Positions 1 through 64,000 of a stretch of DNA of 64,000 nt are shown here, one piece after another. Numbering within the stretch: position 1 is the stretch's first letter; each line of letters begins with the position of its first letter. Source of the stretch: Phycisphaerales bacterium (lineage in GTDB: Bacteria; Planctomycetota; Phycisphaerae; Phycisphaerales; SM1A02). The translations under genes were made by a program, and so were the position numbers. Location of the stretch: positions 1 to 64,000 of the forward strand of contig SIAM01000003.1 of NCBI GenBank assembly GCA_009691785.1, given 5' to 3'. The notes under the pieces were generated by a model, which saw only the letters and a list, made by a program, of their open reading frames with translations, searched no databases and was not told where the DNA came from.

Positions 1-671
1 GCGCCATTGGTGCCGTTGGTTCCGTTGGTTCCTGCTGCGCCAGTTGCGCCAGGAGCACCAGTTGCGCCAGGAGCACCAGTTGCACCAGGAGCACCAGTTG
101 CACCATCTGGGCCCATTGGACCTGCTTCGCCTGTTAATCCAATTGAACCAGCCGCGCCGTTGGCACCAGCAGAACCAGCAGAACCAGTCATACCAGTTGC
201 TCCAGTTTCTCCTTGTATACCCGGCTCGCCAGCAGGACCTTGTAAACCCTGTGGACCAGCATTGCCCGATAACGCATACAGCGCAACCGGTGCCGGCATG
301 ATTGGTTGACGCGGAGTAAGAATAGTTCCGTCGACCTCCACTTCGAGCCATCGCTTTGTTTGGAAGACATTACCAAAGTCGAGCTCACTGGAGAAATTTC
401 CACCGCTGACATTGGAATTTAGGTCAATGACTTCCAAACCGACTTGCTCGCCATCAACAAGTTGGTCGTACAGACGGAATTTTAAAGCAAAAATACCATT
501 GGCAGCTGTGCCGTTCTGCCTCAATTGTCCCTGATAAGAAAACTCAGTTCCGATTGGAACTGGGGAAACACTTGGCTTGCTGCTGCTTGCACTCAAAGGC
601 GATACGGACCCGAATACAAGCGATGATGCTAAGACTAAACCAACGCGTAAACAAATGGACTTCTTGAACAT
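1..671 (-). CDS. Collagen-like secreted surface protein (3' end outside window)
   Basis: Reading leftwards from an ATG at 671, the frame stays open to the window edge, so the C-terminus is missing. The start gives a signal peptide (MFKKSICLRVGLVLASSLVF). Next comes a beta-rich domain with FSYQGQLRQNG and LKFRLYDQLVDG, then ILTPRQPIMPAPVALYALSGN, a segment common in planctomycete surface and tail-fibre-like proteins. From about residue 130 the sequence becomes collagen-type Gly-X-Y triplets (GPQGLQGPAGEPG, then repeated GATGAP). Such proteins form rod-like extracellular stalks; the actual partner is unknown. It is divergent from the dockerin-like gene at 910 across an AT-rich regulatory stretch. 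The class is clear; the function is inferred. Confidence 0.85.
   Translation of the reverse strand, partial: MFKKSICLRVGLVLASSLVFGSVSPLSASSSKPSVSPVPIGTEFSYQGQLRQNGTAANGIFALKFRLYDQLVDGEQVGLEVIDLNSNVSGGNFSSELDFGNVFQTKRWLEVEVDGTILTPRQPIMPAPVALYALSGNAGPQGLQGPAGEPGIQGETGATGMTGSAGSAGANGAAGSIGLTGEAGPMGPDGATGAPGATGAPGATGAPGATGAAGTNGTNGTNG
40..105. repeat. 18-bp tandem repeat inside collagen-like gene
   Basis: About 3.7 copies of an 18-base unit (ccagttgcgccaggagca with g/a variation) run head to tail at 40-57, 58-75, 76-93 and 94-105. On the minus strand they encode GATGAP pairs of the collagen-like region. A shorter 9-base repeat of the ttggttccg type lies at about 9-32. Such repeats may vary in copy number by slippage. 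Confidence 0.9.
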
Positions 672-769
672 CTTGCAACTCCTATAAATAAAAACTACTA
701 ACCACTAGGAAACGTAATTATCAAAAACAAATTTAATAATCACGTATTTAAATCTTATATTTCATCAAA

Positions 770-820
770 TTTGACAAAAGTCCAATATTTCTTTTGACAT
801 TTCACAATATTGTTGTCAAA
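770..820. promoter_or_regulatory. Intergenic region with TTTGACA/TGTCAAA half-sites and a central palindrome
   Basis: The AT-rich gap between the collagen-like and dockerin-like genes has TTTGACA at 770-776 and again at 793-799 (23 bases apart), and the inverted form TGTCAAA at 814-820. Between the last two lies a perfect 10-base palindrome, ACAATATTGT (804-813). TTGACA also matches a -35 box, but no good -10 box sits at the right distance, so an operator is as likely as a promoter. The role is inferred from sequence only. Confidence 0.45.
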
Positions 821-909
821 TGATCATGCGTGTGTTTCATCCGTTCTCATTTTTAAGTACAAATGTGGTTTTTATGTTAAACCAAAAATTGTCAAAAAAA
901 GGTCGGTGT

Positions 910-1308
910 ATGTGTATTCATGGCGTTTTTGTAAGCCTTGTGGCTGTATTGGTTCTCTCTGAAAACGTATTGGCCCAGTATGACATTACAAACTCAACCC
1001 AGTCTGGTGGCGGAGGTAATTCATCAGGTGGAACATTCGCTCTCGTAGGGACTATCGGTCAAGCAGTCACTGGACCGATTCAAGGCGGTGCATTCCAGTT
1101 TCTCAGCGGCTATCTGGCCAACGAATGCATTGTGTACGAGCCAACCGACTTAAACCTTGATGGCGAAACGAATGCTGCCGATCTTGGTGAGTTTCTCCTG
1201 AATTGGGGAGAATGTCCAAGCGGAACTTTGGGTTGCTCGGGCGACATTAATTATGATAGCCACATTGACGCGGCAGATCTTGGCTTAATACTTTTAAATT
1301 GGGAATGA
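910..1308 (+). CDS. Small exported protein with two dockerin-like repeats
   Basis: From the ATG at 910 the product is 132 aa. It has a signal peptide (MCIHGVFVSLVAVLVLSENVLA), a Gly/Ser-rich segment with GGGGNSSGGTF, a hydrophobic beta-like stretch (FALVGTIGQAVTGP), then two calcium-loop repeats: DLNLDGETNAADLGEFLLNWG and DINYDSHIDAADLGLILLNWE. These resemble type I dockerin or EF-hand repeats that end many secreted planctomycete proteins, where they are thought to dock onto cell-surface partners. Here almost nothing but the docking module is present. In-frame ATGs exist at 820 and 874. I chose 910 because AAAAGG precedes it by about 7 bases and the signal peptide starts there, but 874 is possible. 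Confidence 0.75.
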   Translation: MCIHGVFVSLVAVLVLSENVLAQYDITNSTQSGGGGNSSGGTFALVGTIGQAVTGPIQGGAFQFLSGYLANECIVYEPTDLNLDGETNAADLGEFLLNWGECPSGTLGCSGDINYDSHIDAADLGLILLNWE

Positions 1309-1310
1309 GA

Positions 1311-1341
1311 AAAAGTTAGAGGCTATGCCTAGCAAACTTTT
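1311..1341. terminator. Bidirectional terminator-like hairpin
   Basis: Between two convergent genes, AAAAGTT (1311-1317) pairs with AACTTTT (1335-1341), enclosing an inner AGGC-TAT-GCCT stem (1320-1330). The A-run on one side and T-run on the other would suit intrinsic termination in both directions. The GC core is short, so efficiency is uncertain. Confidence 0.5.
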
Positions 1342-1361
1342 GTTTCAACTGAATCGAAAAA

Positions 1362-1946
1362 TTATTTCTTCTTCAACATGGCGCCGAACGCGTCGGCCAT
1401 AGTCTTCAAACCAAGTTGTGCGCTGCCCCAGTCGCTTAGCTTTTCAGAACTAAAGCGCTGCGTGTTCTGCGTGTCTGCATATGCGGCAACTGGCGCACCG
1501 TCCTTGCCGTCAAGCGCGTAGATTTCACACGCCACATAGCCGTAGCCAATGCCACGCATCTGACTTTGAGGCGCAATGTTGAGCACGGGAACATTTTGCT
1601 TCAAGCCAGTGATAGACGCGCAAATTTCTAGAACGCCCGAACCACCAGCGGCAGCAACTGGCAAACCGACCGCGGCAATGATCTCATTGCGGAACTGAAT
1701 GGAGAGTTTGCTGGCCTCGTCAGGATTGTCACCGTTGGCTTCAATCTTGACTTCTTGCACAACAACGGACTTGAAAGCGCTCATGTCCTTCATAGGATTT
1801 TTATAGGAGTGAATGGTGGTGCTCTTGTTGTAATCCAAAGGAATGTTGGAGGGAATAAAACCAGTCAACTCCACATTGGTGTCTTTGTGGCAAGCGGAGC
1901 AAACAGCGAAAAGGCAAAAAGCGGCAACAAGTTTGGCAATTTTCAT
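1362..1946 (-). CDS. Exported lipoprotein, DUF3313-like
   Basis: A 194-aa protein of unknown function. The ATG at 1946 follows AAAGGA at good spacing and begins a signal peptide (MKIAKLVAAFCLFAVCSAC). The cysteine-containing cleavage region resembles a lipobox, although the -3 position is cysteine. The mature part has a pattern I associate with DUF3313 lipoproteins: a YKNPMKDMSAFKSVVVQEVKI strand, a SIQFRNEIIAAVG helix and VLEICASITGLK. These are seen in envelope lipoproteins of unknown role. An in-frame ATG 60 bases upstream would add a non-secretory extension and is less likely. It lies downstream of the pseudouridine synthase gene on the same strand, with a 132-base gap that may hold its own promoter. 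Confidence 0.65.
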   Translation of the reverse strand: MKIAKLVAAFCLFAVCSACHKDTNVELTGFIPSNIPLDYNKSTTIHSYKNPMKDMSAFKSVVVQEVKIEANGDNPDEASKLSIQFRNEIIAAVGLPVAAAGGSGVLEICASITGLKQNVPVLNIAPQSQMRGIGYGYVACEIYALDGKDGAPVAAYADTQNTQRFSSEKLSDWGSAQLGLKTMADAFGAMLKKK

Positions 1947-2078
1947 TTGGGTTTCCTTTGGATGATGCAACGCATGACAGATTTCAAATATAACAACAAA
2001 GTTCATGGGCGACTTGCGGTGAATACAGCGAACTTTGTGCTTGGAAAATTCAATCCAACTGCATCACGCCCGAAAAAT

Positions 2079-2831
2079 TTACGGCACAAAGCGCGGCGGC
2101 GGCGGCGCGGTCACGGTGACGCCATCAATAATTATTTTCCATGCGTGCAGGGAAAAATGCGAAGGCCCCGGCGCGCCGTACAGCGTGTCGCCTTCAAGTG
2201 GATGTTCCAAATAAGCGAAGCCCGCGCGAATTTGATGGCGTCTGCCTGGTCCGATCAATTCAACTTCCACTACATCCACACCGCGCGCGACAATGTGGCG
2301 CAACACTTTCCACTTGCAACGACCGCCGGTTTCCCATGAACCTGCGCGCGACACCGACACTTTCGCGGAACGCTTGTAGCGGCCCTCAAAGTGAAGACGG
2401 AAATTTCCTTCCTTGTCCAAACCACCTTTGACTAGCGCCAAATATGTTTTGGCAATCGCTCCGTCGGCGCCGCCCATGGCCGTGCGCAGGCGCTCATGCG
2501 CCTCCAAAGTTTTTGCTATCAGCAAGCAGCCGGAAGTTCCCTGATCAAGTCGATGGCACAAGCCGCCCTCGGGCAGGCTTTTTGCAGTTGGCTCGCGGCG
2601 CTCACGCCACGCTTGCACGCTTTCGCCCTGATCGCCCTGATCGCCCTGATCGCCCTGACTCTTTTTGTCTTGACTATTTTCGCCTTGTCCGCGCTCGCCT
2701 TCGCCCTGCTGACTCTTTTCAACTTGTCGCGAAACACTGTGCCAACCCGCGGTTTTGTTCACGATCAGCCACTCGGGGGTTTCATGCAACACCGTGGGCG
2801 GCGTGTTGTGGGCTGTCACTAGATTGCTCAT
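2079..2831 (-). CDS. RluA-family pseudouridine synthase
   Basis: Isomerises uridine to pseudouridine in rRNA or tRNA. The signature HRLDQGTSGCLLIAK holds the catalytic Asp. Further family blocks are AKTYLALVKG and GPGRRHQIRAGFAYLEHPLEGD near the C-terminus. The product is about 250 aa from MSNLVTAHN at 2831; an upstream in-frame ATG at 2885 would overlap the divergent dioxygenase start and is less likely. There is no S4 domain. A Gln/Gly/Asp-rich low-complexity insert (QGDQGDQGDQGE and flanks, about 45 aa) separates the N-terminal strand LIVNKTAGWHSV from the catalytic motif, and is not part of the usual fold. The exact target position in RNA cannot be told. Confidence 0.88.
   Translation of the reverse strand: MSNLVTAHNTPPTVLHETPEWLIVNKTAGWHSVSRQVEKSQQGEGERGQGENSQDKKSQGDQGDQGDQGESVQAWRERREPTAKSLPEGGLCHRLDQGTSGCLLIAKTLEAHERLRTAMGGADGAIAKTYLALVKGGLDKEGNFRLHFEGRYKRSAKVSVSRAGSWETGGRCKWKVLRHIVARGVDVVEVELIGPGRRHQIRAGFAYLEHPLEGDTLYGAPGPSHFSLHAWKIIIDGVTVTAPPPPRFVP
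2623..2658. repeat. 9-bp tandem repeat (four copies) within the pseudouridine synthase gene
   Basis: Four perfect copies of tcgccctga stand at 2623-2631, 2632-2640, 2641-2649 and 2650-2658. On the minus strand they encode repeated QGD in a non-conserved insert, so changes in copy number would stay in frame. Confidence 0.95.
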
Positions 2832-2883
2832 GCACGCAGAGTAACACCCGCAACGATTGCCCACAATTTCGTACACTCTTGCC

Positions 2884-4149
2884 ATGGCGTACTACACAAG
2901 CATGGGCAAACTTCCCGCGAAGCGACACATTCAATTTCGCCGACCAGACGGCGCGCTCTACAGCGAGGAAGTTTTTGGAACTGAAGGTTTTGTTGGTCCC
3001 ACCAGCACGCTCTACCACATTCATCCGCCCACGCAGGTGATTGGCTGGGAGCCGCTGTACGAAACCAAGCCCGTGTATGTGGAGCAATCCGTCATGCGCA
3101 TGCGCCACATCAAGACCGCGGCCATGAAACCAAAGGGCGATCCAATCACGGGTCGCGTTGTGTTGTTTGGCAACAGCGATGTTGAAATGTTCGCCTGCGT
3201 TCCCGCCGAGATCATGCCCTACCACTTTAAGAATGGTCAAGCCGATGAATGTTTGTTCATTCACTTTGGCAGCGGAACGCTGGAGACAACATTTGGCACG
3301 CTGAAGTTTGGTCCGCGTGATTACTTGATCATTCCCAAGGGCGTGATTTACAAAATGACTTTCAACAAGCCCGCCGCTGGCGAACCAGAGGCGCGCTTTA
3401 TTGGCTTTGAAACTGCAAATGGCAGCCATATTCTGCCGCCGCGGCGCTACTTGTCAAAAACCACCGCGCAATTTTTAGAGCACGCGCCCTACTGCGAGCG
3501 CGACTTGCGCCTTCCACAAAAACCGCTGCATGTGGATCAATCTGGCAAGTTTGAAGTTCGCATCAAAAGTCGTGACCAAGTGCATCGCTACTACTACAAG
3601 CATCATCCATGCGATGTGGTTGGTTGGGATGGTTGCTATTACCCATACGCTTTCAACATTGATGACTTCAGTCCGATTGTGGCCAAGCACCACATGCCGC
3701 CGCCGACGCACCAGACTTTCGAGGGCCACAACTTTGTGATCTGCTCATTCTGTCCGCGACTGCTTGACTTTCATCCGCAAGCCATTGTGCTTCCGTACAA
3801 CCATTCCAATTTGGATTCAGATGAGGTGCTTTATTATGTGCACGGCAACTACAAGGCGCGCCGCGGCATAGAAGTTTCTTCCATGACATTGCATCCGCAA
3901 GGCATTCCGCATGGACCGCATCCAGGAACAATTGAGAAAAGCATTGGCGCCACGGTGACCGATGAACTTGCCGTCATGTGCGACACATTCCGTCCTCTAT
4001 TCCCAACGCAGGCCGCGCTGGGTCTTGATGATTTGGCGTATCCCAATAGTTGGGAAGATGACACCGTGCCAGGACCAGGCGCGGCCGCCCCCGCCCCCGC
4101 CAAAGATGCCAAACCACAAGGACCAAAAAGTGCCAATACATGGGAATAA
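2884..4149 (+). CDS. hmgA: Homogentisate 1,2-dioxygenase
   Basis: Opens the aromatic ring of homogentisate to maleylacetoacetate in tyrosine/phenylalanine breakdown, using Fe(II). The 421-aa product matches the bacterial HmgA-like cupin family: RPDGALYSEEVFGTEGF at the N-terminus, PYNHSNLDSDEVLYY holding iron-ligand candidates (His307, Glu314) and GIPHGPHPGT (His343/His346). The C-terminus is an Ala/Pro/Lys-rich tail. The start at 2884 (MAYYTSMGKLP) is preferred over an in-frame ATG 27 bases upstream. It is divergent from the pseudouridine synthase gene, 52 bases away. Its pathway partner, fumarylacetoacetase, lies 0.8 kb downstream on the opposite strand. Maleylacetoacetate isomerase and 4-hydroxyphenylpyruvate dioxygenase are not in the window. 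Confidence 0.93.
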   Translation: MAYYTSMGKLPAKRHIQFRRPDGALYSEEVFGTEGFVGPTSTLYHIHPPTQVIGWEPLYETKPVYVEQSVMRMRHIKTAAMKPKGDPITGRVVLFGNSDVEMFACVPAEIMPYHFKNGQADECLFIHFGSGTLETTFGTLKFGPRDYLIIPKGVIYKMTFNKPAAGEPEARFIGFETANGSHILPPRRYLSKTTAQFLEHAPYCERDLRLPQKPLHVDQSGKFEVRIKSRDQVHRYYYKHHPCDVVGWDGCYYPYAFNIDDFSPIVAKHHMPPPTHQTFEGHNFVICSFCPRLLDFHPQAIVLPYNHSNLDSDEVLYYVHGNYKARRGIEVSSMTLHPQGIPHGPHPGTIEKSIGATVTDELAVMCDTFRPLFPTQAALGLDDLAYPNSWEDDTVPGPGAAAPAPAKDAKPQGPKSANTWE

Positions 4150-4267
4150 TTCAGGAAATCAATGCGTAAGTCAAACGGGTTTTCAAGCCCAAATTCAAGG
4201 CGCGACAACCAAACAAACAAGACGTGAAATAAGGATTCAAAATTGTATTCAATATGGAATTCACATC

Positions 4268-4828
4268 ATGAAAATGTCAATCAAACTTGGAATCATTGTG
4301 CTCATGCTGGCGTGTGTTGTGGGGTTTGTGGCGTTGAATAATTCCTCGCAAGACACAGGCGGTTCAGCCGCCAGTAAAAACGCTGTGCGTAAAGCGCCAT
4401 CGGGATTGCCTCTTGAAACAGTGACTATTGGTGGCACCAAATTTGATTTGGAAGTTGCCGCCGATGACGCCAGCCGCACGCGCGGATTAGGCAAGCGCGC
4501 CTCGGTGCCCGCTGGAACAGGAATGATTTTTGTGTTCAAAGTTTCCGACATGCTCAGTTTCTGGATGTACGACTGCTTGACCGATATGGACGTGGCCTAT
4601 GTCACTCGCGCAGGCAAAGTTGTTTTCATTGAGACCATGAAAGCGGAGCCACTCAAGGCGGCGGGCGAAACCGAGGAAGCCTACCGCGCGCGCTTGAAAC
4701 ACTATCCAGCAACTGCCGAAGGTCTGTACGCCATTGAGTTGCCGCCCGGCGATTTCACCAAGTTGGGCGTGAAGACTGGCGACACGATTACGCTGGACCA
4801 CGCCAAGTTGAAAAGCTATTTGCACTGA
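4268..4828 (+). CDS. DUF192 family exported protein
   Basis: 186 aa from an ATG at 4268. An N-terminal hydrophobic segment (LGIIVLMLACVVGFVAL) acts as a signal peptide or anchor. The DUF192 domain (COG1430) follows: VTIGGTKFDLEVAADDASRTRGLGKR, GTGMIFVF, FWMYDCLTDMDVAYV, and YAIELPPGDFTKLGVKTGD. Known members are small periplasmic or exported proteins of unresolved function; the usual WMKNT-like motif appears here as WMYDC. It follows hmgA by 118 bases and may or may not share its transcript. A longer frame reading upstream into hmgA lacks any domain and is rejected. Confidence 0.85.
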   Translation: MKMSIKLGIIVLMLACVVGFVALNNSSQDTGGSAASKNAVRKAPSGLPLETVTIGGTKFDLEVAADDASRTRGLGKRASVPAGTGMIFVFKVSDMLSFWMYDCLTDMDVAYVTRAGKVVFIETMKAEPLKAAGETEEAYRARLKHYPATAEGLYAIELPPGDFTKLGVKTGDTITLDHAKLKSYLH

Positions 4829-4832
4829 GTGA

Positions 4833-4860
4833 TTTCAAGCGCGCGGTTTTGCGCGTGAAA
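4833..4860. terminator. Strong hairpin between convergent genes
   Basis: TTTCA (4833-4837) and CGCGC (4840-4844) pair with GCGCG (4851-4855) and TGAAA (4856-4860), with a two-base bulge and a GGTTTT loop. It starts five bases after the DUF192 stop and faces the fumarylacetoacetase gene. It lacks a clean T-run, so it may be a transcript-end structure rather than a full intrinsic terminator. Confidence 0.45.
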
Positions 4861-4948
4861 GCGGAGCTTGCATTGCAATGTCACGCTTGAAATTTCTGCC
4901 GCGTAGCCCATTGACCGTTGCGCCTATTTATTTCGCCGGCTGGCAAAA

Positions 4949-6238
4949 TTATTTCGCGGCAAGAATGCGACCACGACATTCGCCCAGGCCAATTCGAGGC
5001 ATGTTCGCCTTGGCATTCAACCAACCGCGAAGAATAATTTCGTCGCCGTCATCCAGAAATTTACGCGTGGAACCATCGGGCAATTGCAGCGGTTCCGTGC
5101 CGCGCCATGTGCGCTCCAGCATGCTGCCGCGGCTGGCTGGCGTTGTGCCGCTGACCGTGCCGCTGCCCATGAGATCACCCGCGTTCATGGGGCAACCCGT
5201 GGAAGTGTGGTGCGCCAACATTTGCGAAAGCGTCCAGTACATGTCGCGGTAGGAGCCGCGGCTAATTTCAAATGGCGCGATATTTTTCTCGCGCATCGAC
5301 GCGCTCATAATGGACACCGACAATTGCAAATCAAATGTGAAGTCGTCTTTCCAAACCAAGTACGGCAAGTTCGCCGGCGCGCCCGCCTCTCGAACAGGGC
5401 CGCGTTCAAACCACGGCTCTATGGCATCCAGCGTGACAATCCACGGCGACACCGTGCTGGCAAAGTTCTTGGCGTTGAATGGACCCAGCGGTTGGTACTC
5501 CCACTTCTGCACATCGCGCGCGCTCCAATCATTCAGCAAGCACACGCCGAACAAATGCCGGCGTGACTGTGCAATGTCAATGCGCTCACCCATGGTGTTG
5601 CCCATGCCCACATACACGCCAACTTCAAGTTCATAATCTAAAAGACGCACTGCGCCAAATGTTGGCGGCCCATCATCGGTGGCGGAAGTTTGACCCATGG
5701 GTCGTCGAACATTTGCGCCGCTGACCACAATGGAACTTCCACGGCCGTGGTAGCCAACGGGCAAGTGGCGCCAATTTGGAAGCAGCGGATTGTCGGGGCG
5801 GAACATTTTCCCAACATTGGTGGCGTGGTGAATACTGGCGTAAAAGTCCGTGTAATCGCCAATATTTGCTGGAAGTTGCATGGACACCGAAGTTGCGGGC
5901 ACAACCATGTCCGCAACTTTGTGATGGTCTTGCAATTGGCGCTGGTCGCTGGACAAAAGATTTGTAATTCCCATGCGCGCCGATTTCCACAAGACGTGCC
6001 CCAAGTTCATGAACTCGTTGAGCGACTCGCAGCGAAGCGCGGCATGAACACTGGCGGGAAGTGAAGAGAGAAACCCGTAGCCAAGCGCCTCGCGCACATC
6101 AAGCACTTGATCGCCAATGGCAACTCCAATGCGCGCGCCACCCGGTCGGTCCACGCGTGTGAAGCAACCCCACGGCAAATTTGCCAACGGAAAATCGCAA
6201 TCCTGCGCCTGCGCCGAGGCAACCCAACTGGACATCAT
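4949..6238 (-). CDS. fahA: Fumarylacetoacetase
   Basis: Splits fumarylacetoacetate into fumarate and acetoacetate, the last step of homogentisate breakdown. The 429-aa product has the N-terminal SH3-like domain and the C-terminal FAH fold. Metal ligands and catalytic residues are all visible: Asp131 in DYTDFYAS, catalytic His138 in HHATNVG, Glu203 and Glu205 in YELEVG, Asp237 in NDWSARD. GTVSGTTPASRGSMLE and FLDDGDEIILRGW near the C-terminus are typical. Its ATG overlaps the stop of the upstream 308-aa gene by four bases (ATGA), implying coupled translation. Confidence 0.95.
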   Translation of the reverse strand: MMSSWVASAQAQDCDFPLANLPWGCFTRVDRPGGARIGVAIGDQVLDVREALGYGFLSSLPASVHAALRCESLNEFMNLGHVLWKSARMGITNLLSSDQRQLQDHHKVADMVVPATSVSMQLPANIGDYTDFYASIHHATNVGKMFRPDNPLLPNWRHLPVGYHGRGSSIVVSGANVRRPMGQTSATDDGPPTFGAVRLLDYELEVGVYVGMGNTMGERIDIAQSRRHLFGVCLLNDWSARDVQKWEYQPLGPFNAKNFASTVSPWIVTLDAIEPWFERGPVREAGAPANLPYLVWKDDFTFDLQLSVSIMSASMREKNIAPFEISRGSYRDMYWTLSQMLAHHTSTGCPMNAGDLMGSGTVSGTTPASRGSMLERTWRGTEPLQLPDGSTRKFLDDGDEIILRGWLNAKANMPRIGLGECRGRILAAK

Positions 6239-7161
6239 GAAGCCGTCTCCCCAAGACGAATCAAACCAAGCCGGTTGAGATCGGCCACGGGCTCGTCAAA
6301 AGAGCAACTACCAAATGAGCGGATAAATTTCTTGCGCGCCTCCATGATTTGTTTTAGCGTCAAGCGATAGTCCTTGTACTTCAAACCTTCGGCGGTGAAC
6401 ACGAATTGCTTTTCATCGCTCTCGCTGAGAACCTTGACCAACTTCTCGCCCTTGGCCAAATCATGAAATGCCAAACACGCTCCAACGAACACATTGAAGA
6501 AACCAAATTGCTCGCAGCCCAAACTTGTGGACATGTTGCGAGCCGGATGATGCATGCCCGCCGTGGCCTTGAAGAGCGCCTTGGTGGCGGCCGCGGCCTC
6601 CATGAAAACAGCCAACGCTTCCGGCGATGGATGCGCATTGACGGTCATTCCACCTGTGCGCATTTTTGCCCCCACATCAAATCCACCAAGCGCCGCGATC
6701 ATGCCGCGCGGATCCTTGTCCCAAGGAATTTCCACCCACGCCTCGTACTCGTCGGGAATTAATTCGATCAGCTCGGCGATCATTTCACTGTCGGTGGCCT
6801 TGGTTTCAATGGCCTCTATGTGCACCGGAGTTCCGCCCTTCTTTTTATAGAAGGTGTTGAACTCGTCAATTTGCTCAAGGTCGCGCTCAAGTTCCGGATC
6901 ATCAAGCGAGGACACAAGCGCCGTAACGCGCCACATTTGATCATTGTTGTCCGATGTGGACTTGGGCCACAACGGCGCGGCGAATTTTTCAAACTCGGAG
7001 AGGCGCTTGGCGGGAATCACTATGCGAGAAAGTAACCAGCGCTCGGGAGTCTCGCGGTGCTTGGCGAACATCTCAACCGTCTTCTCCATGGAATACGAGG
7101 CGGGCGGAAATAAACCCGCGTAATCAATGGAGCCTTCAAGCAATCGTGTAAGACCAATCAT
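6235..7161 (-). CDS. Conserved protein of unknown function coupled to fumarylacetoacetase
   Basis: 308 aa, cytoplasmic, no signal peptide. Notable blocks are LEGSIDYAGLFPPA at the start, GAKMRTGGMTVNAHPSPEALAVF in the middle, ALFKATAGMHHPAR, and FGFFNVFVGACLAFHDL. The K-R-TGG...PSPE and KATAGMHH pattern looks like a phosphate- or substrate-binding barrel protein. I recall similar uncharacterised proteins in actinobacteria and cyanobacteria, but I cannot name a function. The stop overlaps the fahA start (ATGA at 6235-6238), so it is almost certainly made together with fumarylacetoacetase. A missing step such as maleylacetoacetate isomerisation or a protective role is possible but is inference only. 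Confidence 0.8.
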   Translation of the reverse strand: MIGLTRLLEGSIDYAGLFPPASYSMEKTVEMFAKHRETPERWLLSRIVIPAKRLSEFEKFAAPLWPKSTSDNNDQMWRVTALVSSLDDPELERDLEQIDEFNTFYKKKGGTPVHIEAIETKATDSEMIAELIELIPDEYEAWVEIPWDKDPRGMIAALGGFDVGAKMRTGGMTVNAHPSPEALAVFMEAAAATKALFKATAGMHHPARNMSTSLGCEQFGFFNVFVGACLAFHDLAKGEKLVKVLSESDEKQFVFTAEGLKYKDYRLTLKQIMEARKKFIRSFGSCSFDEPVADLNRLGLIRLGETAS

Positions 7162-7227
7162 GTGGCGAAGAGTACGGTGTAATCTTGATCGCTGCGAAGT
7201 TTAAGAAAACGCCGCTATCATTCCCGC

Positions 7228-7629
7228 ATGCTTCAATGGATGCGAGTCACAGATTTCGTTTTGCGCTTATCCCACCGACCTGGCGAACTCGCGCGCCTTT
7301 GCACACAAATGCGCGAAGCCGATGTTGAAATTACGGGAATGTGGGGACCGGTTCTTGGTCGAGCGTCAGTTGGTTTTCACGTCATCGCACAGAACCCCGA
7401 TCAATTTAGAGCTTTCGCGTGCGACGCGGAAATGCCAATCACCGAATCCACCGCTTTTCTTATCAACGACATTAGCGGCGGCGGCAGTTTTGTGGCGCGA
7501 CTGGATTCCATAGCTGGAGCGGGAATTAATATTGAATCAATTCAAAGCCTAACCATTGACGGCTCACTTTCCGCCGTGATTTGGGTGAATGAATCAGACG
7601 AATCGCGCTTGATTGAAGTTCTTTCTTAA
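7228..7629 (+). CDS. ACT-domain protein (two ACT-like halves)
   Basis: 133 aa. The N-terminal half reads VLRLSHRPGELARLCTQMREADVEI and the C-terminal half FVARLDSIAGAGINIESIQSL; both have the strand-helix-strand pattern of ACT domains, which bind amino acids and regulate enzymes. No catalytic domain is attached, so it is probably a stand-alone regulatory or sensing protein. The start could be the first ATG (7228) or the one at 7240 (MRVTDF). Divergent from the 308-aa gene, 66 bases apart; this placement beside tyrosine catabolism fits amino-acid sensing but does not prove it. Confidence 0.75.
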   Translation: MLQWMRVTDFVLRLSHRPGELARLCTQMREADVEITGMWGPVLGRASVGFHVIAQNPDQFRAFACDAEMPITESTAFLINDISGGGSFVARLDSIAGAGINIESIQSLTIDGSLSAVIWVNESDESRLIEVLS

Positions 7630-7727
7630 ATTGATCGCACGATCTTTTTACTCGCGGCGAGATTTCACCGCGCCAATAAAAACCTGGTTGCAACGTGAAC
7701 TTGCATGTAAGACGCGACCCTTTGCGC

Positions 7728-9005
7728 TTACAAAAGCGCGATGGCAACTTCACTGGCCAACATGCGGCCCCGCGCGGTCAAGCGAAGTCGCGCATCCACT
7801 TCCTCAAGCAACCCATCCGCGCGAAATTTTGCGATAGCAATGCGACGCACCGTGGCGCGCGCGCCCTTGCAAAGCAATTCCTCAACGCGTTCGCGCGCCA
7901 TGCCATCAAGCAAGCGCAACCCCATCATAAATGTCTCGCCAATTTGTCCGTCCGCATCCAAGCGCTCCACATCTTGCACGGGCGCAAAGCCGCTGGTCTC
8001 CAACCAATCGGAAAGCCGCGGCACATTGCGCCAACGCAATCCATCAACATGGCCACTGGCCGCTGGACCCGCCGCGAACCAATTGCAATTGTTCCAATAC
8101 AAAATGTTGTGCTGACAACGATGTCCAGGCTTGGCCCAATTTGAAATTTCATAATGTTCGTAACCCGCATCGCCCAACATGCGCGCCGCAAGTTCATGCA
8201 TTTCCACTTCCAAATCCTCGCCAATCGCCTTGATTTCACCGCGTGCATGGCGCACGCCAAGCGGCGTGTTGGATTCATACATCAATCCGTAGCACGACAT
8301 GTGCTCTGGTTGCAACTGCAATGTGGCAAGCAAATCGCGCCGCCACAAATCAATGGTGGCGCCGGGGATGGCGTAAATTAAATCAAGATTGATGCCTTTG
8401 ATTCCAGCTTTGCGCAAGCGACCCACCGCGCGGCCAACCGACGCTGGATCATGCGTGCGCTCCAATGCCGCGAGCAATTCTGGTTGGAAACTTTGCGCGC
8501 CAAGTGAAACGCGCGTGACGCAATGCTTGGCCAACACCGCGGCAATTTCTTCGCTGACAGTTTCTGGGTTGGCCTCCACGGTCCACTCCGCGCCTGCGCG
8601 CCACTTCAACACGCCGCGAATGGCCGACAACATTCGATCAAGCAACTCTGGCCGCAACATGGTGGGCGTGCCACCCCCAACAAATAGCGTTTGCAATTCT
8701 CCGTGCTGCACGCGCGCCCATTCATGCAATTCATTTTCCATGCGCGCCACAAAAACTTCTTGTCGATCTTGCGCGTCCACAAAGGAATAGAAATCACAGT
8801 AATGACATTTGTGGCGGCAGAATGGAACATGCACATACATGCCGTCGCCGCGCGCACCGCCCACGGGCAACTGGGCCTGCAAATCCGCGGGCAACGCCGA
8901 GGTGGTTGGCGCCATGGACAGCGATGTCGTGGCTGACTGGGTGAGTTTCACAATGTCCACAATAGACGCTTTGTCGCACATGTCATATTCAAAATGAACT
9001 GCCAC
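7728..9005 (-). CDS. hemW: HemW-type radical SAM protein
   Basis: Radical SAM protein of the HemW/HemN-like family, proposed heme chaperone. The [4Fe-4S] motif CRHKCHYCDFYS (CxxxCxxC) follows MYVHVPF. LFVGGGTPTML, EANPE, RVSLGAQSF, and the HemW-type HNILYWNN near residue 305 are all present. The C-terminal HemN_C region ends the protein. HemN proper has an extra cysteine just after the cluster motif, which is absent here, so HemW is the better call. The true start is uncertain: in-frame methionines at 9005, 8981 and 8915 are all possible because the N-terminal 50 residues are not conserved. Confidence 0.88.
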   Translation of the reverse strand: MAVHFEYDMCDKASIVDIVKLTQSATTSLSMAPTTSALPADLQAQLPVGGARGDGMYVHVPFCRHKCHYCDFYSFVDAQDRQEVFVARMENELHEWARVQHGELQTLFVGGGTPTMLRPELLDRMLSAIRGVLKWRAGAEWTVEANPETVSEEIAAVLAKHCVTRVSLGAQSFQPELLAALERTHDPASVGRAVGRLRKAGIKGINLDLIYAIPGATIDLWRRDLLATLQLQPEHMSCYGLMYESNTPLGVRHARGEIKAIGEDLEVEMHELAARMLGDAGYEHYEISNWAKPGHRCQHNILYWNNCNWFAAGPAASGHVDGLRWRNVPRLSDWLETSGFAPVQDVERLDADGQIGETFMMGLRLLDGMARERVEELLCKGARATVRRIAIAKFRADGLLEEVDARLRLTARGRMLASEVAIALL

Positions 9006-9116
9006 GGCGGATCACAAATCCAAAGCCGCGTTTAAATTGGGCGCAAGCCAAGAATCAGCGCATTTTGCCCGCAATTTGCCCACAAAATTCCGAGCCCTTC
9101 CCGTAGCATCACTCGC

Positions 9117-10442
9117 GTGAAAGATACAAAAAATACGGCCGTTGTTGGTTTGCAATGGGGCGACGAGGGCAAGGGAAAGATTGTCGACCTGCTGACATCG
9201 CAACATGATGTGATTGTGCGCTACAACGGCGGCGCCAACGCCGGCCACAGCGTGGTGGTGGACAAGGAACGTTACGCGCTGCATTTGGTGCCCAGTGGAA
9301 TTTTGCACGCCGACAAAACGTGCGTGATTGGCAACGGCGTGGTGGTTGATCCAGAAAAGTTGCTTGAGGAAATTGATGGCCTGCGCAAACGCGGCGTGCG
9401 CGTGTCGGATAATTTGCAAGTGAGCGACCGCGCCCACGCGGTGCTTCCCTATCACAAAGAGCAAGACGCGGCGCTAGAGGAATATTTGGCCGGAGTCACC
9501 GAGCACGACGCGGGCAGCCTAGCCATTGGAACAACGCGACGCGGAATTGGTCCGGCCTACGGCGACAAGATCAACCGCTCCACCGCCATTCGCATGGGCG
9601 ATTTGCTGGACGCGAAGTATTTGCAGGAGCGTCTGCGCGTGATTTGCCGTTTGCGCACCAAGGAATTGCAAGCTCTTGGCGTGAAGGCTCCGCCACTGGA
9701 TCCGGACGCTCTGGCGCAGCGCTTTGCCAAAGCTGGCGAAACGTTGCGGCCGCACATTAAGGACACGGTCTATGGTTTGCACGACGCGGTGAAAGCTGGC
9801 AAGCGCATTTTGTTTGAGGGCGCCAACGCCTGCTTGCTTGACATTGATCACGGAACCTATCCATTTGTGACCAGCAGCAATTGCTCCACGCTTGGAATTC
9901 CCGCCGGCACTGGCATGCCCGGCAGCAAGATTCACCGCGTGCTTGGAATTATGAAGGCCTACACCTCGCGCGTTGGCGCTGGACCATTTCCAACCGAGTT
10001 GCTTGATGAAGTTGGTCAAGGCATTCGCGAGCGTGGCCGCGAATTTGGAACAACTACTGGTCGGCCGCGGCGCATCGGCTGGCTTGATCTGGTCGCGGTT
10101 CGCTACGCGGTCATGATTTGCGGGGCCACCGGCGTGGCGTGCACGCTGCTTGATGTGCTCAGCGGCGTTGACGAATTGAAGATTTGCACCAAGTATCGCC
10201 TGCCCAGTGGTCAGGAAACCGATCGATTCATTCCAGACGCGCATCGACTTCAAGGCGTGACGGCCATGTACGAAACGCTTGCGGGATGGTCCGAACATGT
10301 TCAATATGCCCAGGATCGCTCGCAACTTCCGCCAAACGCCCGCAAATACTTGGATCGTATTGAAGCGTTCCTTGGCGTTCCCATTGAAATGATCGGCGTT
10401 GGTCCAGAGCGAACTCAAACTTTGGTCGCCGCAGGAACCTAA
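9117..10442 (+). CDS. purA: Adenylosuccinate synthetase
   Basis: Joins IMP and aspartate using GTP, first committed step to AMP. 441 aa, normal length. The P-loop-like GLQWGDEGKGK (residues 11-21) with catalytic Asp16, NAGHSVV, GTTRRGIGPAYGDK, FEGANACLLDIDHGTYPFVTSS and TTTGRPRRIGWLDLVAVRYA are all intact. The start is GTG at 9117; no in-frame ATG precedes the conserved N-terminus. The uppS gene follows after 33 bases. The GMP-branch gene guaB lies elsewhere in the window. Confidence 0.96.
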   Translation: MKDTKNTAVVGLQWGDEGKGKIVDLLTSQHDVIVRYNGGANAGHSVVVDKERYALHLVPSGILHADKTCVIGNGVVVDPEKLLEEIDGLRKRGVRVSDNLQVSDRAHAVLPYHKEQDAALEEYLAGVTEHDAGSLAIGTTRRGIGPAYGDKINRSTAIRMGDLLDAKYLQERLRVICRLRTKELQALGVKAPPLDPDALAQRFAKAGETLRPHIKDTVYGLHDAVKAGKRILFEGANACLLDIDHGTYPFVTSSNCSTLGIPAGTGMPGSKIHRVLGIMKAYTSRVGAGPFPTELLDEVGQGIRERGREFGTTTGRPRRIGWLDLVAVRYAVMICGATGVACTLLDVLSGVDELKICTKYRLPSGQETDRFIPDAHRLQGVTAMYETLAGWSEHVQYAQDRSQLPPNARKYLDRIEAFLGVPIEMIGVGPERTQTLVAAGT

Positions 10443-10475
10443 ACCCCAAACCCCACGCCTACTATTGCACACTCA

Positions 10476-11267
10476 ATGAATCAGCCCACGCAACAACAGG
10501 CTTGCTCAACGGATGATTCCCAATCACTTCCCCTGCTTCCAAAGCACATCGCCATCATCATGGATGGCAACGGTCGTTGGGCCAAAGCGCGAGGTTTGAT
10601 GCGCGAGTTGGGCCATCAAGCTGGCAGCAAAACCGTTCGTGAAATCACTACAGCGTGCGCCAAGCGCGGCATTGCGGCGCTTACGCTCTATTCATTTTCC
10701 AGCGAGAACTGGAAGCGTCCGCCAGAGGAAGTGGCCGCGCTTATGCAACTTTTGCGCGAGCACCTACGTGGCGAATTGCCCAGCATGCTTGCCAACAACA
10801 TTCGCTTTCGCCGTGTTGGTCAGCGTGATGGTTTGAACGCCGACGTGCTTGATTTGCTTGATGACACCGAGCGCGCCACAGCCCACTGCAATGGCTTAAC
10901 CCTCTGTTTAGCCTTGAATTACGGCGCGCGCGCTGAAATTGTCCAGGCTTGCAAAGTCATCGCACAAAGTGTGAAAGATGGAACCATTTCGGCGGATTCC
11001 ATTGACGAGCGGATGCTAAGCGAACATTTGTTCAGCGCAGGTTTGCCCGATCCCGACTTGTTAATTCGCACCGCTGGCGAGATGCGCGTGAGTAATTTTC
11101 TATTGTGGCAAATTTCATACGCCGAATTCCATGTCACGCAAACCTTGTGGCCGGACTTCTGCGATCGCGACCTGGATTTAGCTCTGGTCGACTTTGCAAA
11201 CCGACGCCGAACCTACGGCGGACTAGACACTGCGGCAACCGAACAATCCACATCCAAGCCTGTCTAA
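10476..11267 (+). CDS. uppS: Undecaprenyl diphosphate synthase
   Basis: Cis-prenyltransferase that makes the C55 lipid carrier for cell-wall and polysaccharide synthesis. The 263-aa product has the family signature HIAIIMDGNGRWAKARG with catalytic Asp30, LTLYSFSSENWKRP, the NYGARAEI block and the C-terminal PDLLIRTAGEMRVSNFLLWQ with TYGG. The usual GGE(x)R(x)SNFLLWQ is AGEMRVSNFLLWQ here. The first 20 residues are a non-conserved extension. It follows purA closely, probably on the same transcript. It works on FPP from the same pool as the C30 carotenoid route. Confidence 0.95.
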   Translation: MNQPTQQQACSTDDSQSLPLLPKHIAIIMDGNGRWAKARGLMRELGHQAGSKTVREITTACAKRGIAALTLYSFSSENWKRPPEEVAALMQLLREHLRGELPSMLANNIRFRRVGQRDGLNADVLDLLDDTERATAHCNGLTLCLALNYGARAEIVQACKVIAQSVKDGTISADSIDERMLSEHLFSAGLPDPDLLIRTAGEMRVSNFLLWQISYAEFHVTQTLWPDFCDRDLDLALVDFANRRRTYGGLDTAATEQSTSKPV

Positions 11268-11398
11268 GCCTGCCTGTTACATTCAAATATTTTTATAAAC
11301 AAATGCATTTCTGTTTTCTTGCAAATAGAAAATTCATATGATGCAAGCAGTTCGACAAGGTTGTTGAACATTCAAAATCTTTCGCAAGGACCGCGCAC

Positions 11399-12172
11399 AT
11401 GAACACCTCATTTATTTCTCGTTTTCCCCCGCTCGTAAAAAATTTCGGCTTGGGAATGTTTTTCCTTGGCGCCACGCTGGCTCTAGGCGTTGTGTTGTCT
11501 TCACAAGCAGTTGGAACAGCCGTGGGCAACTACAGCAAGGGGCGCCTAACCATCAATGTAAAAGGTGTTGCCGAAGTGTTGCTGGTTTCAGACATGGGGC
11601 ATTGGAGCGGAACAATTTCCGCGAGTGGATCCAATATGGCTGAAAGTATTTCCAAACTTGATGTGTCCATGAACAAGGTCCAGACCTTGATCAAAGCAAA
11701 CCAATTTCAAGCCGGCGAAATAAATTTGTCGGGCTTGAATGTCACGCCGGTATATATCAAGAACGAGAAGGGCTATACGCTGAATAAGATTGACTACTAC
11801 GTGGCCTCGCAAACTGCCTCTGTGTCCTCACCACGTGTGGATGCGGTGCGCGACTTGCAACGCAAGACTTCCGATTTAATACGCGAAGGCGTGCAAATTG
11901 TTTCTGACCATCCAACCTACACCTGTAGCACCATTGAGAATGTGAAAATGAACTTGCTGGCGAAGGCCACGCAAAATGGATACGAGCGCGCGCAAGTGTT
12001 GGCGAAAAGTTCCGGCAGCACAGTTGGAACATTGGCCAACGCTTCACAAGGCGTCTTTCAAATTGTCTCCTACGGTTCAACCGACGTCTCCGATTACGGC
12101 ATCAGCGATACGTCATCCATAAAGAAGAACGCCAAGGCCGTGGTGAGCATGGAATATTTCATAGAGAAGTGA
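11399..12172 (+). CDS. SIMPL-domain (DUF541) exported protein
   Basis: 257 aa with one N-terminal membrane segment (FFLGATLALGVVLSSQAVG) and a SIMPL/DUF541 domain: RLTINVKGVAEVLLVSDMGHW, INLSGLNVTP, LNKIDYYVASQT, KATQNGYERAQVLAKSSG, and AKAVVSMEYFIEK. Bacterial relatives are periplasmic proteins of poorly known, stress-linked function. AAGGA lies 8 bases before the ATG, supporting the start. The 131-base upstream gap is AT-rich and may hold a promoter, though I see no convincing -35/-10 pair. A good terminator follows. Confidence 0.85.
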   Translation: MNTSFISRFPPLVKNFGLGMFFLGATLALGVVLSSQAVGTAVGNYSKGRLTINVKGVAEVLLVSDMGHWSGTISASGSNMAESISKLDVSMNKVQTLIKANQFQAGEINLSGLNVTPVYIKNEKGYTLNKIDYYVASQTASVSSPRVDAVRDLQRKTSDLIREGVQIVSDHPTYTCSTIENVKMNLLAKATQNGYERAQVLAKSSGSTVGTLANASQGVFQIVSYGSTDVSDYGISDTSSIKKNAKAVVSMEYFIEK

Positions 12173-12216
12173 GCCGCGCCACGGCGCTGCTGCGGGATAC
12201 AAATCAAGCATTTTAT

Positions 12217-12248
12217 AGCCCAAATTGAATAAATTTGGCTTTTCTTTT
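12217..12248 (+). terminator. Rho-independent terminator after the SIMPL gene
   Basis: AGCC/C/AAATT (12217-12226, one bulged C) pairs with AATTTGGCT (12232-12240) around a GAATA loop, followed by TTTTCTTTT. It sits 45 bases after the SIMPL stop and before the convergent dehydrogenase gene. Confidence 0.75.
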
Positions 12249-12273
12249 GTTGGCTTGTTTACTCTGCCGCGCC

Positions 12274-13377
12274 TCAGGGACGCGGGCAAATTAAATCCGC
12301 CGTCACCGCGGACAAATCCGCGCAGCCCGCAAGCGCCATGGCGAGATCAAATTCTTGAAACAAAATTTGCAACACTCGCGCCACGCCAGTTTCTCCACCC
12401 GCGGCAAGTCCCCACAAAATTGGACGCCCCACTTGCACGGCATTGGCGCCAAGAGCGAGCGCGCGAACAATATCAACGCCACGGCGGATTCCACCATCAA
12501 CAATGATTGGACCACGATCAGAAACCGCGCGCACAATCGCGGGCAAGGCTTCGGCCGTTGGCGCGGCGCCATCCAGCTGTCTGCCGCCATGATTGCTCAC
12601 CACCACCGCGGCCGCGCCATGATCAAACGCCCGGCCAGCGTCATCGGCGCGCAAGATTCCTTTGACCATAATTGGAATCTGCACGGCTTGGCGAATCACA
12701 TCAAGGTCCTTCCATGTCAACGATGCGTCAATGGTCCAACCTAATGCATCGCCTATTCCACTTCCAGAATGACCAGTTGGTTGACCGTGCCGCTGCAAAT
12801 TCACAATGGACATTCCATCTGGAACACGAAAGCCGTTGTGAATGTCGCGCTCGCGCACGCCCCACACCGGCGTGTCAACAGTGATCATGAGCGCTTTGCA
12901 ACCCGCGGCCTGCGCGCGTTGCGCCAGCGCCTTGGTGAAGCCGCGGTCGCTTGAAATATAAATTTGCATCACCACATCCGCGCTTGATGCTGTGACAACA
13001 TCCTCCACCGAGCGCGTGGACAAACTTGAAAGCACCATTGGAACCCCCGCTTTTGCCGCGGCGCGCGCCGTGGCCACTTCGCCCTGCGGGTCAGCCATGC
13101 ACTGCATGGCGGTGGGCGCGATCAACATGGGAAACGACAAGTTCATGCCCAATAGTTGGCCGCGCATGTCGCGCGTGGACACATCAACCAGCGCGCGCGG
13201 CAGCAATCTAATTTTTTCCCACGCGTCAATGTTGGCTTGCAAGGTCCACTCGCCCCAGGCTCCGGAGCGGTAATAATCAAAGGCCATCTTGCTTAAGCGC
13301 TCTTGCGCCAAGGCTTGAAAACTTTCGGTATTGAGAAGCGAGTTCATATCGTGCGTCATTGAAACAAGAATACTCAC
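12274..13377 (-). CDS. FMN-dependent alpha-hydroxy-acid dehydrogenase/oxidase
   Basis: Member of the glycolate oxidase / L-lactate dehydrogenase family; oxidises a 2-hydroxy acid to the keto acid with FMN. The 367-aa product shows IAPTAMQCMADPQGE, MITVDTPVWGVRERD, the FMN-contacting Lys in IMVKGI, and the active-site block VVSNHGGRQLDGA (catalytic His and substrate Arg) plus DGGIRRGVDIVRALALGA. Whether the substrate is lactate, glycolate or mandelate cannot be decided. The start could be 13377 or MTHDMNS at 13359; upstream residues are not conserved. It is monocistronic as far as can be seen. Confidence 0.92.
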   Translation of the reverse strand: MSILVSMTHDMNSLLNTESFQALAQERLSKMAFDYYRSGAWGEWTLQANIDAWEKIRLLPRALVDVSTRDMRGQLLGMNLSFPMLIAPTAMQCMADPQGEVATARAAAKAGVPMVLSSLSTRSVEDVVTASSADVVMQIYISSDRGFTKALAQRAQAAGCKALMITVDTPVWGVRERDIHNGFRVPDGMSIVNLQRHGQPTGHSGSGIGDALGWTIDASLTWKDLDVIRQAVQIPIMVKGILRADDAGRAFDHGAAAVVVSNHGGRQLDGAAPTAEALPAIVRAVSDRGPIIVDGGIRRGVDIVRALALGANAVQVGRPILWGLAAGGETGVARVLQILFQEFDLAMALAGCADLSAVTADLICPRP

Positions 13378-13429
13378 TCAACTTGCGACAAGAGCGCTTG
13401 AAAGCATGCGCCAAAAACGATTCGTTCAA

Positions 13430-16180
13430 TCACGCATGCGGCAAGGAAACTTTGACAATTTCATTCAGCAAGTCTTCAAGCTTATATGGTTTTTGTAATT
13501 GGCTTATTGGAATTCCAGGGACAATTTCTTGGGTCGCAGAATGGCAAAGCAAAATCACTGGCGGCATGGGCTGCACACCAGAATGAATTCCATCCAATAC
13601 TTCACGCAGTGATCCGGTAATACTTGCTTGATCAAGAATGAGAACGCAACGCCCACCGGTGTGCTTGACGGCCGCGAGTAACTCCACATTGTTCTCAACA
13701 GTACTCACGCTATAGCCAGTGGCTTGCAACGCCTCCACCAGCATGGGTCGCAGCAACGGATGATTTTCCGCCAACACAATGGGCAATCGATCTTGAATGA
13801 ATGATTCGGCGACGGTGGGAAGCGAGATGCAAAAAGTTGTTCCCTCTGCGCCTACTGAAACAGTTGCGTGTCCGCCCGCGGATTCAGCGAATCTTTTTAC
13901 GGCGGCCAAACCCATCGCTGTTCTTCCGCGCAAAGAACCATCGGGGGCGAGCGCTTCAAAGGCGTGAATCTGCTGATCCGCATTCAGCGGTTCACCTTGA
14001 TCAATGCACTCGACGCGCATCAGTGGTTCCGCTCCAACAAGCGCCTGTGAAATGCGCAGCGTGATCAAACCTGTGTTGGCCAATGCCTCGGTCGAGCGCA
14101 TCAACAAATTTAAAATCGCCTGCTGCATGCGGCTTGAATCAATAGCCACGCGCTCGCGACCGTCGGTGAGGTTTTTCACCACAACGGAAATAGTTCGCGG
14201 CAAGTTGGGGCTAAGCAAGCGCACGGCATCGCGCACGGCGTCGCTCACCACAATCGCCGGCGCAGAAGCACCCAGGTGTTCGCCTTCTCCAAGCAAAATA
14301 AGATTTCGGCTCATGGCTTTTGCGCCCGCGACCGCAAGTTGAATGACTTCCAAACTTTCAACGGCCTTGCTTGGTAGTCCAGTGGTGATGTTTGCCAACG
14401 AAGCGTGCGCGCGAATGATCGAAAGAACGCTGTTCAATTCGTGGGCAAAACCACTCGCGAGCAACCCAAGCGACTCCATGCGTTCGGCGGCGCCCAAACT
14501 TACTTCAAGACTGCGCCGCTCGGTGATGTCGGTTTGTGTTCCGGTGATGCGCAAGGCTTTGCCGCCCTCTGCGCGCTCCACCACTTTTCCGCGGTCAAGA
14601 ATCCAGTGCCATGCTCCGTTACTTGCGCGGCGACGATGTTGGGATTCGTAATGCGATGTTTTCCCCGCCAAATGCGCGTCCCAAGTTTGCTTCACGCTTG
14701 GAGCATCTTCTGGATGAATGAGCAGATTCACATCGGGGGTTGTCAACGACACTTCACCCGACTTGTACCCAAGCATTGTGGCGCAGCGATCGCTCACCAC
14801 ACTGGGCGCGCCATCAAATCGATAATCCCAAAATCCGTCGCTGCTGGCTTCAATGACCAACTTCAAACGCTCTTCGGTTGCCTTGGCCTCGGTTTCTTTG
14901 CGTCGACTTTCGGAAATATCGCGGATGAACGCGCTAAAACCTCCAGCATGTGGATTCACGGTCAACTCAACAGGAAAAATAATCCCATTGCGTTTCATTG
15001 CCGTGATTTCCGTTCGCTTTCCTAAAATTGGCCCCACGCCTTGGGTATGATAGCGGTGCATGCCCTCTTGGTGCGCCTTCACAAGCGAAGGCGGGATAAT
15101 GGTATCCGTCAGCGGCTTGCCCAAGACTTCGGAGTCCGTCCAACCAAACAACAACTCCGCCTGCTTGTTCCACAAATTAATTTTCCCATGCAAATCAATC
15201 GACACCACCGCGTCAAGCGCGGTGTTAATGACTGTCTTGAGAAGATCGCCTTTTTCCTGCGCGCTGGATTCGCTCATATCCAAATCTGATAGCAACTGAT
15301 GCAAGTCGATGGCCAATCGAACAAGCTCTGACAATTCATCGATGACATTTAATTCAGCGCGATTGGGTCCACGACGAACTGGCAAATGAAACTCAAGCAA
15401 GGCGCGTATTGAAATCTTTTTGGAATCACGAATAGGAAAACTCCACACGGAAACTAAACCATGTGAGCGCAGCCGTTGGGCATACGTGCTCCATCGTGGA
15501 TCTTGCTCAAGATCATTGGCCAGGACACGCTGTCCTGTATGTATGGCGAACAGTCCCGGCGCGGCATCGATTGACTTTCCAAATAAGCCAAGCATATTTT
15601 GAATTTCGCTAGGCAATGTCGGACACAAGCCATCGCCTAGAACTCCGTCTTCAGAAATTGGCGTCAATAAACAGAACACCTCACTTGGAAGAACCTTCTC
15701 GGAAAATTTAGCCACCGCTGTAAGTGTTTGCGATAGCGAAGATCGCTGTGCGACCAGTTCAAGAATTTGCCGTTGGGCCGTGAGCAATTCGCTTTCCACA
15801 ACCGCGCCAGTGCTTGGACGAATGGCCAGACCCGCCACCGTTTCACCTTTGCCGCGAACACCAGTTTCAATGGCGTACAAAACCGCCTCAACATGAATTG
15901 AAGCTATTTCAGGTCGCTGATGTTCAAGGTGAAGCAACAACGGCGGCAGCGGCGAACCCGCATTTGCTAATTCATCAAGCCATGGAAACGCCGGATGAAT
16001 TTCCCGGCCAAACAACGCGCTCAGCGACCGTCCCTGCAACTCATGTTGCGGCCGCCCCAAATATTTTGCGGCGCCGTGGCTCAGCGCAATAACGGAACCG
16101 GATCCATCAATCAACAGCACTTCAAGTGCGTCACCTATTTGTGATTCCGATGGCGTAGATATGTCAACCGGTGGTGTCAC
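13430..16180 (-). CDS. Multi-PAS/GAF hybrid sensor histidine kinase with degenerate ATPase
   Basis: 916 aa, no membrane segments, GTG start. Domains in order: PAS (about 20-90), GAF (160-300), PAS (325-435, TALDAVVSIDLHGKINLWN), PAS_3 (445-560, ending ITGTQTDITERR), HisKA with the phosphoacceptor in FAHELNSVLSIIRAH, HATPase (670-775), and receiver (790-910). The ATPase is degenerate: the N-box reads NLLMRSTEA, with Arg where the Mg-binding Asn is expected, and the G1 box reads DQGEPL. The receiver keeps Asp in LILDQAS and Lys in QKPYK but has AEN in place of the acidic pair. It lies 15 bases after the last respiratory operon gene and may sense redox or oxygen; this is inferred from position. 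Confidence 0.85.
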   Translation of the reverse strand: MTPPVDISTPSESQIGDALEVLLIDGSGSVIALSHGAAKYLGRPQHELQGRSLSALFGREIHPAFPWLDELANAGSPLPPLLLHLEHQRPEIASIHVEAVLYAIETGVRGKGETVAGLAIRPSTGAVVESELLTAQRQILELVAQRSSLSQTLTAVAKFSEKVLPSEVFCLLTPISEDGVLGDGLCPTLPSEIQNMLGLFGKSIDAAPGLFAIHTGQRVLANDLEQDPRWSTYAQRLRSHGLVSVWSFPIRDSKKISIRALLEFHLPVRRGPNRAELNVIDELSELVRLAIDLHQLLSDLDMSESSAQEKGDLLKTVINTALDAVVSIDLHGKINLWNKQAELLFGWTDSEVLGKPLTDTIIPPSLVKAHQEGMHRYHTQGVGPILGKRTEITAMKRNGIIFPVELTVNPHAGGFSAFIRDISESRRKETEAKATEERLKLVIEASSDGFWDYRFDGAPSVVSDRCATMLGYKSGEVSLTTPDVNLLIHPEDAPSVKQTWDAHLAGKTSHYESQHRRRASNGAWHWILDRGKVVERAEGGKALRITGTQTDITERRSLEVSLGAAERMESLGLLASGFAHELNSVLSIIRAHASLANITTGLPSKAVESLEVIQLAVAGAKAMSRNLILLGEGEHLGASAPAIVVSDAVRDAVRLLSPNLPRTISVVVKNLTDGRERVAIDSSRMQQAILNLLMRSTEALANTGLITLRISQALVGAEPLMRVECIDQGEPLNADQQIHAFEALAPDGSLRGRTAMGLAAVKRFAESAGGHATVSVGAEGTTFCISLPTVAESFIQDRLPIVLAENHPLLRPMLVEALQATGYSVSTVENNVELLAAVKHTGGRCVLILDQASITGSLREVLDGIHSGVQPMPPVILLCHSATQEIVPGIPISQLQKPYKLEDLLNEIVKVSLPHA

Positions 16181-16195
16181 GTGTGGTGCTGATTC

Positions 16196-16732
16196 CTACA
16201 AGTTTGGTGGAGGAGGAAAGAGTTCAACAGGCGTATCGTACTGCTTTGCCTGCCGCCGGGCGGCTTGGCGAATAAACAGAAATGCGGCCAAAGGAATCCA
16301 AGCCAACATCCACGCGGACTGGCTTTGCCAGCGTGGCGGCGCGGGCGCAACTTGCAATTCGCCGTTCAACACAAGCCCTCCGTCAGCGCTTGCAACGCGA
16401 ACTGAAATTGTCCAGAGCGAAGCCTCCGCGCACTCAATCAATGCGCGTTGACCCAGTCCATCCGGGTCGGCGCTCAGCGCGCACTGAATGGGCGCGTCAT
16501 GTGAAGCGCCATGCGCGCTCAAGAAACATTCAATAGGCAGCAATCCGGGACTGACCCGCACAATCACCGCCACCATTCCAACCGTCGCTCGTGATGGATT
16601 CACCATCATCACCGCATGTTCTTGCCCAAGCGTGGCGGTGGCGATGACTTGACCACCGTCACCGTTGGCGCGGCTGGTGATGGCGCACAAGAACAGCGTG
16701 AAGAAAATTGTTGTTGTGGCGCGCGAATTCAT
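16196..16732 (-). CDS. Exported membrane-anchored protein at the end of the respiratory operon
   Basis: 178 aa of unknown function. It has an N-terminal signal peptide (TTTIFFTLFLCAITSRA), a beta-rich exported domain with HAVMMVNPSRATVGMVAVIVRVS, and a C-terminal membrane helix (WMLAWIPLAAFLFIRQAA) followed by a basic tail. The domain could be an Ig-like fold similar to FixH, YtkA or CopC proteins that handle copper near cytochrome oxidases, but no clear metal-binding motif is visible. Its ATG overlaps the stop of the CtaG-ferredoxin gene (ATGA), so it is translated together with that assembly factor. Confidence 0.65.
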   Translation of the reverse strand: MNSRATTTIFFTLFLCAITSRANGDGGQVIATATLGQEHAVMMVNPSRATVGMVAVIVRVSPGLLPIECFLSAHGASHDAPIQCALSADPDGLGQRALIECAEASLWTISVRVASADGGLVLNGELQVAPAPPRWQSQSAWMLAWIPLAAFLFIRQAARRQAKQYDTPVELFPPPPNL

Positions 16733-19032
16733 GGGTTAAGCAATCCCCGCATTTGCATTGGTTGCAGGACAATCCACACTGCAAGCACCCACCATGACAA
16801 CGCCGCGCACAGGGAAATACTTGCGCGTGCCGCAACGGAGAACATGTTTGGCAAGGCGCCGCTGTTGGGTTGTTCAATGCCTCGCTCGGCGCGCGACCAC
16901 ATCAGCGACAAGGTGACCAACAATCCCGCGCCAACTATGCACAACTGCGCGGGAATAAGCCACGCTGGCATAATGGCGCAGCAATTTGCGCTCCACTGCG
17001 GCGCGCCGAATCCATTCAACCCAAAGTCTTGCGCCGCGCGTTGAAGTGGCGGCCACGCCGAGCGAAAGCCGGTGACAAAATGAAAACCGAAATGCGCCAA
17101 CCACATGGCGATCGACAACGGCATGAGCGACAAAGTCACTTGCGCGATCACGGCGTGAAAGTGTTGCGAATACACGCGCGCTTCAATCCACGCCGCCAAC
17201 ACCATGGGCAGCGCAATGGCGATCATGCAACTCAACACAATCAGAGTGACGGCCACAAAGTTGGAGCCAATCCACTCGCGACACTCTTGCACCATGACAA
17301 GCATGGGCTCGGTCATAGCCATGGCGTTGGCGAATGCGCCCACCGCGATCACGACCAGCAACATAATGAAATCCGCGCGCTTGGACAAAACTCCAATGCT
17401 TGAGCGCCAACCGTCTTGGGCAATATCAGTGAACGGCACGCGCGTGAGCACACCAATGTTGTCATGCGGGCACGCCGAGACGCAGTCAAGGCAAAAAGTG
17501 CAATCCAAATTGCCCACTTTTTTAGGCATAAACAAACCAGTTCCGCAACCAGGCGCGGCGGCGTTTCCGCGCAGGCAATCCTGCGTTTGGCAATTGACGC
17601 ACACGGTGGTTGAGCGCAGTCGAACCTCCAGTGGACTGGCCACGCTCAGCGCCATTTGATATTGACCGATGGGACACAACCACTTGCAAAATGTGGCTCC
17701 CTCAAACAGCAAGTCCACAACGGTGACAGCGACAAAGTATCCCGCGATAATCCACGCCGTGGCGAAACTGGAATCCCACAGCGACCAGATTTCGTAACTC
17801 AACAACCATGCCAAGATCAATCCGGCGGCCAACCATTTGGTGCTGAGCGCGCGCGGCCAACGAAATCGTGGAGTGATAAAGCGGCGCAAGAATGTTCGCG
17901 GCGCGATCAAAGGACATGCCATGCACGCCAAGTTGCCACCCGCCACAAGAGCCATGGCGGTGAACCCGCGCCAATGCGTCCAAGTCCAAGTGCCCGCGAT
18001 ATTGGTGGATGCCTCGCGCGGACCATACAAACCATCAGCCACAACCAGAAGCGCGCCAAGCAACATGACCCAACGAAGCGCGCCGCGCATGCGCGCGGAT
18101 TTCAACGCCGGTCCAATCACGGGCAACGCAAGCACATCAAAGAGTGGTCGCTTGATGCGTCGATGTGTGTTTGACAATTGCGGCAGCGAAATGTTTTTGA
18201 ACGCTCGCGCGCGTTGTGAGCGTGTGCTTGAAAGCGCGTTGAACAGAATCACCACGGCTGGAATTAAATACACCAGTTGCCCAGGAATCCACATGATTGC
18301 CGCGGCTTCTTGCTGATCCGTAAGCGCCGACACGCCAAAGGTTGGCGCGGTGGATTCGTACCATGGGTAAATCGCGCTGGGCGCAAAGGCAAGTATGGCG
18401 GCCACAATTGTGTTGGCCACATCCGCGGTGAGTAAATACAAGGGCATGACAATACGCGGCCACGGATTTCGCCATGGATAGGGCGCAACCACGCTCCACC
18501 AAAATAAAATGCCGCCCCACAGAAAACACATGTGCTCCGCCAAGTGCCACGCGGGAACTTCCAGCGCCAATTGATAGGTCATAGGCAAATGCCAACCCCA
18601 TGTCAGCAACACCATGGCCAACCAACCTGTCATTGGATGTGTCAGGCGCATACCCAAATGTTGCGCGCGCGGCCACGCAAGAATTGGTCCAAGCACATCG
18701 CGACTCAGCCAGCGCGGAACACCCGCCAACAACGGCGGCATGGGCCAACCCAACAGCAACAACGGTGGAGCGATCATGGTCAGCAGAAAGTGTTGCGTCA
18801 TGTGAGCGGCAAGACGCCAAGACGCCAAAGCGTCAATGGGTGATTGCAACGCGATCCACAACGCAAGCACGCCCGCGCTAAAAAAGATTCCGCGGCTCCA
18901 ACACCATCGCATTGGCATGGCGCGATGAAGACGCCGCCAGCCGCGCCAATACACAATTAAAATTGCGCACGCGACAAATGTAAATGGCGCAAGAACATTC
19001 CACGCCGACCACATGGTCGCGGAAGCATTCAT
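16729..19032 (-). CDS. CtaG - polyferredoxin fusion membrane protein
   Basis: 767 aa with many membrane helices. Residues 1 to about 275 form a CtaG (caa3 oxidase assembly, copper delivery) domain: AAHMTQHFLLTMIAPPLLLLGW, WHLAEHMCFLWGGILFWW, and DQQEAAAIMWIPGQLVYL. From about 310 to the end it is a NapH/NosR/CcoG-like membrane ferredoxin: CMACPLIAPR, CKWLCPIGQYQ, CVNCQTQDC, then a classic [4Fe-4S] motif CTFCLDCVSACPHD, and four further membrane helices. No frameshift is needed, so this is a real single polypeptide. It sits three bases after cytochrome b. A role joining electron transfer to copper reduction/insertion in the oxidase is inferred. Confidence 0.85.
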   Translation of the reverse strand: MNASATMWSAWNVLAPFTFVACAILIVYWRGWRRLHRAMPMRWCWSRGIFFSAGVLALWIALQSPIDALASWRLAAHMTQHFLLTMIAPPLLLLGWPMPPLLAGVPRWLSRDVLGPILAWPRAQHLGMRLTHPMTGWLAMVLLTWGWHLPMTYQLALEVPAWHLAEHMCFLWGGILFWWSVVAPYPWRNPWPRIVMPLYLLTADVANTIVAAILAFAPSAIYPWYESTAPTFGVSALTDQQEAAAIMWIPGQLVYLIPAVVILFNALSSTRSQRARAFKNISLPQLSNTHRRIKRPLFDVLALPVIGPALKSARMRGALRWVMLLGALLVVADGLYGPREASTNIAGTWTWTHWRGFTAMALVAGGNLACMACPLIAPRTFLRRFITPRFRWPRALSTKWLAAGLILAWLLSYEIWSLWDSSFATAWIIAGYFVAVTVVDLLFEGATFCKWLCPIGQYQMALSVASPLEVRLRSTTVCVNCQTQDCLRGNAAAPGCGTGLFMPKKVGNLDCTFCLDCVSACPHDNIGVLTRVPFTDIAQDGWRSSIGVLSKRADFIMLLVVIAVGAFANAMAMTEPMLVMVQECREWIGSNFVAVTLIVLSCMIAIALPMVLAAWIEARVYSQHFHAVIAQVTLSLMPLSIAMWLAHFGFHFVTGFRSAWPPLQRAAQDFGLNGFGAPQWSANCCAIMPAWLIPAQLCIVGAGLLVTLSLMWSRAERGIEQPNSGALPNMFSVAARASISLCAALSWWVLAVWIVLQPMQMRGLLNP

Positions 19033-19035
19033 GAA

Positions 19036-20559
19036 TTACTTTCCAGCTTCGCTGGCGACGGCCTTGGGCGCTTGATCCGGCGAAGATTGACGCTCCATTG
19101 CGCCTGGAATGTTGGATTCTGGCGCGCCTGAATTGCGCAGCGTTGTCATGAACGCAACCACCGCGGTGGTCTCGGCGCTGGAAAGATTTTTCCCGTAGGC
19201 CGGCATGTTGCCGCCGCCTTGTTGCACTTGCCGTACCAATTGGTCCCATGATTTGCGCGATCCAACATTGTCAAGATTGGGTCCACGCAATCCGCCTTGT
19301 CCACCCAAACTGTGGCAATTGCGACATTGACTGTGTTGCAAGACAAGCGCGCCCTGCATCTCAAGCGGCGTGCGCCCCACCAAATATTGCGGCGGCGTTG
19401 GCATGCTGGTCCAAGCGTCCATCACAGGACTCCACGCGCTGACCACACCCAACCATGTCAATGTTCCCAGTGCGGTGGCGATCAGCACATACGCAATCAC
19501 CGCGCCGGGGCGGCGACTTGGCGCGCGCTCGCCGCGATTGGAAATGAGCGGCAAGCCTAGAAGCGCCAAGACAACAATAGGCGGCGCAATCAACAACACC
19601 GCGGTTTCAATTTGCGGCGGCATCAACGCCATAGCCGTGAAGATCCACAGGAACGCGTAGTCGGGCCGCGGATTGGCGTCGATGATTGTTGGATTGGGAA
19701 TTCCGTTTGGTCCAACGGGTCCAAGGTACGCCGCTAAAAGTCCAACAATGATCAGCATCAATCCACAGAACACCATGTCGCGTTGCGCCGCGTCGGGCAT
19801 AAATGCAACGCCAGTCTTCTTGATGCGCTCCTCATATTGCGCCACATATGTTTTTGGATCCACCACCATGCCGGGCTTTGGCATTTCGCTAATTCCGTTT
19901 TTCAAAATCAGCGCCATATGCGCGCCAATGAGCCCAATTGTTAGGCCTGGCAGCACAAACACATGCAGCGCGAAGAAGCGACTGAGCGTGGCGCCGCCAA
20001 TGTATGGCCCGCCCAACATGACATTGCGCATCTGGTTTCCAAGCATGGGCACGCGGTCCACAATGGCCGCGCCAATGCCAAGGCCCCAATAGGCGTCTTG
20101 GTCCCAGCGCATGATTTGACCAGTGAAAGCCAGCGCCAATGTGCAGAACAACAACAGCACGCCAACCATCCACATGAGTTCACGCGGAAACTTGAACGAC
20201 GCGTGCAAGAACACCTGGCTCATGTGGATCACCACCATGAGAATCATGGCGTTGCTGCTCCACGCATGCAGCGCCCGCAACATCCAACCAAATGGAACTT
20301 GCTGATCGATGTATTGCAAACTGGAGTACGCCTCCGCGGCGCTGGGCACATACATGGTGGCCAGCAAAATGCCAGTGACCACTTGAATGCTGAAGAACAT
20401 CAGCGAGGCGCTGCCAAACACATACCACCACTTGGCGTCGCGCGGCACGCGGTGCGTCAAGATGGGCTGCACAAAAGTGATCACGCCAGAGCGCGACTCG
20501 GTCCAACCAAGCAGACCTCCTACCATTTTTATGCCAATATTTTTAATGGTGCGAAACAT
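19036..20559 (-). CDS. Cytochrome b of the quinol:cytochrome c reductase, with C-terminal cytochrome c domain
   Basis: 507 aa. Heme b ligand histidines appear in two helices: ALHAWSSNAMILMVVIH and FALHVFVLPGLTIGLIGAH. The C-terminal half is short, subunit-IV-like. The Qo-site PEWY motif reads PDYA (RPDYAFLW). After the last helix, residues about 405-480 form a cytochrome c domain with CRNCH and the Met ligand candidate NMPAYG. The ATG at 20559 shares one base with the Rieske stop (TAATG), so this start is preferred over a longer upstream frame. Fused cytochrome b-c chains are known in some Gram-positive-type bc complexes; here electrons could pass straight to the oxidase. Confidence 0.92.
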   Translation of the reverse strand: MFRTIKNIGIKMVGGLLGWTESRSGVITFVQPILTHRVPRDAKWWYVFGSASLMFFSIQVVTGILLATMYVPSAAEAYSSLQYIDQQVPFGWMLRALHAWSSNAMILMVVIHMSQVFLHASFKFPRELMWMVGVLLLFCTLALAFTGQIMRWDQDAYWGLGIGAAIVDRVPMLGNQMRNVMLGGPYIGGATLSRFFALHVFVLPGLTIGLIGAHMALILKNGISEMPKPGMVVDPKTYVAQYEERIKKTGVAFMPDAAQRDMVFCGLMLIIVGLLAAYLGPVGPNGIPNPTIIDANPRPDYAFLWIFTAMALMPPQIETAVLLIAPPIVVLALLGLPLISNRGERAPSRRPGAVIAYVLIATALGTLTWLGVVSAWSPVMDAWTSMPTPPQYLVGRTPLEMQGALVLQHSQCRNCHSLGGQGGLRGPNLDNVGSRKSWDQLVRQVQQGGGNMPAYGKNLSSAETTAVVAFMTTLRNSGAPESNIPGAMERQSSPDQAPKAVASEAGK

Positions 20560-21101
20560 TAGACCGTTTGCTCCAAGCCTGGAAGTCGTCCGGCATCGAT
20601 CAGCAATCGTCCGTTCACGATCTTCCATTTGTATTCAAACAATCCCCGCGGTGGTGGCCCACTGGCGTGGCTGCCGTCCTCGTAATACACGCCGCCGTGG
20701 CAAGGACACATGAACAATTTGCTTTGCTGGAACCATTTCACGGGGCAGCCCAAATGCGCGCAATTCACGGCAAATACTTGAAATTGCGCGGGCTTGTAGG
20801 AGCGCACCCACACCGCTTGCTCGGCGCTGGCGCCGTCGGTTGGCGCGGCGTTTGGATTGGTGAACTTGCCCAGGCGAGTTTCACCCTCTGGAAAATCAGC
20901 TGTGCCACCCAATTCAACCCAGGAGTTTTTGTACTTGCGCAACGCTGGAGTGATGGCGTAGCCAATCAACGGAATAGATGCGATGGCTCCGCCGATACCC
21001 ATGAGGCCAATTCCAAATTTCAACATAAATCCGCGGCGCGCGCTTGCTGGCGGCGTTTGCGGCGGTTGATTTGATGGTGTGTTTGAACAATCGCAACTCA
21101 T
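20559..21101 (-). CDS. Rieske iron-sulfur protein
   Basis: 180 aa. One N-terminal transmembrane anchor (FGIGLMGIGGAIASIPLIGYA) preceded by RRGF, suggestive of Tat export. The [2Fe-2S] ligands are in CAHLGCPVKWF and CPCHGGVYYE, followed by GPPPRGL. It accepts electrons from quinol in the bc complex. The gene starts nine bases after the di-heme cytochrome gene and overlaps cytochrome b by one base, the QcrC-QcrA-QcrB order known from actinobacteria. Confidence 0.95.
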   Translation of the reverse strand: MSCDCSNTPSNQPPQTPPASARRGFMLKFGIGLMGIGGAIASIPLIGYAITPALRKYKNSWVELGGTADFPEGETRLGKFTNPNAAPTDGASAEQAVWVRSYKPAQFQVFAVNCAHLGCPVKWFQQSKLFMCPCHGGVYYEDGSHASGPPPRGLFEYKWKIVNGRLLIDAGRLPGLEQTV

Positions 21102-21110
21102 GTGGCGCTC

Positions 21111-21818
21111 CTATTGCTTTTGACTTGCCGTTGAACGAAGAAAGGCAACGACATCTGAAATTTCTTGCGATGAAAGTTTGCGATCCGCCGCTTGGTGAGG
21201 AAACGGTCCGCTCCAGCCGGGCATGCCGCGCTCTGGTCTTCCAAATAAAATCGCGGTACGAAGTCCTTGGTCCGTGATCAAGCGCAAATAATTTGGATCT
21301 GTCACGCTGCCCGCGCCTGTAACACCCTTGAAGTTTGGCGCGCCGTGGCACGATTGACATGTTGCCGCGTACACCGCTTGACCATTGGAAGCATTGCCCG
21401 CAGGCGCCAACTTGACCGACCAAGGAATGCTCAACGCAACACCATTCTTGCCCCACGCCTCAAGCATGCCGTCAACAAAGTCAGCGACTTGCTTTGCATC
21501 CCACTGCGCAAGTGAAGCCGGTCCAGAACCAGGGCAAAAACCACCTGAAACGCCGTTTGTTGTGATGTTGATCAACGCCTCACGGCCAACACTAGCCAAG
21601 TAATTTGCATCGGCAAGTTGCCGCGCCGCGCCGTTGACGCCGTTGGCGCCGTGGCACGCCGAACAATTTTGCGCGTAGTTTTTCATGGCGAGTTGCTGAG
21701 TTGTGAGGACAATATTTTCGGCCGGATCGGTGGATGAAATTTTCCCGCACGCGCCCACGCACGCCGCCGCAACGATCACGCCAAGAAGCGCCGCGATATT
21801 TCTGAAGGCGTTTGGCAT
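21111..21818 (-). CDS. Di-heme cytochrome c lipoprotein (QcrC-like)
   Basis: 235 aa with an N-terminal export signal and a lipobox-like ACVGAC. Two cytochrome c domains have the heme motifs CSACH (residue about 53) and CQSCH (about 155), with Met ligand candidates in GMLEAW and RGMPGW. It has no C-terminal membrane helix, unlike actinobacterial QcrC; the lipid anchor may replace it. The start shares one base with the stop of the upstream membrane protein gene. Position directly before Rieske and cytochrome b suggests it carries electrons from the bc complex to subunit II of the oxidase. Confidence 0.9.
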   Translation of the reverse strand: MPNAFRNIAALLGVIVAAACVGACGKISSTDPAENIVLTTQQLAMKNYAQNCSACHGANGVNGAARQLADANYLASVGREALINITTNGVSGGFCPGSGPASLAQWDAKQVADFVDGMLEAWGKNGVALSIPWSVKLAPAGNASNGQAVYAATCQSCHGAPNFKGVTGAGSVTDPNYLRLITDQGLRTAILFGRPERGMPGWSGPFPHQAADRKLSSQEISDVVAFLRSTASQKQ

Positions 21819-22657
21819 TATTTCTTCACTTCCTTGTTGGCTTCAAATCCAAATCGCTCTTGCATGGACAAGTTCTGCATGGAGGGAACTTTGGTCCATC
21901 GGCTAATCACAAACCCGCATGTCACACCAAAGGCAAATTGACTGGCCACAAACCACGGCCAAGACACAAAGGCCTCCAGCTTTGGATTGATAATTCCAAT
22001 GCTGCCGTACAAAACGCCAGTCCACAAAATAGGCGCGACAATTCCGCCAAACAAAATTGGCCGCTGTGGCGCGATTGGCAATGTGATGGCGTAGACCAAT
22101 CCAACAACCATGCAGCCAAACACATGAATGACCAGCGCGATCAGGAACCAGTCCATGTGGAACACTTTCAAACTGTCCACATTGGCCGCCTCCACCGATG
22201 GAAGAAAAACTCCCGCGAGCAAATTAATGGGCATCCAGAAACTTTTTTCCTTCAGCAGCCCCCATGCCAGGGCAACAGCGGCCATGGAAATGCCGCCAAT
22301 CAAACCACCCCAAATACCCGAGCGATATGGATGAATGTGCTCTGGCAACGACACTCTGCCAACGGTTGGCCGCGCCGCAAATTGGGGAGCGGGATCAGGA
22401 ATTTCGCTGCCGCTTGGAAGTTCTTCTAGCGCCTCGTTGGGAAATACAACTTTGATCCAGCCAATCAATCCCACAACCATGCAAATAATTCCCACCGCCA
22501 TGACCGCGCGACTGGTGATCAGTCCCATGAAGAGCAATGTGAGGCCGAACGCCGAGATCATGGGCGCGCCGGTCGGCTCTGGAACACCACGCAGATATGG
22601 AACCTCGTGCTGGCTTAATTCTTTTTCAACTTGATTTTGCATTTGGTTACGGCTCAT
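21818..22657 (-). CDS. Unknown multi-pass membrane protein between oxidase and bc genes
   Basis: 279 aa with about seven membrane helices (for example ISAFGLTLLFMGLITSRAVM, IWGGLIGGISMAAVALAWGL, and FIALVIHVFGCMVVGLVYAI-type segments) and a conserved-looking LPEHIHPYRSGIWGG loop. The first part (about 65 residues with two helices) resembles the small fourth subunit of cytochrome oxidases; the rest I do not recognise. The ATG at 22657 overlaps the coxC stop (ATGA), which fixes the start. Its place inside the operon makes it a likely structural subunit or linker of the respiratory complex. Confidence 0.75.
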   Translation of the reverse strand: MSRNQMQNQVEKELSQHEVPYLRGVPEPTGAPMISAFGLTLLFMGLITSRAVMAVGIICMVVGLIGWIKVVFPNEALEELPSGSEIPDPAPQFAARPTVGRVSLPEHIHPYRSGIWGGLIGGISMAAVALAWGLLKEKSFWMPINLLAGVFLPSVEAANVDSLKVFHMDWFLIALVIHVFGCMVVGLVYAITLPIAPQRPILFGGIVAPILWTGVLYGSIGIINPKLEAFVSWPWFVASQFAFGVTCGFVISRWTKVPSMQNLSMQERFGFEANKEVKK

Positions 22658-23256
22658 GGTCGCATTCCCACGATGTAGACGGTTGTGAACACCACAATCC
22701 AAACCGCGTCAACAAAGTGCCAGTACCAGCTGACAAGTTCAACGCGCAAATGATCGCGCACCACATGAATGTGCCCCATGAGTGACAACACAAGAATGGT
22801 GGTGAGCAAACACAGACCAACGATCACATGGAAGGCGTGGAAGCCAACCAAACTGTAATAGGTTGTTCCAAACAAATTGGTGCTGATGGTGAGATGGTGG
22901 TCCACAATGAAACCCCTCCACTCCATGGCGGTGCCGTAGATGAAATAGCCGCCAAGCACAATGGTGAGCAACATCCAGAAACGGAATACGCCCATGTTGC
23001 TGCGCGCAAGTCCACGCAGCGCAGCGATCACCGTGAAGGAACTGGCGATCAGCGCCGCGGAATTCAACAAAACAGGCTTAATATCAATGACTTCCCGTGG
23101 CAGCGGACCGGAGGAACTTTTGCCAATATAGAACAAATACGCCACGATAAAGCCAGCGAAGAACCAGCACTCGGCGAAGATAAGACACGCCATACCCACC
23201 TTGCCGCGGCCAGGCGCGCTGCTTGGAATTAAATGTGTGTGTGGTATGGAAGTCAT
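22654..23256 (-). CDS. coxC: Cytochrome c oxidase subunit III
   Basis: About 200 aa with five predicted helices, the short form typical of caa3-type oxidases. Typical blocks: GKVGMACLIFAECWFFAG, YYSLVGFHAFHVIVGL, and SWYWHFVDAVWIVVFTTVY at the C-terminus. An in-frame ATG at 23289 would overlap coxA; the one at 23256 lies 17 bases after the coxA stop and is preferred. It has no redox centre but stabilises subunit I and proton uptake. Confidence 0.93.
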   Translation of the reverse strand: MTSIPHTHLIPSSAPGRGKVGMACLIFAECWFFAGFIVAYLFYIGKSSSGPLPREVIDIKPVLLNSAALIASSFTVIAALRGLARSNMGVFRFWMLLTIVLGGYFIYGTAMEWRGFIVDHHLTISTNLFGTTYYSLVGFHAFHVIVGLCLLTTILVLSLMGHIHVVRDHLRVELVSWYWHFVDAVWIVVFTTVYIVGMRP

Positions 23257-23273
23257 GGAGTTCTCTGGTTGCG

Positions 23274-24941
23274 TTATTCGTAGAAACAATCTGGATCTTC
23301 AGGATGCTTGCGATCCCACAAAGGCCGTGGACTTGTGCAGGTTGGAATCTTTGGAAAGTTCTCGCTTGGCGGCGGACTGCTTGTGGCCCATTCCAAAGTC
23401 CACGCGTCCCATGGATCAGGTCCGGCAACGCGCCCATTGATGAGCGACTTGATGATGTTGGTCATGAGCAACAACACTCCAACAATTTGAAATGGCACGC
23501 CTGAACTTGAGATTAAATTCCAAATTTCAAAGCCGCGTCCAGGTTGATAGGTGTACACGCGCCGAGGCATGCCAAGCATTCCGCTGAGATGCATTGGAAA
23601 GAATGTCAAAGTGAGTCCAATCATGAACATCCAAAATGTCCACTTGCCCATGGGCTCACTCAACATGCGGCCCGTGGCTTTGGGAAACCAATAGAACACG
23701 GCGCTGAAGACGGCCAACATGGTTCCACCAAACAACACATAGTGGAAATGCCCCACCACAAAATAACTGTCGGACAATTGCCAATCAAATGGCACAACCG
23801 CAAGCATAATTCCAGTCAAACCGCCAAACAGGAACATAACCAGAAATCCCGTGGCAAACAGCATGGAAACGGTGAAGCGAATGTTTCCGCCCCACATGGT
23901 GCCAATCCAATTGAACATCTTCATGCCCGTTGGCACCGCGATTAAGAACGTGCTGGCAGCGAAGATGGAGTTGAGCCACGGCGGCAAACCAACCGAGAAC
24001 ATGTGGTGAACCCACACGCCAAGTGAAATGAACGCTATGGACAATGTCGCCGCCACCATGAGTGGGTATCCAAAGATCACTTTGCGGCTGAACACTGGAA
24101 TGATTTCACAAATCATTCCAAAGGCCGGCAGAATTAAGATGTAGACCTCTGGATGTCCAAAGAACCAGAACAAGTGTTGCCAGAAAATAACGCTGCCTTG
24201 TTGCTGCGGATCAAAGAAGTGCGCGCCAAGAAATCGGTCAAAGAGCAGCATGACTTGCGCGCCAGTGAGCACGGGCAAGGCGAGCAACACCAATATGCCA
24301 ACCGTGAACATGAGCCACACAAAGAGAGGCATGCGCATGAAGGTCATGCCCGGACACCGCATGCACACAATGGTGGCCATGAAATTAATGGCCGTGGTCA
24401 TGCTGCCAAATCCGCTGACCATGATTCCAAGAATCCAATAGTCGGTTGCGTGGCCAACGCTAAACGCCTTGCTGGTCAGCGGCGAATAGGCGAACCAACC
24501 AACATCCGGCGCGCCGCCCATTCCATACAGGCCGTCGCCACCAATAAATGAGTAATACAGCAGCAATCCGCCGAAAATGAACAGCCACAGGCCAAAGGCG
24601 TTCAAGCGCGGAAACGCCATGTCGCGGGCGCCGATCATGAGCGGAATTAAATAATTTCCAAAGCCCAGCAACACCGGCATGCCCACCAAGAACACCATTG
24701 TTGTTCCGTGCATGGTGAACATTTGGTTGAAACCGTGCGGAGTCAGCACATCATTGAGTGGCTTCAACAGTTGCAGGCGCATGAGCGTGGCTTCAATGCC
24801 ACCCAACACAAAGAAAATCAATCCTGCGCCGATATACATCATGCCCAGTTTTTTATGGTCGACTGAAATCACCCAACTATGCACGCGACTGCCAAAGCCC
24901 ATGCTGGTTTCGCTTGTTGGATGAATTGGAGCGGTGGTCAT
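23274..24941 (-). CDS. coxA: Cytochrome c oxidase subunit I (caa3/aa3 type)
   Basis: 555 aa, twelve helices. The heme-copper oxidase signatures are complete: MHGTTM (low-spin heme ligand), WQHLFWFFGHPEVYILILPAFG with CuB His, the cross-linked Tyr and the Glu of A1-type enzymes, VHHMFSVG (CuB histidines), and VGHFHYVLFGG (heme a3 and a ligands). It reduces O2 to water and pumps protons. It begins seven bases after coxB, so the genes are cotranscribed. The C-terminal tail, rich in Pro/Ser, is a short cytoplasmic extension. Confidence 0.97.
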   Translation of the reverse strand: MTTAPIHPTSETSMGFGSRVHSWVISVDHKKLGMMYIGAGLIFFVLGGIEATLMRLQLLKPLNDVLTPHGFNQMFTMHGTTMVFLVGMPVLLGFGNYLIPLMIGARDMAFPRLNAFGLWLFIFGGLLLYYSFIGGDGLYGMGGAPDVGWFAYSPLTSKAFSVGHATDYWILGIMVSGFGSMTTAINFMATIVCMRCPGMTFMRMPLFVWLMFTVGILVLLALPVLTGAQVMLLFDRFLGAHFFDPQQQGSVIFWQHLFWFFGHPEVYILILPAFGMICEIIPVFSRKVIFGYPLMVAATLSIAFISLGVWVHHMFSVGLPPWLNSIFAASTFLIAVPTGMKMFNWIGTMWGGNIRFTVSMLFATGFLVMFLFGGLTGIMLAVVPFDWQLSDSYFVVGHFHYVLFGGTMLAVFSAVFYWFPKATGRMLSEPMGKWTFWMFMIGLTLTFFPMHLSGMLGMPRRVYTYQPGRGFEIWNLISSSGVPFQIVGVLLLMTNIIKSLINGRVAGPDPWDAWTLEWATSSPPPSENFPKIPTCTSPRPLWDRKHPEDPDCFYE

Positions 24942-24948
24942 ATGTGTT

Positions 24949-26064
24949 TCAGCGTAGGGTTAAAAGATATGCGGTGACGGCGTCAAGTTCCTGCGGATCA
25001 AGTTGCAAACTTGGCATGTTGCAACCCGGCTTCAAGGCTTGCGGATTGTCAATCCACGCCTTCAATGTTGTTGGATCAAGCGGCGTCACACCAGAGGCAA
25101 TGGTCTGGCGGCTCATGAGATGCGTGAGATCTGGCGCAAATTGCCCATCCGAAACACCTTTCACCGTGTGGCAATTGGAGCAGGCATATTCCTGAAAGAT
25201 GTCGCGACCCATGGCAACGGATGCGTCGTTGACCGCCGGCGCGATTTGCGTTTGCAACCACGCGTCAAACTCCGCGGGCTTGCTGGCCACAACGCGCAAC
25301 AACATGCCGGCGTGTTGGTTGCCGCAATATTCCGCGCACTGACCCAAATACAAACCTTCGCTCTCGGCGTTGAACCATGTGTAATTGGTGTGATTGGGAA
25401 TCACATCCATTTTTCCAGCCAGCGCCGGCACCCACCACGAATGAATCACATCCGCGCTTTCAAGGCGCAGCCACACAGGTCGATTGATGGGCACATGCAA
25501 CTCGTTGGCCACAATCACTTCGCCGCCAAGAAAGCTGTCGTCTAGATAGCGAAATTCCCACCACCATTGATGGCCAATCACCACAACATTCAGCGCGCCT
25601 TCTGGAGCCTTGGTGAGTTCAATGGATCGAATGGTTCGCACCGTGGTCAGGGTCAACACAAACACAATCAACAGCGGAATAATGGTCCAGGCAATTTCCA
25701 CTGGATTGCTGCCGTACACCTGGCGTGGCTCATCCTTGGACTTGTCATTTTTTTTGCGGCGATACACAATCACGCCGTAAAAAATCATGCCCTCCACCAC
25801 AATGAACAAACCGGCGCAAATGCCCAAAACAAGCCATGAAAGATCATGAATCATGCGCGCGGGCGGTCCGTGCGGATCAAAGATGTTGGGCAGAATGGTT
25901 GGAACTGTTGGCGGCGCAGTGCTTGACGCGGCGGCGGCCGTGCCTGGCGCGCAAATTTCCGCGGCGGCAAACGCACTGGCCGACGCGTCACAACTCAATG
26001 TAATTAAAAAACACAGCGCAAGAAATGCTCCCGCGCGAATTAAGTTCGTTTGCAAAGTCAACAC
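24949..26064 (-). CDS. coxB: Cytochrome c oxidase subunit II with fused cytochrome c (caa3 type)
   Basis: About 371 aa. Signal peptide or lipoprotein-like N-terminus (LIRAGAFLALCFLITLSC), two membrane helices (SWLVLGICAGLFIVVEGMIF and EIAWTIIPLLIVFVLTL), then the CuA cupredoxin domain with HQWWWEFRY, SADVIHSWWVP and the CuA ligands CAEYCGNQHAGM. A C-terminal cytochrome c domain has CSNCH and Met in PGCNMPS. There is no ATG at the right place. GTG at 26064 gives a good signal peptide; a TTG at 26100 is the upstream limit. It is the first gene of the respiratory operon. Confidence 0.93.
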   Translation of the reverse strand: MLTLQTNLIRAGAFLALCFLITLSCDASASAFAAAEICAPGTAAAASSTAPPTVPTILPNIFDPHGPPARMIHDLSWLVLGICAGLFIVVEGMIFYGVIVYRRKKNDKSKDEPRQVYGSNPVEIAWTIIPLLIVFVLTLTTVRTIRSIELTKAPEGALNVVVIGHQWWWEFRYLDDSFLGGEVIVANELHVPINRPVWLRLESADVIHSWWVPALAGKMDVIPNHTNYTWFNAESEGLYLGQCAEYCGNQHAGMLLRVVASKPAEFDAWLQTQIAPAVNDASVAMGRDIFQEYACSNCHTVKGVSDGQFAPDLTHLMSRQTIASGVTPLDPTTLKAWIDNPQALKPGCNMPSLQLDPQELDAVTAYLLTLR

Positions 26065-26194
26065 GGTCGAAGTGTATACATTTAATTTTGTCACGACCAA
26101 AATATTTCATGGCAAAAAAAATTCGCGTCTGCCTGCTCGTGTCGCGAAGCACAAAATAGAATTCACGCAATTCAAACACACGCCAGAAAGAAAA

Positions 26195-26280
26195 TGCCGG
26201 TGAAAGGAATCGAACCTTCACGCCCCGCGAGGGGCAATGGATTTTGAGTCCATCGCGTCTGCCAATTTCGCCACACCGGC
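26195..26280 (-). tRNA. tRNA-Leu (anticodon CAA)
   Basis: 86 nt. On the minus strand the acceptor stem GCCGGTG pairs with CACCGGC (discriminator A; CCA is not encoded). The anticodon stem-loop reads GGA-CTCAAAA-TCC, giving CAA for UUG codons. A long variable arm (GCCCCTCGCGGGGC) and TTCGATTCC T-loop confirm a class II leucine tRNA. It lies 62 bases downstream of guaB and about 130 bases upstream of coxB on the same strand. Confidence 0.96.
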
Positions 26281-26342
26281 GGCATTTTCACAAATTAAAA
26301 CATCAAGTGAGTCAAGCAAGATAGCGAATCAAGCGGCGCAGT

Positions 26343-27836
26343 CTAGTCAAGTCCGCCAAATGATCCAGCGGAATAATTGGCCGAGTAGTTGGGACTTTCC
26401 TTGGTGATTTGAATGGAGTGCGGATGGCTCTCCATTAAACTTGCCGTTGAAATTTTCACAAACCGCGCTTCTTTGCGCAGCTCCGCCAGCGTTTGGCAAC
26501 CGCAGTAACCCATGGCCGCGCGCACGCCGCCAACAATTTGATAGGTGAAATCCGCCAGTGATCCGCGGTACGGAACGCGCCCCTCAACGCCTTCGGGCAC
26601 AAACTTGCGGCTGTCGGAAATGGAACCCTGGCCATAGCGGTCGGCGCTGCCATCAATCATGGCGCCTTCGCTACCCATGCCGCGGTAACTCTTGAAGCGC
26701 CGCCCTCTATATAAGACAAGTTCGCCGGGGCTTTCATCAAGGCCAGCAAAGAGTCCACCAAGCATCACGGCCGATGCGCCCGCGGCGATGGCCTTGGCCA
26801 CATCGCCTGATTGACGAATGCCGCCGTCGGCGATCACCGGAACACCGCCGGCGCCACTCACGCTTTGCATGATGGCGCTGATTTGCGGAACGCCCACGCC
26901 AGTGACAATGCGCGTGGTGCAAATGGAGCCCGGACCAATTCCAACTTTAATCGCGTCGCACCCCGCGTCGGCAAGCGCCTTGGCGCCATCGCTTGTTCCA
27001 ACATTTCCAGCCACCACTTCAATCTTGAAACGCTTCTTCAATTCCTTCACGGTGTCAATGACATTTTTGCTGTGGCCGTGCGCCGTGTCCACCACGATCA
27101 AATCAACATCGGCCGCAATCAACGCCTCAACGCGCTCAAATTGGCCCACACCAATCGACGCACCCACGCGCAAACGCCCGCGCGAATCGCGGCATGCGGC
27201 GGCGTGCTTGGAGAAATTTTCCAAGTCGCGCATGGTGATCAAACCAGCAAGGCAACCCTTGGCGTCCACCAATAAAATTTTCTCCACGCGCCGCTGCACC
27301 ATCAAGCGCTCGGCCTCTTTGGCCTGAATATCTGGCGGCGCCGTCACCAAATTGCCGCGGGTCATGACTTCGCCAATGGTGTGTCCATTGGGCGAGTCCA
27401 AAAATTTCATGTCGCGGCGCGTAAGAATTCCAACAACTTTGCCACGGCGCTCGCCGCCTTCGGTCACGGGAAATCCGCTCACGCCCTGCTCGCTCATCAA
27501 CAACTTGGCCTTGGCCAAAGAATCATTCGGGGACAACACAACCGGATCAGAAATCACGCCGTTCTCGCTGCGCTTCACCTTTGCCACTTCGCGCGCTTGC
27601 AACTGCGGAGTCATGTTGCGATGGATGACACCAAGGCCGCCCTCTTGCGCCAACGCAATGGCAAGCGCGGACTCGGTCACGGTGTCCATGGGCGCGGACA
27701 AAATGGGCACTCGAAGTTCAATATTGTTGGTGAGCCGCGTGCGTGTGTCCACTAAATTTGGCGTGACCTCGCTGTAGCGCGGCACAAGAAGCACATCGTC
27801 GAAAGTAAGGCCTTCGAAAGAAATGCGGTCTGTCAT
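26343..27836 (-). CDS. guaB: Inosine-5'-monophosphate dehydrogenase
   Basis: Oxidises IMP to XMP with NAD, the rate-limiting step to GMP. 497 aa from the ATG at 27836 ([19 protein letters not shown]); an upstream in-frame ATG adds a basic tail with no homology. Two CBS domains lie at about 95-210. The catalytic loop [18 protein letters not shown] holds the active Cys, with [18 protein letters not shown] and the flap GMGSEGAM following. Nothing is missing. Divergent from the PilT-like gene by 123 bases. Confidence 0.96.
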
Positions 27837-27959
27837 TTGTAGACCTTCCCGCCGACGGCGTCGCTTGTCAATAGGCATCGCGCAATTTTTATCATTCGTG
27901 CCACTGGCACGCTTTCACTTGTTACTCTTATCTTCCTACACCCCTCATTGGAGATTCTC

Positions 27960-29105
27960 ATGTCCGCTCCCGCATCCACTGGCGATCCAAGTTCAAATCC
28001 TGTTCACCACGACGCAGGCACAAGCCCTGGCGAGGGCAAAAAGATCTGGGATAGCTGGCTGAAGGCCATCATTGCCATCAATGGAAGCGATTTGATTATT
28101 AAGAGCGGCATGGCGCCGCGCATTCGCCACAAGGGACAGTTGCAACCGCTGAAGTGTCCCGCGGTGAAGCCGGAGGATTTATTTCAGATGGCAAAAGATG
28201 TGCTGGACAAATCCCAGTACGACCTGTTCTGCCGTAAGGGTCAAATTGATTTTGCGTATGGTTACGATCCAAAGAACCGCTTCCGCGTGAACTTGTTCAT
28301 GGCGCGCGGCACGCCCAGTGTGGCTGCTCGATTGATCTCCAGCAATATTCGCCGCTTTGAAGATTTGTATTTGCCCCCAATCCTGGGTGAAATTTCCATG
28401 CTCGCCCAAGGAATGATTTTGCTTTCGGGCGTCACGGGCAGCGGCAAGAGCACCACTATTGCCGCCATGATTCAATTTGTGAATGAGCGCAAGAAAGTGC
28501 ACATTGTCACGCTGGAAGATCCGATTGAATATGTCTTCACCGACGACAAGGCCATGATCAACCAGCGCGAGGTTGGAATTGATTGCGCCACATTCAACGA
28601 GGCGCTGCGCGCGCTGGTGCGCGAGAATCCAGACGTGGTTCTGGTTGGCGAAATGCGCGATCACGAAACATTTGAGGCCGCCATTCGCGCCGCTGAAACC
28701 GGCCACTTGGTGTTTGGAACCATCCACGCCTCCAGCGCGTGGCAGACCTTTGGCCGTATTTATGATTTGTTCCCGCAATCAGAGCGCGATCAAATTTGCA
28801 AGCTTTTAGCCTTCAATTTGCGCGCAATTATTTATCAAAAGTTGCTGCCCACCCTGCACGAGAACATCGCGCGCTTGCCGGCGCTGGAAATTTTAATCAA
28901 CACCCCCGTCGTGCAAAAATATATTTTGGAGCGCCGCGAAGGCGAGTTGCTTGACATCATGCGCCAAAGCGCCTCCGAAGGAATGATGGACTTCACATCA
29001 AGCCTGGTGAAATTGGTCGAAGGTGAATGGGTGCACACCAATGTCGCGTTGCAATCCACGCCAAAACCAGAGGAACTTAAAATGCGCTTGAAGGGCATTT
29101 CTTAA
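27960..29105 (+). CDS. PilT/PilU-like type IV pilus retraction ATPase
   Basis: 381 aa, soluble hexameric ATPase of the GspE/PilT family. Walker A GVTGSGKST (157-165), Asp box VTLEDPIEYVF, Walker B region DVVLVGEMRDHETFEAA and the His box HLVFGTIHASSAWQT are intact. The N-terminal 25 residues are a non-conserved linker. The start at 27960 is supported by GGAG six bases upstream. The next gene encodes a degenerate membrane-anchored relative, six bases after its stop, so the pair probably works together. No pilin, PilM-Q or prepilin peptidase gene is in the window, so its role could be pilus retraction or another motor function. Confidence 0.9.
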   Translation: MSAPASTGDPSSNPVHHDAGTSPGEGKKIWDSWLKAIIAINGSDLIIKSGMAPRIRHKGQLQPLKCPAVKPEDLFQMAKDVLDKSQYDLFCRKGQIDFAYGYDPKNRFRVNLFMARGTPSVAARLISSNIRRFEDLYLPPILGEISMLAQGMILLSGVTGSGKSTTIAAMIQFVNERKKVHIVTLEDPIEYVFTDDKAMINQREVGIDCATFNEALRALVRENPDVVLVGEMRDHETFEAAIRAAETGHLVFGTIHASSAWQTFGRIYDLFPQSERDQICKLLAFNLRAIIYQKLLPTLHENIARLPALEILINTPVVQKYILERREGELLDIMRQSASEGMMDFTSSLVKLVEGEWVHTNVALQSTPKPEELKMRLKGIS

Positions 29106-29111
29106 ATCGCA

Positions 29112-30917
29112 ATGAATCAAATGATATTTCTCCTTGCGCAAAATGTCTCCAGCGAATTTCTGCTTGACCCCATCAAGCCACTGTTTCTGTTTGTGACAAC
29201 CTTGATCGCCAGCGCGCTTGTTTCCAAACTTGTTTCAGATATCCACCAATGCGGCTTGCCTTCTTTCAAGTGGCATGGAATTTTAATGAGCGGTCTTGTG
29301 GCCGGGCTTTTTGCGGGGCTCTTTATTCCAATTTTTTGGATCAGTTGGCCAGCGCAAATCCTTGTCACCGTGAGTCCAATTCTTTTGTATTGGAAAGCCC
29401 GCAACGCGGTTGTATCTGACAAACAAAAATTTTTCATTGGCGGCGACAAGGTTCGAGCCTTCTTCAAGAAACGTGGAAAGTCCAAGGGGCGAGCTGGAGG
29501 AACTCTTTCGTTTAAAGACTTGAATAAAAAAGATAGATTGAATCCTGGAAAAGACGATCCACTTCTGCCGGCATTTCATGCCGCTGACAAATTGCTTAGC
29601 GAGGCGTTGCTGCAACGAGCTTCCCGCATTGATCTGCTTGTGAAATCAGATGGCGTCACCACCACGATCACGGTGGATGGAATTCGAATCAAAGTGGAAA
29701 GTTCCACAGTTGAGATCACAATGGCAATGATTGATTTTCTAAAGGATCTGTGCGGACTGGATGTGAAGGAGCGCCGCAAGCGTCAGAGTGGATCATGCTG
29801 GGCCGTCAATGATGAAACTCTTATTCCACTTGCTTTCTCAATCGCGGGCTCATCCGCTGGCCAACAAATGCGCCTTGATTTCGACCTAGCGAAAAGACTA
29901 TCGCGAACTATTGGTCAAATTGGATTTTTGCCCTCGCAAGAGAAGGTGCTGAAGGAACTCGCAGATCCAATGTCACGCGGCGGCGTTGTTCTTGTCAGCG
30001 CGGCGCCCGGCCAAGGCTTAACCTCCACATGTTTGGCGTTGCTGACGGGGCATGACGCGTTCACGGCCGCGGTCAAGACATTGGAAAAAAAACTGGTTCA
30101 CCGACTTGATGGAGTCGATCATCAAGCTTGGACATCGAGCCAGGGCGGCGTTGACTATCCAACCCAATTACAATCCATCATTCGCCGCAGTCCTGATGTT
30201 GTCTATGTCGAGGATATTTCCGAAGTAGGCGTGGGCAAACTGGTCGCTGCGCCAAACAATATTGACCAGCGTTTTTATATCGCCATGCCATTGGATGGCG
30301 TGGCCGCAACCATCACCGAATGGTTCAAAGCCGTGGGCAATGTCCCACTCGCTGCGGCACCTTTGCGATTGGTGATTACCCAAAAATTATGCCGCAAACT
30401 ATGCACCGCCTGTCGTGTGGGATACCAACCATCACCTGAGCAAGCTAAAAAACTTGGCATTGCCGCGGGCAAACAAGTGGAATTATTCAAATCCAGCGGA
30501 AAAGTTCAGGTGGGCAATAAAGTGATCGACTGTCCATTGTGCAATGGAACGGGTTATGTGGGCCAAATCATTGTCAGCGAAATATTTATCATAGATGAAG
30601 AGGCGCGTGGTTTCTTAGCCAAAGGCGATCTCAAGAGCGCCTACAACTCGTCGCGCATGAAACACAAATTGCCTGGAATTCAAGAGTCTGCATTGTTGCG
30701 CGTACGCGATGGAACAACCAGCTTGGAAGAAGCAATTCGAATTCTCACGCCAGCAAACAAGCCCACGGCCGCCGCCGAGCCTGGATCAAAACCAACAACT
30801 CAAGCTCCTGCAACTCCTACAACCACCAAGCCTGCCGCCGCGCCTGGAGCAAAACCAGCAGCAAATCCAGCAGCAAAATCGGCAGTGCCTATCAACAAGC
30901 CCAAGGCCTCACCATGA
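29112..30917 (+). CDS. Membrane-anchored PilB/GspE-like protein lacking the Walker A lysine
   Basis: 601 aa. The N-terminus has two or three membrane helices (PLFLFVTTLIASALVSKLV, ILMSGLVAGLFAGLFIPIFW, and ILVTVSPILLYW), unlike normal PilB/GspE. Residues 155-500 follow the GspE fold, but the Walker A position reads APGQGLTST (298-306): Thr304 replaces the essential Lys. The Walker B-like DVVYVEDISEV remains, as does the zinc tetracysteine set (CRKLCTAC near 430 and CPLCNGTGY near 477). The tail is Pro/Ala/Lys-rich. It is probably not an active ATPase but could bind the neighbouring PilT-like motor. The stop overlaps the start of the CvpA-like gene. Confidence 0.8.
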   Translation: MNQMIFLLAQNVSSEFLLDPIKPLFLFVTTLIASALVSKLVSDIHQCGLPSFKWHGILMSGLVAGLFAGLFIPIFWISWPAQILVTVSPILLYWKARNAVVSDKQKFFIGGDKVRAFFKKRGKSKGRAGGTLSFKDLNKKDRLNPGKDDPLLPAFHAADKLLSEALLQRASRIDLLVKSDGVTTTITVDGIRIKVESSTVEITMAMIDFLKDLCGLDVKERRKRQSGSCWAVNDETLIPLAFSIAGSSAGQQMRLDFDLAKRLSRTIGQIGFLPSQEKVLKELADPMSRGGVVLVSAAPGQGLTSTCLALLTGHDAFTAAVKTLEKKLVHRLDGVDHQAWTSSQGGVDYPTQLQSIIRRSPDVVYVEDISEVGVGKLVAAPNNIDQRFYIAMPLDGVAATITEWFKAVGNVPLAAAPLRLVITQKLCRKLCTACRVGYQPSPEQAKKLGIAAGKQVELFKSSGKVQVGNKVIDCPLCNGTGYVGQIIVSEIFIIDEEARGFLAKGDLKSAYNSSRMKHKLPGIQESALLRVRDGTTSLEEAIRILTPANKPTAAAEPGSKPTTQAPATPTTTKPAAAPGAKPAANPAAKSAVPINKPKASP

Positions 30918-32587
30918 TGCTTTCAGTTCTTGTTTCATTGCTTGTCCTACTCATCGCATATTGGTGGGCCAACCAAGGATTGTTTGACGCCTTCATTCAC
31001 TTAACTTGCGTGGTGATCGCTGGCGTGCTGGCATTCTCCTTGTGGGAACCCGTCACTGTTGGATTTCTTCTGACAGGCGGTGGCTTTGATGGATATGCGT
31101 GGGGATTGTGCCTTGGATTTTTGTTTCTTGGATTCTTGTTTCTGTTGAGATTCCTTATAGATTTGTCCACTCCCAAGCGGCCAACACTTCCGCCTTTGGT
31201 GAATTTGACCGCAGGCGCGCTGCTTGGATTGCTCAGTGGAATTCTTACCATGGGAATTATGTTGATCGCAGTTGGACACCTCTCCACCTCGCGGGAACTT
31301 TTGGGATACACAGGGTGGACCCGCTCAGCCGAGTCCAGTGGAAAGCCAATGCAAACAGCTCCAGGTTCTCCTTGCTCACTTCTAACGGAGTTCACACAAG
31401 GCTTCTTCAACTTGCTTTCAGACGGGAGTTGCTCTCCATTTATGAGCAACGCAACTTTGGCCTCTTACCGACCTGGGATTGCGCAAGACGGAGGAAGTTT
31501 GTTTCGAGACTCGCTTCGCGAAGGCCGAGGAAACTCTACGCTCGCGCCTGGAACATTCACTATTGATGGTTTTTATTACGACCCAAAGTACCCCATTCGA
31601 AGTGGTTCCATGGGCGCATACGCCGTGCTCTTCTCATTTAAGCCAACATCATTTGACGCTGCAGGTTCCTTCAGTTTGTCATCTTCACAAGTACGATTAA
31701 TCGCTCCCGACAATGGCGGCGCGATTTCAGAATTCCCCATTGAATTTAGCCAAGAAAAAAATACCGAATCCGGTCGCTCTATGATTCGTTACGAATTCAA
31801 ATCCGAAACCGCATTTGCCACGCTTGAAACGCCCACGGAAGGCAAAATCTGCCTGGTCTTCGCATCTCTGCCATTTCAGAAATCGCCCCCAAAGATGATC
31901 ATTTTGAAAGGTCTTCGAATCACTTTGCCAGAGCTCAATGCTAATCCACTGGCCTTGGGGGTCGCAGTTGAAAATGCGGGAGAAAAAATTGCAATTCCAG
32001 CCGATGAATCGGCGCCGGTCATACCAGCACAGGAACTTGTCCTTGATCGCTCTCTCAGCGGAATCATGTTGAATAAAAATGGATTGCCTGGAACATTGCA
32101 AGAAGAATCTGGATCAATCTTTACAGGCGCCGCGAAGCACATTAAAAAGAATCCAATTGCAAAAAGCGATGTGCGTGAAATTGCCCAATCCTCCTCCGAG
32201 AAAATTGCGAAACTAAAAATTTCACGGGATTCCACTGCTGATTTGTACAACATGGATAAGACCCGCAAAATCGCTGAAAAAGTTGGTAAATCGGGCATTC
32301 CAATGTTGGTGGACACCAACGGAAATCTTTACGAGCCATTTGGATATATCTGGGTCAACACCAACACAGACGAATGGGAAATCTTCTTGGAAAGCCCGTC
32401 GGACGGCTTCACCGTGAAACAATTCCAACGCGGCGAAAACGCTGGATTTATCGATGTGCTTTACCGACTTCCAATTGGCATAAAGATCACCATGGTGATC
32501 TTGCGAGATCCGTCCGCGTCACTGAGCAAGGCCAAGGTGCTTGGAACTGCCGAATTAAATGTTGAAGGCAAAGCAGTTGTGAATTAA
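30914..32587 (+). CDS. CvpA-like membrane protein with large C-terminal domain
   Basis: 557 aa. The first 130 residues hold about four membrane helices arranged as in CvpA (colicin V production) proteins: LVSLLVLLIAYWWANQGLFD, LTCVVIAGVLAF, GLCLGFLFLGFLFLLRFL, and LTAGALLGLLSGILTMGIML. The rest is an exported-type region of about 400 residues that I do not recognise, with strand-rich segments and a predicted helical hinge (DKTRKIAEKVGKSGIPMLV). The ATG overlaps the preceding stop (ATGA), so it is coupled to the pseudo-PilB gene. Function is unknown; a membrane scaffold for the pair is a guess. Confidence 0.7.
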   Translation: MMLSVLVSLLVLLIAYWWANQGLFDAFIHLTCVVIAGVLAFSLWEPVTVGFLLTGGGFDGYAWGLCLGFLFLGFLFLLRFLIDLSTPKRPTLPPLVNLTAGALLGLLSGILTMGIMLIAVGHLSTSRELLGYTGWTRSAESSGKPMQTAPGSPCSLLTEFTQGFFNLLSDGSCSPFMSNATLASYRPGIAQDGGSLFRDSLREGRGNSTLAPGTFTIDGFYYDPKYPIRSGSMGAYAVLFSFKPTSFDAAGSFSLSSSQVRLIAPDNGGAISEFPIEFSQEKNTESGRSMIRYEFKSETAFATLETPTEGKICLVFASLPFQKSPPKMIILKGLRITLPELNANPLALGVAVENAGEKIAIPADESAPVIPAQELVLDRSLSGIMLNKNGLPGTLQEESGSIFTGAAKHIKKNPIAKSDVREIAQSSSEKIAKLKISRDSTADLYNMDKTRKIAEKVGKSGIPMLVDTNGNLYEPFGYIWVNTNTDEWEIFLESPSDGFTVKQFQRGENAGFIDVLYRLPIGIKITMVILRDPSASLSKAKVLGTAELNVEGKAVVN

Positions 32588-32610
32588 ATTTTGGACTTTT
32601 CAGTTCAGCG

Positions 32611-32631
32611 ATCATTCAATGGGTGAATGAT
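32611..32631. terminator. Inverted repeat between convergent genes
   Basis: ATCATTCA (32611-32618) pairs perfectly with TGAATGAT (32624-32631) around the loop ATGGG. It lies between the CvpA-like gene stop and the accC stop, where a shared transcript end is expected. No T-run follows on either strand, so termination is only suggested. Confidence 0.4.
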
Positions 32632-32641
32632 GCGCGAGGAA

Positions 32642-34009
32642 CTACGCATTCAAACTTGAAGTGTCTTTGCTCTTCAACCAACGCTCGACCCAGTGAATGT
32701 CGATGTCCGCGTTCTGAAATTCCGTGTTGTCCATGATGCGCTTGTGCAACGCGATGGTTGTGCGCAGTGGACCAATCTTAAATTCATTCAGCGCTTGGCG
32801 CATGCGCGCAATGGCGGCGGCGCGCGTGGGACCATGGACGATCAGCTTACCGATCATGGAATCGTAGTTGGGTGGAATGCGGTAACCGGCGCGGGCATGG
32901 CTATCAAGGCGCACGCCTGGACCGCCGGGCGCGACGAAAGTTTCAATAAGCCCCGCTTGCGGCATGAAATTTTTATCTGGGTCCTCCGCGTTAATGCGTA
33001 CTTCAATAGCGTGGCCATTGACTTTGATGTCTTGCTGCTGCATGGGCAGCGGCTCGCCGGCGGCAACGCGGATTTGCGTTTGCACAATGTCCACGCCTGT
33101 GATCATTTCGGTAACGGGGTGCTCCACTTGCACGCGCGTGTTGACTTCGAGCATATAGAAGTCCTGCTTCTTGTCCATGAGAAATTCAACCGTGGCCACG
33201 CCGCAATAGTTGGCTCTGCGGATAAGCGCGGCTGCGCTTTCGCACACCTTCATGCGCTTGGCTGGATCCACGCCAGGGCTTGGTGCCTCTTCAACTAATT
33301 TCTGATGGCGACGCTGGCTGGAGCAATCGCGCTCGAACAAATGCACGGCGTTGCCATGATTGTCGCCAATGGTTTGCACTTCAAAGTGGCGCGCGTTCTC
33401 AAGATATTTTTCCACATAAACGGTTCCGTTTCCAAAGGCGGCCAGCGCTTCTTGGCGCGCCTTCTCCACATTCTCACGCAGCTCCGCCTCGCTGCGGGCC
33501 ACGCGCATTCCGCGGCCTCCACCTCCGGCGCTGGCCTTGATGATGACTGGGTAGCCAATCTCGTTAGCCACTTTCGCGGCTTCATCGATATCTTCAATTC
33601 CGCCTTCCGTTCCCGGGAAAACAGGCGTTCCTGATTGGCGCGCCAAACGCTTGCAATTCACTTTGTCGCCCAGCAAATTCATGGCTTCCGGACTTGGTCC
33701 AATGAAAGCGATATTGCAATCGCGGCAAACTTCCGCGAAGGACGCGTTCTCCGAAAGAAATCCGTAGCCCGGATGAATGGCGTCGGCGCCCGTTACTTCC
33801 GCAGCCGCAATCAAGCGCTCAATGCGCAAGTAACTTTCCTTGCTGGCGGCGGGACCAATGCACACGGCCTCATCGGCCTGCTCAATCCATGGTCCGTCGC
33901 GGTCCGCAACGCTGTACACGCACACTGGACTCACGCCCAACTCGCGGCAGGCGCGAATCACTCGCAGCGCAATCTCTCCTCTATTGGCAATCAAAATTCT
34001 TTTGAACAT
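32642..34009 (-). CDS. accC: Acetyl-CoA carboxylase, biotin carboxylase subunit
   Basis: Carboxylates biotin on AccB with ATP and bicarbonate for fatty-acid synthesis. 455 aa. ATP-grasp enzyme with FKRILIANRGEIALRVIRA, HPGYGFLSENASFA, the Gly-rich loop KASAGGGGRGMRVA, RDCSSQRRHQKLVEEAPSP, and EVNTRVQVEHPVTEMITG with metal-binding Glu and Asn. C-terminal VRINAEDPDKNFMPQAG is typical. It is 93 bases downstream of accB on the same strand; accA/accD are not in the window. Confidence 0.96.
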   Translation of the reverse strand: MFKRILIANRGEIALRVIRACRELGVSPVCVYSVADRDGPWIEQADEAVCIGPAASKESYLRIERLIAAAEVTGADAIHPGYGFLSENASFAEVCRDCNIAFIGPSPEAMNLLGDKVNCKRLARQSGTPVFPGTEGGIEDIDEAAKVANEIGYPVIIKASAGGGGRGMRVARSEAELRENVEKARQEALAAFGNGTVYVEKYLENARHFEVQTIGDNHGNAVHLFERDCSSQRRHQKLVEEAPSPGVDPAKRMKVCESAAALIRRANYCGVATVEFLMDKKQDFYMLEVNTRVQVEHPVTEMITGVDIVQTQIRVAAGEPLPMQQQDIKVNGHAIEVRINAEDPDKNFMPQAGLIETFVAPGGPGVRLDSHARAGYRIPPNYDSMIGKLIVHGPTRAAAIARMRQALNEFKIGPLRTTIALHKRIMDNTEFQNADIDIHWVERWLKSKDTSSLNA

Positions 34010-34102
34010 GGTGGATGAATGATGGTGTGTGAAATTGCGAAATTAAAATTATGTTGAGTGAGAATGAATGAAGGCGCACGCACATCCGTTGCGTTACAAA
34101 CT

Positions 34103-34588
34103 TTAAGAGGGTCGCACCAAGAAAATGGCCTGTCCAAACTCAACCGCGTCCCCGCTCTTGACCAAAATCTTTTCTATGGTGCCGGTTGTGCCAGCGTTGA
34201 TCTCGTTGAATATCTTCATGGCTTCTATCAAGCAGACCACGGAATTTGAACCCACGCTTGCGCCAATGCTGACAAAGTCAGGCTTGTCCGGCGATGCCGA
34301 GGCGTAGAAAGTTCCAACCATTGGGCTTTCAATCTTGATCAGTCCAGCGGTGTCATTCATTGGGGCCGTTGGCTTGCTTGCAGCGGTTGGGTTCACAGGT
34401 TGCACAATGGGCGCCGCCTGCATGACGGATTGCGTCAAACCCACTGGCGCCTGCATGATTTGCGGAGCGCTGTGAATGTTGGGTCGACGAATGGTGACCT
34501 GTTCATCCTTGTCGCGAAGATCCAGTTCCAACAATTCGTTGGCGGTCATCAGTCGAATGAGTTCTTTCAGTTTTCGCATATCAATCAT
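34103..34588 (-). CDS. accB: Acetyl-CoA carboxylase, biotin carboxyl carrier protein
   Basis: 161 aa. C-terminal biotinyl domain with the thumb region SPMVGTFYASASPDKPDFV and the biotinylation site EAMKIFNEI (Lys125; usual form EAMKLMNEI). The N-terminal helix MIDMRKLKELIRLM and a Pro/Ala/Gln linker are as in other AccB proteins. It precedes accC. A 20-base inverted repeat lies just upstream of the start and may regulate the pair. Confidence 0.94.
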   Translation of the reverse strand: MIDMRKLKELIRLMTANELLELDLRDKDEQVTIRRPNIHSAPQIMQAPVGLTQSVMQAAPIVQPVNPTAASKPTAPMNDTAGLIKIESPMVGTFYASASPDKPDFVSIGASVGSNSVVCLIEAMKIFNEINAGTTGTIEKILVKSGDAVEFGQAIFLVRPS

Positions 34589-34604
34589 GTGGGTAGGCCC
34601 TTCG

Positions 34605-34624
34605 AATTACAAATAAGTGTAATT
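34605..34624. promoter_or_regulatory. Inverted repeat upstream of accB (candidate operator)
   Basis: AATTACA (34605-34611) and TGTAATT (34618-34624) form a perfect 7+7 inverted repeat with a 6-base spacer, 16 bases before the accB ATG. The spacing between half-site centres (13 bases) suits a dimeric regulator more than a terminator. No regulator gene is adjacent. Confidence 0.45.
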
Positions 34625-34707
34625 GAATAATTGTAGCGAAAACAATCACAACTTGCTGCCATCGTGATGGCTTCATGCAAGGTTTTGTGAAGGCAGCATT
34701 TAGATTG

Positions 34708-35379
34708 TCAACGCAGCGCCATAGCAGGCGATAAAATTTCCGCCATGATCATGCCTTGGCGCATGCTCTTTGCATTCCAAATTCGCCTTGGTAGCGCGGT
34801 CTGCCCAATTTGTGTTGTGAGCGCAATTCGCTTGCTGAGTCGGCTGGCAACTAAAGCGTCAATGGCGCTGATTGGTTTTTTGGGCGGCTGACTTGGAGTG
34901 ATGGTGGAAATTATGCTGGAGTTGCCAACGGACATGGAAACAGCGGGCGACATTGATGATCGACCCGCTCTGTTGCGAGGAAGCGCTGATGATTTTGACG
35001 CAAAGTCGGTGGCGGGGATTGGTCTTTGCGTGACGCGCGGCGTCTTGGCAGGCTTGGCGGGCACCGGCGCGCTTGACGAGGTGAATTGGGGGGATGAAAT
35101 GTAATTTCCGTTTTCATCAACAAGTCCAAGTGCGCGCGCTTGATCGGCAAATTTGCGCGCCGCCATTTCCAAAGCGGCTCGTGCGGATAGGGATTGAGAT
35201 GTTGGTTGGAATGTTGGTTGGAATGTTGGTTGGAAATTTTTTTGTGAGGTTGGTTCAAACTGTGTCGAGCCGGAATTCTCATCTTCCATGCTTGGCGGAA
35301 CCGCGGGCTTACTGGCGAATTTCTTGATCAAGAAATTGATCACGCCAAGCACCAAAAGAATAATAAGCATGTTGGACAT
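34708..35379 (-). CDS. Single-pass membrane protein of unknown function
   Basis: 223 aa from MSNMLIILLVLGVINFLIKK at 35379: one N-terminal helix, then a long Ser/Pro/Ala-rich, probably disordered middle with FQPTFQPTFQPTSQ repeats, and a conserved-looking C-terminus SMRQGMIMAEILSPAMALR. I recall small planctomycete membrane proteins ending in a similar R-Q-x-I-x-x-E-I-L-x-P-x-x-A-L-R motif; this is from memory and unverified. It starts 17 bases after the ABC ATPase stop and may be cotranscribed with the importer. An upstream ATG at 35436 lies within the ATPase gene and adds no helix. Confidence 0.6.
   Translation of the reverse strand: MSNMLIILLVLGVINFLIKKFASKPAVPPSMEDENSGSTQFEPTSQKNFQPTFQPTFQPTSQSLSARAALEMAARKFADQARALGLVDENGNYISSPQFTSSSAPVPAKPAKTPRVTQRPIPATDFASKSSALPRNRAGRSSMSPAVSMSVGNSSIISTITPSQPPKKPISAIDALVASRLSKRIALTTQIGQTALPRRIWNAKSMRQGMIMAEILSPAMALR
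35199..35234. repeat. 12-bp tandem repeat (three copies) in the membrane protein gene
   Basis: Three perfect copies of atgttggttgga at 35199-35210, 35211-35222 and 35223-35234 encode the FQPT repeat on the minus strand. The array is in frame, in the disordered part of the protein. Confidence 0.95.
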
Positions 35380-35396
35380 GGCGAAATGATAACCAC

Positions 35397-36269
35397 TCAA
35401 TGTGCGTCGATGGCGTCGCTCCAGAGTGGCAAACACAGTGGACGCGGGGCGAGATGTTCGACCATGCGAAATGGCACATTGAAGATGGGCTGCAAGATGT
35501 TGGGAAGAAGAATGCCCTGGGCGTGCCCGGCGGCGGCGATTTTCCCTTGCGAAAGCGCCACAACATCATCCGCAATAGCGCCGGCGAAAGCAAAATCATG
35601 CGAGGCCACAATGACGGCCAATCCCTCGCTTGCGCAGTGGCGCAACTCGGCGGCCAATGCCCGCGTCCAACTTGGATCAAGCGCCGATGTGGGCTCGTCC
35701 ACGATCAACAATTGCGTTTGCGCCGTTCGCTGCGCAAGCGCGCGCGCGAATGCAACTCGATGTCGCTGTCCCTCCGAAAGATGTCCCACAAGTTCATCCG
35801 CCAGCGCCGCAATGCCCGTGCGCTGCATGGCCAATTGCACGCGCGGCGCGTCGGCGCGCATGGCCACGCGCCCCAATTCCACCGAAGTTCGCACAGAAAA
35901 ACCAGCCACGGATTCTGGCCGCTGCGGCACGAATGAAAGCAAGTGAGCGCGTTGGGCCGGCGCCATGCGCGCAAGTTCTTGTTGCGACCAAAGCGTTGGC
36001 GCGCGCGCGCTGATTGAATGTTCAAATTGCGAATGTTCGGTCTGTGACTTTTCGAGTTGCGAATGCGCGCTGCGTGATTGCTCTGACTGCAAACGCGCGC
36101 CACCAGAATGCGCGGGCAACAATCCAGCCGCGGCGCGCAGCAGCGTGCTCTTGCCGCCGCCGTTGGGACCAATCACCACCGTCACGGCGGCGGCGCGAAA
36201 TTGCAGATCAAGCGGCCCCAATACAAAGTCGCCGTTATGAATAATCGCGTTTTCAAATTTCAAAGTCAT
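35397..36269 (-). CDS. ABC importer ATPase (BtuD/FhuC/FecE family)
   Basis: 290 aa. Walker A GPNGGGKST (34-42), signature HLSEGQRHRVAFARAL, Walker B LLIVDEPTSALD and His switch VIVASHDFAF. A charged Ser/His/Gln-rich insert (about 32 residues, QSEQSRSAHSQLEKSQTEHS and on) sits between Walker A and the Q-loop and is not part of the usual fold. The ATG at 36269 overlaps the permease stop (ATGA); a longer upstream reading inside the permease gene is rejected. With the two upstream genes it forms an importer for cobalamin, haem or ferric siderophore; substrate undetermined. Confidence 0.92.
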   Translation of the reverse strand: MTLKFENAIIHNGDFVLGPLDLQFRAAAVTVVIGPNGGGKSTLLRAAAGLLPAHSGGARLQSEQSRSAHSQLEKSQTEHSQFEHSISARAPTLWSQQELARMAPAQRAHLLSFVPQRPESVAGFSVRTSVELGRVAMRADAPRVQLAMQRTGIAALADELVGHLSEGQRHRVAFARALAQRTAQTQLLIVDEPTSALDPSWTRALAAELRHCASEGLAVIVASHDFAFAGAIADDVVALSQGKIAAAGHAQGILLPNILQPIFNVPFRMVEHLAPRPLCLPLWSDAIDAH

Positions 36270-37264
36270 CTCATCCACGCTTTCGCTGCGCCGCGTCGCA
36301 GCAAGACCAGAAAGAATGGACCACCCGCAAGCGCGCAGATCACACCCACTGGCAAGCGGCCCGTGCTTGCGGGCGCAAAGTGGCGCACGGCGTCGGCGGC
36401 GATCAACAATGTGCTTCCAGATATTGCCGCGGCAAGAACCGCCACGCGGTGCTTTGGACCAACGCAACTGCGCGCCATGTGCGGGCCTATCAATCCAACA
36501 AAGGCCAATGGTCCGCACAGCGCCGTGGCCACCGCCGCAAGAACGCTTGAGCCCAGAACCAAATACAGGCGCACGCGTGACACATGAATTCCAATTGAGG
36601 AACTTTCGTCATCGCTTAAACCCATGGCGTCCAAAGTGGCGCCGCCACGAAAACCAATGAAAATGCCTGCGAATACGGTGATGGCCGTCACGATCACGAC
36701 GGATAGTTCAGGCACCTCCGGCACGTGTCCCAGCGCCCACCCCGCAAGCGCGGGACGCATTTCAAGCGGCAGCAACCATTCAATCAGCGACGCCAACGCC
36801 GCCGCGACTGTTCCCACAATCACGCCAGAAAGCACAAGCGAAATGGGATCGATGCCGCCACCTTTGCCGCGACCAAAATAAAGTGTCACCGCCAATGCCA
36901 ACAACGCTCCCACGGTCGCTGGAAGAATGGCGCCGCCCATGAGCAACCATGGTCCACCAATTGCGGCAATCCAATACGCCGCCGCGACGCACGCTTGACT
37001 ACCCGCTGAAAGTCCAAGCACAAAAGGCGAAGCCAATGGATTGCGCAGCAGTGTTTGTAAAAATATCCCACTGAGCGACAACGCGGCGCCCGCAAGAAGT
37101 CCGCTCAACAGCGCGCCAACGCGCCACTCCATTGAATCGGATGTTGGCCACCCGAATGTCCACTGTCCCGCGCCGTCGCGGCCCACAAGAAATCGACACA
37201 CCATTGCACACGCGCACAAAAGCAAGAGCACAATCCACCCGAACTGTTCTCGGCGAGCGCTCAT
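36266..37264 (-). CDS. FecCD/BtuC-family ABC permease
   Basis: 332 aa, about ten membrane helices. Family marks: LRNPLASPFVLGLSAGSQA, LVLSGVIVGTVAAAL, GWALGHVPEV, and the C-terminal FVGLIGPHMARSCVGPKHR with the coupling loop to the ATPase. It forms a homodimeric channel for metal-chelate or cobalamin import. The gene overlaps both neighbours by four bases, so all three importer genes are translated in tandem. Confidence 0.93.
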   Translation of the reverse strand: MSARREQFGWIVLLLLCACAMVCRFLVGRDGAGQWTFGWPTSDSMEWRVGALLSGLLAGAALSLSGIFLQTLLRNPLASPFVLGLSAGSQACVAAAYWIAAIGGPWLLMGGAILPATVGALLALAVTLYFGRGKGGGIDPISLVLSGVIVGTVAAALASLIEWLLPLEMRPALAGWALGHVPEVPELSVVIVTAITVFAGIFIGFRGGATLDAMGLSDDESSSIGIHVSRVRLYLVLGSSVLAAVATALCGPLAFVGLIGPHMARSCVGPKHRVAVLAAAISGSTLLIAADAVRHFAPASTGRLPVGVICALAGGPFFLVLLRRGAAKAWMR

Positions 37265-38208
37265 GGTCTGTCAGCATCCTGTTTGATTTGCCCAGTCGAA
37301 ACATGCGGCGAGTTCATTGGCGTCAAAGGCGCGTCAAGGGCGGGCGCTTGAATGGGCTGCGCTTGGAGTCCGCAAAACCTCTGTATTTCGGCTCGAAACT
37401 GCTGCAACCCAGTGGCCAACTCAGGTCCAGGCAGCAGCGATTTCGGAGCGTAAAGGGCTAGCAGTGACACGCCACGCTTGGAGCATGCGTCATCCAACAC
37501 AGCATGCGATTGCGCCAGGTCTTTATCGCCAACGGCGCCCACAATGACAATGATTGATTTGGGTTGCGTGGCGAACAACTCCTCCATTGACAAATTTGGA
37601 TTGCCTTTGCTGGTCAACGCCAGCGTTCCACCCATGGCGACCCACGCTTGCGCAAGATAGGTGTCGGCGCCAAACGCCCCAATAGGTTGGTCGGAGTACA
37701 GCAAGATGGCTGGGGAAAGTATTTGCGACGCCGCACAAGGCGCCAACTGTTTTTCAAGCGCGTCGACTAACAGTTGCGGACGAATAGGCGCGGGTTGACC
37801 AACCGCGTTTGCCACAGCGAACGGCAAATGTCGCAGGTCATCCAAACTGGTGGCGGGAACAAATTCCAGTTTCCAGTTTTTCGCGCGCGCGACTTGCTCC
37901 AACTGGGGCGGGGCGCCCGTTTGCGTTTGTTGAATTAAAATTAAAGTTGGATTGGCGCGCGCAAGCGTTTCCAAATCCACATCATTCAACGATCCAACAA
38001 TTGGCGCAGTTGATGCGCACCACGGTGTTCGCCCAACAAGCGACTGTTCCCATCCAAGCGCCACCACCGTGGCCGTCAACGCCGGTGAAAAACTGGCTAT
38101 ACGCGGCGGGGTGTTGCTTGAATCCGCCAGCGTTTTTACGGAATCTTCTTCATGGCATGCCGCCATAACAAGCGCCATACAAATGAGCCAAATCACTGGT
38201 CGCATCAA
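37261..38208 (-). CDS. Metal-chelate/cobalamin-binding lipoprotein (BtuF-like)
   Basis: 315 aa. Signal peptide with lipobox ALVMAAC. Helical-backbone binding-protein fold: RIASFSPALTATVVALGWEQSLVGRT, a Cys-containing WCAST loop, VDLETLARANPTLILIQ, and LYSDQPIGAFGADTYLAQAWVAMGGTL. It would deliver substrate to the permease. The C-terminal 40 residues are Pro-rich and non-conserved. The 52 bases before it hold no riboswitch, and no TonB receptor gene is near, so the substrate stays open. Confidence 0.88.
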   Translation of the reverse strand: MMRPVIWLICMALVMAACHEEDSVKTLADSSNTPPRIASFSPALTATVVALGWEQSLVGRTPWCASTAPIVGSLNDVDLETLARANPTLILIQQTQTGAPPQLEQVARAKNWKLEFVPATSLDDLRHLPFAVANAVGQPAPIRPQLLVDALEKQLAPCAASQILSPAILLYSDQPIGAFGADTYLAQAWVAMGGTLALTSKGNPNLSMEELFATQPKSIIVIVGAVGDKDLAQSHAVLDDACSKRGVSLLALYAPKSLLPGPELATGLQQFRAEIQRFCGLQAQPIQAPALDAPLTPMNSPHVSTGQIKQDADRP

Positions 38209-38260
38209 CGCAGAGTAGCACCCATTTCGTGACTCCCTCTCGCTACACTCTCACACTGAA

Positions 38261-38881
38261 ATGAATCTTTTACGTTCCATGGGTCAACTATTGCTCGGCC
38301 CCCGCGAGGCGCCCGAGCAAGTCCAAGCGCGCCGCGTACCGGATGCCGTTGCGGTGGCGACGGCCATTACCGAAATCGCCGAGCGCTTGCATGAGGATGA
38401 ACGCGAGCGGGAAAATATAATGCCCCTGCTGCAACGCTTGCCCGAGTCGCTGCAAGCGCTTCCAGAAATCGCTCGTCAACAAGCCAAGCTTGGAGAAGCC
38501 ATTGCAATATCCTTGGTGCAGTCGCGTCAGCGCGATCAATCCATTGAATCTATTTTGGAGCGCATCGCCCAAGGCGTTGGTCAACAAACCGACACGTTTG
38601 GTTTGGTTCAACAACAACTTGATTTAAACCATCAAGCGGCGCAGCGCATTGCCGAGGCCGTGGCCACTTTGGCGCAAGGCGTTGGCGATCTTTCCAGCGG
38701 GCAGCGAAGAAACTCCGACTCGCTTGTGGGCTTGCTTGATCGAATGCGCGACCGTGATGAGACGATTGGAAAAATCCAAGGGCGCCTTCATGTATGGCTG
38801 GTGTTCTCCACGGCCGTGGCGTGCGGTTCCATGATCGCCTGTCTTTTGCTTGCTTGGGCACTTATTCGCGCATTGACTTAG
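38261..38881 (+). CDS. Coiled-coil protein with C-terminal membrane anchor, unknown function
   Basis: 206 aa. Most of the protein is charged and helical, rich in Gln/Glu/Arg (EIAERLHEDERERENIMPLL, LDLNHQAAQRIAEAVATLAQ), with one hydrophobic helix at the end (WLVFSTAVACGSMIACLLLAWALI). The pattern suggests a tail-anchored coiled-coil. I recognise no family. Divergent from the BtuF-like gene; followed by tRNA-Ser. Confidence 0.65.
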   Translation: MNLLRSMGQLLLGPREAPEQVQARRVPDAVAVATAITEIAERLHEDERERENIMPLLQRLPESLQALPEIARQQAKLGEAIAISLVQSRQRDQSIESILERIAQGVGQQTDTFGLVQQQLDLNHQAAQRIAEAVATLAQGVGDLSSGQRRNSDSLVGLLDRMRDRDETIGKIQGRLHVWLVFSTAVACGSMIACLLLAWALIRALT

Positions 38882-38920
38882 ACATAATTCAAACGCAGAG
38901 TAGGATTGTTGATCATCTTT

Positions 38921-39007
38921 GGTGGGGTGGCAGAGCGGTTGAACGCATCCGACTTGAAATCGGATAGACCCGCAAGGGTCTCAGGGGTTCGAATCCCCTC
39001 CCCACCT
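38921..39007 (+). tRNA. tRNA-Ser (anticodon UGA)
   Basis: 87 nt. Acceptor GGTGGGG pairs with CCCCACC; anticodon stem TCCGA/TCGGA frames CTTGAAA, giving UGA for UCA codons. The long variable arm (GACCCGCAAGGGTC) and T-arm AGGGGTTCGAATCCCCT mark a class II serine tRNA. The base after the acceptor is T within a run of seven, so the discriminator would be U rather than the usual G; CCA is not encoded. Confidence 0.95.
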
Positions 39008-39056
39008 TTTTTTCGCGAGGCGCGCGGCGCATTCCACAAACCGCGCGCGCCAAGCG

Positions 39057-39078
39057 CGCTGAACATTCAGCGTTTTTT
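39057..39078 (+). terminator. Rho-independent terminator for tRNA-Ser
   Basis: CGCTGA (39057-39062), loop ACAT, TCAGCG (39067-39072), then TTTTTT. It also overlaps the last codons of the convergent metalloprotease-like gene. A GC-rich potential stem (39019-39027 with 39041-39051) lies between it and the tRNA. Confidence 0.8.
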
Positions 39079-40245
39079 ATTTTCAAGCGCGGGTTGCGCC
39101 ACGGTTGGAGCAACTATTGAAGCAGTGCTTGGCGGCTCGGCGGGAAGCAAGGGAAATTCGCCACGAAAAATTCTGTCGCCGGCTCCACGCGCCGTGATGG
39201 CTTTGACAAAAGTGGTGTATTCGTCACTGAAGGTGGCGAAGTCTGGATTGAAATATTCCAAAATGACGGCATTGCCCGTGCGCAATTGCACGGCGCGTTC
39301 ACGGCCCTTCTTGCCAATGATCGCCTTGCTTGCGGCCAATCGCCCCGCAAGTTTGCCAGATGCGGCGTCTTGAATCAATTGTGAAAATGATTCGCGGTAC
39401 TTGCCAGATTCACCATCGCGCAAAAATTGCACCAAAGCCCAGACTTGGGCGTAGTAGGTCAAGAGCGAATTTTTTCCATCTTGCAAAAATTCCTGCGGCG
39501 TGCCATCGAGCAATTCGGCCAGCGAACTCAACTCGTCGGCGCGCACGGCCTCGCGCAACTCCGACCAACGCTCAAAGTTTCGCCACGGACGAAATGTGGA
39601 TGGAGCGCCATCGCGCGACAAGCGCGTGCCTTCCATGTAACAGGAAATGCCCTCCTCCATCCATGTGGGCAGTGGATGTTGCAGCGTCTGTTGGCTGAAT
39701 TGATGCCAACCCTCGTGCGCCGCGATGGTCTGCGTGTCGAAACGGCCTATGTCATACAGCACGCTGACGGAATCGGTGGTGTAGCCACCCTTGCCAAGAC
39801 CAATATAAATTTCCGCGTCGCGGCCCAATTTCTTGCGCGTCCATTTTTCCCACAACGTCCGATCGCCAAAGATGTACATCTCCAAGGGCTCTTCGGGAAT
39901 TGCAATGGGTCCCAACGCGCTGGCGTAAGCCACGAAACATGTTTCCATGAAGTCTGGTATGCGATCACGAAATGGTTCTTCACGCAGCGAAAGCCGCAGG
40001 AGATAATGCGGTGTGCGCATTAGGATTCCCTTGTCGCCGCCTTCAGGCCAAGAGCCCACCAAGACATGGGATGTCATGGAATCCGCGATGGCAGTTGGAT
40101 GCACCTCTGCATTTGCGCTCGCACCAGTGCTTGCCGCCGCCGCCGCGCCAGTTGCCGTGGAAGGCGTTCGCAAATGCGGCGTGGTTGTGCAACCCATGGC
40201 GTACGCCACAATCACGGTCACAAGAATGGCGTTGTTTGTGTTCAT
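39067..40245 (-). CDS. Putative zinc metalloprotease lipoprotein (DUF1570/peptidase MA-like)
   Basis: 392 aa from MNTNNAILVTVIVAYAMGC, which has a lipobox-like end. The central domain has QTIAAHEGWHQFSQQ (an HExxH zinc motif) and WMEEGISCYME 25 residues later, giving the third ligand Glu. This spacing and the YYAQVWALVQFLRDG helix resemble DUF1570 and peptidase MA family proteins. Substrate unknown; the lipid anchor places it in the envelope. An upstream ATG at 40260 is possible but worse for the signal peptide. Confidence 0.78.
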   Translation of the reverse strand: MNTNNAILVTVIVAYAMGCTTTPHLRTPSTATGAAAAASTGASANAEVHPTAIADSMTSHVLVGSWPEGGDKGILMRTPHYLLRLSLREEPFRDRIPDFMETCFVAYASALGPIAIPEEPLEMYIFGDRTLWEKWTRKKLGRDAEIYIGLGKGGYTTDSVSVLYDIGRFDTQTIAAHEGWHQFSQQTLQHPLPTWMEEGISCYMEGTRLSRDGAPSTFRPWRNFERWSELREAVRADELSSLAELLDGTPQEFLQDGKNSLLTYYAQVWALVQFLRDGESGKYRESFSQLIQDAASGKLAGRLAASKAIIGKKGRERAVQLRTGNAVILEYFNPDFATFSDEYTTFVKAITARGAGDRIFRGEFPLLPAEPPSTASIVAPTVAQPALENKKR

Positions 40246-40301
40246 GCAATATTCCAACAATCACACTTTATGCAAACAAATTTCAATCAACACTCAAAAA
40301 C

Positions 40302-43300
40302 TTACACAAGCTCACGCAACGACCGCTCCACCACGGCCAATTCGGCCTCCGCGTCAAGCAACATCTTCTGCGTGTCTTGCACCACTTGCTGCGGCGCCTT
40401 GGCCACATAGCCGGCGTTGGACAATTTACCTTTGTAGCCGCTCACGGCGCGTTGACGCTCCGACAGCAATTTGGTCAAACGCGCGCGTTCGGCGCCAATA
40501 TCAAGCGCATCCACCAAGCCATCAAGCCAACACTCTTCGCCTTCGAACGTCATGGACGCCGCGGTTGATGAACGCGCGTGCGAGAGTGGCAAGACGCCGT
40601 CCACGCCGGCGAGTGTTTCCACAACGCCGCCCGCGAGTTCCACCACGTGCAACGCTTTGGCGCCGGCCAGCAACTTGATGCGCTTCTTGGGATTCACTTG
40701 CCGCTCGCCGCGCGCATTTCGAATGGCCTCAACCAAAGTTTGCGCGCGCGCGAAATCAGCCTCCGCTTTGATGTCAATCAACGACGCATGCGCAACTGGC
40801 CATGACGATGTGGCCAACATGTCGGTTGACTTCATTTCAAGACCGCGCACAGCGCACGCCGCGTGCTTGTTCACCGCGCTCCACAACGCCTCTGTCACAT
40901 GCGGCATTCCTGGATGGAACAAACGGATAATTGCGCTCAGCGAACAAGCCATGACGCATTGTTGCGCGGGATCATTCTTGGCCGTTGGCTTGGCGGCCTC
41001 CAAGAACCAATCGCAAAAGTCGCGCCACAACAGGTCGTAGCCAGCGGCGGCGAAATCGCTGAACCGATATTCCGCAAGCGCCCTATCGGCGCGCGCCAAT
41101 GCGCCAGCCACGCGCGACAACATCCAACGATCAAGCAGCGGCCGCGTGGCTGGATCAACTTCGGGCGCGGGCTGCGGCGTGTTCATTAACGCGAAGCGCG
41201 ACGCGTTCCACAATTTGGTTGCCACATTGCGGCCCATGTCGAAACGACTTGACGTGTTGCGCGCCAAAGGCTGCGCCGCGCTGGGCGTGGCTAAACCACT
41301 GGCCGCGCCGTAAGTGGAAACCATTGTTTTAGCAGGCGATTTTGGACTTTTCTGAATGGGCGCCGCCACCATGTGGCCGCTGGGCGCGCGCATGAACTCG
41401 GGCTCGAATGGTTCGCCACTCTCCGGATCAATCATGTCAATCTGCACGCGCACATCCTGCGTGTCGGTGGTCAAGTCAAGCAAGGTGAATCGCAACGCGT
41501 CGGCGCCGTGACTGTGAATCACATCGCGCGGGTCAAGACCGTTGCCCAGGCTCTTGCTCATGCGCTGGCCAAAACCATCTTGAATGACGGGATGAATGTA
41601 GACATGCTTGAACGGAACTTTTCCGCCCAAGAAATAACGATTGAACATGGTCATGCGGCTGACCCACAAAGTGATGATCTCGCGCGCGGTGCTGAGCACG
41701 TTGCTTGGGTTGTAGCGCTCAAGCATGCCCTTCATGTCTGGAAACTTTTCTGGATGCGGCCACCCAAGCGTGCTCAGCGGCCACAACGCGGAGCTGAACC
41801 ACGTGTCAAGAACATCTTGGTCCTGCGCGAAACCCGCCGCGACTAATTGCGCCGCCACATGATCAAGCTCAAGCGGCAAGCACACGGATTCCTCAACGCC
41901 GCCATCGTCTCGCTTGCGCATGCGGTGCGCCGCGCCCATCTTGGACCACTTGGAATCCACAGCGATCATTTCACTGCCGCGCAGCGAAGTGGATTGCGCC
42001 AACGCCTCGTCCTTGGCGTCGCGCGTCCACACCGGAATGCGGTGCCCCCACCACAGTTGCCGGCTAATGCACCAATCGCGCAGCGACTCATGCCAACTTT
42101 GAAATGTCTTGGCATAGCGCGGCGGAAAGAAACGAATTTCGCCGTCGCCAACTGCTTTGCCCGCAGGCGACACGCCCTCAAATTGATCGGGCTCCATGGC
42201 TTTGAGCGCCGCGCCGCGCAAACGCTTGTCCGTCACACGCACAAACCATTGATCGCTTAGCCACGGCTCAATCGCCACGCCGCTGCGATCACTGTGACCC
42301 ACGGCGTGCTTCCACGGTCGCTCATTTTCCAGAAGGCCGTTGACCTTGAACCAATTCACAATCGCCTTGCGCGCGTCCTCGCGCGACAAACCAACAAATG
42401 CTTTCGCATCCGCGGACACATCCTGCCACCCATGGCGATCGGAAATGGCGCCGTCGGGACCAAGCACATTAATCACCGCCAGATTGTGGCGCCGACCAAT
42501 GTCAAAATCATTTGGGTCATGCGCGGGAGTGACTTTCAAGAAACCAGTGGCAACCTCCGCCTTGGCGTCACTAGCGTCGCCGCCCATGGAAAGCGGCATC
42601 ACAACATAGTCGTCCTGCACGATTGGAATTTCGCGGCCAACAATGGGCAACATAATTTTCTTGCCCCTCAAACTTGCGGCGCGCGGATCTTTTGGATTCA
42701 TGGCCACGGCCGTGTCGCCAAGCATGGTCTCGGGGCGCGTGGTGGCCACCGTGATGGTGCCCGAACCATCGCTCAACGGATATTTCAAGTACCACATTTT
42801 TCCATCCACATCACGCATGACCACTTCGTCGTCGGCAATGGCCGTCTTGGTCTTGGGATCCCAATTCACAAGACGGCGGCCGCGCTCGATCAAACCATCT
42901 TTGAAGAGCCTGAAAAAACCTTCGCGCACCGCGGCGGCGCACACTGGGTCCATGGTGAAACGCGTTCGATCAAAGTCGCATGAACAACCCATGGCCACAA
43001 GTTGCTCAAGAATGACGCGCTCATATTCATCTTTCCATGCTTGCACTTGCGCCACAAATTCATCGCGCGAAAAATCCACGCGCTTCTTGCCTTGCAACGC
43101 CAAACGCCGCTCGACCACAGTTTGCGTGGCAATGCCCGCGTGATCAGTGCCTGGCATCCACAACACATCAAAGCCGCGCATGCGCGCGTGGCGGGCCAAT
43201 GTGTCTTGCAATGTGTTGTTGAGCGCGTGGCCCAAGTGCAAAGCCGCCGTGACATTGGGCGGCGGAATAAACATGGTGAACGGCTGGGATTTTGATTGGG

Positions 43301-43466
43301 GATTAGCCTTGAAACAACCCGCGTTTCGCCAGCGCGCGGCGATGACGCTTTCATGGTCGCTTGGTCGGTAAGATTTCGGCAAGCCGCTGGCATCTAATTC
43401 GACGCCCGAGTTGGCGATCACCGCGTGTGCTTCTTGCGTTTGTTCTGGCTTGTGAGTTTGCGACAT
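40302..43466 (-). CDS. valS: Valyl-tRNA synthetase
   Basis: Charges tRNA-Val. About 1054 aa. The HIGH motif is HLGH in PNVTAALHLGHALNNTL; KMSKS appears as RMSKS in FGQRMSKSLGNG. The CP1 editing domain has TVATTRPETMLGDTAVAMN. C-terminal tRNA-binding coiled-coil (RLTKLLSERQRAVSGYKGKL) is present. A Ser/Pro/Ala-rich insert of about 50 residues lies after the KMSKS domain. The start is ATG at 43466 or 43472 (MDMSQTHK); either overlaps the start of the divergent TPR gene. Confidence 0.95.
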   Translation of the reverse strand: MSQTHKPEQTQEAHAVIANSGVELDASGLPKSYRPSDHESVIAARWRNAGCFKANPQSKSQPFTMFIPPPNVTAALHLGHALNNTLQDTLARHARMRGFDVLWMPGTDHAGIATQTVVERRLALQGKKRVDFSRDEFVAQVQAWKDEYERVILEQLVAMGCSCDFDRTRFTMDPVCAAAVREGFFRLFKDGLIERGRRLVNWDPKTKTAIADDEVVMRDVDGKMWYLKYPLSDGSGTITVATTRPETMLGDTAVAMNPKDPRAASLRGKKIMLPIVGREIPIVQDDYVVMPLSMGGDASDAKAEVATGFLKVTPAHDPNDFDIGRRHNLAVINVLGPDGAISDRHGWQDVSADAKAFVGLSREDARKAIVNWFKVNGLLENERPWKHAVGHSDRSGVAIEPWLSDQWFVRVTDKRLRGAALKAMEPDQFEGVSPAGKAVGDGEIRFFPPRYAKTFQSWHESLRDWCISRQLWWGHRIPVWTRDAKDEALAQSTSLRGSEMIAVDSKWSKMGAAHRMRKRDDGGVEESVCLPLELDHVAAQLVAAGFAQDQDVLDTWFSSALWPLSTLGWPHPEKFPDMKGMLERYNPSNVLSTAREIITLWVSRMTMFNRYFLGGKVPFKHVYIHPVIQDGFGQRMSKSLGNGLDPRDVIHSHGADALRFTLLDLTTDTQDVRVQIDMIDPESGEPFEPEFMRAPSGHMVAAPIQKSPKSPAKTMVSTYGAASGLATPSAAQPLARNTSSRFDMGRNVATKLWNASRFALMNTPQPAPEVDPATRPLLDRWMLSRVAGALARADRALAEYRFSDFAAAGYDLLWRDFCDWFLEAAKPTAKNDPAQQCVMACSLSAIIRLFHPGMPHVTEALWSAVNKHAACAVRGLEMKSTDMLATSSWPVAHASLIDIKAEADFARAQTLVEAIRNARGERQVNPKKRIKLLAGAKALHVVELAGGVVETLAGVDGVLPLSHARSSTAASMTFEGEECWLDGLVDALDIGAERARLTKLLSERQRAVSGYKGKLSNAGYVAKAPQQVVQDTQKMLLDAEAELAVVERSLRELV

Positions 43467-44478
43467 GTCCAAACAATACTACCTACCACATGCAATTGAA
43501 TCCCTGCTCATCGCGGGCATTTATTTCTTGGCAGCCTGCGGCGATCAGAAGCCCACGCCCCCACCCACGCCCACGGCGTCTCAAGTGCAGGCAAGTGTTC
43601 AGGCCATGGACCGTTTGATCGACGCGGGGCAATTGGAAAACGCGTTGCGTGTGGCGCGTGAACTTACGGTCATGGCTCCAAGCGATCCGCTTGCCAGCGA
43701 AGCCTTGGCGCGCGCGTTATTAAGTCAGAGCAACGCCAATCCAACAAGCGAATTAAAAATCGAAACCGCCGCCGCTTACGCCAAGGCCGCGGCCGCTCGT
43801 CCCAGCAGTCCAGGTCTGCAATCCGCGGCTGGCATTACCGCATATTCCGCTGGCAATATTGAATCCGCCATCAGCTTCCATCAAAATGCGCGGCAACTTG
43901 AACCAGGAAATCCGCAGCATCTATATCACGAGGCCATGATGTGGAATGCGATGGCGCAACCCGCCTCGGCAGTGGAACTTTTTGAGAAGGCGCTTCAACT
44001 GGACCCAGACTCGCCCAACATTGAAATTGGATTTGCGGAAGCGCTAGCTCAACTGGGCAATACGGAGCGTTCATTGGATCACATGCAACGCGCGCGCAAA
44101 CTTGCGTTGTCAGATTCCTTAATTCGATTTCGCGCAGCAGCGCTCCTGCGCGTGCTTGGCAAGCCAAATGACGCCGCGGAAATGTTGCTTGGCGGCGTTT
44201 CCATGGGCAGCGCAGATCAAGCAACTTGCGAACTGTGCGCGCACTGCCTAAGCGACGCGGGTCAATTTGCGCAAAGCGCCGAAGTCTGGGAGCGACTAGC
44301 AACAATGACCATGATGCGCCCAACGCCATTATTGGAGGCCGCGCGAAACTGGTCCAAAGCTGGCCAACAAGAATCCGCGCTCATTTGCCTGGAAAAAGCC
44401 CGACAAGCCATTGCGCCAAAGGCATATTTTGAAGTCGTGCAAAGCGAAATCTTGGCGCGCCAACCGCGACAGCCTTAA
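43465..44478 (+). CDS. TPR-repeat lipoprotein
   Basis: 337 aa. Signal peptide with lipobox (LIAGIYFLAAC), a Pro/Thr linker, then about eight TPR-like repeats rich in Ala (ALRVARELTVMAPSDPLASE, AVELFEKALQLDPDSPNIEI, and ALICLEKARQAIAPKAYFEV). TPRs mediate protein contacts; partner unknown. Its ATG (43465-43467) overlaps the valS ATG within a CATG; no later methionine leaves a signal peptide, so this start is well supported. The promoter must lie inside valS. Confidence 0.8.
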   Translation: MSKQYYLPHAIESLLIAGIYFLAACGDQKPTPPPTPTASQVQASVQAMDRLIDAGQLENALRVARELTVMAPSDPLASEALARALLSQSNANPTSELKIETAAAYAKAAAARPSSPGLQSAAGITAYSAGNIESAISFHQNARQLEPGNPQHLYHEAMMWNAMAQPASAVELFEKALQLDPDSPNIEIGFAEALAQLGNTERSLDHMQRARKLALSDSLIRFRAAALLRVLGKPNDAAEMLLGGVSMGSADQATCELCAHCLSDAGQFAQSAEVWERLATMTMMRPTPLLEAARNWSKAGQQESALICLEKARQAIAPKAYFEVVQSEILARQPRQP

Positions 44479-44545
44479 GAACATGTGCGCCCGGAACGCG
44501 CCGTGACGCATTCACGCATTTGACTCTTGCGTTGCGATTCATTGG

Positions 44546-44565
44546 TTATTTTATTTTATTTTATT
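44546..44565. repeat. Pentanucleotide repeat (TTATT)x4
   Basis: Four perfect copies of TTATT followed by TTTTTG, between two convergent genes. Simple AT slippage repeat in otherwise GC-balanced DNA; it could help transcript ending but has no hairpin. Confidence 0.9.
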
Positions 44566-44599
44566 TTTTGGAATTGAATGTATCACGCGTGAAAAAATT

Positions 44600-45343
44600 T
44601 CAATCAACATCTAGACCAAGCGAACGGCCGCCATCCAGCGTGATGGCGCTTCCAGTCATGAAAGGCGCCTCGAGTGTGACAAAGCGAACCAACGCGGCGG
44701 CGTCGCTAGGTGCGCCCACTCGACCAAGCGGGACGCGCTTTATATACGCGGAGCGTTCAGTGTCGCTCATGGATGCTGGCCATGCGATCACGCCTGCCAC
44801 AATCACATTCACGCGAATTTCTGGCGCAAGTTCAAGGGCCAACAATCGAAAGCATTTTTGCAGCGAGGACTTGCTCTCGAGATAGCGCGAGAACTCTTTC
44901 ATGGGGCGAAAGTCAACATGAATGTCGCCAAACGCCATGACCGATGCTCCTCCTGGCAGCGAAGAGCATCGCAACGCTGGCGCCAACTCCCGCGCCAATT
45001 CTATTGGAGTGGAGCAATTGATCCGCATAAATCGCGCCGCCTGTGTGTTGTCATGATCATCTAAAATATCTTTTTCCCAATACGCCGCGGACACAATCAA
45101 CGCGTCAAGCTTTTTCAATTCAAGCGCACGCGCCGCCGCCAACGCGCCTGCGGCATCATTCAGATCCAATTTCAACAGCGTGACCTTGGCGCCGTGAGCA
45201 GAGGCCATAGTTTGCGTTTCTTGCGCGCCCACATGGTCGCTGCCAAATGTGATGATTAAATCAAATCCAGAGCGCGCCAATTGCAAAGCCACGGCGCGCC
45301 CCACCCGCTGCGAAGCGCCCACAACCATGGCAAGCGGTTTCAT
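44600..45343 (-). CDS. Short-chain dehydrogenase/reductase (pteridine-reductase-like)
   Basis: 247 aa. NAD(P)-binding motif VVGASQRVGRAVALQLA, catalytic Tyr and Lys in RYLESKSSLQKCFR, NVIVAGVIAWPASM, and TGSAITLDGGRSLG at the end. The R-V-G-R variant and overall length resemble FolM/pteridine reductases, but the substrate is not certain. The ATG overlaps the stop of the small upstream membrane gene (ATGA). Confidence 0.85.
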   Translation of the reverse strand: MKPLAMVVGASQRVGRAVALQLARSGFDLIITFGSDHVGAQETQTMASAHGAKVTLLKLDLNDAAGALAAARALELKKLDALIVSAAYWEKDILDDHDNTQAARFMRINCSTPIELARELAPALRCSSLPGGASVMAFGDIHVDFRPMKEFSRYLESKSSLQKCFRLLALELAPEIRVNVIVAGVIAWPASMSDTERSAYIKRVPLGRVGAPSDAAALVRFVTLEAPFMTGSAITLDGGRSLGLDVD

Positions 45344-45558
45344 TTCTGTCCATTCATTCGCTTGGCGGATTCACTCCAAGCATCGACAACCTGTGTGCGC
45401 GAACGGGCTCTCTCATTCTGTTGAATGCCCCGGCGCCGCAACGCATATTTAATACAGACAAGCAGCGCAATTCCAAGAAATCCACAACCCACCACACTCA
45501 GCGCGAGCCAAATGATAATGGGTGTAGTTCCAAATAATCCCGTTGCGGAATCTTCCAT
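45340..45558 (-). CDS. Small single-pass membrane protein
   Basis: 72 aa from MEDSATGLFGTTP: one helix (IIIWLALSVVGCGFLGIALLV) followed by a basic, polar cytoplasmic tail. No family recognised. Coupled by a four-base overlap to the SDR. Longer starts upstream (45627) would run into the divergent AsmA-like gene start. Existence is supported by the overlap, not by homology. Confidence 0.6.
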   Translation of the reverse strand: MEDSATGLFGTTPIIIWLALSVVGCGFLGIALLVCIKYALRRRGIQQNERARSRTQVVDAWSESAKRMNGQK

Positions 45559-45661
45559 GAGTCGCCACAGGATACGAAACCCAATTGAATTGCGAATCTC
45601 GTAGAATGAAAAAGTGTTCGAGCGCAATAGGCTGATTCAACGCTTTCGCAAGTATGCACAA

Positions 45662-48600
45662 ATGATGTGGCATAGGCGGCGCGGGATTTCCATTTTGGCT
45701 CTGAGTTTTACGCTTTCGCTTTGGGGTCTGCTGCGTTTCACGCCAGCCCTGAATTGGACCATCTCATTGATTGTGAATCTGGAAAGCGGCACCAAGACCG
45801 AAGTCACCAACGCGCATTGGAACGGCTGGGGAAATCTTTCCGTGGAGTCAGTCACTTTGCTTGCGTCGACAAAGTGGCCAGGTCAATCCGCGAAAATAAT
45901 CCAAGTGAATGGGATGAATGTCACTTTCCGTCCATTGCGATTGCTCTTAGGCAAAGCCCTGGTGGAAAATATTCACATCGATTCGGCGGTGATCAATATC
46001 GCCGAACGCACCAGTTCGCAAGGCGAATTTAATCTAATGGATCTTCAGCCCCGCACTAGCTCTAGTGAATCCCTCATTGTTTTGCGCAGTGCAACTTTGG
46101 ACAATCTTACAATTGTCTCACTTGCCGTGAGCTCCAAAAACGAAGTGACGGTGTCGGGGCAACACACGTTTAAAGGCTCCATGACACCAATGGCGAATTC
46201 GCCCATCGATTTTGAATTTGAACTGCTTGAAATTCCAAATGCAAATCCAGCCTTGAATCAGAAAAAAAACAAACTCAAGCTGACTGGACATTTAAATCAA
46301 ACCTCTTTCTTGTACGACATGCAAATCAACGGGCTTTCATTTGACGAATCATTGCTGCCCATGTTGCCAGGCTCCTTAAAATCGGCGTGGAAACGCATTA
46401 ATTTGACTGGATCGATTGACGAAATTAAAATAAGTGGACAACCAAACAACCCCATAGAAAAAGCAAGTTTGACCGTAAGCAAAGTGCAGGCCAACATTCC
46501 AATTCCTGGAGATCATACTGAATGGTTTCGATATGAACCAAAGAAATTACCGCCGCTTCCAGAAAATATTAAAACTGCCAGCGATGTGAAGGACCCGCCC
46601 CTATTACAGCCGGGCTTGCCTCGAATGCAAGTCGATAGTGGAACAATCAAATTTGAACAGAATGTGTTGAAGTTTGAAAATTTCATAGGCAAGCTGGCCA
46701 GCACCAAACCGCGCAGTCTTCCGGTTCCACTGCAACTTGACCTTGCAATAACCTTGCCAAAGGGTCAGCAGCCCACTTCCCTTGAGGATGCCCAAATCTG
46801 GTTGGATCAAGTATTTGAAAAAAGCGGCGTAGAAGCCACAGTGCAAATTCACAATTTCGCGCTTACCAAGGAGAACGAGAAGGACTTTGATGGCGTTGAA
46901 TTGCCCAAGCCCGCGGTGCAAGTGTTGGGCAACTTGCTGGCCACGACATGGGATATTGATCTTGATGTCACAATCTCTCGACCCCCTGCAACCGAGAATG
47001 CTTCGGGGGAGTTTGACGTCAAAGAGTTCACAACAAAGGGCACGCTGAACATTAAAAATGCCGGGGGTGGATATTTCCTATTTCCATATTTGTTAAGCGA
47101 TGTCAATGCGCAGATTAATTTGTACAACGAAACCTTGACCATTGCCTACCTGCACGGCAAAGGCAGTGACGGCGCTCTTGTAAACATCACTGGAACGGTC
47201 ACAAATCCTGGCGACGATGCTGGTGTTGATTTGAAAATTAAAGCGAACGACTTGCCGATTGACGAAGCCATGAAAAAGTCTTTTTTGTTTGGGCCAAAGA
47301 AAGTATTTGAACTTTTATACGACCATGCTGCGCAAAATAATCTCATTGCCGCTGGCTTGTTGAAGCCTGATGAATTTCAATTTGGTGGCCGCTGCAATGT
47401 GGATTTACGCGTAGAACGCGCTGTGAATGGCGGAGCCAATGTCAAGACCACCGGCGAGGTCATGTTGCGCGACGCCAACGTGATTTGCTCGCGCTTCCCT
47501 TATCCAGTGCATGTGACCTCAGGAAAAATTATTCTAGCGGACACCGTCATCAGCCTTCCTGAGGAAAAATGGAAACTCACCACACAATCAAAAGCCGACG
47601 TCACCATTGGGGGCATTATTAACATTCCGCGCGACGGCGAGGATAGAAAAGTTTTTCCAGATTTGACAATTACATTTGACAATGACAATGTGAATTCACT
47701 CTTGCTGGCGGCGATACCATTTGAGACCGCTAAAAATTCGGCGGTGGTGGCGGGCTGGCCCGGAAAAAACCTTTCATCGGCCGCGCGCATGTTGAAGCAA
47801 ATCAATTTGCAAGGCCAATTGAATGGTCAAGGCAAAATTGGCGCGAATCCTGATGAAAGCACCACTTGGGATTTCACTCTTGAATTGGCGCGGGGTTCCA
47901 TAACACCGCGCCAAAAAACCACAAACGCCGCCACCAATGCCGATCAAATTCTTCCCGACGGATTTGATCTGACAGATGTCCAAGCGCAAGTGCGAGTCAC
48001 CGATACAGCAACATCACTTATTTCACTCCACGGCTGCGTGGGAGATGGCCAGGTGGACGCGAGTGGCTTAGCGACTCTAGATGCAAAACAACGTTGGTTC
48101 AAAGCCAACTCAAATAATGTCCCAATTGATCGATGGATTTTTGGATTTCTGCCCGCCAACAAACGCGATGAGTCCATGCGCACTTGGGGCGATTGCAATC
48201 CCACGGGCACGCTCGACGCCGAAGTGACTTTGGTTCAGAACGAGGGTCAACCAAATCACCGCACTATCAAGATTGATCCGACCAATGTCAAATTTGAATT
48301 GGATTCAGACCACGCCATAATTGAAATTCCCAAAGGCTCCATTGAATTAATTGATGACTCCTTGTTTCTCCATGACATGCGCCTGAATTTCATGGACATG
48401 CACTCGCAGATTGGTTTCTTGAACGCCAATGGTTCCATAAACTACGGCGCCACCAGCAAAGACCCCAGCCAAGCGATCGCAATTGACGCCAATTTTCTAT
48501 TCGTCGATTCAGTGTTCTTCAAGGCGTTGCCAAACATATTGCAACAACGTTTGGAGCATTTAAAATTTCAAAGCGACGGTCCATTTCAGTTGACAAATGG

Positions 48601-49510
48601 AAATCTGACGTTGTCAGCGCCGAATGGCGGCGTTGATTTTTCCGCGGATATTCTGCTGTCTGATGCGCAACTGAATTGCGGTCCCCTTCTCACTGCCATC
48701 AATGCAAAAATTAAATTGAGCAGCGATATGAGCGGGCCACTCAACGGCATGCGGCTGGACGTGCATGATGCAAGCCTTTGCATTCATTCACGCAATATCA
48801 ATCAAATTAATGGAACGCTTATCACTAATTCTTCAAACGACAATTTCACAATTCCTATGCTAGAGGGCGAATTGTATGGCGGCCGCATCTGTCTGAACTC
48901 TGTTGTGCAAGGGGAAGGAACACGACCATGGTCGTTGAATGTTGGCGTGGTCGACAGCGATCTTGCGCAAATGATCGCGGGCGGTTTTCCAACTGTTGCG
49001 CGCATCGCGGGCGACGGCACATTCAATGGCATGTTCTCCCTTGGTGGCGAAATATTGGGCGATCGTGAACGCGTGGGTCGTGGCTCAATCGAGGCGTTTG
49101 GCGCGCAATTAGCCCAATTACCCTTATCGTTTCGACTGCTTCAAATCACCCAATTTATGCCTCCGATTTCCCAAACACTCAACAATGCCAAAATTAATTT
49201 TTACTTGCACGACCACACAATCCGCTTTGAGAAATTTCTACTGAGTTGCCCTACACTGCAACTCTTGGGATCAGGATCACTGAATCTTGATTCGTGGGAT
49301 ATCAGAATGAGATTTAAAAATCGAGGAACCATTCCATATGCAAGCGCCTTGTTAGGTGCGGCCACTGATTTTCTTTTGGCGGTCGATGTGAGCGGTTCAA
49401 TATCGGATCCAAAGATTGTCGCCAATCCGCTTCCAATGTTAGGAGTGGACCCTTCAAAAGAAGTTCCGCCAGCGACTCCAGCAAATTCCAAACCAATCGC
49501 CACCCCATGA
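45662..49510 (+). CDS. Giant AsmA/TamB-like envelope protein
   Basis: About 1282 aa. One N-terminal helix (GISILALSFTLSLWGLLRF), then a long series of beta-strand-rich segments typical of AsmA-family bridge proteins that move lipids across the periplasm: LVENIHIDSAVINI, VDLKIKANDLPIDEAM, GRCNVDLRVERAVNGGANVK, GQLNGQGKIGANP, VGRGSIEAFGAQLAQLPLSF and GSLNLDSWDIRMRFKNRG near the C-terminus. Start ATG at 45662 preferred; a GTG at 45614 is possible. The next gene overlaps its stop. Confidence 0.75.
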   Translation: MMWHRRRGISILALSFTLSLWGLLRFTPALNWTISLIVNLESGTKTEVTNAHWNGWGNLSVESVTLLASTKWPGQSAKIIQVNGMNVTFRPLRLLLGKALVENIHIDSAVINIAERTSSQGEFNLMDLQPRTSSSESLIVLRSATLDNLTIVSLAVSSKNEVTVSGQHTFKGSMTPMANSPIDFEFELLEIPNANPALNQKKNKLKLTGHLNQTSFLYDMQINGLSFDESLLPMLPGSLKSAWKRINLTGSIDEIKISGQPNNPIEKASLTVSKVQANIPIPGDHTEWFRYEPKKLPPLPENIKTASDVKDPPLLQPGLPRMQVDSGTIKFEQNVLKFENFIGKLASTKPRSLPVPLQLDLAITLPKGQQPTSLEDAQIWLDQVFEKSGVEATVQIHNFALTKENEKDFDGVELPKPAVQVLGNLLATTWDIDLDVTISRPPATENASGEFDVKEFTTKGTLNIKNAGGGYFLFPYLLSDVNAQINLYNETLTIAYLHGKGSDGALVNITGTVTNPGDDAGVDLKIKANDLPIDEAMKKSFLFGPKKVFELLYDHAAQNNLIAAGLLKPDEFQFGGRCNVDLRVERAVNGGANVKTTGEVMLRDANVICSRFPYPVHVTSGKIILADTVISLPEEKWKLTTQSKADVTIGGIINIPRDGEDRKVFPDLTITFDNDNVNSLLLAAIPFETAKNSAVVAGWPGKNLSSAARMLKQINLQGQLNGQGKIGANPDESTTWDFTLELARGSITPRQKTTNAATNADQILPDGFDLTDVQAQVRVTDTATSLISLHGCVGDGQVDASGLATLDAKQRWFKANSNNVPIDRWIFGFLPANKRDESMRTWGDCNPTGTLDAEVTLVQNEGQPNHRTIKIDPTNVKFELDSDHAIIEIPKGSIELIDDSLFLHDMRLNFMDMHSQIGFLNANGSINYGATSKDPSQAIAIDANFLFVDSVFFKALPNILQQRLEHLKFQSDGPFQLTNGNLTLSAPNGGVDFSADILLSDAQLNCGPLLTAINAKIKLSSDMSGPLNGMRLDVHDASLCIHSRNINQINGTLITNSSNDNFTIPMLEGELYGGRICLNSVVQGEGTRPWSLNVGVVDSDLAQMIAGGFPTVARIAGDGTFNGMFSLGGEILGDRERVGRGSIEAFGAQLAQLPLSFRLLQITQFMPPISQTLNNAKINFYLHDHTIRFEKFLLSCPTLQLLGSGSLNLDSWDIRMRFKNRGTIPYASALLGAATDFLLAVDVSGSISDPKIVANPLPMLGVDPSKEVPPATPANSKPIATP

Positions 49511-50586
49511 GTGAAACTCCAAAGCTTGATAATGGCATTCGAACCAGACTCTCCGCGCTTGTGGCGGAGGCATCTGCAACCCACGCCGACCACGCGGACG
49601 GCGCGCGACGCCGCCGCCATGTCGAGGAACTTCTAGCCACTAGTCTCAAATTGTTGTCCGATGGTTGCGATGTCTCGCAAATTAAATTGATTGAAAATGC
49701 TGTGAAGGAAATTCGCCACTCCTACCGCGTGTTCAACCGCTTTCGTGGCGTGCAAAAAGTGAGCATTTTTGGCAGCGCTCGCACTCCCGAAGACCACCCC
49801 GACTACATCGCGGCGCGTTCCTTTGGACATTCCATGGCGGCGGAACATTGGATGGCTATTACTGGCGCCGGCGACGGAATTATGAAGGCCGGCCACGAAG
49901 GCCCCAGCCGTGAATCTAGTTTCGGTTTATCCATTCGACTTCCATTTGAAACCAACGCCAACGACATTATCGCCGGAGACGACAAACTGATTTCATTTAA
50001 ATACTTTTTCACTCGCAAACTTATGTTTGTCAGTCATTCAGACGCGGTCGCGGTTTTTCCAGGCGGCTTTGGAACCATGGATGAAATTTTTGAGGTATTG
50101 ACGCTTATTCAAACGGGCAAGAGTCCGATTGTTCCAATTGTTCTGGTGGAAGGCGCGGATACCAATGGCAAGCCGCGTGGATATTGGCGCCAATGGGAAT
50201 ATGGAGTTGTGGAAAATCTTCTGGCGCAGGGATGGATCAGCGCCGAGGATCCTGGCCTTTATGAATTCGCCTCCAGTCCCGACGACGCCGTCGCGCGCAT
50301 TCTTCGATTTTATCATCGCTACCACAGCAGTCGATATGTAGGTGATCATCTTGTGATTCGCTTGAAGCGCAAACTTTTGCCGGAGCAAGTGGCGCAACTT
50401 GATTCGGAGTTCCGCCCGTTGATCAAGAGCGGACACATCACTCAAACTGGCGTTTTAGAGGCGGAAAACGAGCACCACGACTTGCCACGCCTGAAATTTC
50501 ATTATTCCAAACGAGCGTTTGGTTTGCTGCGACGCTTGATTGATCGCATCAATCATTTCCCAGAAGCCAGTTCCATTTCAACATGA
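49507..50586 (+). CDS. LOG-family protein (TIGR00730-like Rossmann fold)
   Basis: 359 aa. Family motif VFPGGFGTMDEIFEVLTLIQ (PGGxGTxxE) and FGSARTPEDHP with an ITGAGDGIMKAGHEG loop; ARKLMF-type segment FFTRKLMFVSHSDAV. LOG proteins cleave the phosphoribosyl bond of nucleotide monophosphates (cytokinin activation in plants); older annotation as lysine decarboxylase is misleading. N-terminal 80 residues and C-terminal 80 residues extend beyond the usual domain. Coupled by ATGA overlaps to both neighbours. Confidence 0.88.
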   Translation: MSETPKLDNGIRTRLSALVAEASATHADHADGARRRRHVEELLATSLKLLSDGCDVSQIKLIENAVKEIRHSYRVFNRFRGVQKVSIFGSARTPEDHPDYIAARSFGHSMAAEHWMAITGAGDGIMKAGHEGPSRESSFGLSIRLPFETNANDIIAGDDKLISFKYFFTRKLMFVSHSDAVAVFPGGFGTMDEIFEVLTLIQTGKSPIVPIVLVEGADTNGKPRGYWRQWEYGVVENLLAQGWISAEDPGLYEFASSPDDAVARILRFYHRYHSSRYVGDHLVIRLKRKLLPEQVAQLDSEFRPLIKSGHITQTGVLEAENEHHDLPRLKFHYSKRAFGLLRRLIDRINHFPEASSIST

Positions 50587-51446
50587 TGCCACTCTTTCGA
50601 CGCGCTTCACATATAGCCGTGCTGCTTTTGGTTGTCGCTGCTTTGCAACATTGCGCTCAAAGTGTGTCCCAATCAACAACTCCGTCCATGCGCCAAGGCT
50701 CTGATGGTTTGGAAGTCATTCGCTGGACAACCACCACGAACACATCCACACTAGAAGGCATTGTTGTGGGATTTCAAACGCGCCCCGTAATGAATCCTAT
50801 GGCGACAGAGTTGCTTATAAAGGAAGGCTTTCTTGCCGCCATTGTCGATCAGAAAGATATTGCCGTACTGCGAGAAAAACTTGGATCGAATTCGATGGAT
50901 ATACGAACAAACTTTGGAGTATTGTCAAATTGGCGCCAGGTGTTTCATAGAAAATTTCCTAAAGGACAAGCGCTTTCAATCAACGGTCGTGCTCTCACGC
51001 CCGACTCGCAAATGTTGCAAATTTCGGCGCGCGGTTGGGCCACTCCCACTGAATCTGGCGGTTGCTTCCAACTTGAAATTGCGGCATCAGTTCTTCCCTT
51101 AGATATGGTTCCAGCTGGATTGTTAACGCGCGCGGATCGTCCTTCTGGCGAACTGATCGCCAACACTGGAATTGAAACTTGTTTACAACACAACGAGGTA
51201 TTCATTTTGTTGTCCGCCAACCAAGGTCCCTTCAAAAGTGGCAGAGGTCCTGGCTCAGAAGTACCCTTGCCTCCCACGGTGGGTCGATTTTTACTGGGAG
51301 AATCCGCCGATCTTGAGGGACAAGAAACGCCGATAAAAGGCGTTACTCTTTTAGCATTCGTGCCGCATATGTCCACTTCCATAGAGCCTGCCAAAAAATC
51401 AGTTGAAATTCCGTCAGACAATTCCACCCTCAATGTGAAACCTTAA
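50583..51446 (+). CDS. Exported protein of unknown function
   Basis: 287 aa. Signal peptide with lipobox-like end (HIAVLLLVVAALQHC), then a domain with GIVVGFQTRPVMN, LSNWRQVFHRKFPKG and a C-terminal TLLAFVPHM. It looks like a lipoprotein of the envelope. I recognise no family. The four-base overlap with the LOG gene and 14-base gap to pssA place it in an envelope operon with the AsmA-like protein. Confidence 0.65.
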   Translation: MMPLFRRASHIAVLLLVVAALQHCAQSVSQSTTPSMRQGSDGLEVIRWTTTTNTSTLEGIVVGFQTRPVMNPMATELLIKEGFLAAIVDQKDIAVLREKLGSNSMDIRTNFGVLSNWRQVFHRKFPKGQALSINGRALTPDSQMLQISARGWATPTESGGCFQLEIAASVLPLDMVPAGLLTRADRPSGELIANTGIETCLQHNEVFILLSANQGPFKSGRGPGSEVPLPPTVGRFLLGESADLEGQETPIKGVTLLAFVPHMSTSIEPAKKSVEIPSDNSTLNVKP

Positions 51447-51460
51447 GCAACAAACACTCC

Positions 51461-52390
51461 ATGTTTGAAACACAACCACGAACAAAACAAAAAAGACCGC
51501 GCCGCCGTTTGCGCGACACGCGCGTGGCTCACGGAATCAAGGTGCTGCCAACGCTGCTGACCTTGGGAAATTTGCTGTGCGGTTTCGCCGCCATTCATTA
51601 CGCCGCCAAGCCCGTTGAAGCCAGTGAATTTTTCGGATGGAGCACGCTTACGGTCGCGGGCGTATTAATTTTCTTTGGCATGTTCTTTGACGCGCTCGAT
51701 GGCGGCGTGGCCAGATTGACGCGCAGCACAAGCGACCTAGGCGCGCAACTTGATTCCCTGTGCGACATGGTGACTTTTGGTGTGGCCCCCGCATTCATGA
51801 TGTTGCGCCTGGTCAGCCACTACTACGGCGCGGAACATGGCACAAATATTCTTGGCCCCGACGCCGACAATTTCTACGCCAAAGCAACTTGGACTATCGC
51901 GGCGGTCTACATCTGCTGTACGGCGCTGCGCCTGGCGCGCTTCAATTCCGAAACTGTGGATGATGATGTGACGGCGCACATGTGGTTTCGCGGCTTGCCC
52001 TCGCCTGGATCGGCCGGTTGCGTGGCCAGTTTAATTTTGCTTCACCAACACTTGCTAGTCAAGCGTTATGGCGGAGTGTTGCCGCTGCGCATCGAAGCCA
52101 CTTCCAGTTTGCTCATTCCAGCCATCACGCTGCTGTGCGCGCTCGCCATGGTCAGCACCATTCGATACCCGCATGTCATCAACCGCGGTCTGCGTGGCCG
52201 AAAACCGTTCCCCGTGCTGGTGCAAATTGTCATTCCAATCATCATGGCTATCTGGTGGTTGCAAGTCGCGTTAGCGATCTGCTTCACAACGTATACGGTG
52301 TATGGACCAGTCGCGGCGCTCACAAAAAAAATTCGCCGATCCAAGGTCCTTCCCCAACTTGTGAATCAGCTTCCGCGGCATGAAGTGTGA
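51461..52390 (+). CDS. pssA: CDP-diacylglycerol-serine O-phosphatidyltransferase
   Basis: Makes phosphatidylserine, the precursor of phosphatidylethanolamine. 309 aa, about eight helices. The CDP-alcohol phosphotransferase motif is complete: Asp77, Asp80, Gly81, Ala84, Arg85, Gly94, Asp98 and Asp102 in FDALDGGVARLTRST and GAQLDSLCDM. An N-terminal basic tail (KQKRPRRRLRD) precedes LTLGNLLCGF. The psd decarboxylase gene is not in the window. Confidence 0.93.
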   Translation: MFETQPRTKQKRPRRRLRDTRVAHGIKVLPTLLTLGNLLCGFAAIHYAAKPVEASEFFGWSTLTVAGVLIFFGMFFDALDGGVARLTRSTSDLGAQLDSLCDMVTFGVAPAFMMLRLVSHYYGAEHGTNILGPDADNFYAKATWTIAAVYICCTALRLARFNSETVDDDVTAHMWFRGLPSPGSAGCVASLILLHQHLLVKRYGGVLPLRIEATSSLLIPAITLLCALAMVSTIRYPHVINRGLRGRKPFPVLVQIVIPIIMAIWWLQVALAICFTTYTVYGPVAALTKKIRRSKVLPQLVNQLPRHEV

Positions 52391-52485
52391 TTCAAACACT
52401 TTTCCATTCCATGTCGCGTCGATCGTCTTGCGTGAACGCGCTTGTTTGATATCCCGCTCCCATCGGGCACGCTAGGATAATCCCA

Positions 52486-53715
52486 ATGCCAAGCGCGCTT
52501 TCAACAGTTCCAAATTCGCTCGGTCGCTTTGGTCCATATGGCGGCCGCTATGTGCCGGAAACATTGGTGCCCGCGCTTGAGCAACTTGAACTCGCCTATG
52601 CGGCAGCGCGCGCCGATCCAACATTCACCGCGCAACTGGATGAATTATTGCGCGACTTTGTGGGTCGCGAAACTCCTTTCGCGTTGGCGCCGCAACTCAC
52701 CAAGCGCGCGGGTGGCGCGCAACTGTGGCTCAAGCGCGAGGACCTGGCGCACACCGGCGCCCACAAGATCAACAACACAATGGGACAGGCGCTGTTGGCG
52801 CTGCGCATGGGCCGCACGCGCATCATCGCGGAAACTGGCGCGGGTCAACATGGCGTGGCAACCGCTACGGCATGCGCGCGCCTTGGTTTGAAGTGCGAGG
52901 TCTACATGGGCGCGGAGGATATTCGCCGCCAAGGGCTGAATGTTTTTCGCATGCGCCTGCTTGGCGCCAAAGTGCATGCGGTGGAAACTGGTAGTCGCAC
53001 ATTGAAGGACGCCACCAATGAAGCCATGCGTGATTGGATGGGAAGTGTTGGCGACACGCACTACATCATTGGCAGCGTTGTTGGTCCGCACCCATTTCCA
53101 ATGATGGTGCGCGACTTTCAAAGCGTGATTGGCCGCGAGTGCCGCGCGCAATGTTTGACGGCCACGGGTCGGCTTCCAGACGCGGTGATCGCGTGCGTCG
53201 GTGGCGGCAGCAACGCGGCTGGAATTTTTTATCCATTTGTGCAAGACGCCTCCGTGCGATTGATTGGCGTTGAAGCTGGCGGACGCGGCGCCAAAGCCGG
53301 CGATCACGCGGCGCCGCTCGCGCATGGAAGTCCAGGCGTGCTGCATGGATCGCTTTCATATGTGCTGCAAGACGCCGCGGGACAAACCGCCGACGTGCAT
53401 TCATGCAGCGCGGGCCTTGATTACCCAGGCGTTGGTCCAGAGCACAGTTGGTGGAAAGATTCCGGCCGCGTTCACTATGTCAGCGCCACGGATAATCAAG
53501 CGCTTGACGCGTTTCGCATTCTGTCGCAAGAAGAGGGAATTATTCCCGCGCTTGAAACCGCGCACGCGGTGCACGCGGCGCTTGAGCACGCGCGCACCCG
53601 CCCTGCCAACGAGATTGTGGTGATCAACGTTTCTGGCCGCGGCGACAAAGATGTGGTTGAGGCCATCCGTCTGCTGGAGTTGCGCGGCGATTCACTGCAT
53701 GCAAAAATGAAGTGA
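52486..53715 (+). CDS. trpB: Tryptophan synthase beta subunit
   Basis: Condenses indole and serine to tryptophan with PLP. 409 aa. PLP Lys94 in [62 protein letters not shown] phosphate loop, and [18 protein letters not shown]. All family blocks are intact (TrpB1 type). AGGA lies 9 bases before the ATG. trpA is not adjacent, so the operon is split. Confidence 0.96.
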
Positions 53716-53847
53716 CGCGCGCGGCGCTTTGCATCAATCGAAGTTCATATTTAGGTGGATTCGAAAAGTGTGTGAAGATTCATCACAGGCGCAACAACCA
53801 ATGATCCTTGTTGCAATCTTGGCAACAGATTCCATTCAAAATAGAAA

Positions 53848-55236
53848 TCACTTCGCAACTTCCTTGGCCGCAGGTGGCGCGGGTGCGTCCGTCTTTGGCT
53901 TGGCGGCCTTGGTGGTTGCAACTTTCAAATCCACGGCGATCGGACAGTGGTCGCTGGCATAGCCCGCGGGCGGCTCATCTTTTTTGTAGTCGTAGTCGGA
54001 TCCCGGCATCAATGTTCCAAGCACAAAGAATGACTTTGGAACCGCCAGTTTCACCAGCGCGGGCGAAAGCAAGATGTAGTCTATGGATCGATTGGTGATG
54101 TGCGTGAGATAAAGATTCTTGGCGGCTTTTTTATCCGCTGATGTGACTTTGCCACCGCCCTGTGAAGTTGCGCCAGTGGTTGCGGCAGATTCATCGGCGT
54201 TTGCTTCATTGGATTCATCAGTGACAACGCCAGCGTCGACAGAATCATTCGCCGCGGATTTCTTGTCCTTGGCTTGCCCAGCCTCCGGGCGAAATTCATA
54301 GGCGCTCACCAAACCGGCGAATGCCTTGTCGCGATACAACTTTGCGGCCTTTTCCATTGGAGTGGCGTTGAAATCCCCCACCACGGCCAAAAGCGCGTCG
54401 GCGTTCTTGGCCAAATCCGCCTTCACCATTTCATTGATGCGCAGCGCCTCCAATTCGCGGTGATGCGCCGTCGCTTTGCCGCCAGCTTTGTGGTGCAACA
54501 CATACACGGTCAATGTTGTTTCGTCGGACAATTGAATCGCGACCTTCAACGGACTGCGTTGAAACTTCAACGGCTCTTTTTCTTTTGGATCGTCGCCCCA
54601 ACCTTCCTTCTTGCGTTGATCGGTGTCCTTGGGAATATATTTTTCCATGGGCGCCAAGTCCTCGCTGGTCCACACTTGCACATCCTTGATTGGAAATCGA
54701 CTCAGCAGCGATTGCTCAACTCCGCGGTAATAGCCCACTTCTTTGCTGGCCAGATATTCGTAGCCCATGTCCTTCAGATACGTGTCGCGAAACCAACGCA
54801 GCGCGTCCTCGCCCTCCACCTCTTCCAGGCAAAGCACATCCGCGTCCAAATCATGAATGGCTTTCGCCAGTGATTTGCAGCGGTCCTCGCTGGTTTGCAT
54901 TTTAATGTCGTCGTATTCGCCGGACAAATTTGGATCGTCAACGCCGTCAAAGAAATTTTCAATGTTGTACGCGCCCAGACGAATTGTTCCGGCGGCTTTG
55001 GGCGGCGCCTTGGCGATTCCAAAAATCAGACCGGCTTCGCGCTTGGGCTTCTTAGATTTTGTGGATGCGGATGTGGATGAAGGCTTACTTTTAGCGGAGT
55101 CTTTTTGCGCGGGCGCGGACTGCGGCGTCGTTTGGGTTGGCGTTGCCGTTGGCGTCACTGGCGGCGCAACTGCCGCCACAAAAAAAGTCGCAAGCACGGC
55201 GCACGCAATCAACGGAAGTTTCAAAATATTCATCAA
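53848..55236 (-). CDS. Exported endonuclease/exonuclease/phosphatase-fold protein
   Basis: 462 aa. Signal peptide (LPLIACAVLATFFVAAVA), a Lys/Ser/Thr-rich linker of about 50 residues, then the EEP domain: LGAYNIENFFDG, DVLCLEEVEGEDAL with the metal-binding Glu, LHHKAGG, VVGDFNATP, and ASDHCPIAVDL with the catalytic Asp-His. An Ala/Asp/Glu/Ser-rich insert (about 45 residues) splits the fold before SIDYILLS. Could be an extracellular nuclease or phosphodiesterase. A Pro/Ala/Lys tail ends the protein. Confidence 0.88.
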   Translation of the reverse strand: MMNILKLPLIACAVLATFFVAAVAPPVTPTATPTQTTPQSAPAQKDSAKSKPSSTSASTKSKKPKREAGLIFGIAKAPPKAAGTIRLGAYNIENFFDGVDDPNLSGEYDDIKMQTSEDRCKSLAKAIHDLDADVLCLEEVEGEDALRWFRDTYLKDMGYEYLASKEVGYYRGVEQSLLSRFPIKDVQVWTSEDLAPMEKYIPKDTDQRKKEGWGDDPKEKEPLKFQRSPLKVAIQLSDETTLTVYVLHHKAGGKATAHHRELEALRINEMVKADLAKNADALLAVVGDFNATPMEKAAKLYRDKAFAGLVSAYEFRPEAGQAKDKKSAANDSVDAGVVTDESNEANADESAATTGATSQGGGKVTSADKKAAKNLYLTHITNRSIDYILLSPALVKLAVPKSFFVLGTLMPGSDYDYKKDEPPAGYASDHCPIAVDLKVATTKAAKPKTDAPAPPAAKEVAK

Positions 55237-55279
55237 CGCAGTGTACGAATGACACGCGCACTTGGGCTACTATCAATTT

Positions 55280-57256
55280 ATGTCCCTACGCCGTGGAAGC
55301 CGCCGTTTGTATCGTGAATATTTGGCCAGCCTGCGTGAACGCAAGAAGAAAGCCAAACTTGAGCCCGTGGCTATTTCATGGCATGGTTCCGAGCGCAGTC
55401 TGCGGCGCAACCGAACATTTGGGCAACTGTTCAAATCTTTTCTTGGTGAATTGCGTCCGCACCGCGCGCCCATGTTGTTCACGCTTTGTACCGTCGCGCT
55501 TGGCGCCGCGCTCACGCTTATTCCGCCCGCGGCCACCAAGCTTGCCATTGACAATGTCTTCATTGGCTCGCCGCTTCCGCAGTGGGTCGATCGAATTATT
55601 CCCGCCAACATCAGCGGCGATCGCACCACCTTGTTGGGTTGGATCGCCGCCAGCATTTTGGTTGTGAGCCTGATTGGAACAACATTTAGTATCGCGGGGC
55701 GTTGGCAAGCCACGCGCATCACCAAGCGATTGCAGGCGCACATTCGCCGCAAGACTTTCGAACACGCGGTGCATTTACCTCTGCACCGTGTGTGGCAAAT
55801 GAAATCGGGCGGCGTGGCTAGTTTGCTGCGCGAGGACGCCGGCGGCGTGGCCGAACTTGTGTTCAACATGTTGTACAACCCGTTCCGCGCCATTGTGCAA
55901 CTGGTTGGCATTCTCACTATTTTGGCGATCACGGATTATCGTTTGCTGCTTGGCGCAACCATGTTGCTTCCAGTTGTGTGGCTGAGTCATTGGACTTGGA
56001 TTGGCCGCATTCGTCCGCTGTACCGCGACATTCGCCAGCAACGCACCGATGTTGACTCACACGCCACGGAGGCTTTTGGCGGCATGCGCGTGGTGCGCGC
56101 CTTCGCGCGTGAGCAAAGCGAGTCGTCGCGATTTTTGCGCGGCAGCCATCTCATGGCGCGCCAGGAAATTTTAACGTGGTGGTGGAGCCGCGGAATTGAA
56201 TTGGCGTGGGCGCTTCTAATTCCAACCGCTAGCGCGTTATTGCTGTGGTACGGCGGAAAACAAGTCATTTCTGGCACGCTCACTCCCGGCGATTTGGTTT
56301 TGTTTCTCACCTATTTGGCCATGTTGCTTGGACCACTGGAGGCGCTTGCCAGCAGCGCCACCAATTTTCAAACCAATCTCGCCGGCTACGACCGCACGCT
56401 TGATGTGCTGAATGAAACCACCGAATTGCCCGACCGCCCCAACGCGTTGCGGCTTGACCGCGCGCGCATGCTGGGCGCGATGCGCATTGAGGATGTGCAA
56501 TTTAGTTACCCTAAATCAAATACTTCCGTGATCAACGGCGTCACGTTTGATGTTCTTCCCGGCGAAACTGTTGCGTTTGTTGGCGCAAGCGGCGCTGGCA
56601 AGACCACGCTGTGCAATCTCATCGCGCGCTTCTTTGATCCAACCGCCGGCCGCATCTTGATCGACGGCACGGACTTGCGCGACTATCGGCTGCATGATTG
56701 GCGCAGCATGCTTGGCATTGTTGAACAAGACGTTTTTCTTTTCGATGGCACCATCGCCGACAATATTTCCTACGGGCGCAAGCACGCCACGCAGAACGAC
56801 ATTGAGCAGGCCGCCATGCTGGCATGTTCCCACGGGTTCATCAACGAAATGCCCAAGCAATATCTCACGCGCATTGGCGAGCGTGGCGTGCGGCTTTCGG
56901 GTGGCCAGCGTCAACGCCTGGCAATCGCGCGCGCGGTGCTGGCGGATCCGCGCGTTCTGATTTTGGACGAGGCCACCAGCAATCTGGATGTCGAGAGTGA
57001 ATTGTTCATTCAAGAGGGATTGGTCAATCTCATGCGCAATCGAACTTCATTTGTCATTGCGCACCGGCTTTCAACCATCCGCAACGCGCACAAGATTGTG
57101 GTGCTCAAGAACGGCTTGGTGGCGGAGGTTGGATCGCACGAGCAACTCATGGCGCGCGGCGGCTCCTATCACGACATGGTAGTGATTCAAACATCGCGGC
57201 CAGAAACTAAAAAAGTGGAAGCCGTGGAACCTGCTGAGGCATCTTCACACGCCTGA
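55280..57256 (+). CDS. MsbA-like ABC exporter (fused permease-ATPase)
   Basis: 658 aa. Six-helix exporter domain (residues about 45-340) and ATPase with Walker A FVGASGAGKTTL, signature RLSGGQRQRLAIARAVL, Walker B VLILDEATSNLD and His switch FVIAHRLS. Typical of lipid A/lipid or drug flippases. ATG at 55280 (MSLRRGS) preferred over a TTG at 55262. Its last 12 bases overlap the end of the convergent glycosyltransferase gene. Substrate unknown; the carotenoid cluster next door is on the other strand. Confidence 0.9.
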   Translation: MSLRRGSRRLYREYLASLRERKKKAKLEPVAISWHGSERSLRRNRTFGQLFKSFLGELRPHRAPMLFTLCTVALGAALTLIPPAATKLAIDNVFIGSPLPQWVDRIIPANISGDRTTLLGWIAASILVVSLIGTTFSIAGRWQATRITKRLQAHIRRKTFEHAVHLPLHRVWQMKSGGVASLLREDAGGVAELVFNMLYNPFRAIVQLVGILTILAITDYRLLLGATMLLPVVWLSHWTWIGRIRPLYRDIRQQRTDVDSHATEAFGGMRVVRAFAREQSESSRFLRGSHLMARQEILTWWWSRGIELAWALLIPTASALLLWYGGKQVISGTLTPGDLVLFLTYLAMLLGPLEALASSATNFQTNLAGYDRTLDVLNETTELPDRPNALRLDRARMLGAMRIEDVQFSYPKSNTSVINGVTFDVLPGETVAFVGASGAGKTTLCNLIARFFDPTAGRILIDGTDLRDYRLHDWRSMLGIVEQDVFLFDGTIADNISYGRKHATQNDIEQAAMLACSHGFINEMPKQYLTRIGERGVRLSGGQRQRLAIARAVLADPRVLILDEATSNLDVESELFIQEGLVNLMRNRTSFVIAHRLSTIRNAHKIVVLKNGLVAEVGSHEQLMARGGSYHDMVVIQTSRPETKKVEAVEPAEASSHA

Positions 57257-58387
57257 GACGCGCCCGCGCCACGCGCGCCGACCCGTTCTTGACAGCCACC
57301 AACTTCGCCATTGAATTACGGTCATCAACAACATGGCCACTGGATGCAGCGCCACGCCAATCCACGGTTGATGAAATCGCCTCGCCAGCAAAGCGCGCGT
57401 AACAATGCCCGCCAGCGAGGCCGCCAGCAAGCAGCCCAACGCGACGGTTGAAAGTTGCATTCCAAACAGCCACGCCACCAACAACGCCGCGGGAACAACA
57501 TGGCCCAACACATGCAGCGTGGTGAACACAAGAAGCGTGGTCATGGAACCCAAACCTTCAAAGGCGTTCTTGGTGAAACCTTTCCATGTCGCGGCGAATC
57601 CCTTGTACATGCGCACGCTTAGAAAATCCGTGGCGTCAAACAAATCAGTGCGCCCGCCAGTGGCGCGAACGGCGCGCGGCAATTGAATGCCATCATGCAT
57701 GCTGTTCTTGAACGCGCGGTGGCCGCCAGCGCGCAACCATGCGTCGCGCTTCACCAGCAAATATTGCCCGCAGCCCGCGCCCAAACTTTGCCGCGCGTCG
57801 CTGCGCATCAACGCCATGGGCAAATAGCCCAGCAGCACAAAGTGAATCAGCGGCACCACCATGGCCTCGCCCACGGAGGCGCAGATTTGCCGCGGAAATG
57901 TGCTCACTAAATCACTGTTGCTGTCCTGCGCATATTGCAAACCAAGCGCCACGGCTTGCGGGGAAAATCGCACATCGGCGTCGGTGAACAGCAACCACTG
58001 CGCGCTTGACGCTTGTCCCATTTGCTCGCAACCCCACTGTTTTCCATTCCAACCCGCCTCCATGGTCACCGTGGCAACGCTTCGGCAACGCGCGTCGCGC
58101 TGACACATGTCTGCGATGATCGCGGGCGTTTCATCTTGGCTTTGATCGTCGTACATCAGCACTTCAACGGCGGCATGTTCGCTTGCAAGAATTCCTTGCA
58201 CGCACGCTTGAATGTTGGCGGCCTCGTTGCGCGCGGGAACGCACACGGAAACTTCGGCGCGCGCGCCAATCGATCGGCCGCGAACTTTCGGAGCTTGAAA
58301 TAAAACCAAATTCACGCACGTCATGCCCAGCGGCAACGCGGCGCAGGACAACGATCCAATGGCGAGCACTTCAAGCAGCATGTTCAA
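57245..58387 (-). CDS. crtQ: Family 2 glycosyltransferase, CrtQ-like
   Basis: 380 aa with one N-terminal and several C-terminal membrane helices. GT-A fold: VSVCVPARNEAANIQACVQG, LMYDDQSQDETPAII, WNGKQWGCEQMG, LLFTDADVRFSP (DxD) and an IQLPRAVRATGG acceptor region. Length and membrane pattern match CrtQ, which glycosylates diaponeurosporenoic acid. The position at the end of the carotenoid operon, 25 bases after the acyltransferase, supports this; on its own it could also be a hopanoid-type glycosyltransferase. Confidence 0.8.
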   Translation of the reverse strand: MNMLLEVLAIGSLSCAALPLGMTCVNLVLFQAPKVRGRSIGARAEVSVCVPARNEAANIQACVQGILASEHAAVEVLMYDDQSQDETPAIIADMCQRDARCRSVATVTMEAGWNGKQWGCEQMGQASSAQWLLFTDADVRFSPQAVALGLQYAQDSNSDLVSTFPRQICASVGEAMVVPLIHFVLLGYLPMALMRSDARQSLGAGCGQYLLVKRDAWLRAGGHRAFKNSMHDGIQLPRAVRATGGRTDLFDATDFLSVRMYKGFAATWKGFTKNAFEGLGSMTTLLVFTTLHVLGHVVPAALLVAWLFGMQLSTVALGCLLAASLAGIVTRALLARRFHQPWIGVALHPVAMLLMTVIQWRSWWLSRTGRRAWRGRVSGV

Positions 58388-58412
58388 CTTGCCATTTCAT
58401 TGCGTATTCGTT

Positions 58413-59216
58413 TCAGCGCCGCGGATTGACGGGCGCAATTCTGTGCTTCATTTCAATGCCTGGATTTTTGCCGCGCGCCTTCAGCCACAAATCATAAAGG
58501 GGATTAATTTTATTGCCGCGGTCGCCCAGAATGGATTCGAATAAATTTGGATCGCGCGATTTCACCGCGTCGGCAAGCAACCGTTGATTGCACTCCATGA
58601 CTTCGCCAAGCTGCCGCTGCCAACTTGCGGTGGAACGTTTTTCGGGCGGCGCAATCTCGGCCACGCTTAGAAATATTTCAGGGCGTTGATCCTGCCAAAA
58701 ACCATATTCGCACGAGATTCGCCACACGCGCATGTCGGGATTTCTAGCCAAGATGGCCGACGCGCCCGGCCGCGGGCGAACTTCATTGCGCACATCCACA
58801 AAGCGCCCTTGCGGCGTCAGTGAAATCATGAGCCGCGGCAATTCACTTATACGCTTTTGCACATACTCCGTCATCTGCGTCAGAGACTCCGTGCGATCTG
58901 GATCAATTCCAAACAATCCGCACTTGCGCAAAAATTGAAATCGCTCCAACTGTGTCCGATCCATGGGCGTGATATTGGTGCGATTCTTAAAATACAAATG
59001 CCGCAGCGCAAACATGAGCATGGGGTCCCACCAACTGCAATGATTCATGATCAGCATGCTGGCGTTGGGCTCGCGCGCAAGCTCATCAAAGGCAGGGCGA
59101 TTTCCAGCGAGCACGCGCACGGCGTGAAATTTTTTCTGAATCAAGCGCTTGGCGTACCAACACACCATGTTGGCGAAGGGCATGTTCCAAGCATCCGCAA
59201 GAATTTCGCCACTCAC
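58413..59216 (-). CDS. crtO: Acyltransferase, CrtO-like (PlsC superfamily)
   Basis: 267 aa. The catalytic HxxxxD is NHCSWWD, followed by ISLTPQGRFVDVRNEVRPRPG. A GTG at 59216 overlaps the desaturase stop (GTGA), which gives the best start; a longer ATG reading overlaps the upstream gene by 79 bases. It should add a fatty acid to the sugar of the glycosylated carotenoid, as CrtO does in the staphyloxanthin pathway. The neighbours make the assignment; sequence alone shows only a lysophospholipid-acyltransferase-type fold. Confidence 0.78.
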   Translation of the reverse strand: MSGEILADAWNMPFANMVCWYAKRLIQKKFHAVRVLAGNRPAFDELAREPNASMLIMNHCSWWDPMLMFALRHLYFKNRTNITPMDRTQLERFQFLRKCGLFGIDPDRTESLTQMTEYVQKRISELPRLMISLTPQGRFVDVRNEVRPRPGASAILARNPDMRVWRISCEYGFWQDQRPEIFLSVAEIAPPEKRSTASWQRQLGEVMECNQRLLADAVKSRDPNLFESILGDRGNKINPLYDLWLKARGKNPGIEMKHRIAPVNPRR

Positions 59217-60814
59217 AACGCGGCGACCATTTCTTGCGGCGAGGTGGACGCATGATTGTTTGTTGGCATGGTTGGAATCGCCACGGCGCAATCCTCACAC
59301 ACGGCGCGCGCCGCGGTGACGCCACTCATCAACACCATGGGCACGCCCGGTCCAGGATTTGTGCTTCCACCAACCAGATATAAATTGCGCAACACGCGGC
59401 TGCGATTGCGCGGCTTGAAGCCGCCATGCAACCGCCCGTGGCTGGCCAAACCATAAATGGCGCCGCCCTCGGCGTTGTACATGCGGTCAATTGCACTTGG
59501 CGTGAGATTTTTTTCCACCACAATGCGGCTCTCAATGTCAGACATTCCAAACCGCTTGAGCTTGTCCAAAATCACCGGTCGATATTGCTCCAGCAATCCG
59601 CCGGGCCCATCCCATACGTGGTGCGCGCGCAGATACGGTGTGTGCACCAAAATATAAAGCGACTCGCAACCCGCGGGCGCTTGATTGGCGTCACTGCGGC
59701 TGGGAACGCACACATACAAAGACGGATCACGCGCGGGAATTCCAGCGCCGTAAATATCCGCGAACTCCTGGGTGGAGTAGCGACTGAACATGAAGTTGTG
59801 GTGCAGCAAGTGGTCGTATTGACGGTTCAATCCCAGATACAACACCACGCCGCTGCACGCGGGCGTATATTTTTTGGCAATGCGCCGCTGCTCGCGCGCG
59901 CCGCGTGGCGACGACACAAGATCGCGATAGGTGCGCTGCACATCGCAATTGCTCACCACCACATCGGCCAACAATTCACGGCCATCTTCCAAAGCAACGC
60001 CCGTGGCGTGACCGCCCTGCTCCAAGATTTTTTTCACGCCCACGCCGTTGAGCAGCGTGGCGTTCTCCTCGCGCAAGATGCGCTCCAAACTTTTGGCCAC
60101 TTGGCGCGTTCCACCCATGCTGTACCAGCAACCGTGATCCACTTGCGCCGCGGCGATCAAACCCAGAATGGCCGGCGCCAGAAATGGACTTGATCCCACA
60201 TATTGCAAAAAGTGCTCGCTCAGTTGCTGCAAATGCGGCTCATGAATCCATCGATGCGCCGTGGCCGCAACCGTGCTGTGCAATCTCATGGCCAGAACAT
60301 CGCCTATCAATCCCGACTTGCTTGAGGGCGGCTGGCGGATTAAATCTGAAATGCCTTGCAGGTCCTTGTAAAAGAAAACCTTCTCGCTTAGGCGGTACAT
60401 GCGGCGGCTCCACGCCACGAATTTTTCCCAACCTTCGCCCACAGCCGCGCCAGGAAATTGCCTATTCATGGCGCTCTTCATGGCCTGAACATCCGACAGC
60501 AAATCTATTTTTGTTCCATCCTCGTAGAAACATCTCCACTGCGGATCAAGGCGCACCAGTTGCAAATAGTCCTGCACGCGCCGACCACTGCGCACAATAA
60601 TTCCGCGCACAACATCCGGCATGGTGAGAATGGTTGGACCCATGTCAAACTTGAATCCCTGCTCTTGCAGCACATTCATTTTGCCGCCCATGTGCGCGTT
60701 CTTTTCAACCACCGTCACCGCGAAGCCGGCGCTGGTTAATTCCACGGCTGATGCCAGGCCAGCCAATCCGCCGCCAATAATAATCGCCGTTGGTTTGGAC
60801 TTGGTGGTGATCAT
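59213..60814 (-). CDS. crtP: Carotenoid oxidase/desaturase, CrtP-like (4,4'-diaponeurosporene oxygenase)
   Basis: 533 aa flavoprotein. FAD-binding IIIGGGLAGLASAVEL at the N-terminus, MGPTILTMPDV, RLDPQWRCFYEDGT, LQYVGSSPFLAPAILGL, LLHHNFMFSRYS and the C-terminal LYLVGGSTNPGPGVPMVLMSG. The QWR-F--DGT, YVGSS--AP and HHNF-F blocks fit CrtP better than CrtN as I remember those sequences. It would oxidise the terminal methyl to an aldehyde. Coupled to the aldehyde dehydrogenase by an ATGA overlap and to the acyltransferase by GTGA. Confidence 0.85.
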   Translation of the reverse strand: MITTKSKPTAIIIGGGLAGLASAVELTSAGFAVTVVEKNAHMGGKMNVLQEQGFKFDMGPTILTMPDVVRGIIVRSGRRVQDYLQLVRLDPQWRCFYEDGTKIDLLSDVQAMKSAMNRQFPGAAVGEGWEKFVAWSRRMYRLSEKVFFYKDLQGISDLIRQPPSSKSGLIGDVLAMRLHSTVAATAHRWIHEPHLQQLSEHFLQYVGSSPFLAPAILGLIAAAQVDHGCWYSMGGTRQVAKSLERILREENATLLNGVGVKKILEQGGHATGVALEDGRELLADVVVSNCDVQRTYRDLVSSPRGAREQRRIAKKYTPACSGVVLYLGLNRQYDHLLHHNFMFSRYSTQEFADIYGAGIPARDPSLYVCVPSRSDANQAPAGCESLYILVHTPYLRAHHVWDGPGGLLEQYRPVILDKLKRFGMSDIESRIVVEKNLTPSAIDRMYNAEGGAIYGLASHGRLHGGFKPRNRSRVLRNLYLVGGSTNPGPGVPMVLMSGVTAARAVCEDCAVAIPTMPTNNHASTSPQEMVAAL

Positions 60815-62271
60815 TTGGACAACTCTTTGCGCGCCGCGGCGGCCATTTCATGCTCTTCACGCACGCGTTCAAACTTTGGCGCGCTCAAATTCTTTTTCCA
60901 CGCCACAGGCTTGGCTTGACTCATCCATTTGATGAACGTGGAAAGACCTTGCACAACTTTCACGCTGGGCATGTCCGCCACTGGAAGCCAACGCGCCGTT
61001 GTGGTGGTGGCCACGGCGCGCGTCAGGTGCAGCAATCCCTCCACGCCACGGCTGGTTCCCCAACCACTTTGCCCAAATCCCGCAATGGCAAGCGCCGGAT
61101 GCCCCGTTGGCAACACGCAGTCATTGAGCGTGATCACGCTCACGCCAAGCCGCTTCTTCAGGTCATCGTCACGCGCAATGCGGCTTGTGTCGCGCGTAAA
61201 AATACTGGCCGCAAGATGGTGATTGCCTTGGCCATGAAATTCAATCGCTTGTTCAAAATGATCCACGGGCACAACCGAAATCACTGGACCAAAATAATTT
61301 CCCTCCACCAGATTTGCTTCCATGGGGCAATCCACAATCGCAAGCGGCCGCAACCAACCCGCGCGCGCGCCATCCATCACCGCGGAAAGACTGCGCCCAC
61401 CGCTGGCCACGGCTTGGCGGGCAAGTTCCTCGCAGCGTTGCGCGGCGGCGTGATCGATTAATTGCACAGGCCGCGCGCCCGCGGCATGCGGAGCAAGCGC
61501 CTCAAGAAATTTTTTGTAGCAACCGCGCTGCACAAACACCCGCCGCGGAGCCATGCATGTTTGCCCCGCGTTCATGGTGCACGCCATCCAAATACTTTTT
61601 GCGGCCTTGATGACGTTGGCGTCTTCCAACACAAACGCGGAGTCTTGCCCACTCAATTCCAACGTTGATGGAGTCAGCGTTTCAGCGCAGTGCGCGGCCA
61701 CGGCCCGACCCGTGGAGGTTCCACCAGTGAATATCACATGGTCAAATCCGCCGGTCTCAAGCGCGTCGCGACCCGCTTGTGGCGATGAACCAATCACCCG
61801 CAACACGCCATCTGGCAAACCACATGCCTGCGCAATGTCAAGCAACTGCCCTTGACTGCGCGGACTGCGCTCCGATGGCTTCACCACCACGGTGTTGCCC
61901 GCGACAATGGCTTGCAACAATTGAATTCCAAGCAAGCCCACGGGATAATTCCATGTGGCAATGATCAACACGCGGCCCAGCGGAACTCTGCTCAGGCGCA
62001 AGGAGCGGCCCATCATCCACCAAGGTTTACCGCCCATGCGTTGCGACTTGAGAATTGCGCGCGCGCATTTTCTGTGCCAGCGAATCGAGGCGATCAATGG
62101 CAGCAACTCGCTGACATACGCCTCCTCTCTTGGCTTTCCAATTTCATCGGAAATTTGTTGCGCCATTTCCAGGGCGTGAAATGCGACAGCGGCCTCGAAC
62201 TTGCGCAGCCAAGCGTGCCGCGCATTCCAAAGAAATTGTGCCGTTGAATGTCTAGACTGCAAAGTACCCAT
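60811..62271 (-). CDS. Aldehyde dehydrogenase (carotenoid aldehyde oxidation, AldH-like)
   Basis: 486 aa. Active Cys239 in NAGQTCMAP, Glu205 in LELSG, VIFTGGTSTGRAVA nucleotide loop, and ATWNYPVGLLGIQLLQAIVAGN. First gene of the minus-strand carotenoid operon. In the C30 pathway such an enzyme oxidises diaponeurosporenal to the acid before glycosylation. The neighbourhood, not the sequence, gives this substrate. Confidence 0.85.
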   Translation of the reverse strand: MGTLQSRHSTAQFLWNARHAWLRKFEAAVAFHALEMAQQISDEIGKPREEAYVSELLPLIASIRWHRKCARAILKSQRMGGKPWWMMGRSLRLSRVPLGRVLIIATWNYPVGLLGIQLLQAIVAGNTVVVKPSERSPRSQGQLLDIAQACGLPDGVLRVIGSSPQAGRDALETGGFDHVIFTGGTSTGRAVAAHCAETLTPSTLELSGQDSAFVLEDANVIKAAKSIWMACTMNAGQTCMAPRRVFVQRGCYKKFLEALAPHAAGARPVQLIDHAAAQRCEELARQAVASGGRSLSAVMDGARAGWLRPLAIVDCPMEANLVEGNYFGPVISVVPVDHFEQAIEFHGQGNHHLAASIFTRDTSRIARDDDLKKRLGVSVITLNDCVLPTGHPALAIAGFGQSGWGTSRGVEGLLHLTRAVATTTTARWLPVADMPSVKVVQGLSTFIKWMSQAKPVAWKKNLSAPKFERVREEHEMAAAARKELSK

Positions 62272-62314
62272 GGGATATTCAGTTTAACCTACCCAACCAT
62301 TCGACCACATTGAC

Positions 62315-62343
62315 TTGACAGATTCACCGCCTCCCATTTCACA
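62315..62343 (+). promoter_or_regulatory. Weak promoter candidate for the CrtN-like gene
   Basis: TTGACA (62315-62320) matches a -35 consensus; 17 bases on, TTCACA (62338-62343) is a poor -10. It lies in the 117-base divergent gap between the aldehyde dehydrogenase and desaturase genes, which must hold promoters for both directions. Confidence 0.25.
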
Positions 62344-62388
62344 AACAAATTTGCAATCATCGCCAAACCGTCCGTCAATCGCCTCCAA

Positions 62389-64000
62389 ATGATCTCCTCC
62401 CAACCTCATTCAAACCATGTTTCCGATGTCGCCATTGTGGGCGCTGGCCCTGGCGGACTTGCCGCGGCGCTTGTTCTTGCCGCCAGCGGAGCCAGCGTTG
62501 ACATTTACGAATCTCAGCCCGTGGTTGGTGGCCGCTCCCGCAGGCTCACGCTTGACAGTGATCAAGGTCACTATCACTTTGATGTCGGACCAACTTTTTT
62601 CATGATGCCCTATGTGCTTGATGAAATCTTGGCGGCCGCTGGCAGCAAACTGTCCGAGCGCGTGGAACTGCGGCGACTTGATCCCATGTATCGCTTGCTG
62701 CTTGGCCGCCCCGGTCAAGAGCCAATCACGCTCGACACCACGCAAGACTTGCGTTTGATGGAGCAACGCCTGAGCGCCATTGAGCCGCATGATGGTCCCG
62801 CGTTTCTAACATTTATCAGCGACAACCGCCGCAAACTGGAGGCCATGACGCCACTGTTGCGCAGCCCCATTCGCAGCGTGTTGGATTTGTGCACCGTGGA
62901 CAACATGCGCGCGGGAACGCATCTTCGACCGTGGCAAAGTTTGTACGACCACCTGCGCGGATATTTCAAGCATCCGCAAATTCGCCTGGCGCTTTCCTTT
63001 CAAAGCAAATATTTGGGCATGAGCCCCTTCGAGTGCCCGGAACTGTTCAGCATTCTTCCCTTCATTGAATATGAATATGGAATCTGGCACCCGCGCGGCG
63101 GCTGCAACGCCATCATGAACGCCATGCGCGAAATCGCGCAGGAGCTTGGCGTGAAATTTCATTTCAATTCACCCGTGGACAAAATTGAATTTGAAGGCAG
63201 ACAAGCCGTGGGCGTGCGCGTGAATGGCGCGCTGCATCGCCACAAGCATGTGGTCATCAACGCCGACGCCGCCGCCGCCATGAAGCGCATGATTCCAGAA
63301 TCCCTTCGCGGCGCATGGAGCGACCAAAAAATCGATGGCAAAAAATATTCCTGCTCCACCTTCATGATGTATCTGGGCTTGGACGGCGAAGTTGAACTTC
63401 CCCACCACACCATTTACGCCAGCCGACAGTACGAACAAAACCTGCGCGATATTTCCAGCAACGGCCTCTTGAGCGAGGACCCATCCATGTATGTGTGCAA
63501 TCCCTCGCGCCTTGACGCTTCCATGGCGCCAAGCGGCCACAGCGCGCTATACATTTTGGTGCCCACGCCCAACACGCAACCAAACGTGAACCACGTGGAC
63601 TGGAATGCCTCCAATTCAACGCTGCGCGAGCGAACACTGGACCAACTGGAAACAATTTTTGGCGTGGGCGATATCCGCGGCCGCATCCGCGCCGAGAAGC
63701 ACATCACGCCCAATGATTGGGCCGGCGAAGGAATTCAATATGGCGCCACATTTAATTTGGCGCACACGCTTGGGCAAATGTTGCACAAGCGGCCGCAACA
63801 CAAAATGCGCGGCGTTGAAAGCGTGTGGTTTGTGGGCGGCGGCACGCATCCAGGCTCGGGTTTGCCCGTCATTTTCCTCTCCTCGCAAATCACCGCGCGT
63901 CTGCTGTGCGCGGAGCTTGGACTCAGCTGCGCATTGGATACTCCGCCAACTCGTCCCAGCGGTATGCTCCAAGAGTGGACATTACCTACGGTCAATATCT
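62389..64000 (+). CDS. crtN: Diapophytoene/squalene-type desaturase, CrtN-like (3' end cut by window)
   Basis: Open from ATG at 62389 to the window end, at least 537 codons, so only the last part is missing. FAD motif VAIVGAGPGGLAAALVL, HFDVGPTFFMMPYVLDEI, SFQSKYLGMSPFECPELFSI, YSCSTFMMYLGLDG, DPSMYVCNPSRLD and WFVGGGTHPGSGLPVIFLSS. This layout matches CrtN, which desaturates the C30 backbone to diaponeurosporene. Divergent from the other four carotenoid genes. No crtM or hpnCDE gene is in the window. Confidence 0.9.
   Translation, partial: MISSQPHSNHVSDVAIVGAGPGGLAAALVLAASGASVDIYESQPVVGGRSRRLTLDSDQGHYHFDVGPTFFMMPYVLDEILAAAGSKLSERVELRRLDPMYRLLLGRPGQEPITLDTTQDLRLMEQRLSAIEPHDGPAFLTFISDNRRKLEAMTPLLRSPIRSVLDLCTVDNMRAGTHLRPWQSLYDHLRGYFKHPQIRLALSFQSKYLGMSPFECPELFSILPFIEYEYGIWHPRGGCNAIMNAMREIAQELGVKFHFNSPVDKIEFEGRQAVGVRVNGALHRHKHVVINADAAAAMKRMIPESLRGAWSDQKIDGKKYSCSTFMMYLGLDGEVELPHHTIYASRQYEQNLRDISSNGLLSEDPSMYVCNPSRLDASMAPSGHSALYILVPTPNTQPNVNHVDWNASNSTLRERTLDQLETIFGVGDIRGRIRAEKHITPNDWAGEGIQYGATFNLAHTLGQMLHKRPQHKMRGVESVWFVGGGTHPGSGLPVIFLSSQITARLLCAELGLSCALDTPPTRPSGMLQEWTLPTVNI

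Follow-up and report, generated by a model that had tools for sequence, protein, structure and literature searches.

Fusions that include CtaG and the reduction of copper by iron-sulfur proteins are both already known, the former from CtiP and the latter from CcoG and from CopZ of Archaeoglobus fulgidus. In Bacillus subtilis, CtaG is described as the CtaG domain alone, with seven helices, while CtiP of Corynebacterium glutamicum consists of a CopD-like part and CtaG and serves the bc1-aa3 supercomplex (excerpts of PMC9145763). CcoG is a cluster-bearing membrane cupric reductase, and in A. fulgidus CopZ an iron-sulfur domain that reduces Cu(II) is joined to a copper chaperone (excerpts of PMC7558416). 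Whether the copper of aa3 oxidases has a dedicated reductase, and whether the site served by CtaG is CuA, CuB or both, are stated to be open questions (excerpts of PMC9145763 and PMC13344008). In excerpts of the open-licence literature, including PMC8239418 and PMC6431628, no description of CtaG united with a NapH-like module was found. Such a fusion, conserved in a single type of oxidase operon in several phyla, links the reductase question with the question of the CtaG site.

The window analysed here is a stretch of 64,000 nucleotides from a Phycisphaerales bacterium (assembly GCA_009691785.1, contig SIAM01000003.1, positions 1 to 64,000). A preliminary description of this DNA had reported one 767-aa chain joining a CtaG domain to a membrane ferredoxin. 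The chain is real: it is encoded by one uninterrupted frame, and residues 27-266 match Pfam PF09678 at 2e-51 (175.1 bits versus a cut-off of 27.7). The domains, the motifs and the neighboring genes are collected in Table 1. The loop that contains the linker (265-316) has 11 K/R versus 1 D/E, and its pLDDT is low at 269-293. The AlphaFold2 model of the whole fusion had a mean pLDDT of 80.2 and a pTM of 0.60, and that of the C-module alone had values of 91.4 and 0.91.

Table 1. Features of the fusion gene and of the oxidase operon in the window (residue numbers are those of the fusion protein).
Feature	Position	Strand	Remarks
ctaC, oxidase subunit II	24949..26100	(-)	CuA motif CAEYCGNQHAGM and cytochrome c domain
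ctaD, oxidase subunit I (CuB)	23274..24941	(-)	TIGR02891 over cut-off
ctaE, oxidase subunit III	22654..23289	(-)	
Membrane subunit in the place of ctaF	21818..22702	(-)	without named family
Diheme cytochrome c	21111..21818	(-)	
Rieske protein	20559..21101	(-)	
Cytochrome b fused to a c-type cytochrome domain	19036..20628	(-)	end lies 3 bases before the fusion
CtaG-membrane ferredoxin fusion	16729..19032	(-)	767 aa from an ATG, without internal stop
Caa3_CtaG domain, residues 27-266	18235..18954	(-)	Pfam PF09678 and seven predicted transmembrane helices
H77-x3-H81 of CtaG, predicted outer face	18790..18804	(-)	invariant 22/22; H148 and D239 likewise
Basic linker, residues 267-297, predicted cytoplasmic	18142..18234	(-)	loop charge and low pLDDT
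C-module, residues 298-767 (470 residues)	16732..18141	(-)	NapH-like membrane ferredoxin and five further C-terminal membrane helices (predicted)
CxxCP, C370-P374	17911..17925	(-)	C370, C373 and P374 in 63/63 modules
CxxxCP, C449-P454	17671..17688	(-)	C449 and C453 in 63/63 modules
Eight cysteines, predicted two [4Fe-4S] clusters, C478-P522	17467..17601	(-)	62/63 modules; missing from L067
M573, predicted outer face	17314..17316	(-)	63/63 modules
H647-x3-H651, predicted outer end of membrane helix 625-669	17080..17094	(-)	both His in 63/63 modules
C-terminal PMQMRG, predicted outer face	16744..16761	(-)	M759, M761 and R762 in 63/63 modules
178-aa downstream partner	16196..16732	(-)	signal, short soluble domain, C-terminal helix; 4-base start overlap with the fusion end

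The genome set searched for relatives comprised 61 genomes, the bacterium's own and 60 others, and the fusion protein was matched in 29 of them. The fused frame is unbroken in 19 of the 61, one of which (G020) lacks the Fe-S segment. The remaining 10 matching genomes include four cuts at contig ends, one short fragment, three with the C half only, one frame disrupted by either a stop or a frameshift (G009) and one interrupted by unread bases (G022). With 19 unbroken fusions in 61 genomes, a sequencing error or misassembly as the source of the join was ruled out, and the fusion is real and not an artefact. The same domain pair thus exists elsewhere, and the join outlives the possibility, raised in the preliminary description, that the halves are separate genes in all relatives. 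Identity to the window protein is 37-87% among the 24 other full-length members of alignment A1, whose 25 rows omit the G020 member, L067 (this member is included in the 26-row count and in the count of 63 modules given below). Named contigs with the fusion belong to Planctomycetota, Verrucomicrobiota and one Myxococcales (Myxococcota) bin, which could be misbinned. In a wider draw of 392 genomes of the phylum, PF09678 was matched in 36, with 34 above the cut-off; by frame length and the loci read, these 34 split into 13 fusions, one of them cut by a contig end, and 21 short frames.

The four residues H77, H81, H148 and D239 are identical in all 22 aligned CtaG domains, fused and unfused, and D239 probably corresponds to D249 of B. 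subtilis CtaG. The N-terminal half resembles B. subtilis Caa3_CtaG in its PF09678 match, its invariant histidines and aspartate and its location in an oxidase operon. However, no module follows in the B. subtilis protein, whereas the fusion adds a ferredoxin module of 470 residues. CtiP also joins a CtaG domain to a second membrane part, but there CtaG lies at the C-terminal end, after a CopD homologue, while the fusion has CtaG first and then the ferredoxin. No Pfam match to a CopD-like part was found in the fusion at E ≤ 0.1, and its CtaG domain begins at residue 27. One CtaG was found in the bacterium's own genome.

The fusion gene closes a bc-aa3 oxidase operon. The order ctaC-ctaD-ctaE-ctaF-diheme cytochrome c-Rieske-cytochrome b-fusion is kept in all 28 loci with enough upstream sequence (L051-L058, L060-L068, L044-L046, L048 and L099-L105), and in the truncated loci the readable part shows the same order. 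Matches to subunit I at E ≤ 2.2e-157, the range of the ctaD of this operon, were found in 22 genomes, and the fusion, whole or in parts, is present in every one of them. Unfused CtaG adjoins ctaD in all seven loci read (L108-L114) from the 21 genomes with short-frame CtaG. Since CtaG lies beside ctaD even where the module is missing, it belongs with the oxidase; the module is an addition in one operon type. The tie of the fusion to oxidase assembly, which the preliminary description had advanced while noting that it might fail to appear, is strongly supported by the canonical CtaG residues and by the end position in the operon in 28/28 loci. The 178-aa protein encoded downstream belongs to a family with weak likeness to FixH and YtkA, each matched in 2 of 20 members, and has no conserved His, Met or Cys.

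The identity of the C-terminal half is less direct. In NapH and MauN, CxxxCP occurs twice, together with two sets of ferredoxin cysteines. The fusion has one CxxCP (370-374) and one CxxxCP (449-454), and both ferredoxin sets are there, the first oddly spaced (CxxCx4Cx9C, 478-496) and the second being the CxxCxxCxxxCP named in the preliminary description (511-522). The Pfam matches that follow CtaG are weak (Fer4_5, 0.016; Fer4, 0.018). The best-scoring family was NapH/MauN, whose model TIGR02163 matched the window protein at 1.5e-8 and 34.5 bits, below the subfamily cut-off of 213. This model was matched weakly by 36/36 aligned modules and the CcoG model by 2/36. The NosR model gave a weak match to the window protein (0.075), and the CcoG model TIGR02745 matched neither the full-length fusion (E ≤ 0.1) nor its C half (0.01). 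As a control, a CcoG beside the cbb3 genes of a congeneric genome (L118) scored 405.5 bits versus a cut-off of 316.7. An identity of the C half with CcoG was rejected because TIGR02745 fails while an authentic CcoG stands separately near the cbb3 genes of the congener. The likeness to NapH, NosR and CcoG proposed earlier thus holds best for NapH, fails for CcoG and is weak for NosR. Judging by these profiles, the C-module is distantly related to NapH and has additional helices at its C-terminal end. It differs from NapH/MauN in its first pair, CxxCP and not CxxxCP, in the extra helices and in an operon without nap or mau genes. With CcoG/RdxA/FixG the fusion shares the membrane location, two [4Fe-4S] clusters (predicted in the fusion), the encoding with a heme-copper oxidase and the proposed role of copper reductase. 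However, its cluster spacing is different, five helices with invariant His and Met follow the clusters, and its gene belongs to an aa3/bc operon while CcoG genes adjoin cbb3 operons.

Foldseek and VIA-align found no significant known fold for the C-module; rows for cytochrome b561 (Z 5.2) and Dcytb (Z 4.6) stood among many unrelated ones and were given no weight. No sequence relatives of the whole fusion were found among solved structures, and the module profile matched them in ferredoxin stretches alone, mostly PsaC. The fusion has no Pfam match to FixG_C, and its C-terminal end is helical in the model; the profile is equally silent in G005, which has CcoG. No FixG_C match over the cut-off was found in the fusion-bearing genomes, and cbb3 genomes without the fusion gave one. 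The idea that the fusion replaces a missing CcoG was abandoned, since this pattern is a profile miss: the profile had overlooked CcoG-like genes, which are present at the cbb3 loci L117, L118, L120 and L121 (L118 being the one scored). No cbb3-type subunit I was found in the bacterium's own genome (92% completeness), where both COX1 matches are in the aa3 score range.

Invariant residues were counted in 63 distinct modules, namely 38 fused, 14 alone and 11 with a YHS domain. Five partial module frames were excluded (L068 twice, L075, L077 and L078). The classes were assigned by profiles and simple motif rules, by which L089 is labelled as alone though its start is YHS-like; L049 begins at a contig edge and its N half is unseen. 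Besides the residues listed in Table 1, P638 is invariant (63/63). The fused member L067 is missing all eight cluster cysteines and keeps the other invariant residues. Loop charges and helix order in the AlphaFold2 models place the linker, both CxP motifs and the clusters on the predicted inner side, and the CtaG His and Asp residues, M573, H647/H651 and M759/M761 on the predicted outer side. An unfused module also occurs on a plasmid of Deinococcus ficus, next to a His-rich anchored protein.

We propose, with about an even chance of being right, that the fusion helps to assemble the bc-aa3 oxidase encoded in the same operon, with the module reducing copper at an outer site and CtaG passing the copper on. 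The electrons would come from quinol or a cytoplasmic donor and cross the membrane through the ferredoxin module, Cu(II) would be reduced to Cu(I) at an outer His/Met site of the C-module, and the CtaG domain would hand Cu(I) to the nascent oxidase. Copper reduction by the ferredoxin half is plausible, and we infer copper as the substrate, the direction of transfer and the target site. The preliminary description had the copper delivered to subunit II. The literature leans instead to CuB in subunit I, because deletion of B. subtilis ctaG leaves heme a and abolishes activity, with CuA left open as a possibility (excerpts of PMC9145763 and PMC13344008). CuB would be the more likely target, or one no less likely than CuA; subunit II of this operon carries a CuA motif, so copper is needed at both sites. 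The logic is that of A. fulgidus CopZ, copper handling and iron-sulfur reduction in one chain, but CopZ is a cytosolic chaperone and not a membrane protein, and the two are likened by description.

Besides the canonical CtaG domain and the tie to the operon, this reading is favored by YtkA beside the nearest unfused modules, the class fused to YHS, the invariant redox, His and Met residues, the existence of CcoG as a cluster-bearing cupric reductase, and Cox11, for which no match was found in any of the 61 genomes. Against it count the Nap-linked modules with the same residues (below), L067, which has no clusters, the other planctomycete oxidase operons, where CtaG alone suffices, the downstream partner with its few FixH or YtkA matches and no conserved His, Met or Cys, the fold searches, which gave nothing significant, and SCO by the second oxidase (in the bacterium's own genome, SCO at C52 adjoins the second subunit I gene, and heme o synthase is nearby). 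A more specific version can be put forward only tentatively, somewhat short of an even chance. The protein would be a single-chain copper reductase and insertase, with an Fe-S wire leading to an outer site of the His2Met2 type and Cu(I) passed within the molecule to CtaG and then to the aa3 oxidase, and the C-modules would form a family of their own, transmembrane metal reductases apart from CcoG, with YtkA-linked and YHS-fused branches. H647, H651, M759, M761 and the CxP pairs are offered as residues for mutation.

The unfused relatives of the module bear on the choice of substrate. In a tree of the 63 modules, a branch with 100/100 support separates 16 YHS/Nap-linked rows from the rest, namely every fusion, eight unfused modules and L049. 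These eight nearest unfused modules (L079-L085 and L115) all lie in a small cassette with a YtkA-like lipoprotein with M-x-HAGM (7/8), a His-rich membrane protein (6/8) and an H[ED]GPPFP protein (6/8); the misses in L085 and L115 are at contig cuts, and in L079 no H[ED]GPPFP protein was seen. Pfam YtkA was matched by the three cassette lipoproteins tested (6.7e-12 to 2.7e-14). YtkA/CtaK aids copper delivery to the oxidase in B. subtilis, as proposed for CuA (excerpts of PMC13344008). That the His-rich membrane protein is a distant CtaG was unsupported (hhalign probability 5%). On the other side of the tree, some modules form a class joined to a YHS domain (2.3e-11 in L086), which we take to be of the heavy-metal-binding type. 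Modules of this side lie mostly near NapA-like, NapG-like and NapH-like genes; three NapA-like neighbors were scored, with NapA as the best match, under the cut-off. No copper enzyme was seen beside the modules in the NapA-like/NapH-like clusters. These modules keep the same His/Met set, whose function may thus be unrelated to copper.

These clusters, the match of every aligned module to the NapH model and the position of the fusion gene directly after the cytochrome b gene would fit a NapH-like quinol conduit, in which quinol electrons from the outer site serve the bc complex or another reduction in biogenesis (heme a, thiols) and copper is not the substrate. We consider this unlikely but worth serious attention: the NapH scores are far under the family cut-off, the unfused relatives nearest to the fusions come from YtkA cassettes, in which no Nap gene was seen, and the joining to CtaG points to copper.

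Copper reduction by the module would also be dispensed with if the clusters acted as a redox or metal sensor, gating CtaG so that the oxidase matures under suitable electrons, iron or oxygen with no net transfer to copper. NosR, a regulator, is among the membrane ferredoxins with CxxxCP, and its model matched weakly. Nonetheless, this explanation is improbable, as two cluster sets (62/63 modules) together with two CxP pairs and outer His and Met residues (63/63) resemble a conduit, and CtaG is the sole output domain. The presence of cytochrome b, Rieske and c subunits in the operon could suggest that the module stays in the bc-aa3 supercomplex as an extra entry for electrons, with CtaG as its anchor; the chance of this appears slim, since metal residues kept in 22/22 CtaG domains would be pointless for a mere anchor.

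The history of the join was followed in both halves. Support for the fused clade in the module tree is 86/78, below the mark of the tree tool itself, and the fused rows require one change with L049 omitted and two with it counted. The CtaG tree, a quick tree without bootstrap, requires one change when the assembly-broken fusions L068 and L070 are omitted and three when both are counted. Both half-trees are compatible with a single origin of the fusion. That two proteins of the same pathway were joined for convenience and work uncoupled, as the occurrence of each part unfused in other genomes could suggest, is the least probable explanation, given the fit of a single origin to both half-trees and the retention of the join in Planctomycetota, Verrucomicrobiota and the Myxococcota bin.

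A fused CtaG-module protein in a related genome (L067) has lost both [4Fe-4S] motifs and retains the conserved CxP cysteine pairs, histidines and methionines of the NapH-like membrane ferredoxin module. The module was also found in other arrangements. At L086, within a NapA-like cluster, a relative is fused to a YHS domain and the fused protein adjoins a NapH-like protein bearing a FixH-like tail. On a Deinococcus ficus plasmid (L124), the unfused module is paired with a His-rich anchored protein, and its C-terminal motif is PMVHR as opposed to PMxMR.

In six of the eight loci of the nearest unfused modules, the genes for the module and a YtkA-like lipoprotein adjoin a gene for a His-rich membrane protein, conserved in L079-L084 with the motifs LAHWxEH, FWHHxEHAxLQ and VELHLFYN. 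The three proteins tested had no Pfam match, and an identity of the His-rich protein with CtaG was not supported.

The FixG_C profile missed the CcoG proteins of planctomycete loci L117, L118, L120 and L121; the lack of a FixG_C match is no evidence that CcoG is absent.

Locations of the features discussed
Feature	Locus or contig	Positions
PAS-domain kinase-like gene and one more gene, after the operon	window	12274-16180
Cluster-less fused member	L067	7633-9600
YHS-fused module relative	L086	8199-10112
Deinococcus ficus plasmid pair	L124	8051-10332
His-rich membrane protein, example	L080	11224-11814
Second oxidase locus of own genome	L116, C52	

The second oxidase locus includes genes for SCO, oxidase subunits and heme o synthase, and further genes that look like those of alternative complex III. 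A single contig of another genome (L074, G017:C44) encodes two module-less CtaG proteins and a protein resembling a heavy-metal P-type ATPase, and SCO is matched strongly there three times. This contig may be a contaminant or a plasmid because its SCO matches score far above others in the family. In congeners, the order of the two post-operon genes is the same.

Follow-up and report, generated by a model that had tools for sequence, protein, structure and literature searches.

A conserved planctomycete gene trio combines an intact, dedicated PilT with a membrane-anchored GspE-like protein that has lost its catalytic residues in the Phycisphaerae

In type II secretion systems (T2SSs), a normal GspE is docked to GspL through its N1 domain. 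Two other described systems place a motor ATPase beside a second protein, namely the PilT and PilU motors of type IVa pili, one of which depends on the other (PMC6762196), and the archaellum, in which ArlI (FlaI), an active PilT/VirB11-type ATPase, is combined with a nucleotide-binding partner, ArlH (FlaH), below the membrane (PMC6011876). Members of each superfamily concerned here are already known, and PilT/PilU and FlaI/FlaH are functional analogues of paired motors. The residues responsible for catalysis have been described in PilB of G. metallireducens and include Walker A, the Asp-box Glu (for Mg), and the catalytic Glu, together with two arginine fingers (R271 and R286), which come from the neighbouring packing unit and act on the neighbour's nucleotide (PMC5424180).

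Work on motors of the PilT/GspE superfamily has dealt with them as components of pili and secretion systems, whereas the locus described here comprises three closely packed genes with no pilus genes among them. It lies in a stretch of DNA of 64,000 nucleotides, referred to here as the window. The genes are arranged in the order dedicated PilT, (pseudo-)GspE, and CvpA-like:

27960..29105, + strand, PilT/PilU-family ATPase, the dedicated motor of the trio (open reading frame listed from TTG at 27948; ATG at 27960)
29112..30917, + strand, membrane-anchored PilB/GspE-fold pseudo-ATPase, 601 aa
30914..32587, + strand, CvpA-like membrane protein, 557 aa, with four transmembrane helices (residues 2-121) and a beta-rich domain (about residues 135-550)

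The start codon of the middle gene is located 6 bases past the stop of the intact PilT-like gene, exactly as initially annotated, and the start codon of the CvpA-like gene, a third conserved partner that the initial annotation had missed, overlaps the stop of the middle gene (ATGA). Elsewhere in the window, positions 19036-20628 on the minus strand encode a protein that resembles cytochrome b and bears a haem-c motif (CRNCH) at its C-terminal side. A Rieske-like protein and oxidases are encoded next to it, and it is possibly a fused bc complex subunit.

The PilB/GspE-like fold proposed for the middle protein is evident from both profile and structural comparisons. Residues 157-543 match Pfam T2SSE with 79.9 bits (cut-off, 24.9), corresponding to the N2D plus C-terminal domain fold, and the AlphaFold2 model of the protein (mean pLDDT, 87.5) matches PilF of T. 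thermophilus (5oiu) with a Foldseek E-value of 2.8e-30 and a target TM-score of 0.85; other PilB/GspE structures also match the body of the model. Overall identity to solved PilB, PilF, and GspE proteins is 20-23%, and the scores of the middle protein against the curated equivalog models for GspE (112.2 versus 630.25 bits needed) and PilB (99.0 versus 675.65 bits needed) are below those required. The soluble N1 domain is absent, and three transmembrane helices are found in its place, which fixes the number that had previously been put at two or three; the basic stretch that follows them is probably cytoplasmic. The zinc cysteines, also recognized earlier, are all present. The relevant features of the middle gene are as follows:

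29172..29411, + strand, three N-terminal transmembrane helices, residues 21-46, 51-71, and 75-100 (AlphaFold2 helices and hydropathy over family members)
30000..30026, + strand, Walker A remnant AAPGQGLTS, residues 297-305 (Lys column, Leu303)
30084..30098, + strand, Asp-box remnant EKKLV, residues 325-329 (Glu kept in all, Asp lost)
30192..30224, + strand, Walker B/catalytic Glu remnant PDVVYVEDISE, residues 361-371
30282..30296, + strand, His-box remnant, residues 391-395 (His column, Pro393)
30402..30413, + strand, zinc cysteine pair C431/C434 (kept in 108/112 class orthologues)
30531..30542, + strand, zinc cysteine pair C474/C477 (kept in 112 and 108 of 112 class orthologues, respectively)

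In an alignment of the middle protein with five active paralogues that its own genome encodes, AAPGQGLTS fell opposite GPTGSGKTT. The reported loss of the Walker A Lys is therefore real, but the position of the Lys is taken by Leu303 and not by Thr304 as initially annotated; the latter is the retained Thr/Ser that follows the Lys column. Among 112 distinct orthologues from the class of the window's genome, the Phycisphaerae (one further table row, L056, is the canonical PilB of the genome itself and was taken out of the count), the Lys column is occupied by Leu in 78, by Arg in 15, and otherwise by Val, Gln, Ala, Met, Thr, or Ser, and by Lys in none. The orthologues of this class have also lost both arginine fingers (columns mapped through the profile alignment), the Asp-box Asp, the catalytic Glu, and the His-box His, the corresponding residues in the window being A241, D256, K326, D368, and P393. 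No catalytic residue out of six is left in 85 of the 112 class members, one is left in 20, and two in 7, whereas all six are kept in the 17 Lys-bearing relatives found in other classes (17/17) and in all canonical paralogues. Because Lys is absent from all 112 class orthologues and the five other catalytic residues are gone too, its loss is neither a chance event nor an error in a single genome. The membrane pseudo-ATPase of the initial annotation thus proves to be a conserved protein that is inactive by sequence, with at most two of the six residues in any class member.

Loss of the catalytic motifs might be taken to mean that the middle gene is degenerating, functionless, and on its way out. 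This explanation can hardly be credited, as over 100 species-level genomes of one class contain a full-length open frame with fixed new residues, the gene is present in 60 of the 61 relatives of the window's genome, and the fold and zinc site are conserved. G302 and the Asp-box residue E325 are likewise conserved in the class despite the loss of catalysis, and a His314-Asp315 pair has appeared as a new signature (His in 110/112 and Asp in 112/112). This pair (30051-30056, residues 314-315) is located right behind the P-loop helix, and its His is not found in active relatives. The conservation of the fold, the zinc site, G302, and E325, together with the fixation of H314-D315 in the class, argues that the middle protein is under constraint and is not decaying. 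Some of the same residues would also be expected in a protein that binds nucleotide without hydrolysing it and acts as a sensor gating PilT: the GxG-x-[TS] pattern and Glu325 of the Asp box are kept in nearly all members (the latter would correspond to the Mg ligand E357 of PilB, if E325 is equivalent), and the invariant His-Asp pair is new. However, such a sensor is improbable in a class that has lost the Lys, the Asp-box Asp, both arginine fingers, the catalytic Glu, and the His, and in which hydrophobic residues predominate among the replacements of the Lys (Leu in 78/112).

Each class member taken from the phylum sample carries the middle gene, and the named records of the family are Phycisphaerae/Phycisphaerales MAGs, many of them from lakes and seas. 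Families f32, f39, and f53 of the phylum contain the same gene, mostly with a hydrophobic N-terminus, and every catalytic motif is present. Since these relatives in other classes and families (the 17 mentioned above; f32, f39, and f53) keep all catalytic residues, the most likely ancestral state is an active GspE-like ATPase anchored in the membrane. Homologues with Lys in the same column are therefore found in the phylum's other classes but not among the 112 class orthologues, and they point to a derived, lineage-specific loss rather than to activity of the window's protein. Two more Lys-less lineages, f73 and f82, were identified outside the window's class. In the tree of the companion PilT, both are placed beside f32 and away from the window's class, and a topology that unites all Lys-less lineages in one clade is rejected by the PilT data (p-AU 0.00015). 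Provided that PilT was inherited with the operon, catalysis has thus probably been lost independently at least twice. In the tree of the middle protein, the Lys-less lineages cluster weakly (90/74), and a grouping of f32, f73, and f82 is not rejected (p-AU 0.198). Long branches may contribute to the Lys-less grouping in this tree, which, taken alone, is compatible with a single loss.

The PilT of the trio, a motor of the pilus-retraction type described as intact from the outset, exceeds the cut-off of the curated PilT/PilU model TIGR01420 (388.6 bits; cut-off, 319.1) and retains whole catalytic motifs, i.e. Walker A (GVTGSGKST), the Asp box, the catalytic Glu, and the His box. The Walker A Lys is similarly kept in the PilT partners, both in the class (92/93) and outside it (11/11). 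The AIRNLIRE motif of type IVa PilT is altered to TPVVQKYILERRE in the trio PilT and is strongly conserved in this form in the class; the same region of the type IV pilus (T4P) PilT of the genome reads TPAISNLIRESK, and the two proteins share only 36% identity. Exactly one trio-type PilT per genome was detected in all 20 genomes checked (545-614 bits; other PilTs, ≤434), even where the gene is not adjacent to the middle gene. As trio-type PilT genes also occur without the other two genes beside them in many other families of the phylum (including L218-L236), this PilT does not always need the middle protein. In one MAG (L217:6553-7674), two open frames of 136 and 221 aa take the place of a single trio-type PilT gene, reflecting a frameshift or an assembly error. 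The idea that the middle protein keeps Lys only where its PilT partner is missing was rejected, because a trio-type PilT is likewise encoded, sometimes elsewhere on the chromosome, in the genomes whose middle protein is active. Apparent PilT-pseudo-GspE gene fusions (open reading frames of 755-1033 aa) were rejected as well, being 5' frame extensions that overlap a separate PilT gene.

The common superfamily fold, the rank of PilT-type matches under PilB in the fold search, and an operon with nearly touching genes would all suit a mixed ring, in which pseudo-subunits and PilT form one heterohexamer and the dead subunits set its symmetry or asymmetry. This arrangement appears quite improbable, as both arginine fingers are lost, so that a neighbouring PilT site would not be completed in the usual way, and as the middle protein of other classes is a full GspE with interface residues of its own.

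The CvpA-like protein was modelled with a pLDDT of 89.4, and its four transmembrane helices (residues 2-21, 23-52, 59-85, and 94-121) mostly exceed 90. The Pfam Colicin_V match (residues 4-128; E-value, 1.6e-4) has a score of 22.1 bits, below the gathering cut-off of 29.3. Foldseek returned nothing under an E-value of 0.001 for the beta-rich domain in the PDB, and VIA-align gave Z-scores only up to 6.5, to common beta-sandwiches and mostly over residues 208-346, with no convincing match. In MarP-type proteins, an extracytoplasmic domain is located behind four N-terminal transmembrane helices, and by analogy with this CvpA/MarP arrangement, the beta-rich domain is probably located in the periplasm.

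After removal of duplicates, synteny was counted at loci with enough flanking sequence. PilT is directly upstream of the middle gene in 101 of 104 class loci, and the CvpA-like gene is directly downstream in 102 of 102; outside the class, the corresponding numbers are 11/20 and 14/20. The three class loci without PilT directly upstream (L153, L155, and L156) belong to closely related MAGs in which the pseudo-GspE and CvpA-like genes are present. In the window and in the neighbourhoods read from other lineages, no pilin, platform (PilC/GspF), or secretin genes adjoin the trio. The earlier suggestion of a system without classic pilus genes accordingly applies to the trio locus but not to the genome, other contigs of which carry a T2SS cluster with GspE/F and pseudopilin-like genes (C15, L059) and T4P-type motor clusters with PilB and PilC (C1, L058; C5, L056), the cluster on C5 including a separate PilT. 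An FHA-like GspE is also encoded apart from the trio on contig C21 (L057).

The presence of these clusters, with their PilB, PilC, and second PilT, raises another explanation, namely that the trio is an accessory of the genome's own T4P or T2SS, with its PilT working as a second, PilU-like motor on a shared PilC/GspF platform and the pseudo-GspE modulating or capping active PilB/GspE rings. A second motor that depends on PilT is known in PilU (PMC6762196). In addition, PilC/GspF is present in 61 of 61 relatives, so that no genome parts the trio from a type IV filament (T4F) platform, and co-occurrence is for this reason compatible with dependence on ordinary T4F machinery. The explanation is nevertheless unlikely given the neighbourhoods described above, the low identity between the trio PilT and the T4P PilT, the altered AIRNLIRE region, and the fact that the trio has membrane partners of its own.

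We give about an even chance to the reading that the trio constitutes one inner-membrane machine with PilT as its sole ATPase and the middle protein as a non-catalytic membrane adaptor for PilT. Recruitment or regulation of PilT by the middle protein, as initially proposed, is plausible. In such a machine, ATP hydrolysis would be confined to the dedicated PilT hexamer, and the middle protein would be a former GspE-type motor subunit that now serves as an adaptor. Its own three helices would tether it to the membrane, standing in for the N1 domain and GspL docking, and its N2D and C-terminal domains would form a platform below the membrane on which PilT sits. The middle protein would then pass the conformational cycle of PilT to the CvpA-like protein, whose four helices would span the membrane. 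Complex formation is what we infer from synteny and co-occurrence, and this direction of force transmission and a substrate in the envelope are likewise putative. More tentatively, and with somewhat less than even likelihood, the trio may represent a phylum-wide non-pilus machine that is driven by a dedicated PilT and in which the membrane-anchored GspE-like and CvpA-like proteins replace PilB, PilM/GspL, and PilC, the GspE-like subunit having lost catalysis at least twice independently and become a pure adaptor.

Conservation of the trio extends through the class and into several further lineages of the phylum, in which little is understood of the envelope and of surface structures. Because catalysis has repeatedly been lost from one subunit while the other stays intact, the trio amounts to a natural experiment in how paired motors divide their labour (cf. 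PilT/PilU), in a small and directly testable set of three proteins. The arrangement appears to be new, as had been supposed: in the literature searched, which lay largely outside subscription papers, no description was found of the trio, of a fixed GspE/PilB pseudo-ATPase, or of a planctomycete PilT/CvpA arrangement. The trio thus points to a membrane machine not described before, one of whose motor proteins may have turned into a fixed adaptor for the other.

Compared with PilB/GspE (T2SSE, PF00437), the middle protein shares the N2D and C-terminal domain fold and the four zinc cysteines, but it has three transmembrane helices in place of N1 and has lost the Walker A Lys, the arginine fingers, the Asp-box Asp, the catalytic Glu, and the His box, and its locus lacks pilin, PilC, and secretin genes. 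The CvpA-like protein resembles CvpA (Colicin_V, PF02674) and MarP in having four N-terminal transmembrane helices followed by a putative extracytoplasmic domain; it differs in scoring under the Pfam gathering cut-off and in its beta-rich C-terminal domain without a convincing PDB match. As in PilT-PilU of type IVa pili, two superfamily members are encoded back to back, although PilU is a soluble, active ATPase of the PilT clade, whereas the middle protein belongs to the PilB/GspE clade, is membrane-anchored, and has no catalytic residues. The ArlI-ArlH system likewise pairs an active PilT/VirB11-type ATPase with a nucleotide-binding partner under the membrane; FlaH, however, is a KaiC/RecA-type protein and, unlike the middle protein, is neither a PilB/GspE paralogue nor membrane-spanning. 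In GspE-GspL docking, finally, the GspE ring is similarly held at the inner membrane, whereas the anchor of the middle protein is covalent, being part of the same chain, and the ATPase of this class is inactive by sequence.
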